Positions 1 through 23,303 of a stretch of DNA of 23,303 nucleotides are shown piece after piece. The first letter of the stretch is position 1. Every line of letters begins with the position of its first letter. Origin of the DNA: a virus; the IMG/VR virus record IMGVR_UViG_3300013126_005785, positions 1 to 23,303 of that record. One strand, 5' to 3'. A program made the position numbers and the translations under genes. The notes under the pieces are model-generated. The model had not been told where the DNA came from, ran no database searches, and worked only from the letters and a program-made list of their open reading frames with translations.

Positions 1-696
1 TCAGCGATCGAAATACTCGAAGTGCATGCCATCTTCCCGCGTGAAGTTGCCGCCCCAATAAAAGCCGTGTTTTTCAAAAATCGCAATGATCTTCGGGCTC
101 ATTTCGGGCTTAGGATTTCCGAGCTCGTTGCCTTTGTAGTTCAGATCGATCGCAATGGCCCACGAGTGCAGGCTCATGCTTGTGCTCGAGCCACGGATCT
201 TTCTGATGTTGAAACAACCATCGAAGGTCTTCACTTCGTCAGCAAGACCAGCCAAACAAATCTCTTCGAATACCGCCTGAAAAACGGAAACCAAAAGTTT
301 GTGGCAGTAGAAACCTCTCACCGTTGAATTTTTCTTAACCGGGAAGGCTTTGAGAATTGGAGCCACTTCACAAAAGGCCAGGTTCGCGCTTTGCCATCCG
401 GCCGAGAGAGGATCCCCAAAGATCGTTCTCACGTCGGTATAGTTCCGCGGGCGCTTAGGCACGCGCGCATCGCTCTTGGGTCCCTCTGGAACTTTAAGAG
501 CTGCCCAGGTCTGAGGCCCAACGATCCCGTCTTGCTTGAGCCCTTTAGCTTTCTGAAACAGTAACATCCCGCGCTTGGTGATCGGCCCGAATTCTCCGTC
601 GATATTGCCGCCGTAAAAACCGAGCTCGCGCAAGCGGCTTTGGAGAGCCTTGACCTCGTCACCCGAGGAGCCCTCCTGTAGTTTTACTTTTGCCAT
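1..696 (-). CDS. Endolysin: peptidoglycan-binding domain plus M15-type peptidase
   Basis: Peptidoglycan hydrolase that would cut the peptide part of the host cell wall at lysis. Residues about 8-68 form a PG_binding_1 domain (repeated LQ..L..LGFY pattern, DGEFGP, DGIVGPQTW). Residues about 90-231 look like an M15 zinc D,D- or L,D-peptidase: SLHSWAIAIDLN supplies probable zinc ligands H177 and D184, and DGMHFEYF supplies H225 with acidic D222 beside it. There is no signal peptide, so export would rely on the holin-like proteins encoded just upstream. The start follows AAGGAG at 7-base spacing. It is the last gene of the lysis cassette in the window; its stop codon is at the window edge. Domain assignment is firm; the exact bond cut is inferred. 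Confidence 0.92.
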   Translation of the reverse strand: MAKVKLQEGSSGDEVKALQSRLRELGFYGGNIDGEFGPITKRGMLLFQKAKGLKQDGIVGPQTWAALKVPEGPKSDARVPKRPRNYTDVRTIFGDPLSAGWQSANLAFCEVAPILKAFPVKKNSTVRGFYCHKLLVSVFQAVFEEICLAGLADEVKTFDGCFNIRKIRGSSTSMSLHSWAIAIDLNYKGNELGNPKPEMSPKIIAIFEKHGFYWGGNFTREDGMHFEYFDR

Positions 697-721
697 GAGA
701 AAACTCCTTTATGAGCGCCGT

Positions 722-1072
722 CTACGGCAGCCCTTTTGATTGAATTTGTTTGTCGAGATCGAAAACCCGGCGTTCCCAATTAGCGATGTTGTCGCCGCAG
801 TTTCCTTTTTCTTTGCAGACCTTGATGATGAAGGCTTTGATCTTCACCCAAGAGGTGATCGGCACTTGAATCATGGTCGGGCGAAGCTCCCACCACGTCT
901 TTCCTTCGAGCTTGTTTTCCTCATCGATGAAAAAGGATTTGTCCGAAATCGTGTTGGTGCAGAACCCGCGAGTCATCGAAAACTCTGTGCAGATCGGCAC
1001 GTCGGGAGGCGTGGTCGCGCACGCACTAAGAAGCAAACTTAACGAGAGGAACAAACTTTTTGATAAGTTCAC
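722..1072 (-). CDS. Lysis-cassette lipoprotein (possible Rz1-like outer-membrane spanin)
   Basis: A 116-aa lipoprotein. I chose the GTG at 1072 because AAGGAGG lies six bases upstream (1079-1085) and because a lipoprotein signal follows at once: basic start, leucine/serine-rich core and lipobox LSAC with lipidated C18. Upstream codons in the same frame, back to 1165, have no such signal. The mature part has further cysteines, a KTWWELRP stretch and a charged C-terminus (WERRVFDLDKQIQSK). The first 47 bases overlap the end of the preceding gene in another frame. A short lipoprotein overlapping a membrane-associated gene beside an endolysin recalls Rz/Rz1 pairs. However, at about 99 mature residues it is longer than typical Rz1 and not proline-rich, so the spanin role is inference. 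Confidence 0.7.
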   Translation of the reverse strand: MNLSKSLFLSLSLLLSACATTPPDVPICTEFSMTRGFCTNTISDKSFFIDEENKLEGKTWWELRPTMIQVPITSWVKIKAFIIKVCKEKGNCGDNIANWERRVFDLDKQIQSKGLP

Positions 1073-1373
1073 CTTCGGCCTCCTTCCGCGCAGCTTCGTT
1101 TCCTGATTGTTGGATTTTCCAGTAATTGAGCGCGGCCGCTTCGAAGTCGCGGCCCTGATCGGCAACCCTCATATCGATGAAGAAGAAGAAAATTTGGGTT
1201 TCTGCTTTCGTTGCAACGATGGTCAGAACTTTGGAGATCACCCAATTAGTGATGGAACTGATGAGCGGAAGGCCGAAAAATCCCGTGAGAGCCACAAGCT
1301 CTGTCATTACGGCCTTGGTTCCGAGAAGAACGAAGGCCGACTTTATGGATTCAACATATTCGTCCCTAGTCAT
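1026..1373 (-). CDS. Hydrophobic lysis-cassette protein, possible holin component
   Basis: A 115-aa protein I do not recognise from a named family. Residues about 20-70 are strongly hydrophobic or amphipathic (LTGFFGLPLISS, WVISKVLTIV, a run of five F-rich residues before FIDMR). The C-terminal 45 residues are charged and helical (EAARKEAEGELIKKF). There is no signal peptide. It sits between a holin-like gene upstream and a lipoprotein gene that overlaps its last 47 bases, then the endolysin, so a lysis role is the natural inference. It is not a typical Rz, which has one N-terminal membrane anchor followed by a long coiled coil, so I call it only membrane-associated. Confidence 0.6.
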   Translation of the reverse strand: MTRDEYVESIKSAFVLLGTKAVMTELVALTGFFGLPLISSITNWVISKVLTIVATKAETQIFFFFIDMRVADQGRDFEAAALNYWKIQQSGNEAARKEAEGELIKKFVPLVKFAS

Positions 1374-1378
1374 GGGAC

Positions 1379-1852
1379 TTACGAAGTTTTAGCGCCACCG
1401 AGTAGAGACTTAATGACGTCGATGATCGAAACCCAAATGCTCCCAAGCCCCGGAATCGCTTTGATGGAATCTAATAGCTCGTGGAGAATGATCGCGCCCG
1501 CGCCTGCCGAGATATAGGCCAGCGCGCTTGCCAGCGTAAGGTTTGTTCCAAGCGAGAGTACGCCGAAGACGAGGCCCAAAACCGGAGCCGCCCATACTTT
1601 GGCATTCCCCAGCTTGTCCCAGGTAAGTTCGCGGATCGCGCTCACTTTAAAAGTAGAAATCAGAATCGCGGAAATTCCAGCGATCTTGAGCACCCACGGA
1701 AGCCCGCCGAATTGCTTAATAAACGTGAGCGTCTGACTGAAAAAGCCCTCGACCGTGTCTACGGGTTGCGGAACGGTGTCCTGCGCGAACGCGAAGACTG
1801 CGAAGAGCATCATCGTCAGGCAAAGAAAAATGTTTTTGAGTGTGGTTTTCAT
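1379..1852 (-). CDS. Holin-like membrane protein with N-terminal signal peptide
   Basis: A 157-aa protein. Residues 1-23 form a classical signal peptide: KTTLK, a hydrophobic core, then AFA followed by Q24. Two more hydrophobic stretches follow, about residues 50-68 (LPWVLKIAGISAILIST) and about 87-125 (VWAAPVLGLVFGVLSL and a second segment through IILHELL). The C-terminus is short and ends GGAKTS. Size, two or three membrane passes and position four genes before the endolysin fit a holin. A cleavable signal is unusual for holins, though signal-arrest-release types are known. The start is preceded by GGAGGATCC. Function is inferred from topology and context; I recognise no family motif. Confidence 0.6.
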   Translation of the reverse strand: MKTTLKNIFLCLTMMLFAVFAFAQDTVPQPVDTVEGFFSQTLTFIKQFGGLPWVLKIAGISAILISTFKVSAIRELTWDKLGNAKVWAAPVLGLVFGVLSLGTNLTLASALAYISAGAGAIILHELLDSIKAIPGLGSIWVSIIDVIKSLLGGAKTS

Positions 1853-1871
1853 GGATCCTCCTATGGATTGG

Positions 1872-2195
1872 TTAACGACTGCCTTTTGAAACTCCGGTGG
1901 CTTTCACTCCTCCGGTAATCAAAATGTTGTAGATGGAATCGATCTTGCCGCTTTGATCGCGGATCATTTGCTCGATGCGCGCGTTATCGGTTTTTCGCTG
2001 AGTGGCTTCGCTCTGAAGCATCTCTTTCGTGGCGTAGCGGTTCTCTACTGCGACGACGAAGGAAGTAATTTTACTTGCGCCAGAAAAGAAGAACGAAGAG
2101 ACGCCGACCACGATAGCTATAAAAGTCTGAATTGCTGCAAAGTGCAGAGGCTTGAGCTTGATGGTATTTGCGTCCGTTCGTTCCCGATTTGTCAT
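1872..2195 (-). CDS. Small single-pass membrane protein with coiled coil, first gene of lysis cassette
   Basis: A 107-aa protein with a charged N-terminus, one transmembrane segment at about residues 19-38 (FAAIQTFIAIVVGVSSFFF) and a helical tail at 55-92 rich in charged and Q/N residues (ATKEMLQSEATQRK, RIEQMIRDQSGKID). This layout, one anchor then a periplasmic or cytoplasmic coiled coil, fits an inner-membrane spanin or holin accessory protein. It opens the lysis cassette after a 76-base gap that holds a weak copy of the recurring upstream element. I do not recognise a named family, so the specific role is not assigned. Confidence 0.6.
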   Translation of the reverse strand: MTNRERTDANTIKLKPLHFAAIQTFIAIVVGVSSFFFSGASKITSFVVAVENRYATKEMLQSEATQRKTDNARIEQMIRDQSGKIDSIYNILITGGVKATGVSKGSR

Positions 2196-2228
2196 CTATG
2201 ACTAAATGCTAACGGTGGGAATTTCGTC

Positions 2229-2252
2229 GCATAATGTTTCGTTTTAAACGTG
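2229..2252 (-). promoter_or_regulatory. Recurring upstream element, weak copy (before lysis cassette)
   Basis: Reading the minus strand, the first 15 bases (CACGTTTAAAACGAA) match the copy before the DUF2213 gene at 13 of 15 positions. The second half (GCGGTGAAA in the best copies) is not conserved here. It lies about 35 bases upstream of the start of the 107-aa membrane protein, in a non-coding gap. It may be a diverged late promoter or activator site. Confidence is low because only half the motif is kept. Confidence 0.3.
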
Positions 2253-2271
2253 TTAAATGCTCAACGCTGTC

Positions 2272-2859
2272 TTAGGGCTTGATCCATCCCATCTGAAATC
2301 CAGAGAACGCAGGACTGATCCCCTGGTTCGCCATAAATGACGCAATCGCAGTTTGCTTTCCACGATAGGGGCTATGGCAGTCGTCAACGACGATCAGGCA
2401 ACCGGAAGGAAGTTGATCCCACACAACCAGAAGCTCCTTTAGACTGTGATCGGCAGCGACATTTGGGAGCCCCCAATCGAAATCTAGTGAGTCGAGATAA
2501 AGGAGAGAAACTTTTGAAATCGTCTTTGTCGTCTGGGTTCGAAGCTTTTCAACAGAGTCGCCAACGATGTATTTTACTCTGTTCGTTTGCTCACGGGCAT
2601 TTTCAACAGCTTTAGGATTGATGTCGATCGAGATTACTTTGGTGCCGTTGACTTCCGCGGCAAGCCAGTCCCAAATGAGAGTGCTTTGTCCGTCTCCTTG
2701 CCAATTGCCGGGAGTCCTCGCGGTTCCAGTTTCTATAATTTGATTGAGCCCGAGTGCCGCAGACTTTTCAACGTGATCGATCATGAACGCAAATGCATCT
2801 TTGCGATAAGAAAGGGCCTTGGCCCAGGGCTGGGAATTAAATTTTTCTTTAATGTCCAT
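2272..2859 (-). CDS. SAM-dependent methyltransferase (class I, Methyltransf_24-like)
   Basis: A 195-aa class I methyltransferase fold. The SAM-binding motif I region is ETGTARTPGNWQGDGQST (about residues 43-60). Motif II acid is in ISIDINPKAVENAR (D79). GDSVEKL follows at about 100, and LLYLDSLDFDW (119-129) and VVDDCHSP (157-164) mark the later strands and a likely active-site or metal-binding D/H cluster. This pattern is seen in small methyltransferases of sugar and glycan clusters. The start overlaps the upstream glycosyltransferase gene by 11 bases and has GGGAGGA five bases ahead, so the two are coupled. Pairing with a GT9 enzyme suggests joint glycan modification; the acceptor cannot be told from sequence. 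Confidence 0.75.
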   Translation of the reverse strand: MDIKEKFNSQPWAKALSYRKDAFAFMIDHVEKSAALGLNQIIETGTARTPGNWQGDGQSTLIWDWLAAEVNGTKVISIDINPKAVENAREQTNRVKYIVGDSVEKLRTQTTKTISKVSLLYLDSLDFDWGLPNVAADHSLKELLVVWDQLPSGCLIVVDDCHSPYRGKQTAIASFMANQGISPAFSGFQMGWIKP

Positions 2860-3889
2860 GACTGTCCTCCCGAAGTTTTCTGAAAAACTGTGCGACTTCG
2901 ATGGGATTAGGAAGAATCTTTTCCATGAGGCCCGGAGGGAGTTCCTCGGCTTTCACTTCAGTTTCTTGAACTGGAGAGTGATTCATGTAGTTCCAAACCC
3001 CATCACGCCCGAAGTTTTTCGTCTTGTATCCGAACTGACCATTGCGCCAGTGGGTTATGTAATCAGGATACTTGCAGCTTGCGACGAAACCTATGAAGGC
3101 ATCTCCCGCGGCTGCGATATGAATTGGGGCTGAATCATTCGAGAAGAGAAAGTGCGAATTTTTCAGAAGCGAAATCAGATCCTTCATCGACATTTGATTT
3201 CTAAGATCGATTGAACCCTCTGGATCTACATCGACAAACCCCACATTCCCGCTGCCGACCTCAAAACCCTCTTTGCCAATGAGAACGGTCTTGAACCCTT
3301 CGCGCTGAAATGCACGAATTTGTTCATTCCAATACTCTTTCGGAAAGGTCTTGGAGGGCCAATGTTTGCCAGCGTGGATGACAATCGCTTGTTTCCCAAA
3401 CTCGAGCACCTGTCCTACAATTGGGTTTTCAAAGGGATGGTTCGGCAGTTTGATCTCTTTGTCGGCGTTAGGAAGCTGACAGCGAAACATGCATATCGAA
3501 GGAAAATCCACGCAGTGGGAAATCATGTGCGAAACAAATTCCCAAAGCAGATGGCTTGGGTCGACGATCGATTGAAAAACCATGTAGTTATCAAAAACTG
3601 GTTTTACTTTTCGGGTATCGAAAACTTCTTTGAAGTGAAGATGAGTGAAGAGGTCGGGTTGACGACTTGCAAGGGAGATTGCGCATTGAGGAAACGCCTT
3701 AAGCGCGTATCGGATGGCGGGTTCTGCACAAACCTGATCTCCAAGACCTCCCCAGGTATTGATTAAAAAGTTTCGTTCGACTTTGCGGTCGAAGGCTTCT
3801 TTGACGTTGAATGAAGGAACCATCCTCGCAGGGAGGACAACTCGCGGTGGTGCTTTCGTTTCCATGCGTATGAGTTGATATTCCGACAC
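2849..3889 (-). CDS. GT9-type (heptosyltransferase-like) glycosyltransferase
   Basis: A 346-aa GT-B glycosyltransferase resembling the ADP-heptose:LPS heptosyltransferase family (GT9). The N-terminal domain carries INTWGGLGDQVCAEPAIRYA at about 43-62, the family's nucleotide-fold glycine loop with the catalytic-type acid D51. The C-terminal domain has VIHAGKHWPSKTFPKEYW (170-187) and SNDSAPIHIAAAGD (250-263), the usual donor-binding motifs. It starts at a GTG at 3889 with only a weak ribosome site; an ATG eight codons later is an alternative. It lies between the tail adhesin and the lysis genes and is coupled to a methyltransferase. It could alter host LPS, giving superinfection exclusion, or decorate the virion. 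It is unusual cargo here. Confidence 0.78.
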   Translation of the reverse strand: MSEYQLIRMETKAPPRVVLPARMVPSFNVKEAFDRKVERNFLINTWGGLGDQVCAEPAIRYALKAFPQCAISLASRQPDLFTHLHFKEVFDTRKVKPVFDNYMVFQSIVDPSHLLWEFVSHMISHCVDFPSICMFRCQLPNADKEIKLPNHPFENPIVGQVLEFGKQAIVIHAGKHWPSKTFPKEYWNEQIRAFQREGFKTVLIGKEGFEVGSGNVGFVDVDPEGSIDLRNQMSMKDLISLLKNSHFLFSNDSAPIHIAAAGDAFIGFVASCKYPDYITHWRNGQFGYKTKNFGRDGVWNYMNHSPVQETEVKAEELPPGLMEKILPNPIEVAQFFRKLREDSHGH

Positions 3890-3900
3890 CGCATGGACTT

Positions 3901-3924
3901 CTTCACCGCTTCATTTTCAACACG
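3901..3924 (-). promoter_or_regulatory. Recurring upstream element (before glycosyltransferase)
   Basis: On the minus strand the site contains TGTTGAAAATGAAGCGGTGA, matching the copy before the DUF2213 gene at 19 of 24 positions over the full span. It lies in the 50-base gap between the RCC1 gene and the glycosyltransferase gene, 12 bases before the chosen GTG. It is preceded by a perfect 6-bp hairpin. Candidate promoter, activator site or RNA operator. Confidence 0.45.
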
Positions 3925-3938
3925 TCGAACTCTCGACG
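3923..3938 (-). other. Short perfect hairpin directly after the RCC1 gene
   Basis: CGTCGA and TCGACG form a perfect 6-bp inverted repeat with a 4-base loop, starting just after the stop codon at 3940. No U-run follows, so it is not a canonical intrinsic terminator. It may be an mRNA processing or stabilising hairpin. It abuts the recurring upstream element. Confidence 0.4.
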
Positions 3939-3939
3939 C

Positions 3940-5556
3940 CTAAATATCGTATTCCACCTCAATCCGATCCGCATATGGATGCGTGCCGAGTGAGGTGTCG
4001 CCGATGCGAGGAAATCCAGTGGTCACCACCACGGCATAAGAACTTCCAGGCGTAACTCCGATTTCATTTAGTTCGTACTCTTCACCCTCTTTAAAGAAGA
4101 GGCCATTTCGCACGGGAACTGGCGAGCTGATGTTGTTTGGAAAACCCGCGGCGTTACTGAACATGGTGGTTCCCCACGTCCAGAGACTTCCGTCTGTTGC
4201 TTTTGCGATCAAACCCGCGGCATTATCGACAATCCAATCCCATTTCTTTCCGCCAGCAACCAAAGTTGGAGTTGAACGGAATTCGAATATCTCATTGTGG
4301 ATCCCGATGCCGAGAGCTCCATTTCCGTTTTCACCCCAGGCCCACATGTCGCCATTGTCCTCGATCACCCAATGTCTCATGGAGTTGTTAAACGAGATAA
4401 ATTTGAATTTCTTCCCAGGCATGATGATGACAGGTGTTGACGAGCCCTCGGGGAGTCCATTTCCGCAGGAAGACTGAAAAAATATTCCGTCCCACCCCCA
4501 AGACCACAAGGTTCCGTCTTCAGCGAGCATCTTGCGTGCGCCCGCGGATGGGAGTCCCTGGATTGGATCACCGACGCCCGACATCGGCGCAATTTTTTTA
4601 ATCTTCCCATACGCAGTAATCAACACAGGCGAACTGTAGGCAACATAGTTCACGATGATGAAAGGTGTAGATTCGACAATCGTCCCTTCAGCATTTGCGT
4701 CGAAAAAAGGAGCGCCTGCCCCCCAGACATAGAGATCATTGGATTCCGTAATTGCCCAAATGCCAGCAAATGCTGGAATGATTTCTCGAAACTTGTGTCC
4801 TCCCGCGATTGCAACAGGAGAGCTTACAGCCGCAACGGAAGCCGGATCTAGTCCTGCTCCGAGTTCGCCGCCACCATCTCCAAAGAATGGGATATTTCGT
4901 CCCCATGACCACCAATTGCCATTGATATCCTGGCCAAAGGTAAGGTTTCCGGTGGTGATGGCCTTTTGCCACTTATTTCCACCAATCACCAGCACAGGCG
5001 AGCTCGTCATATCCGGCGTGTTAAAGCCTCCTCCAAGTGCTCCCATGCCGTTGAATCCCCACATATAAAGGTCACCAGTAAGAGTGATTCCCCAAGGGCA
5101 TCTTGCTTCTTTCCATTTCAGGCCGCCGACAACCATCACGGGCGAACTAAATGCCGACGTCGTGGTGCCATTTCCAACCGAGCCCCCTTGGTTTGCTCCC
5201 CAAGTGAAAAGGTCTCCATCGAGCGTAATTCCAGCGGGGTTTGCAATCCCTGCAGCTTGCCTTCGCCATTTTTTTCCACCCGACACAAGCTTCGGAACAG
5301 ACTGGTCAGCAGTATCGTTTGTTCCAGTAAAACCCTGAGTGCCGAAGAAGTTTCCGTTCATGCCCCAGCCATACATATTGTTGTCGAAATCAAGGAAATG
5401 AACGAATCCAGAGCCGTTGGCGAAGTCTCCCATGTTTTCATAGCCCCAAAACTTGAGAAGGCTATGGCGATAAATCTTTCTGGCCCGCACGGACTTTACG
5501 CCCGCGGGAATGACCAGAGTTCCATCCGCACTGAAAACCTTTTTTACCTTAGCCAT
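3940..5556 (-). CDS. RCC1-repeat beta-propeller tail-tip protein (putative adhesin)
   Basis: A 538-aa protein built on RCC1-type repeats. Eight aromatic-x-W-G motifs occur near residues 64, 119, 166, 218, 278, 353, 407 and 461 (YGWGMN, FTWGAN, YMWGFN, WSWGRN, YVWGAG, WSWGWD, WAWGEN, WTWGTT). Between them are SSPV.V.GG.KW turns and LG.G loops, as in RCC1 blades. Residues 1-35 (DGTLVIPAGVKSVRAR) resemble the small beta collars that begin many tail-tip proteins. The last 50 residues (GVTPGSSYAVVV) look like a C-terminal beta domain. There is no signal peptide. It follows the fibre gene by 11 bases with AAAGGAG before the ATG. Position after the baseplate and fibre genes suggests receptor binding; this is inference. 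Confidence 0.75.
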   Translation of the reverse strand: MAKVKKVFSADGTLVIPAGVKSVRARKIYRHSLLKFWGYENMGDFANGSGFVHFLDFDNNMYGWGMNGNFFGTQGFTGTNDTADQSVPKLVSGGKKWRRQAAGIANPAGITLDGDLFTWGANQGGSVGNGTTTSAFSSPVMVVGGLKWKEARCPWGITLTGDLYMWGFNGMGALGGGFNTPDMTSSPVLVIGGNKWQKAITTGNLTFGQDINGNWWSWGRNIPFFGDGGGELGAGLDPASVAAVSSPVAIAGGHKFREIIPAFAGIWAITESNDLYVWGAGAPFFDANAEGTIVESTPFIIVNYVAYSSPVLITAYGKIKKIAPMSGVGDPIQGLPSAGARKMLAEDGTLWSWGWDGIFFQSSCGNGLPEGSSTPVIIMPGKKFKFISFNNSMRHWVIEDNGDMWAWGENGNGALGIGIHNEIFEFRSTPTLVAGGKKWDWIVDNAAGLIAKATDGSLWTWGTTMFSNAAGFPNNISSPVPVRNGLFFKEGEEYELNEIGVTPGSSYAVVVTTGFPRIGDTSLGTHPYADRIEVEYDI

Positions 5557-5567
5557 AGTTTGCTCCT

Positions 5568-6461
5568 TTACTCGAAAAAGTAATTTGTTCCATCCGCGCC
5601 AACTTGCTTCTGTCCGAAAGCGGCATCCAGAATGAAGTTTGCCGCCAGTCTCTCGAGCAGCTCGGCTGCGTTTCGCTGGATTGTGATTGGGTTAATATCT
5701 GCATTTCCGGTGTGATCTTTGATTCGCACCCGAAAGCCCTTCCTCGGCGGTGGCAGGATCACGGTCTTTGCGGCCGTTGAAACGTCCACGAGAAGCGTCA
5801 TGCCGTTGTGAGCCTCGGTGATTTGAAAGGGTGTTGTTGAAACAACGAGGTTTGACTGCTGACCTCCGTTTAGGATCGTACCTGCTGTGCCTTTATTGAT
5901 TCGATAGAGGTTTCTGTCGGCCCCCGTGTTGGCAAAGGTCGCGGAGTTCGTTTGGTGAATATCAAAGAGGTTGTCGAATCCAGAGATCGAGATGTTTCCA
6001 TCGATCGTCAAATCCCGCATGGCGTTTTTGTTTCCGCTCACGGTGATGACGCCCTGGATGACCGACTTTGCGCCCAGGCCAATGAAAACGATTCCGTGAT
6101 TGGAGTTCGCCGTCAGGTTTCCAATTACGGTGACATCAAGAACGCGGATCACACCGCCACCAGCGGTAGCCGCTGCATCGTAAGCATCTTGAGGCGCACT
6201 AAAATCAGCGTCACCACTCGTCACTTGCGACGGAGTGCCGAGCGTTGCGACTACTTTCTCTGGATTCTTGTCCGTCAGGTCTTCAAAGTATTTGAGCCAC
6301 TGACTCAAGCTGTAGAGAATCCAGTTTTCTTGCTGCGCAGGAAGTGGCTCGTTCGGCGACCAGCCTTGGGTTTTTTTGGATCCCGACGGTTCAGAAATTT
6401 TATCTGGATCTGCCGAAGGAACCCAATCAAGTCTTGCTACGGTTGGTTTTGGAATAGCCAT
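5568..6461 (-). CDS. Tail fibre / appendage protein
   Basis: A 297-aa structural protein. The N-terminus (PKPTVARLDWVPSADPDK, then NWILYSLSQWLKYFEDL at about 46-62) is the baseplate-attachment region seen in many short fibre or appendage proteins of contractile phages. Residues about 75-190 contain repeating short beta patterns (VIRVLDVTVIGNLTAN, VITVSGNKNAMRDLTIDGNI) that suggest a beta-helix or pectate-lyase-like shaft. I see no clear catalytic residues. The C-terminal part (about 215-297, VILPPPRKGFRVRIKDHTG) resembles fibre C-terminal domains that cap trimers. GAGGAG precedes the ATG. It lies between the last baseplate gene and the RCC1 protein, which it may anchor. Confidence 0.75.
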   Translation of the reverse strand: MAIPKPTVARLDWVPSADPDKISEPSGSKKTQGWSPNEPLPAQQENWILYSLSQWLKYFEDLTDKNPEKVVATLGTPSQVTSGDADFSAPQDAYDAAATAGGGVIRVLDVTVIGNLTANSNHGIVFIGLGAKSVIQGVITVSGNKNAMRDLTIDGNISISGFDNLFDIHQTNSATFANTGADRNLYRINKGTAGTILNGGQQSNLVVSTTPFQITEAHNGMTLLVDVSTAAKTVILPPPRKGFRVRIKDHTGNADINPITIQRNAAELLERLAANFILDAAFGQKQVGADGTNYFFE

Positions 6462-6473
6462 ATTTCACGCTCC

Positions 6474-7049
6474 TCAATAAAGGTCTGCTAGGAGGCCTCC
6501 GGCGTCGGGGTCGTTCACGTCGCCAAAGCCTGATCCTCCGTTAAAAATAAAAGGGTTTGTTTCATCGAACTGTCCGAAGGAATCGAGTGAGACTCCAGCG
6601 GGGAGAAATTTCTTTAGCTGTGCCCGAATCTTTGCTCGTTGGGGTTCTGGAATTACGGTTGAAGAGAAAATATCAACGGCGGCTGGATAAACTTCCAGAT
6701 ACCAGATGAATGCAGCCCCAATGAAAAACTTCGCGGCCGCGATGATTTCCTCTGGCGTTCCTTGGTTGAGGTTCATAATGATCTGGGCTTTGACCACGAG
6801 CCTGAAGTCGTCATCATTCTGCCCAATTTCACGTTCGGCACCGACAATGCGACCGATTTTATCGAGCTGCACGCCAACTGCGGATTCGATCCATCGCTCG
6901 ACTTTCAGTTGATCGAGCACGTCCTCAATCTCCTGCAAGGGCGCGACAACGGCTTCAACCACGCCTTCAATCTTGGGTTTTCCCTTGTACTGCTCAATCA
7001 GTCGTTCTTTTGCGCGCTCAATGTGGTCAGAAATATAGGTTGAACTCAT
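6474..7049 (-). CDS. Baseplate protein, DUF2612 family (gpI-like position)
   Basis: A 191-aa baseplate component of the DUF2612 family. Conserved features are the N-terminal helical region with ALQ/APLQEIEDVLDQL, the VGVQLDKIGRIVGAEREIGQNDDDFR stretch around residues 58-83 (family pattern G.QLD.iG.ivG..R....D..fR), and NLNQGTPEEII at about 93. The C-terminus is glycine and aspartate rich (FNGGSGFGDVNDP). It overlaps the upstream J-like gene by ATGA. The family follows gpJ in contractile baseplates, where the P2 counterpart is gpI, and it probably links wedge to fibre. Confidence 0.85.
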   Translation of the reverse strand: MSSTYISDHIERAKERLIEQYKGKPKIEGVVEAVVAPLQEIEDVLDQLKVERWIESAVGVQLDKIGRIVGAEREIGQNDDDFRLVVKAQIIMNLNQGTPEEIIAAAKFFIGAAFIWYLEVYPAAVDIFSSTVIPEPQRAKIRAQLKKFLPAGVSLDSFGQFDETNPFIFNGGSGFGDVNDPDAGGLLADLY

Positions 7050-8539
7050 AGGACGTTCACCACCGTGTCTCCATCCGCAAAGGAGGCCACTTCAAAAGGT
7101 TGAATATCAATATTGTCATCGACCGCGGGATCGTTCGGCGTCACCGAAACAGGAGACGTATCAATACGCACACGCACGTCGAGAATACCTGGAACGGAAG
7201 CAAGCTGGGCCACGAGTTGCGGGTAGACAATGACGTCCTTACCGATTCCGAGGGCCGCGCCCCATTCAAGGATGAGCTCTTTGACTTTGATGGCTCCGTT
7301 CACGGGGAAGGTTGCCACGTCCACTGTGAGATCAAGGCTTGTATAGATCCGAACTTGGGTTGGTCGACTGAAGCGGATCACGCGGGTCACACCCTGAGAA
7401 TCGACGACGTTTTTGGTGAGCTGGCCGAACGTGCGGATTCCTCCTGGCTTTGACTTCCAAATCACGTCGGCAATGGCATCTTCGTCGCCACCGTCAACGA
7501 CACACTCATAGGATTTCCCAGGTCTGCCATCGATGTCGGTAATGAGAGTGTCATTCTCGAAAACAAAAGCATCGGCAACGCCTTCCAAGTTTTTGATCTT
7601 GGAACGCACGGCCTCGATCGTAGCGTTTCCGCCCACCGCAAGTGTTTCCTCGCGTCTTGTTTTGAGTTGAACGTCATTTTCTCGGTTACGCCCAATCACT
7701 GTTGCCTCAACATTGATGGTGCGATTCAGACCGGAAACTGGAGTATCAATCACGGTGAGTGTTCCGATTGGCGCATCAACGGGGCCAGCCTCGACAGCCT
7801 CAAGATCCACAAGAGCCTGCTCTTCGCCGATTTGCGTATGTGCGGTGCTAACGGCAACCGGAACCGAAGCATCGGTCAGGGAGTTAGCTCCCAAGGTGAC
7901 GAGCTCTTGGGCCTGAAGGCCATCGTCATCATCAAACTCCACAGTGAATCCAGCGGTGAAATCGCCCGTAACGACCACGCCGCTCAGATGAGGAAGCCCA
8001 TTTAGAGCGTCCTGCACGTCGGATGCGAGAGCGTCGAATGGGATGGCAACCGTTTCTTGGGTGCGATGAAAGAGAGTAAAAGTTCCTGCATCGGGAACGC
8101 TGGCAAAGGTGATCTCTTGAATCGCATTCAAACCCGCGCCAAGCGTTGCAGAATTTCTTGTTTTGAATTTTGCATCTGGATTTCCATTTACGGAAAACTG
8201 CGTATCCACCGGAACAGTCGTGCCCGAGTCGCCAAAGAGGAGCTGATTCCTTTGGATTGACTTTGCCGACTGAAGCCTTCGAATTCCGTTGTAGGCTACA
8301 GCATTGTCGAGGCTCACTCCTTCGGCATCATCCGGGTATTGGGAATGGTAGACGTCTTCTACGACCTCCCAAACTTCGGCTTCGCGCTCTGAGTAGATCC
8401 CGACGATCTGACCGAAAACTGTTTCCGGCAAAAGATTGATCGCGTTTCCAAGACGCTGGCGAAGGATTTCTTCGATTTCCGGCTTGATGTCGGCCAGTCG
8501 TTTAATTTCAAGTCCTGTTGCTGATAGTCCGAAAGCCAC
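7046..8539 (-). CDS. Baseplate J-like wedge protein with inserted Ig-like domain
   Basis: A 497-aa gpJ/gp6-type baseplate wedge protein. The N-terminus (GLEIKRLADIKPEIEEIL, VFGQIVGIYSEREAEVWE, YPDDAEGVSLDNAVAYNGI) and the C-terminal half (NRENDVQLKTRREETLAVGG, VADAFVFENDT, GRPGKSYECVVDGGDEDAIA) follow the family pattern. Between about residues 140 and 235 lies an extra domain with GTFTLFH, AIPFDALASDVQDALNGL, VVVTGDF and LTDASVPVAV, resembling a small beta-sandwich repeat found in many virion and surface proteins. The start is a GTG with a G-rich ribosome site six bases upstream. It forms the wedge ring with the gp25-like protein encoded just before it. Confidence 0.88.
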   Translation of the reverse strand: MAFGLSATGLEIKRLADIKPEIEEILRQRLGNAINLLPETVFGQIVGIYSEREAEVWEVVEDVYHSQYPDDAEGVSLDNAVAYNGIRRLQSAKSIQRNQLLFGDSGTTVPVDTQFSVNGNPDAKFKTRNSATLGAGLNAIQEITFASVPDAGTFTLFHRTQETVAIPFDALASDVQDALNGLPHLSGVVVTGDFTAGFTVEFDDDDGLQAQELVTLGANSLTDASVPVAVSTAHTQIGEEQALVDLEAVEAGPVDAPIGTLTVIDTPVSGLNRTINVEATVIGRNRENDVQLKTRREETLAVGGNATIEAVRSKIKNLEGVADAFVFENDTLITDIDGRPGKSYECVVDGGDEDAIADVIWKSKPGGIRTFGQLTKNVVDSQGVTRVIRFSRPTQVRIYTSLDLTVDVATFPVNGAIKVKELILEWGAALGIGKDVIVYPQLVAQLASVPGILDVRVRIDTSPVSVTPNDPAVDDNIDIQPFEVASFADGDTVVNVL

Positions 8540-8542
8540 TGG

Positions 8543-8905
8543 TCACCCCCCGAAAGTCTCTGTGAAAAAGTTGATTTCGCCGGAGTAAGACGTGTATTCG
8601 AACTCGATGCTGAGACTCCTTGCTGATTGGTCAAAGTTCATGGTGAAACTCAGAAGTTCGACCACCCCTGGCGTGGTTAAGATTTTTTGTTTTAGGATTC
8701 CGTCGATCTGATTGATGTTCGGGTTCTTGACGAGAATGTCCTGAAAGTAAGGAACCCCCACGTCGAGATCGAGAAACCATTCGCCCAAGAACGTGCGAAG
8801 GCGCTGCTGTAGGTGCTGCCTTACGGCATCGTCGCTTGTCGTAAGCTGTAGATCGCTGTTCTTGATTTCAAGATCGCCATCAACTCCAAGTTTTAAGTCA
8901 CTCAT
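8543..8905 (-). CDS. Baseplate wedge protein, gp25/gpW-like
   Basis: A 120-aa protein with the pattern of the T4 gp25 / P2 gpW lysozyme-like wedge family: DLQLTTSDDAVRQHLQQRLRT near residues 18-38, GEWFLDLDVGVPYFQDIL at about 41-58, and a central TTPGVVELLSF strand. These short proteins join sheath to wedge and trigger contraction. It overlaps the spike gene by ATGA and lies directly before the J-like gene, the standard order. Assignment rests on motif pattern and synteny. Confidence 0.85.
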   Translation of the reverse strand: MSDLKLGVDGDLEIKNSDLQLTTSDDAVRQHLQQRLRTFLGEWFLDLDVGVPYFQDILVKNPNINQIDGILKQKILTTPGVVELLSFTMNFDQSARSLSIEFEYTSYSGEINFFTETFGG

Positions 8906-9603
8906 GTGGCCACCTTTACTTTCGCGCTACCCATGTCGTTCACCATTGGTGGTGGTGATGGCGGTGGACTGGTGACGGCAGCTCCGACGGGCGTATCGAC
9001 GTATGGGTGCGTGTGAGAAGCCGCCCAGGTTCTGAGCGCCTCGATTTCTTGTTTTACTTTTGACGCAATAGCCACGAATTCAGAAAGAGAGTGATCGCCA
9101 AGGAGGAGCGAACTTCCTTTGATCGAGACGGTGCCATCTGGCTTGATGAAAACTTCAGCGGTATCGTTAACGATCTCGATCGCATTTGGCTCCGTGACCG
9201 AAAATGGATCTTTGCTTGGGTAGAAACACGGTTTTATATAGGCATCCGAAAGGTGGTGTTTTCTTGGATCCTCGGGATCGACAATGCCGCCTTTGGCATT
9301 CCATTGCTCAATGCTCCGCTCGCTAAAACAGATTTCTACTGAGTCGCCTTCCTTGAGAGGAAGATGAATGCGCGCCTTACCCGCGCGCGGGTGAGCAACT
9401 GGAACGTTTGTTAGAAGTGGAAGCTCGACAACTTTTCCGTCAGGGTATTTCCGTTTGATCGCGGGACGAACATCGGCAACCTGTTTTTGCGGATCGTATT
9501 TAGCAATCACTCCTGGCATAGACGTATGGAGCTGAACAAGGCGTTGCTCGATTGCGTTCTTTAGGAGCTCTTCAATCTGAGGAGAAAAGTTTGAATCACT
9601 CAT
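8902..9603 (-). CDS. Baseplate central spike, gp138-like (gpV position)
   Basis: A 233-aa membrane-piercing spike protein. The N-terminal OB-like domain matches the gp138_N pattern: LVQLHTSMPGVIAKYDPQKQ, VADVRPAIKRKYPDGK, LPLLTNVPVAHPRAG, PLKEGDSVEICFSERSIEQW and HHLSDAYIKPCFYP. A short beta-helix region follows (NAIEIVNDTAEVFIKPDGTVSIKG), then a helix with HTHPYVDT and a P-rich tail. The HTH motif near residues 197-199 may bind a metal, as in other spikes. Overlaps with both neighbours are 4 bases (ATGA). It caps the hub encoded just upstream. Confidence 0.88.
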   Translation of the reverse strand: MSDSNFSPQIEELLKNAIEQRLVQLHTSMPGVIAKYDPQKQVADVRPAIKRKYPDGKVVELPLLTNVPVAHPRAGKARIHLPLKEGDSVEICFSERSIEQWNAKGGIVDPEDPRKHHLSDAYIKPCFYPSKDPFSVTEPNAIEIVNDTAEVFIKPDGTVSIKGSSLLLGDHSLSEFVAIASKVKQEIEALRTWAASHTHPYVDTPVGAAVTSPPPSPPPMVNDMGSAKVKVAT

Positions 9604-10442
9604 TCGATTTCAATCCTCGTAAACCAAGCTGTGTCCGCGGTATCTCCCTCGTGCGAGACTTTCTCGACGCGGAACTGACCATTGACGAACTTGCTTTTGA
9701 TCTCAACGGTTCGGCCTGGGTTTATTTCTGGCTGGAGGAGACTGACGACTTCAAGGCCCTTGTCCTTCTTATTCGGACTTCCGATGAGGCCCGTTTCCGG
9801 CGAAAGCAAGAAAGCGGCTTGCGTTGTCGACTTTCCCTTCGGAAGAATCTGTACGGCTCCGTTTTGAATCGACCATTCCAGGTCGAGCTTTCCAGTGAGA
9901 TAGTTCATGTGATCACGCACGGGGCCTGACAGTGAAAGCCCGCCAGGAAATGTCTTCGGTGGAATTTCACGCTGTTCGCCCTTAGCGAGACCCATTGCAT
10001 TTGTGAGAGTTTGGAAAACGTCAGTGACCGGGGTTCCTTGCTTGAAACTCACGTCTACACGAGAGTTTTGGAAGGACTTGAGCCCGTCACCCACCTCAAA
10101 GGTGGTGACCGAGTCTGGGCCGCCGATACTTGAAATCACGCGCGATGGGTTCCCTCGGAAAAGAAGTTTCGGTTCTTTCCCATAACCCGCGAACAACTCG
10201 ATGATATTCTCCGGGTTTTCTGCAAGCCCGCGCGAAGCGGAAGTCAGATTGTAAATGCGGATCTCGGCCTTGTTGACCGTGGCTGAGAAATCTTTTTCGA
10301 TTTTAAAGCCAATACGAAACCCCGGAGTCCCAGGATCGCTCGGATCTTCAGAGTAAATACGGCTCGCATAGCTCTGCCCCTTGCTCCCTTCGGGGCCAAA
10401 ATTCAGGACAGAGAATCGTTCAAAAAGCTCTTGGCTATCCAC
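9600..10442 (-). CDS. Baseplate hub protein
   Basis: A 280-aa hub protein. I start it at the GTG at 10442, because GAGGAGG lies six bases upstream and the preceding stop overlaps it by 8 bases; the longer open frame to 10529 has no support. The sequence has the gpD/gp27-like layout: an N-terminal beta barrel (GFRIGFKIEKDFSATVNKAE, RIYNLTSASRG), a strand pair IIELFAGYGKEPKLLFRGN, a second domain DVSFKQGTPVTDVFQTLTNA, then LEWSIQNGAVQILPKGK and a C-terminal barrel. It would form the trimer linking tube, plug and spike. Family assignment is by pattern and synteny. Confidence 0.82.
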   Translation of the reverse strand: MDSQELFERFSVLNFGPEGSKGQSYASRIYSEDPSDPGTPGFRIGFKIEKDFSATVNKAEIRIYNLTSASRGLAENPENIIELFAGYGKEPKLLFRGNPSRVISSIGGPDSVTTFEVGDGLKSFQNSRVDVSFKQGTPVTDVFQTLTNAMGLAKGEQREIPPKTFPGGLSLSGPVRDHMNYLTGKLDLEWSIQNGAVQILPKGKSTTQAAFLLSPETGLIGSPNKKDKGLEVVSLLQPEINPGRTVEIKSKFVNGQFRVEKVSHEGDTADTAWFTRIEIE

Positions 10443-10758
10443 CGTCGGCCTCCTCGTAGTAAAGAAGCACACGGTTTCCGAGGTCTGCCTCTGTCGGCGG
10501 GAGGTCTTGATTTGAAGAATCGACGGCAAAGAAACGACCAGGAGGGCCGCCGTCAGTGCGAAATCGGGATGTCAAATCGGAGCCGACCAGAATGGGCACG
10601 CCAGAAAGAAGCGAGCCGCCTTGCTGGTTTTTTATGTCTATTGCCCAACGCTCACGTCTGCGGTTGTAGCGAAACGACAAGCGATAAGGTGTGTCTTCAA
10701 GCGTAATCTGGAATTCATAAGCGGGAATGTCGGAGCGAACTGGAATTTGAAGAATCAA
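10435..10758 (-). CDS. Baseplate plug protein, Pam3 gp18-like
   Basis: A 107-aa protein resembling the cyanophage Pam3 baseplate plug (gp18) family: IPAYEFQITLEDTPYRLSF, RYNRRRERWAIDIKNQQGG, a central SGVPILVGSDLTSRF and the C-terminal LGNRVLLYYEE. The start is TTG at 10758, supported by GGAGG six bases upstream and a TTGA overlap with the preceding stop; no better start is present. It sits between the Dit-like gene and the hub gene, the order expected for Pam3-type baseplates. Its role, filling the hub lumen before contraction, is carried over from the family. Confidence 0.8.
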   Translation of the reverse strand: MILQIPVRSDIPAYEFQITLEDTPYRLSFRYNRRRERWAIDIKNQQGGSLLSGVPILVGSDLTSRFRTDGGPPGRFFAVDSSNQDLPPTEADLGNRVLLYYEEADGG

Positions 10759-11453
10759 TTTCCACCTCCGAAAAAGTTTCCGATTTTGACTGCAAGACTC
10801 GACCGCACGTTCGGCGCTGGGGTTGGAGATTGATTTCCAAGATCTGCCTTGCTCGGGGCTGTATGCTTAACAGATGGCTGAACCTTTTTGATGGCGACCG
10901 ATTTCGCGCTGACTTTTCTGACCTCTTTGAGTGTTGCGCGAAAGTGGAGCTGCTTTCCGGTTTTTTGATCGCGTGGAAATGAAAGCGACTGAATCGCCAT
11001 GTTCTCGTACTGAGTTAGGCCAGTAACCACAGTGACAAGTCTTCGGTTTTTCCAAATCGAAGTAAGCATGTCGTGGGCAACCTTGGCTGGATCGTCGGCT
11101 TCTGAAAAAAGAGCAGCCCCCGCAAAACCTCCGCCGATCGCTCCGGCAGCGGATCCGAATCCCCCGAGCTGGGAGCCGAGGATGCTTCCCGCGGCCGAGA
11201 CAAGCCCCTGCGCCTGGGCACTGAGATTGAGTGGTGTTGATGAAATAACACCGTCGATTTCAAGAGAGATATTTTTCGGTCGAATGTGGTCGGATACATC
11301 TGGCCCATCCTCCACGGCGTGCTCCGTGATGTCAGATTCATACGTTGGAACTTCGGTGATCGTTGCGTCGACAAGAAACAGGTCGGCCGCGAAGTCCTGG
11401 CTTCGGAATTTCGTTCTAACGGGTTCGCCTGTGAGTAGAGATAGGAGTGCCAT
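10755..11453 (-). CDS. Dit-like distal tail / baseplate ring protein
   Basis: A 232-aa protein whose N-terminal half matches the Dit-like domain: YESDITEHAVEDGPDVSDHI at about residues 38-57, then RPKNISLEIDGVISSTPLN. In this family these regions form the ring at the tube tip. A glycine and alanine rich insert follows (LGGFGSAAGAIGGGFAG, about 95-111), then a second conserved part (TVVTGLTQYENMAIQSLSFPRD, LHFRATLKEVRKV). The ATG overlaps the tape measure stop by one base. The gene order tape measure, Dit-like, plug, hub, spike supports the call. Confidence 0.82.
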   Translation of the reverse strand: MALLSLLTGEPVRTKFRSQDFAADLFLVDATITEVPTYESDITEHAVEDGPDVSDHIRPKNISLEIDGVISSTPLNLSAQAQGLVSAAGSILGSQLGGFGSAAGAIGGGFAGAALFSEADDPAKVAHDMLTSIWKNRRLVTVVTGLTQYENMAIQSLSFPRDQKTGKQLHFRATLKEVRKVSAKSVAIKKVQPSVKHTAPSKADLGNQSPTPAPNVRSSLAVKIGNFFGGGN

Positions 11454-13012
11454 TAGTAAACTGGTGCTCCTTCCCCAAGATAGGAACTATTGGCCTTTCG
11501 GATGAGAGCCGAAAACCCTTCGTCAATTGAGTTTTGAAGTTTAGGAGCTACGGTTGTCGGATCCACATTCGGGCCGACGTTAAAAGTCATGCTCGAGTCC
11601 ACGCGCACGGGCGCTTGCACGTTGGAAGTGGATGTTGTGGGTGACGAAGTTGGAGAAGCGTTCTTTAGAAGAATGTCATAGGCTCCGGTCGTATCGAACT
11701 CGCCGAGAGCATTTCCGAGTTTTCCTCCAGCCCAAGTGATCGCTTTCCCAAGAGCCGCAAATACAGGCGCGAGAAAGTTTCCAACGGCACTTGCCACCTT
11801 CATGATCCAGCCGAAGATGACGGAAAGCGCGCTTGCGACGTCCATCACTGCGGTTTTTATGAGTGAAAATGTACCTAAGATGGCCTTTCCAAGAACTGGA
11901 AAATTCGCGAGGAACTTTCCAAAATAGCTTTCGCCCCCTTGGAAAAACGTGATGATGTCGTCAATCAAAAGCCCAACGGCAACAGCTATCGCGCCGATGG
12001 CGATAGGAATTGCGAGTGCCGCGAGATCCATTGCCACGAATGCCGCGACCGCATTCCATACAGCCAGGGCAACAGAGCCAATTCCATAGAGAAGTTTGCC
12101 CCCCAGGAAGACCGCTGCGATGGTTCCAAGCATCAAGGCGATCTTCTCGATCCCACCAAAGGTGTCGATGAATCCGCCCACAGATTCCACAAGCGCGGTC
12201 ATGGCTCGCCATACGATTTGAACGAACCGGGCCATGCCGTCGAAAACAAACTTGATCTTCTCGGCCAAGCGCACACGGTTTTCAGAAATGAAGTCGTTGA
12301 ACCGCACGGCAAGCGGCTTGATCACTTTGATCAGTCCAATGCCAAGAATGTTTCTTAAACCCTTGAGCGCAAGCGTGCTTTCTTTGATTGTGTCGTTAAA
12401 TTCATTGGCCATCTCGACGTCTACGTCACTGAGAACGGTTCCGTACTTGTCCGCCAGGGCCGCAGCCTTTGTGATCTCAGCAGAACCTTTATTCAGAAAG
12501 GGAATCATGTCGCGTCCAGCGCGGCCGAAGAGTTCCATCGCCAGAGCTGATTTTTCAACTCCGTCGGGCATCGCTGCGAAACGATCCGCTATTGCTGTAA
12601 GCGCCTGAGTAGTGGTGGGAAGCTGTCCACCGAAGACGCGCGCATCAAGGCCCACCTTGCGAAGTGCTTTTGCGGATTCAGCTGATCCATCCCTTGCCGA
12701 AACAAGTTGGCGAGAGAGAACACCGAGACTTTGCTGAAGAGAATCGAGAGAAATGTCGCCTAGATATGCGGCGGTTTGAAGACGCTGGAGAGCTCCAACG
12801 CTGATGCCGAGTTTTTGAGCTGCTTTGCTGGCTTCTTCGCCAGCGTCAGCGGTGAACTTTGCAAAGCCGAAAAGAGTTGCTGAGGCCGCGGTGACGGAAA
12901 TCCCAATAGTCTTCAGGGTTCCCTTTAGACCGTCGAGTTTTTCTTCGACCTTCTTGAGCTTGGTATCGTCAAAGTCGAGTCCCAGCTTTGCATAAAGTTC
13001 TCGGACAATCAT
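11453..13012 (-). CDS. Tape measure protein (short)
   Basis: A 519-aa tail length protein. Residues 1-60 are polar and coiled-coil-like (FDDTKLKKVEEKLDGLKGTL). Residues 80-230 are helical with the phage_tail pattern (QKLGISVGALQRLQTAAYLG, FAAMPDGVEKSALAMELFGRAG). Residues about 295-365 are strongly hydrophobic, as expected for the segment that enters the membrane. The C-terminus is S/T rich and then ordered (VGPNVDPTTVAPKLQNSI). At roughly 1.5 angstroms per residue it implies a tail of the order of 75-80 nm, an estimate only. The ATG overlaps the stop of the frameshifted chaperone frame (ATGA), a classic arrangement. Confidence 0.9.
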   Translation of the reverse strand: MIVRELYAKLGLDFDDTKLKKVEEKLDGLKGTLKTIGISVTAASATLFGFAKFTADAGEEASKAAQKLGISVGALQRLQTAAYLGDISLDSLQQSLGVLSRQLVSARDGSAESAKALRKVGLDARVFGGQLPTTTQALTAIADRFAAMPDGVEKSALAMELFGRAGRDMIPFLNKGSAEITKAAALADKYGTVLSDVDVEMANEFNDTIKESTLALKGLRNILGIGLIKVIKPLAVRFNDFISENRVRLAEKIKFVFDGMARFVQIVWRAMTALVESVGGFIDTFGGIEKIALMLGTIAAVFLGGKLLYGIGSVALAVWNAVAAFVAMDLAALAIPIAIGAIAVAVGLLIDDIITFFQGGESYFGKFLANFPVLGKAILGTFSLIKTAVMDVASALSVIFGWIMKVASAVGNFLAPVFAALGKAITWAGGKLGNALGEFDTTGAYDILLKNASPTSSPTTSTSNVQAPVRVDSSMTFNVGPNVDPTTVAPKLQNSIDEGFSALIRKANSSYLGEGAPVY

Positions 13013-13248
13013 TTTCGCCCCTTGGCAGCTCTTTCCTCCGCCTTTCGTTTCGCTTCCTGGTCGAGATCCAGTGCCTCATTCGCATCCAAGAGATCGAGAA
13101 CCGACCAGTGCTCTTCAACCTCCTGAAGCGTCGCCATCCCTGAGATAATCACCCTCCATACGGGCCAGATCAGGTGCTCGGGGACTCTGCTGCTTCCGAC
13201 TTCGCCCCCGCGAGGCTTTGCAGCCCTTGCAGCCCCGCGAGATCGCCT
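13009..13248 (-). CDS. Frameshifted C-terminal extension of tail assembly chaperone (-1 frame)
   Basis: An open stretch of 79 codons in the -1 frame of the upstream chaperone gene, ending in TGA at 13009-13011 inside the tape measure start. After a slip at the heptamer 13248-13254 it reads an arginine/glycine-rich linker (RRSRGAARAAKPRGG), then EHLIWPVWRVIISG, EHWSVLDLLDANEALDL and a charged tail (AKRKAEERAAKGRK). The WS..DLLDANEALD segment is typical of small tail proteins encoded between chaperone and tape measure. Fused to residues 1-133 it gives a 212-aa product. No ribosome site supports an independent start. The counterpart in lambda is gpGT. The call is strong on sequence grounds; slippage itself is not shown. 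Confidence 0.82.
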   Translation of the reverse strand, partial: RRSRGAARAAKPRGGEVGSSRVPEHLIWPVWRVIISGMATLQEVEEHWSVLDLLDANEALDLDQEAKRKAEERAAKGRK

Positions 13249-13646
13249 AAAAAATCGCTATATTGAAACGCCACAGCCTTTCCGACGACTTTGAACATGT
13301 GGCCGATGCGCCCTTGGAAATGGACGTCGAAATACTCAGCGCCGACGCCGCGGAGCTTTCCGCTTTTCGCCTCGATCACCTGGACGGAATCCAGAATGTC
13401 TTTGATGAGAGTTTCGACTTCGTTCTCGTCGATTCGGGCACTCAAAGCTGAAATGGCATGGCCTAAAACAGCGTTTGCGGCCGCATCGTCGTTTTCTTTG
13501 ATTGCTTTTCCGGCACTCAAGAATTTTGCAATGGGATCACCGGCAAACTTCACGAGGCGCGCAAAAATCTTTGTCCCGCGCGTGGCCGAGAAGTGTTTGA
13601 CCTTGTAGTTCTCTCCGTCGATTTCAAATTGCTCTTCAAACCGCAT
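13170..13646 (-). CDS. Tail assembly chaperone (zero-frame product)
   Basis: A 158-aa protein directly before the tape measure region and after the tube gene, the position of tail assembly chaperones (lambda gpG, P2 gpE). The N-terminus (EEQFEIDGENYKVKHFSATR) is a beta strand pair leading into a helical body (KIFARLVKFAGDPIAKFL, NAVLGHAISALSARID, VETLIKDILDSVQVIEAK). The last 25 codons, after the slippery site at codons 131-133, are low-complexity (LAGLQGLQSLAGAKSEAAES) and look like the dispensable tail made when no shift occurs. Such proteins coat the tape measure before tube polymerisation. AGGTAAT-type spacing separates it from the tube gene stop. Role inferred from synteny and frameshift structure. 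Confidence 0.82.
   Translation of the reverse strand: MRFEEQFEIDGENYKVKHFSATRGTKIFARLVKFAGDPIAKFLSAGKAIKENDDAAANAVLGHAISALSARIDENEVETLIKDILDSVQVIEAKSGKLRGVGAEYFDVHFQGRIGHMFKVVGKAVAFQYSDFLGDLAGLQGLQSLAGAKSEAAESPST
13248..13254 (-). promoter_or_regulatory. -1 programmed ribosomal frameshift slippery site T-TTT-TTA
   Basis: In the chaperone gene the zero frame reads GAT TTT TTA at codons 131-133, which is the canonical X XXY YYZ heptamer with six T then A. Just downstream lie two tandem copies of GGGCTGCAA. The second can fold as GGCT-GCAA-AGCC with a GNRA loop about 30 bases after the heptamer. Flanking CTCGCGGGG direct repeats bracket the region. These could act as a pausing structure. Confidence 0.8.
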
Positions 13647-14062
13647 TAATTACCTCCCAAGAAGAGAGCGAGGTTGTCGGTTTCAAGCGTCCACTCGACC
13701 TCTCGGACTTCGTTTTCGAAGCCAAGAACCGGAAGCTTTTTGATGTAAGCCTGCTCGCACGCGATAAGCGCGCGACCACTTAAATCTTTGATGAGCACTG
13801 GAACGAGCCCACCGTTGTTGAGCTCATCGGCTGCAGCAAACCCGGAAAGCACGTCGTTCGAATCGCTGCTCGAGAGGAGTGTGAATTTCACCGTTCCAGA
13901 TTTGTTGTTCGATTTCGATCGGGTTCCTTCGCCGTCGATTCCGACGGTCATGGCGTAGGCATCCTCAGATCGCTCGGCCTCGATAAATGTTCCGGGAGCA
14001 AAACCCGCTAGGGGCCTTCCTCCCACTGTTGCTACGACTTGGCTTGGATCGTATGTTTTCAT
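13646..14062 (-). CDS. Tail tube protein (DUF3277 family)
   Basis: A 138-aa tube subunit. It shows the DUF3277 pattern from the first residues: KTYDPSQVVATVGGRPLAGF, GTFIEAERSEDAYAMTVGID, GEGTRSKSNNKSGTVKFTLL, SSSDSNDVLSGF, PVLIKDLSGRALIA and a C-terminal VREVEWTLETDNL strand. The family forms the inner tube of contractile tails with DUF3383 sheaths. The ATG is preceded by CTAGGAGGAA. It directly follows the sheath gene by 17 bases and touches the chaperone gene start (one base shared). Confidence 0.92.
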   Translation of the reverse strand: MKTYDPSQVVATVGGRPLAGFAPGTFIEAERSEDAYAMTVGIDGEGTRSKSNNKSGTVKFTLLSSSDSNDVLSGFAAADELNNGGLVPVLIKDLSGRALIACEQAYIKKLPVLGFENEVREVEWTLETDNLALFLGGN

Positions 14063-14079
14063 TTAAAAGTTCCTCCTAG

Positions 14080-15372
14080 TTAAACTGAAACAAATCCCTT
14101 GACCGTGACTTCGCCGATCGCGCCAGCGAGCCGGAATTCAAATTCAATGTCTGGGAAAATTCGGTCTTGACGATCTTGCGGATCCACATCGGCAACCTTC
14201 TGCGAGGTGACGACGTAGCCGTCCTCCCGCGAAATTCCTCCAACGCGAATTCCTTCTTCGATTTTGGCTCTGACGATCGCCTCAAGAGAGGTCACGCCGC
14301 CGTCGGTGTAAGGCACCTTTTCCACGGCAACGAGAAGGCCGTAGATGCCTTCTTGAACGCGCGCGGTGAACCAGTCGAGAAAGCGAGTGACGTCGATCCA
14401 CTGGCCACCAACCATTTTTCCTTTTTGAACGATCCCCACGCCCCCCACGGTTGTGTAGTGATTGACGTTCTTGGAATCGAGATTGGCTTGCTCAGTTGCC
14501 GAAAGCTTGTCGGCCGTGATTCCCGAAAGATTGGCAAAGCGCCACTGCTCGGAGCCGGGATCGGTCGGAAGTTTCCGGCCGGACCATGCCGCATCGGGGC
14601 CGCTTTCTTCATCTCCGCTCCAAAGTAGAGCGGTTCGTTTGTAGGATTTTCCTTTGAGCGCGCTGCCCAGATCGGTAATGCTCGAGGTTTTGATCGAAGA
14701 TTCTTCAGTCGCCGCGATGAAAATCTTCCGCACCGCCTCGATGAAGGAAGCCGCCTGAAGAACATCGAATTCCTCACGCGAGGTAAGAATCAAGCAGTAC
14801 CAGTCGTCGTTTACTTGCTGAATTGCCTGAATATCTTCGATCACGCCGTGATTCGAGGTCGTGTGCACGATGGTCAGATTTACAGTCGCCGATATCTGAT
14901 TGGCTTCGCCCGCATTATCTGCGGTGAGTATGAGGGTGGTCGTTCCTGACGCAGTCATCTTGCAGTCGGTATCCGCATTGATGAGAGCGAGAAGGCCCGC
15001 GACGATTTCTCCTGCGGTGGCATCCGCATCGGAGGTGAACTCGTAGTCCACGCCATTGATGGTGACTCGATAAAGCGCAGTATTTTGGGCCGTGGGAGTC
15101 AGTGTTTCTACTTGAGCAACCTGGGCTCCGCGCTTTCCAATCATGATCTGCTTGGGCTTTTTTTCTTGCGAGAAAAGGCGCTGCGCCCAGATGTATTCCT
15201 CGTCCGTGGTTTCAAAGTCTTCCGCCACGCCTGGGAGATTGGTGTACGTTCGAATGATGTCGGGGCCGAAATCAGCATTCGGGCCAAGCACCAGTGGGGT
15301 TCCAAAACCCGCGCGGGTGACGGATTTGCTGCCCAAGGTGATCTCGACGTTTACAATTTGATCTAAGCTCAT
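14080..15372 (-). CDS. Contractile tail sheath protein (DUF3383 family)
   Basis: A 430-aa sheath subunit, which makes this a contractile-tailed phage. The N-terminus (IVNVEITLGSKSVTRAGFGT, PLVLGPN), the FETTDEEYIWAQRLFSQEKK segment at about 53-72, PKQIMIGKRG, and the C-terminal half (YTTVGGVGIVQKGKMVGGQW, WIDVTRFLDWFTARVQEGIY, LVAVEKVPYTDGGVTSLEA) follow the DUF3383 pattern. Residues about 85-170 (VTINGVDYEFTSDADATAGE, ILTADNAGEANQIS) form an inserted beta domain, common in this family and probably surface exposed. AAGGAGGAAACT precedes the ATG. It is followed at once by the tube gene. Confidence 0.93.
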   Translation of the reverse strand: MSLDQIVNVEITLGSKSVTRAGFGTPLVLGPNADFGPDIIRTYTNLPGVAEDFETTDEEYIWAQRLFSQEKKPKQIMIGKRGAQVAQVETLTPTAQNTALYRVTINGVDYEFTSDADATAGEIVAGLLALINADTDCKMTASGTTTLILTADNAGEANQISATVNLTIVHTTSNHGVIEDIQAIQQVNDDWYCLILTSREEFDVLQAASFIEAVRKIFIAATEESSIKTSSITDLGSALKGKSYKRTALLWSGDEESGPDAAWSGRKLPTDPGSEQWRFANLSGITADKLSATEQANLDSKNVNHYTTVGGVGIVQKGKMVGGQWIDVTRFLDWFTARVQEGIYGLLVAVEKVPYTDGGVTSLEAIVRAKIEEGIRVGGISREDGYVVTSQKVADVDPQDRQDRIFPDIEFEFRLAGAIGEVTVKGFVSV

Positions 15373-15391
15373 AGTTTCCTCCTTGCGAGCG

Positions 15392-15910
15392 TCAGCCGAT
15401 CTCCGTCTGCTCTTCGCTCATCGTGTTCAAAATTCCTGTCTGTTCGATAAATCCAACGTCATCCGTGGCCGCCATTACGCAGCCGAAATCGATGTCGAAC
15501 TGGATTCTGTTTTCGAAGCTGGTTTCAAGTGGCACGCTCACGTTCTGAGGTGCCGTGCTCGTGAGAAGCGCAATCTTGCTCGCGGCCAGGCTTTCAAGAG
15601 ATGAAGGCTTGGACATCGCATTCGTAATCAGGGAGGCGATGGCTTCAGCTTCTTTTCCAAAAATATTCACTGAAACACTGAAGGCTCTTTGCCCTTCAAT
15701 GGAGTAAACCCCCGGCGAGGTTTGCCTCATATCGTCGTCGCCGTAGATGCGCGGCCCTGCGATAACTTTCAGCCCGATATATGGAAGCTTCGGGCGCGGC
15801 GCTCCTTGCTCCATCCAGACCACGCGGTCAGCGGGAACGGTCGGAGTTACTTGGGATGCCATCCAACCATGAACAGCAAGCTTGAATGCGGCAAAAGTAA
15901 TGGCGCTCAC
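15392..15910 (-). CDS. Tail terminator protein (phage neck terminator gp12-like)
   Basis: A 172-aa protein with the neck-terminator pattern: AAFKLAVHGWMASQV at the N-terminus, VVWMEQGAPRPKLPYIGLKV at about 30-49, GPRIYGDDD, and a second half with SVSVNIFGKEAEAIASLIT and IQFDIDFGC. It would cap the tail at the head end. The start is GTG at 15910 with a GTGA overlap to the head-closure gene. It lies directly before the sheath gene. Assignment rests on these motifs and position. Confidence 0.8.
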   Translation of the reverse strand: MSAITFAAFKLAVHGWMASQVTPTVPADRVVWMEQGAPRPKLPYIGLKVIAGPRIYGDDDMRQTSPGVYSIEGQRAFSVSVNIFGKEAEAIASLITNAMSKPSSLESLAASKIALLTSTAPQNVSVPLETSFENRIQFDIDFGCVMAATDDVGFIEQTGILNTMSEEQTEIG

Positions 15911-16290
15911 GGTTGTTCCTCCTCTTCTTCAGGAGGCTCGGGCTGTTCATTCATTCGCAGAAGGATCGATTTGAAATATGGAAGATCAACATCTCGCCAA
16001 CGCTCGCACGAGCGCACGAGAAAACTTTCATCGTTGATTTCCACGATATCTGCTTGGCGAAGCCCATCTTCCGTTGCAGGAAAGAGCTCAACTTCACTGT
16101 AGAATTTGAACGCTTCGCGGTTTCTCTCATTCTCTGGCAAAAGCGCGGATTCTCGAGGCGTAAGTGGCTGCAAGGATCCTGTGACTTGAAGAGCTGTGGT
16201 TGAGCCCTTTTGGTATTCGCCGTTGACATAGGTGCCATCCGCAGATGGCCGTTTCACGTCGTAAGTGCCGGTGGCAAACGATTCAATCAT
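15907..16290 (-). CDS. Head-closure / head-tail joining protein
   Basis: A 127-aa protein of the type found between connector and tail terminator. Key pattern: TTALQVTGSLQPLTPRESAL then LPENERNREAFKFYSE, close to the Q-P-L..RE...LPEG.R motif of these small beta-barrel neck proteins. IVEINDESFLVRSCERW forms the last strands. The C-terminus is an acidic proline-rich tail (PEPPEEEEEQP). Overlaps with both neighbours are 4 bases. Expected to close the portal-connector channel after packaging; this is inferred from family and synteny. Confidence 0.72.
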   Translation of the reverse strand: MIESFATGTYDVKRPSADGTYVNGEYQKGSTTALQVTGSLQPLTPRESALLPENERNREAFKFYSEVELFPATEDGLRQADIVEINDESFLVRSCERWRDVDLPYFKSILLRMNEQPEPPEEEEEQP

Positions 16291-16799
16291 TCGCTACCAC
16301 CTTCCATAATCACTTGATGCCGAATGGAATTGAGCATTTGGCCTGTATTGACCAGAGGCACTTCACCTGTTTTCCCATCGCGGGTTTTGGCTTTGATGGT
16401 GGATTCTTTGAGAGGCGGAGGGACATGCTCTTTGACGATCCGGTTCTTGATCAGAGCGACCACAAACAGACCGAGCCTTCCGAGTGCTTCCTTCACGTCT
16501 ATTTTTTGAAGCAAAACGGACTTGTTCTGGTGATCGATAAAGCCCTGAACTTCGATGCTGTGGGCCTCGATCGTTCCGCGAATGAAACTGCGCTCCGGGA
16601 TATTGTGATCGGGAGCGCCGTATTCGTGGATTGCTGCTACTCCGGCAACAGTGAGTGCCGAATCTTTATGCTCGGCACCTCCGCTATCACCAATGAAGCC
16701 GACTTTGACGTAGGGCTTAGTCGCAGCTTTCTTGAGCTCTGCTGCGATCTTTTTCCACCCTCTGTCTTTGTCGATTACCTTGAACTTTGCCATCGTCAC
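16287..16799 (-). CDS. Neck / tail-completion protein (HK97 gp10 / Mu gpG-like)
   Basis: A 170-aa protein. The AAIHEYGAPDHNIPERSFIR segment at about 55-74 is a hallmark of the gp10/virion-morphogenesis family, as is the C-terminal PPPLKESTIKAKTRDGKTGE followed by PLVNTGQMLNSIRHQV. The N-terminus is basic and helical (KDRGWKKIAAELKKAATK). The start is either the GTG at 16799, which gives a GTGA overlap with the upstream stop, or the ATG six bases later; I cannot decide. It sits among four small neck genes and probably acts in joining tail to head. Confidence 0.78.
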   Translation of the reverse strand: MTMAKFKVIDKDRGWKKIAAELKKAATKPYVKVGFIGDSGGAEHKDSALTVAGVAAIHEYGAPDHNIPERSFIRGTIEAHSIEVQGFIDHQNKSVLLQKIDVKEALGRLGLFVVALIKNRIVKEHVPPPLKESTIKAKTRDGKTGEVPLVNTGQMLNSIRHQVIMEGGSE

Positions 16800-17170
16800 G
16801 TCACCATCGGGGTTACGAGGACTTGACGACGAAGCCGCAAATACTCCATGCCATAAGAGGTTGTTGCCAAAAGCGAATCCTCGGCGGATCCACCTGAGAA
16901 ATTGGGAAGCGCATAGCTCCGCTGCAGCTCGCCGACCTTTTCAGAGGTGACTACACCTGCTTGCGACGTTCCTCCCTGAACCCCACCACCCACACCAGCT
17001 CGCTTGAGCAAATGTGCCGTGAGATAAGAAAGGCCCGTGCCGTAGCTTGAACCCCAAGCCTTTTGACTGACGGAAAGGCTGGCGATCTCAACGAAGTTTT
17101 CAATTCGTTGATCGGTCACGCTTCCGAACTCAGGAAAAAGTGCTTTGATATTCTCCGCAGTGGCTTCCAT
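16796..17170 (-). CDS. Head-tail connector, DUF4054 family
   Basis: A 124-aa connector subunit. The DUF4054 pattern is clear: IKALFPEFGSVTDQRIENFV, IASLSVSQKAWGSSYGTGLSY, LTAHLLKRAG (LaAHlL signature), a G/Q-rich linker, VVTSEKVGELQRSYALP and ATTSYGMEYLRLRRQ. These proteins form the ring below the portal. GGAGG lies 11 bases before the ATG and the start lies 6 bases past the stop of the unknown gene upstream. It opens the run of neck genes. Confidence 0.88.
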   Translation of the reverse strand: MEATAENIKALFPEFGSVTDQRIENFVEIASLSVSQKAWGSSYGTGLSYLTAHLLKRAGVGGGVQGGTSQAGVVTSEKVGELQRSYALPNFSGGSAEDSLLATTSYGMEYLRLRRQVLVTPMVT

Positions 17171-17176
17171 TTTGGA

Positions 17177-17653
17177 TTACGCCTCCTGCTGCTGCTCGGG
17201 GGTGCCCACCTTGTCCATTTTCAAAATCTGCTCTTCGATGGCGCGCTTAACCTTGAAACGAGTTTCGGTGGTCAGCCACGCTTGAAGAAGATCGACTTTG
17301 AAAGTTTCCGCAACGATGCCGAGAGCTTTTTTCTCGTTGAAACGAGTCAGCGGCTCAAGATCGCTCAAATCCTCCGTGGGCGCGTTGGGATTAATCCCTT
17401 CGCGGTTGTCTCCGAAAGCCTTAGCTTCCATCTTCTGACGCTCTTCTTCGGTCAGAGTGGTAACGGTGCTCTCGGGATTTTTTGGTTTCTCGTCTGCCTG
17501 GGGCAGCGTCAGCACGCCATTTTTGATGAAGTGCTGAATCTCGCTGTCCTTTTTGGCGATCTCCCAAAGCCGCGGATCAATATGGTTGGTCCCCGGAATC
17601 AGCTTGATGCCATACGCGAAATGAACATTCGGTCGGTTGTAAACTACGATCAT
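17177..17653 (-). CDS. Unrecognised 158-aa protein between capsid and connector
   Basis: I do not recognise a firm family. Residues 1-50 form an ordered, hydrophobic domain (VHFAYGIKLIPGTNHIDPRL, IQHFIKNGVLTL) that resembles the small N-terminal domain of some Mu-like neck proteins. Residues 50-95 are polar and acidic, likely disordered (LTEEERQKMEAKAFGDNREG). The last 55 residues are helical (ALGIVAETFKVDLLQAWLTT, VKRAIEEQILKMDKVG). The gene lies between major capsid and DUF4054 connector genes, where minor head or neck proteins are usual. A strong GAGGAGG site precedes the ATG but can pair with CTCCTC just upstream, which may tune translation. Confidence 0.7.
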   Translation of the reverse strand: MIVVYNRPNVHFAYGIKLIPGTNHIDPRLWEIAKKDSEIQHFIKNGVLTLPQADEKPKNPESTVTTLTEEERQKMEAKAFGDNREGINPNAPTEDLSDLEPLTRFNEKKALGIVAETFKVDLLQAWLTTETRFKVKRAIEEQILKMDKVGTPEQQQEA

Positions 17654-17658
17654 TTTTC

Positions 17659-17685
17659 CTCCTCAAAGTTTTCAAAACGGAGGAG
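17659..17685 (-). promoter_or_regulatory. Hairpin that can sequester the ribosome site of the 158-aa gene
   Basis: On the minus strand CTCCTC (17680-17685) is complementary to GAGGAG (17659-17664), which is the ribosome site of the gene starting at 17653. The 15-base loop itself contains GTTT/AAAC complementarity. Folding would hide the ribosome site. Confidence 0.45.
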
Positions 17686-17725
17686 TGCCGACCTCAATAA
17701 TTCGAGTTCCGCGTCTCGCTCCTTT

Positions 17726-17752
17726 TCAGTCCGAAGAAAACCTACGGACTGA
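17726..17752 (-). other. 8-bp hairpin just after the major capsid gene
   Basis: TCAGTCCG and CGGACTGA form a perfect 8-bp stem with an 11-base loop, starting 7 bases after the capsid stop codon. On the minus strand it is followed by AAAAGGAG rather than a U-run, so it is not a canonical terminator. It may protect the 3' end of capsid mRNA or mark a processing site. Confidence 0.5.
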
Positions 17753-17759
17753 GTTTGGT

Positions 17760-18695
17760 TTAGATTCCGTCGCCGTAAGCCACGCTCATCGGGTAGTAGA
17801 TGATGACGCCACCGAAGGATTCGATGCAGTCGATGATGAATTCGAGATTTCTCTTTTCAACATCGAGCTGTTCAAAGTCCGACGGTACTTCAAGCGTGAG
17901 CGCATCGGGATCACGGCGATAAGCCATCATCCGATCAGAAGGCCCAGCTCCAGCTCCGGTGAGCTCGTTCACCCAATCCACGTTCTTGATGAACGGATTG
18001 TTCATCAGGAAGTATTTGAGGATCGTGGTGTCGGAGTTATCGGAGCGCGGAGTGCTTGCAATGTAGGTGTACTTGTCCACCGGCAAGAGCAAGGTGTCCG
18101 GCACTTCCACACCTTTCGTGTTCGAGACGATGGTGTTTGCCACCAAGTTCAGGTCACGAATGATTTGTGCGGGAGTTTTCGTCGACCAAAGCTTCGAGGA
18201 ACCCGTACCGTCAGCCGGAATCGTGACCGAACTGATGTTGGGGTTGCTCAGGAAACCAGGCAGGCCCGTTCCGGCATCACCCGCAAAGGCGTACTTGTTC
18301 TCGGCCTGCGCGATGGCGCGCCTTGCGGCGTTAGCTCTGCGCTGGTCGATCTTTTTGTTCGCCATTTTCGAGGAACGGATCTCTTTGATCGTGTAGCCGT
18401 AGGCAGCCCCCAGCTCCTTGACCGAAGAGGTGAACTTCTTACCTTTGATGTCCACACGGGGAAGATCGTCCGCATAGTTTGCGATGATCTTTGCCATCCC
18501 AGCTTGGTCATACTGGTAATAAGTGATCTCGGTAGCACCGGGATCGGCCTCGGGATTCAGAGGAAAAAGCCTTCTGGCCTTTAGCTCTGCGTACTTAACA
18601 TCGAACGTCCTTGATTTAATGAACTCCAGTTCACGTTGGAAGAAGGCGCTTTCGTCTGCATCCAAGTGAGGGAGCTGTTCAAAACTTTTGTTCAT
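17760..18695 (-). CDS. Major capsid protein (DUF2184 family)
   Basis: A 311-aa HK97-fold capsid subunit of the DUF2184 type. Characteristic parts are FFQRELEFIKSRTFDVKYAE and LKARRLFPLNPEADPGATEI near the N-terminus, ITYYQYDQAGMAKIIANYAD, YGYTIKEIRSSKMANKKIDQ with RRANAARRAIAQAENKYAFAG, then GLPGFLSNPNIS, and the C-terminal ECIESFGG-like segment read here as DCIESFGGVIIYYPMSVAY. There is no long N-terminal delta domain, so a separate scaffold is expected, consistent with the DUF2213 gene two positions upstream. AAAGGAAGGATGAGCC precedes the ATG. A hairpin follows the stop. Confidence 0.92.
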   Translation of the reverse strand: MNKSFEQLPHLDADESAFFQRELEFIKSRTFDVKYAELKARRLFPLNPEADPGATEITYYQYDQAGMAKIIANYADDLPRVDIKGKKFTSSVKELGAAYGYTIKEIRSSKMANKKIDQRRANAARRAIAQAENKYAFAGDAGTGLPGFLSNPNISSVTIPADGTGSSKLWSTKTPAQIIRDLNLVANTIVSNTKGVEVPDTLLLPVDKYTYIASTPRSDNSDTTILKYFLMNNPFIKNVDWVNELTGAGAGPSDRMMAYRRDPDALTLEVPSDFEQLDVEKRNLEFIIDCIESFGGVIIYYPMSVAYGDGI

Positions 18696-18714
18696 GGCTC
18701 ATCCTTCCTTTCGT

Positions 18715-19203
18715 TTAAAAATCCGCTTCTAAAAGCGCGAAATTGTTTGCCAGTGCTGTCGTGAGGTATCGAGCTCCCGCTACAACCGCAGTTGCATCGG
18801 AAACCAACGCACCGCTAAAGCTTCCAGGCCCATTCCCCCCAGCCGCATAGCGAACGTAGACATCCGAATCGGGTGTCACGTTGCCTTCGACCTTCACCCA
18901 AGCGCGTCCCTTGGAAAGAACGGGAACTACGGATTTCGTGGGGTACTGCGGGTTTGCGACCGAAGGGTCTTGAGGAAGTGCTTGGGTTGAAATGGACAGC
19001 CCAAGAACCTTCTTCTTGTTCGTAACGTCGGTTTCGGCTGCCGGAAGCTTGCCGGTCAGGTCTGCGGTGTCTCTGACGACTAGCTTTCCGAACGGCATCG
19101 CTGCCGCACAAGGAATGCTTTTTTTGTCGGTGAAACCGCTATCAGCCAGTTGGCCCTCGAAGGCGACTGGCGACATGTCTTGCGAATAACTGGTTTGGCT
19201 CAT
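18715..19203 (-). CDS. Head decoration / structural cement protein
   Basis: A 162-aa capsid-binding protein of the Gp24-like cement group. The pattern includes MSPVAFEGQLADSG, GKLVVRDTADLTGKLPAAE, VVPVLSKGRAWVKVEGNVTP, DSDVYVRYAAGGNGPGSFSG and the C-terminal ARYLTTALANNFALLEAD. This last section (V.VRYAAGG..PG.F) is common in proteins encoded just before DUF2184 capsids. It would stabilise the expanded shell. It starts 12 bases after the DUF2213 gene with AAAGGAG before the ATG, and ends 19 bases before the capsid gene start. Confidence 0.82.
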   Translation of the reverse strand: MSQTSYSQDMSPVAFEGQLADSGFTDKKSIPCAAAMPFGKLVVRDTADLTGKLPAAETDVTNKKKVLGLSISTQALPQDPSVANPQYPTKSVVPVLSKGRAWVKVEGNVTPDSDVYVRYAAGGNGPGSFSGALVSDATAVVAGARYLTTALANNFALLEADF

Positions 19204-19215
19204 GATTTTTCTCCT

Positions 19216-19824
19216 TTACGCTTTCGTGGCCGATAGAGGTTTCTGCCATTCTTTTTCATCCGACTCGCGCGACTTCTTCCGCGCGGCGTTTGGGTTAGGC
19301 TGGGCCTCATCTTTTCTGATGTCGTGAACGGTGACTGCTTTTCCGAAGTTGGTATTGAAGTCGGCGCGCGCGCGCACTTTTTCGGCTACCGAATCAAAGC
19401 GCGTGTCGATGTAAACATCCGACTTGCCTTCGAGCTGCGCAGTGGGACTATCCACCATGATCACAGCCCGCTTGATTTCCGTGTCATTCATGGAATCAAG
19501 CTTTTCCACTTGATCCTTTGGAAGAATATGAGTGGCGACCTTCTCAAGACCCATGCGGGACTTTGCGAGCTCGCGGATTTTCTTTTCATCCGGCGTTGAA
19601 TCCACACGTTTTTTCAATTCTTCGTTGGCGACATCAAGCTTGGCCTGAGTTGCCTCATGAGTTTTCGTCAGATCATCTTTCTCTTTTTGAAGATTGGTGA
19701 CCTGCTCCTTTGTTTTCGTGAACTCATCCATAGTTTCCTTGGACTTGTTCATCTCCGTAGAAATGGCTGTTTTCAGTTCGGGACTGACCTGAAACTCCTT
19801 TCCATTAATCGTGATGTTTTCCAC
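19216..19824 (-). CDS. Possible nested scaffold from internal GTG start
   Basis: An in-frame GTG at codon 203 of the DUF2213 gene is preceded by AGGAGG at 8-base spacing (19833-19838). It would yield a 202-aa protein beginning ENITINGKEF and containing the long coiled coil at about 230-285 of the parent. That resembles the lambda C/Nu3 arrangement, where a protease gene contains a separately started scaffold. The same bases encode a run of glutamates, so the ribosome site could be chance. Inference only. Confidence 0.45.
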   Translation of the reverse strand: MENITINGKEFQVSPELKTAISTEMNKSKETMDEFTKTKEQVTNLQKEKDDLTKTHEATQAKLDVANEELKKRVDSTPDEKKIRELAKSRMGLEKVATHILPKDQVEKLDSMNDTEIKRAVIMVDSPTAQLEGKSDVYIDTRFDSVAEKVRARADFNTNFGKAVTVHDIRKDEAQPNPNAARKKSRESDEKEWQKPLSATKA

Positions 19825-20430
19825 TTTTAGTTCCTCCTCTGGTTCCTTGTTAATGATTGGTTCTTCTTCGACTTCTTCCGCGTCGAGCTTCATGACGGCA
19901 TCCGCAGCATCGAGACGAATTCTCACGTCACGACCCGCACGGCCTTTTTCGACAATGGCGATGTGGTTGTAGCGAATGTTCTTTTGAACGAAGTCGTAGG
20001 CTTGACCTTCAAACTCTCCTGGCTCGGCTACTGAATCGGCGTAATAACCGCACGAAACTTCACGCAGGCCGGACTTTTCGACGGCGTTAATCGCACCTTC
20101 GTCAGCTACGACGAGCGGAATTGAAATTTTATCTCCGTCTTGGCGCGGCTGTTCGACTGCGTATCCAACCTGATATTGTTTTACATTTTTTGGAGTGAGC
20201 ATCGCAGGTGGATGCTTAAGAGTGACGGGAGATCCAGCGAGAGAGTCCATCGATTCTTTGCTGAATACTTCGGTGGCAGGACGAAACTCCCGAATGGTTT
20301 TTCCGTTTCCTGTTTTGTAAGTGAACACGCCAGCGCGTGTGACGTAGGCGGGAACGCGCAGAAATCCTTGCGGAGTTCTTTCTGCCGTTTCAAAATTTCC
20401 GCGATCAAATCGTAGAACTTGTTTGCTCAT
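19216..20430 (-). CDS. DUF2213 head maturation protease-scaffold protein
   Basis: A 404-aa protein. Residues 1-175 match DUF2213: QGFLRVPAYVTRAGVFTYKT, REFRPATEVFSKESMDSLAG, SPVTLKHPPAMLTPKN, LREVSCGYYADSVAEPGEF and VQKNIRYNHIAIVEKGRAG. This family sits at the protease position of many phages; S126 in REVSCGY and H156 in RYNHIA are candidate catalytic residues. Residues 185-200 are acidic, and about 225-290 form a coiled coil rich in K/E/T (TKEQVTNLQKEKDDLTKTHE), typical of a scaffold. The basic C-terminus (ARKKSRESDEKEWQ) may contact the capsid protein. It follows a 75-base gap holding a strong copy of the recurring element; ribosome site is GAGG. Confidence 0.85.
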   Translation of the reverse strand: MSKQVLRFDRGNFETAERTPQGFLRVPAYVTRAGVFTYKTGNGKTIREFRPATEVFSKESMDSLAGSPVTLKHPPAMLTPKNVKQYQVGYAVEQPRQDGDKISIPLVVADEGAINAVEKSGLREVSCGYYADSVAEPGEFEGQAYDFVQKNIRYNHIAIVEKGRAGRDVRIRLDAADAVMKLDAEEVEEEPIINKEPEEELKVENITINGKEFQVSPELKTAISTEMNKSKETMDEFTKTKEQVTNLQKEKDDLTKTHEATQAKLDVANEELKKRVDSTPDEKKIRELAKSRMGLEKVATHILPKDQVEKLDSMNDTEIKRAVIMVDSPTAQLEGKSDVYIDTRFDSVAEKVRARADFNTNFGKAVTVHDIRKDEAQPNPNAARKKSRESDEKEWQKPLSATKA

Positions 20431-20470
20431 CTTGCCTCGATGAAAATAGTTTTCACCGTAGTGACGAGAT

Positions 20471-20494
20471 TTTCACCGCTTCGTTTTAGACATG
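20471..20494 (-). promoter_or_regulatory. Recurring upstream element (before DUF2213 gene)
   Basis: Reading the minus strand the site runs CATGTC then TAAAACGAAGCGGTGAAA. It matches the copy before the portal at 20 of 24 positions and that before the glycosyltransferase at 19 of 24. A second CGGTGAAAA follows 20 bases after the first. It lies in a 75-base gap, 41 bases before the ATG at 20430. Candidate late promoter or activator site. Confidence 0.5.
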
Positions 20495-20505
20495 TTGAGA
20501 GTTCG

Positions 20506-21396
20506 TCAGTCGAGAAGGTCTTCGATCACGGGCTCCGCATAGCAACGGCACTGAATTGCCATTCCGGGATTTATGGTTTCTCCGTCAACCGCTGGAGGAT
20601 CTGCCCAAGAAAACACTTCGCCTTCGAGAGCGCGGTGACTTTCTCGTTCGCGTTGATCACCAACTCCGCGCCAGCGGTAGCGCGTGAGGCCCATTTCGAT
20701 TTGGGTCATCTCGGTGAGCTGGCCGTTTAGTTTTCCAACTTGATCGCGGGCGATCAGATCTGCATTCGATTTCATCGAAGCAAACCGATCATCGATGATG
20801 CTTTCGATTTCTTCGACACGCTTTCCCTGCGTGATCGCGCTCAAAACATTCGACTGAAGCGACGCAAAATGCCGATCCGCCATCGTCTTGATGAGCTGGA
20901 CATTTTCTTTCACCTTTACCGAAAGCATTGCGCGCGTAGCGTTTGAATTGAAACCGATCGTGAGATCGAGGCCGTGTTTTCCATACTGATCAAAAAGTCT
21001 TCGCGCATTCGCGCGTGTAACCTGATCAACAGAGGTGCCCATATTGTCTGCAATAAATTGAAGATCGGCGTCGGTGAATTCACGCCCGAGGCTCTCGCGG
21101 ATTCTAGCAATGATCGAAGCCAAGTCGTCAACGGCATCATCCGTTCTTGCTCGCTTAGGGAGCGCCGACTTCATCTCAAAAACAATCCTGGAGAGCGCTG
21201 GATAAAGGAGCTGCTTTGTCAGTTCGTGAGCACGCCGAACATAGCGCAAAATATCTTTCGTGTATTGGCGTTCAGCCGTGTGCGGGAATACGGGCTTGAG
21301 AGGTTTCGGAAGCCTTTTGATTCGGTGTGGTTTAGCAAGCTTTCGCGCGCGGATTAGGCTCGTGGGGCTTGCGTCGAAGCGTGCTACGCGACTCAC
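20506..21396 (-). CDS. Head morphogenesis protein (Mu F / SPP1 gp7-like)
   Basis: A 296-aa minor head protein. The C-terminal part carries the family signature: ARDQVGKLNGQLTEMTQIEM, TRYRWRGVGDQRERESHRAL, EGEVFSWADPP and PGMAIQCRCYAEPVIEDLL, where the paired cysteines C284 and C286 and the H are conserved. The N-terminus is basic (RARKLAKPHRIKRLPKPLKP) and the middle is helical with many charged residues. The start is GTG at 21396, overlapping the portal stop by 4 bases (GTGA). It follows the portal gene, the standard place, and is thought to be packaged in few copies and ejected or used in portal assembly. Confidence 0.9.
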   Translation of the reverse strand: MSRVARFDASPTSLIRARKLAKPHRIKRLPKPLKPVFPHTAERQYTKDILRYVRRAHELTKQLLYPALSRIVFEMKSALPKRARTDDAVDDLASIIARIRESLGREFTDADLQFIADNMGTSVDQVTRANARRLFDQYGKHGLDLTIGFNSNATRAMLSVKVKENVQLIKTMADRHFASLQSNVLSAITQGKRVEEIESIIDDRFASMKSNADLIARDQVGKLNGQLTEMTQIEMGLTRYRWRGVGDQRERESHRALEGEVFSWADPPAVDGETINPGMAIQCRCYAEPVIEDLLD

Positions 21397-22736
21397 GATG
21401 CCTCACTATTCTCGTCGCTTTCTGGATCTTCATCATCCGGTTTGTTTTCTTCCGGCTTGGAATTTGGACGTGCTTCCAGATCAATTTCTGTTTCCATCGA
21501 ATATTTACTTCCGCCGAAACGGGAGACAGCGACTTCCGCGGGATCTAAAACACCGCGATCGAGATAAACAGCGTCAGCCTGGGCGACTTTGAGCCGGATG
21601 TCGGATTCTTCATTGTCGTCAAGCTGCCAGAGCGAATCGAAATCAACGCCAATATCCTTGGGGATACCAGAATTTAGTTTTCTAGTGACGTTGAGAAGCT
21701 TAGGGGCAAGATATTCCTGTCGTTGAGAATCGACGTAGTCATACCAGGCAGTGGTTGTAGAATTGCCCGTGGCGTTTGAACCTTCAGGGCTTTCACCAAG
21801 AAGTTTTGTGTGGGGAATATCGGTTTGTGCAACAAGGTTTGTGCCCGCGGCTTTCAAGAGGTCGGGCATTCCGGTGACTGTGCGCGATTTTTCTTCGTAG
21901 GTTTCAGATTCGTCAATGATCAGGGAGCGAATGACGGACTTGGAGTAATTGGCGAGCTCAACGCGCTCGCGGATTTGATCTTCTTTCCCTGCGGCCACAA
22001 GCTCTGCGAGGTTTCGCATCTTGAAGACGCCCACGTTGAAATCTTGAAGGATGGCGGCCGAGGAATCGTGGCTAGTTTGATAGTTTCGGATGACGTTGTA
22101 CGGACGCGTGAGAACGGAATCGTGCCAATAGCCATTTTCAGTAAAAAGCCTTCGTGGAAGTTTTGCTCCGTGAAAGAGTTCGAGCCGGGAAATATGAACG
22201 ACCAATAAGTTGAGATCAGCGCTTCCGGTCTGGATCACGTTCAGCCGGTAAAGGGTCGGCATTCGAAAGGTTGGCGACAAAGGATTCATGTCGAGCGAAG
22301 TGGGATCCGCTTGGAGCTCGAAACGGTTGAGCACCTGGAGGGCGACAACTTCTTCGCCATCCCGCATGGGCTCATTCATGCCCTCGGTGCCCTTGCTGAA
22401 ATAAACGATAGCCGATCCACCGTATTGGCGGGCCTGCTTCCAAGCTTCACGGCATTTATTTTTAGCGTCGAGACCTTTGAGTCGTGCGATATAGGTATCG
22501 GATTTCGGCTTTTCTACACCGGAATAGCACCAGTCTTTTCGAAGGGCCTCTTCGGGAAGAAGGTCAACGATCCTGGCGGCCATTCCGTCGGAAGCATAGA
22601 GGTGCTCAAAGAAAATTTCATCATGGCGGTGCCAGAGGGCTTGGGCTGCTGTTCGTTTGTCTTTTCCGCGTGCGCCAAGGCCGGTGATGAGGTTTAGCCA
22701 ACCATCCAGGCGCGCGACAAAGGTTTTTTTGTCCAT
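21393..22736 (-). CDS. Portal protein (DUF1073 / HI1409-like)
   Basis: A 447-aa portal subunit if started at the ATG at 22736 (MDKKTFVARLDGWLNLITGL). The open frame extends back to 22865, but those 43 codons run through the recurring regulatory element and look non-coding. Family features: MAARIVDLLPEEALRKDWCY, ARQYGGSAIVYFSKG, VLNRFELQADPTS, VVHISRLELFHGAKLPRRLF, RNYQTSHDSSAAILQDFNVG and TKLLGESPEGSNATGNSTTT with YYD-like WYDYVDSQRQ. These are typical of DUF1073 portals. The tail is acidic. No good ribosome site is visible, so the start is uncertain; TTG four codons upstream is an alternative. No terminase lies upstream in this window. Confidence 0.85.
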   Translation of the reverse strand: MDKKTFVARLDGWLNLITGLGARGKDKRTAAQALWHRHDEIFFEHLYASDGMAARIVDLLPEEALRKDWCYSGVEKPKSDTYIARLKGLDAKNKCREAWKQARQYGGSAIVYFSKGTEGMNEPMRDGEEVVALQVLNRFELQADPTSLDMNPLSPTFRMPTLYRLNVIQTGSADLNLLVVHISRLELFHGAKLPRRLFTENGYWHDSVLTRPYNVIRNYQTSHDSSAAILQDFNVGVFKMRNLAELVAAGKEDQIRERVELANYSKSVIRSLIIDESETYEEKSRTVTGMPDLLKAAGTNLVAQTDIPHTKLLGESPEGSNATGNSTTTAWYDYVDSQRQEYLAPKLLNVTRKLNSGIPKDIGVDFDSLWQLDDNEESDIRLKVAQADAVYLDRGVLDPAEVAVSRFGGSKYSMETEIDLEARPNSKPEENKPDDEDPESDENSEAS

Positions 22737-22765
22737 CCACTCATTCAATCGCCCTAGCGTTGAAA

Positions 22766-22789
22766 TTTCACCGTTTAGTCTTCGACATG
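22766..22789 (-). promoter_or_regulatory. Recurring upstream element (before portal gene)
   Basis: On the minus strand the site runs CATGTCGAAGAC then TAAACGGTGAAA, 20 of 24 identical to the copy before the DUF2213 gene. It lies 30 bases before the portal ATG and opens the whole structural gene run. No good sigma-70 pair is evident around it, so a phage-specific activator site or promoter is possible. Confidence 0.5.
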
Positions 22790-22873
22790 ACAAAAAGCGG
22801 ACGGCAAATTCATGCAGCATAAACTGGAGTCGCCACGAGGCAGTGCAGCAAAAAGTTGTGTTCAATAGTTGGC

Positions 22874-22902
22874 TTGCGCTAATACCCCCCAGGGGGTATA
22901 GA
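22874..22902 (+). promoter_or_regulatory. Probable csoR promoter
   Basis: TTGCGC (22874-22879) and TATAGA (22897-22902) form a plausible -35/-10 pair with a 17-base spacer. The CsoR-type operator fills most of that spacer and runs into the -10, so bound repressor would block RNA polymerase. The csoR start is 38 bases past the -10. Confidence 0.6.
22883..22898. promoter_or_regulatory. CsoR-type operator palindrome
   Basis: TACCCCC and GGGGGTA form a perfect inverted repeat around a CA centre; one further A/T pair extends it to 8-2-8. This G-tract palindrome flanked by TA is the known form of CsoR operators. It lies 42 bases upstream of the CsoR-family gene, so copper-responsive autoregulation is likely. 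It could also act on the divergent phage side. Confidence 0.85.
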
Positions 22903-22940
22903 TATCTTACGAGCTCTATTTAAAAAGGACGCCGAGAAGA

Positions 22941-23303
22941 ATGATGCCGAAGAGCGACAAATCTACAAAACCGGAGAGACGACAAAGGGCCAACCATTGC
23001 GCGGATCATGCGAGAGATTCAATCGCTTCTGAGCATCCCGATTATCGAGCATTGTTACCAAGACTCCGACGGGTGGAAGGTCAAATTTCTGGAATTCAGA
23101 GAATGATTTCTGATGGGAGATACTGCGTCGATATCCTCATTCAGTTTCAGGCTGTTGCTTCAGCTCTGCGTGCAATCGAAAGTTCTATTTTTGAAACGCA
23201 TCTCAAAGGATGCGTCACAGATGCGATGGCATCAAAAAATTCAGCGGAAATGGAAAAGAAGACGCAAGAGCTGATGAGCCTGATTTTCAAAAGATTGGAG
23301 TAA
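22941..23303 (+). CDS. csoR: CsoR-family metal-sensing transcriptional repressor
   Basis: A 120-aa all-helical repressor of the CsoR/RcnR (DUF156) family. The core is YRALLPRLRRVEGQISGIQR, MISDGRYCVDILIQFQAVAS and FETHLKGCVTDAM. C62, H87 and C91 have the spacing of the Cu(I) ligands of CsoR (C-x24-H-x3-C), with Y61 next to C62; this favours copper over the nickel, formaldehyde or persulfide branches. The N-terminal 33 residues extend beyond the usual core and include NHCADHARD with extra H and C residues. A CsoR-type operator overlaps its promoter. AAGGA is upstream of paired ATG codons at 22941 and 22944. It is the only plus-strand gene, and no copper ATPase is in view, so its target operon must lie to the right or elsewhere. 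Confidence 0.9.
   Translation: MMPKSDKSTKPERRQRANHCADHARDSIASEHPDYRALLPRLRRVEGQISGIQRMISDGRYCVDILIQFQAVASALRAIESSIFETHLKGCVTDAMASKNSAEMEKKTQELMSLIFKRLE

Follow-up and report, generated by a model that had tools for sequence, protein, structure and literature searches.

The tail assembly chaperone gene of this phage very probably contains a programmed −1 ribosomal frameshift. The proposal rests on comparison among relatives: the slip site, its phase and the open −1 frame are conserved, and the extension encoded in that frame is under purifying selection. The arrangement resembles that of the lambda G/GT genes, in which a short chaperone and a longer frameshift fusion are made from one start.

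Organization of the structural gene region

In the window, by which we mean the entire 23,303-base viral record analyzed here, the structural genes are encoded on the minus strand, as are all genes of the frameshift locus, a point that the preliminary description did not state. In their reading direction the structural genes run as follows: portal, head genes, sheath, tube-position protein, chaperone, tape measure and baseplate genes. The phage of this record is contractile-tailed. The genes around the frameshift are as follows.

14080-15372, minus strand: tail sheath (phrog_205 tail sheath, E 2e-105; PF11863 DUF3383)
13646-14062, minus strand: structural protein at the tube position, adjoining the chaperone gene on its upstream side (PF11681 KPP10_Orf10, E 6e-9; phrog_280)
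13170-13646, minus strand: 0-frame product, 158-residue tail assembly chaperone (open reading frame; PF21822 Phage_TAC_15; phrog_1613)
11453-13012, minus strand: tape measure protein (phrog_8125 tail length tape measure, E 1e-40)

The 158-residue product matched the Pfam family Phage_TAC_15 (PF21822) with 80.5 bits against a curated cut-off of 22 (E 2e-22), and phrog_1613, tail assembly chaperone, with an E value of 3e-19. Both the profile score above the cut-off and the position of the gene between the sheath and tube genes and the tape measure gene place it in Phage_TAC_15.

Three other regions of the window were recorded. A gene for a CsoR-type metal-sensitive transcriptional repressor (PF02583, E 3e-26) occupies positions 22941-23303 on the plus strand and adjoins the portal gene; its direction, opposite to that of the structural genes, suggests either that a prophage ends here or that the gene was acquired from a host. 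A 538-residue RCC1-repeat protein (PF00415, RCC1-like domain) is encoded at 3940-5556 on the minus strand, at the place usually taken by the tail fiber gene. Among the distal genes past the tail module, a family 9 glycosyltransferase (PF01075) is followed by a methyltransferase (PF13578) at 2272-3889 on the minus strand, a pair possibly concerned with surface sugar modification.

The slip site and the predicted fusion product

Codons 131-133 of the chaperone gene read GAT TTT TTA, which puts the heptamer T_TTT_TTA in the ribosomal slip phase (X_XXY_YYZ). The corresponding features are listed below.

13248-13254, minus strand: slippery heptamer T_TTT_TTA (codons GAT TTT TTA), phase 2, read from the sequence and conserved in relatives
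13009-13248, minus strand: −1 frame extension, an open frame of 79 codons with the TGA at 13011-13009
13009-13646, minus strand: predicted frameshift fusion of 212 residues, the 0-frame reading frame plus the −1 extension

The heptamer (13254-13248) begins at offset 392 in the reading frame 13646-13170 and is the sole canonical heptamer between the start of the chaperone frame and the start of the tape measure gene. The TGA that ends the −1 frame shares bases with the tape measure ATG (13012-13010), the two together reading ATGA. Within the extension, a conserved module of 58 residues, PEHLIWPVWRVII..EHWSVLDLLDANEALD, spans approximately positions 13185-13012 on the minus strand. The window thus shows the two local features of the lambda G/GT type, a phased canonical heptamer near the end of the 0-frame reading frame and a −1 extension running as far as the tape measure gene. 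Our reading of the locus agrees with the preliminary description in the frame of the heptamer, the 79 open codons, the stop inside the tape measure ATG, the length of the 212-residue fusion and the gap of about 158 bases between the annotated reading frames; its labels "canonical" and "tail chaperone" are borne out by the phased heptamer and by the PF21822 and phrog_1613 matches.

The slip heptamer is not due to chance. In the other structural genes of the window TTA accounts for 1.8% of 388 leucine codons, and by the codon usage of those genes the probability of finding GAT TTT TTA, given Asp-Phe-Leu, is approximately 0.004. No other slip-phase T6 heptamer was found in the 14 kb of the window's structural genes. 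A Mu-like −2 shift at GCG GGG GCG was also considered and was rejected, as the −2 frame lacks the conserved module and meets an early stop.

Conservation in near relatives

Chaperone relatives at 31-93% identity were found at six loci (L002 to L007), all of which carry a T6 heptamer in slip phase together with a −1 frame that is open to the tape measure gene, so that the loss of both from related phages, named beforehand as grounds for abandoning the proposal, was not observed in the closest loci. L002 to L005 have T_TTT_TTA at an offset identical to that in the window, L006 has T_TTT_TTT within a run of eight T, and L007 has T_TTT_TTC. The chaperones of the window and of L002 to L006 differ in length by at most 3 residues, which means that any insertion or deletion in the overlap has a length divisible by three.

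Among the near relatives, most changes in the extension are synonymous when it is read in the −1 frame, with pN/pS of 0.05-0.24, whereas either of the other registers gives values exceeding 1; these figures refer to the region from the 0-frame stop to the tape measure gene, the overlap's one indel-free comparison having too few changes. This pattern shows purifying selection on the extension as a −1-frame product. A search of an annotated phage collection with the 58-residue module alone gave no match, nor did a DNA search with the whole locus; close relatives are therefore known only from IMG/VR and from one Desulfosarcina genome. The latter (L093) is Desulfosarcina widdelii NZ_AP021875.1, a cultured sulfate reducer in which a related chaperone is present as a prophage-like copy, and a virus record similar to it (L007/L043) has the same arrangement with T_TTT_TTC.

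Distant relatives and the frequency of the heptamer

A profile of the −1-frame module detected relatives of the −1-frame peptide at no fewer than 80 IMG/VR loci, and every one of the 78 loci long enough to read has an upstream reading frame of chaperone length, with the module in its −1 frame. A slip-phase canonical X_XXY_YYZ heptamer was present in the overlap at 57 of 65 non-redundant loci, compared with 11 and 7 in the control phases. Because the protein motif alone could favor runs of T, loci were picked by an amino-acid motif only (Asp, Asn, Ser or Gly, then Phe, then Phe or Leu; xF[F/L]), and the codon usage of each gene served as the control. T_TTT_TTN was found at 45 of the 46 loci chosen in this way, where 9.1 were expected and the maximum in 200,000 simulations was 20; the remaining locus has A_AAT_TTC, which is also canonical. 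The check on heptamer conservation in related genomes that the preliminary description proposed was thus passed. Loci without the motif often carry C_CCT_TTN, A_AAT_TTT or G_GGA_AAC in phase instead. No canonical heptamer occurs in the overlap at 8 of the 65 loci; the −1 frame is open in all eight, most of them have a T-rich stretch at the position of the heptamer, and L018, L021, L027 and L081, which are without a canonical heptamer, have GAT or GAC GTT TTT at the slip position. Site and frame are therefore both retained in divergent relatives, which is a further mark of the lambda G/GT type. When viral sequences were scanned again, this time with an alignment of the chaperones, no new loci emerged.

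These comparisons bear on two readings in which the ribosome does not slip. The first is transcriptional slippage, in which RNA polymerase would insert or omit a U when it transcribes the T run, so that a mixed mRNA results. The site in the window is indeed a run of six T, and that in L006 a run of eight, but six T is short for polymerase slippage, and the ribosomal slip phase, which is kept, would not be needed for it. Since relatives use C_CCT_TTN, A_AAT_TTN and G_GGA_AAC in slip phase, non-homopolymer heptamers that replace the T run, we regard this reading as extremely improbable. The second, that a sequencing error or a true frameshift mutation has split one ordinary gene, would explain why two reading frames in different registers together make one protein, but its probability is negligible, given that the same split is found at 78 loci from many different samples, that both frames are open and that near relatives have only indels of whole-codon length in the overlap.

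A possible start codon within the extension

The small protein could instead come from a separate gene with a start codon of its own, in which case the heptamer would be incidental. The window has in-frame candidates for such a start: the sequence GGAGG (13157-13153) abuts a GTG (13152) and lies 15 nt before an ATG (13137). Both spacings are poor, and the statement in the preliminary description that the −1 frame has no good ribosome site of its own is a fair one. In the named relatives (see Discussion), moreover, the annotation gives this region a small hypothetical gene of its own. Against this reading, the ATG in the window is inside the conserved module, after W..WR, and in most distant relatives Ile or Val stands in its place; 57 of 65 loci lack any start codon that a Shine-Dalgarno-like motif precedes by 3-13 nt. 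An independent start would also leave unexplained both the presence of T_TTT_TTN at 45 of 46 loci and the constant −1 register. With the ATG inside the module and 57 of 65 loci lacking a usable start, the extension is best read as a frameshift product. That the small protein is made solely from its own start, the other finding that would have counted against the original proposal, is accordingly very unlikely.

A candidate hairpin downstream of the heptamer

Frameshifting at the heptamer might be assisted by RNA structure, for which there is one candidate.

13207-13241, minus strand: candidate stimulatory hairpin with arms 13241-13231 and 13217-13207 (pairing in 6 sequences)

The hairpin has up to 11 bp and starts 6 nt past the heptamer. 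An alignment of six near sequences has 92% of its cells paired, and there are two compensatory pairs, both in L006, the most distant of the six; 18 of 500 shuffles were as good. Its energy was compared with that of shuffled sequence and was no more stable (z −0.15). Structure after the slip site was slightly above background over 54 loci (mean z −1.0). These results give modest support to the hairpin as a frameshift stimulator, a role that we consider plausible. To our knowledge, a downstream RNA stimulator is not strictly required for phage tail frameshifts.

Discussion

The programmed −1 frameshift proposed here would operate as follows, where slipping itself, its rate, the part played by the hairpin and the functions of the proteins are what we infer from the conserved locus and from known systems. 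Most ribosomes would stop at 13170 and release the 158-residue chaperone. At T_TTT_TTA a minority would shift by −1, their two tRNAs moving from UUU and UUA to pair with UUU and UUU. The hairpin 6 nt downstream would probably assist this step, and these ribosomes would go on to complete the 212-residue fusion. By analogy with lambda gpG and gpGT, the 158-residue product may be regarded as TAC-N, the gpG counterpart, and the fusion as TAC-NC, the gpGT counterpart. On the same analogy, the shared N-terminal part would bind the tape measure protein in many copies, a few copies of the fusion would recruit the tail tube protein, and both proteins would leave before the tail is completed.

Lambda uses G_GGA_AAG as its slip site, unlike the T_TTT_TTA of the window, and has a flexible tail, whereas the tail of the window phage is contractile. 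The two systems are alike in that the gene lies between the major tail protein and tape measure genes, the −1 slip is near its 3′ end, a short major and a long minor product are predicted, and the tape measure gene marks the end of the C-terminal extension. The search of the extension against Pfam matched no tail T family. The lambda gpG/gpGT frameshift is described as widely conserved in the tail assembly genes of double-stranded DNA phages, as the work is cited in PMC5009743 (Xu, Hendrix and Duda 2004). The HIV-1 gag-pol slip site, U_UUU_UUA (PMC5009743), is identical to the heptamer of the window, and the direction of the shift is also −1; it differs in that eukaryotic ribosomes are involved and in that the gene and its function are unrelated.

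A 2025 paper makes the case that the tail assembly chaperones of Vandenendeviridae and Andersonviridae, Pseudomonas phage Adele among them, have a conserved −1 frameshift, pointing to the open frame together with a GTTTTT motif (PMC12846349). Like the window, the phages vB_PseuGesM_254 and Bitten, which were matched by sequence similarity, carry PF21822, and in both a −1 frame without stops leads from GTTTTT into a small gene whose annotation is hypothetical; their protein identity with the window is about 26-30%. The Vandenendeviridae motif has the context GTT TTT, whereas the window and most of its relatives have a full canonical T_TTT_TTN; the GTT TTT of L018, L021, L027 and L081 resembles that Vandenendeviridae motif (PMC12846349). 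Programmed −1 frameshifting of the lambda G/GT type is textbook knowledge for phages and has already been described for this kind of chaperone. As the arrangement has long been known from lambda and many relatives, the finding is real but ordinary, and it changes no principle.

What it adds concerns the extension. The Pfam family DUF6889 (PF21829) matched 12 of 26 relatives at E ≤ 0.1 (best 1.4e-6), with no match to the window's own sequence, and PHROGs 4364, 3976 and 4625, all of "unknown function", match the −1-frame module or its relatives; no solved structure matching the module was found. DUF6889 and these three PHROGs are probably the frameshift-encoded halves of PF21822-type tail chaperones. 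We think it likely that throughout a widespread PF21822-type lineage DUF6889/PHROG 4364 is a C-terminal chaperone half made by frameshifting only, not a set of separate genes, and that the slip function is kept while its letters change (T_TTT_TTN, A_AAT_TTN, C_CCT_TTN, G_GGA_AAC and the weaker GTTTTT). The gene call is thereby corrected here and in relatives, in which the extension has been missed or called a separate hypothetical gene, and several families of "unknown function" gain a likely identity, a modest advance in annotation. The loci assembled here also form a large comparative set on phage slip sites, in which the letters vary and the function appears to be kept.
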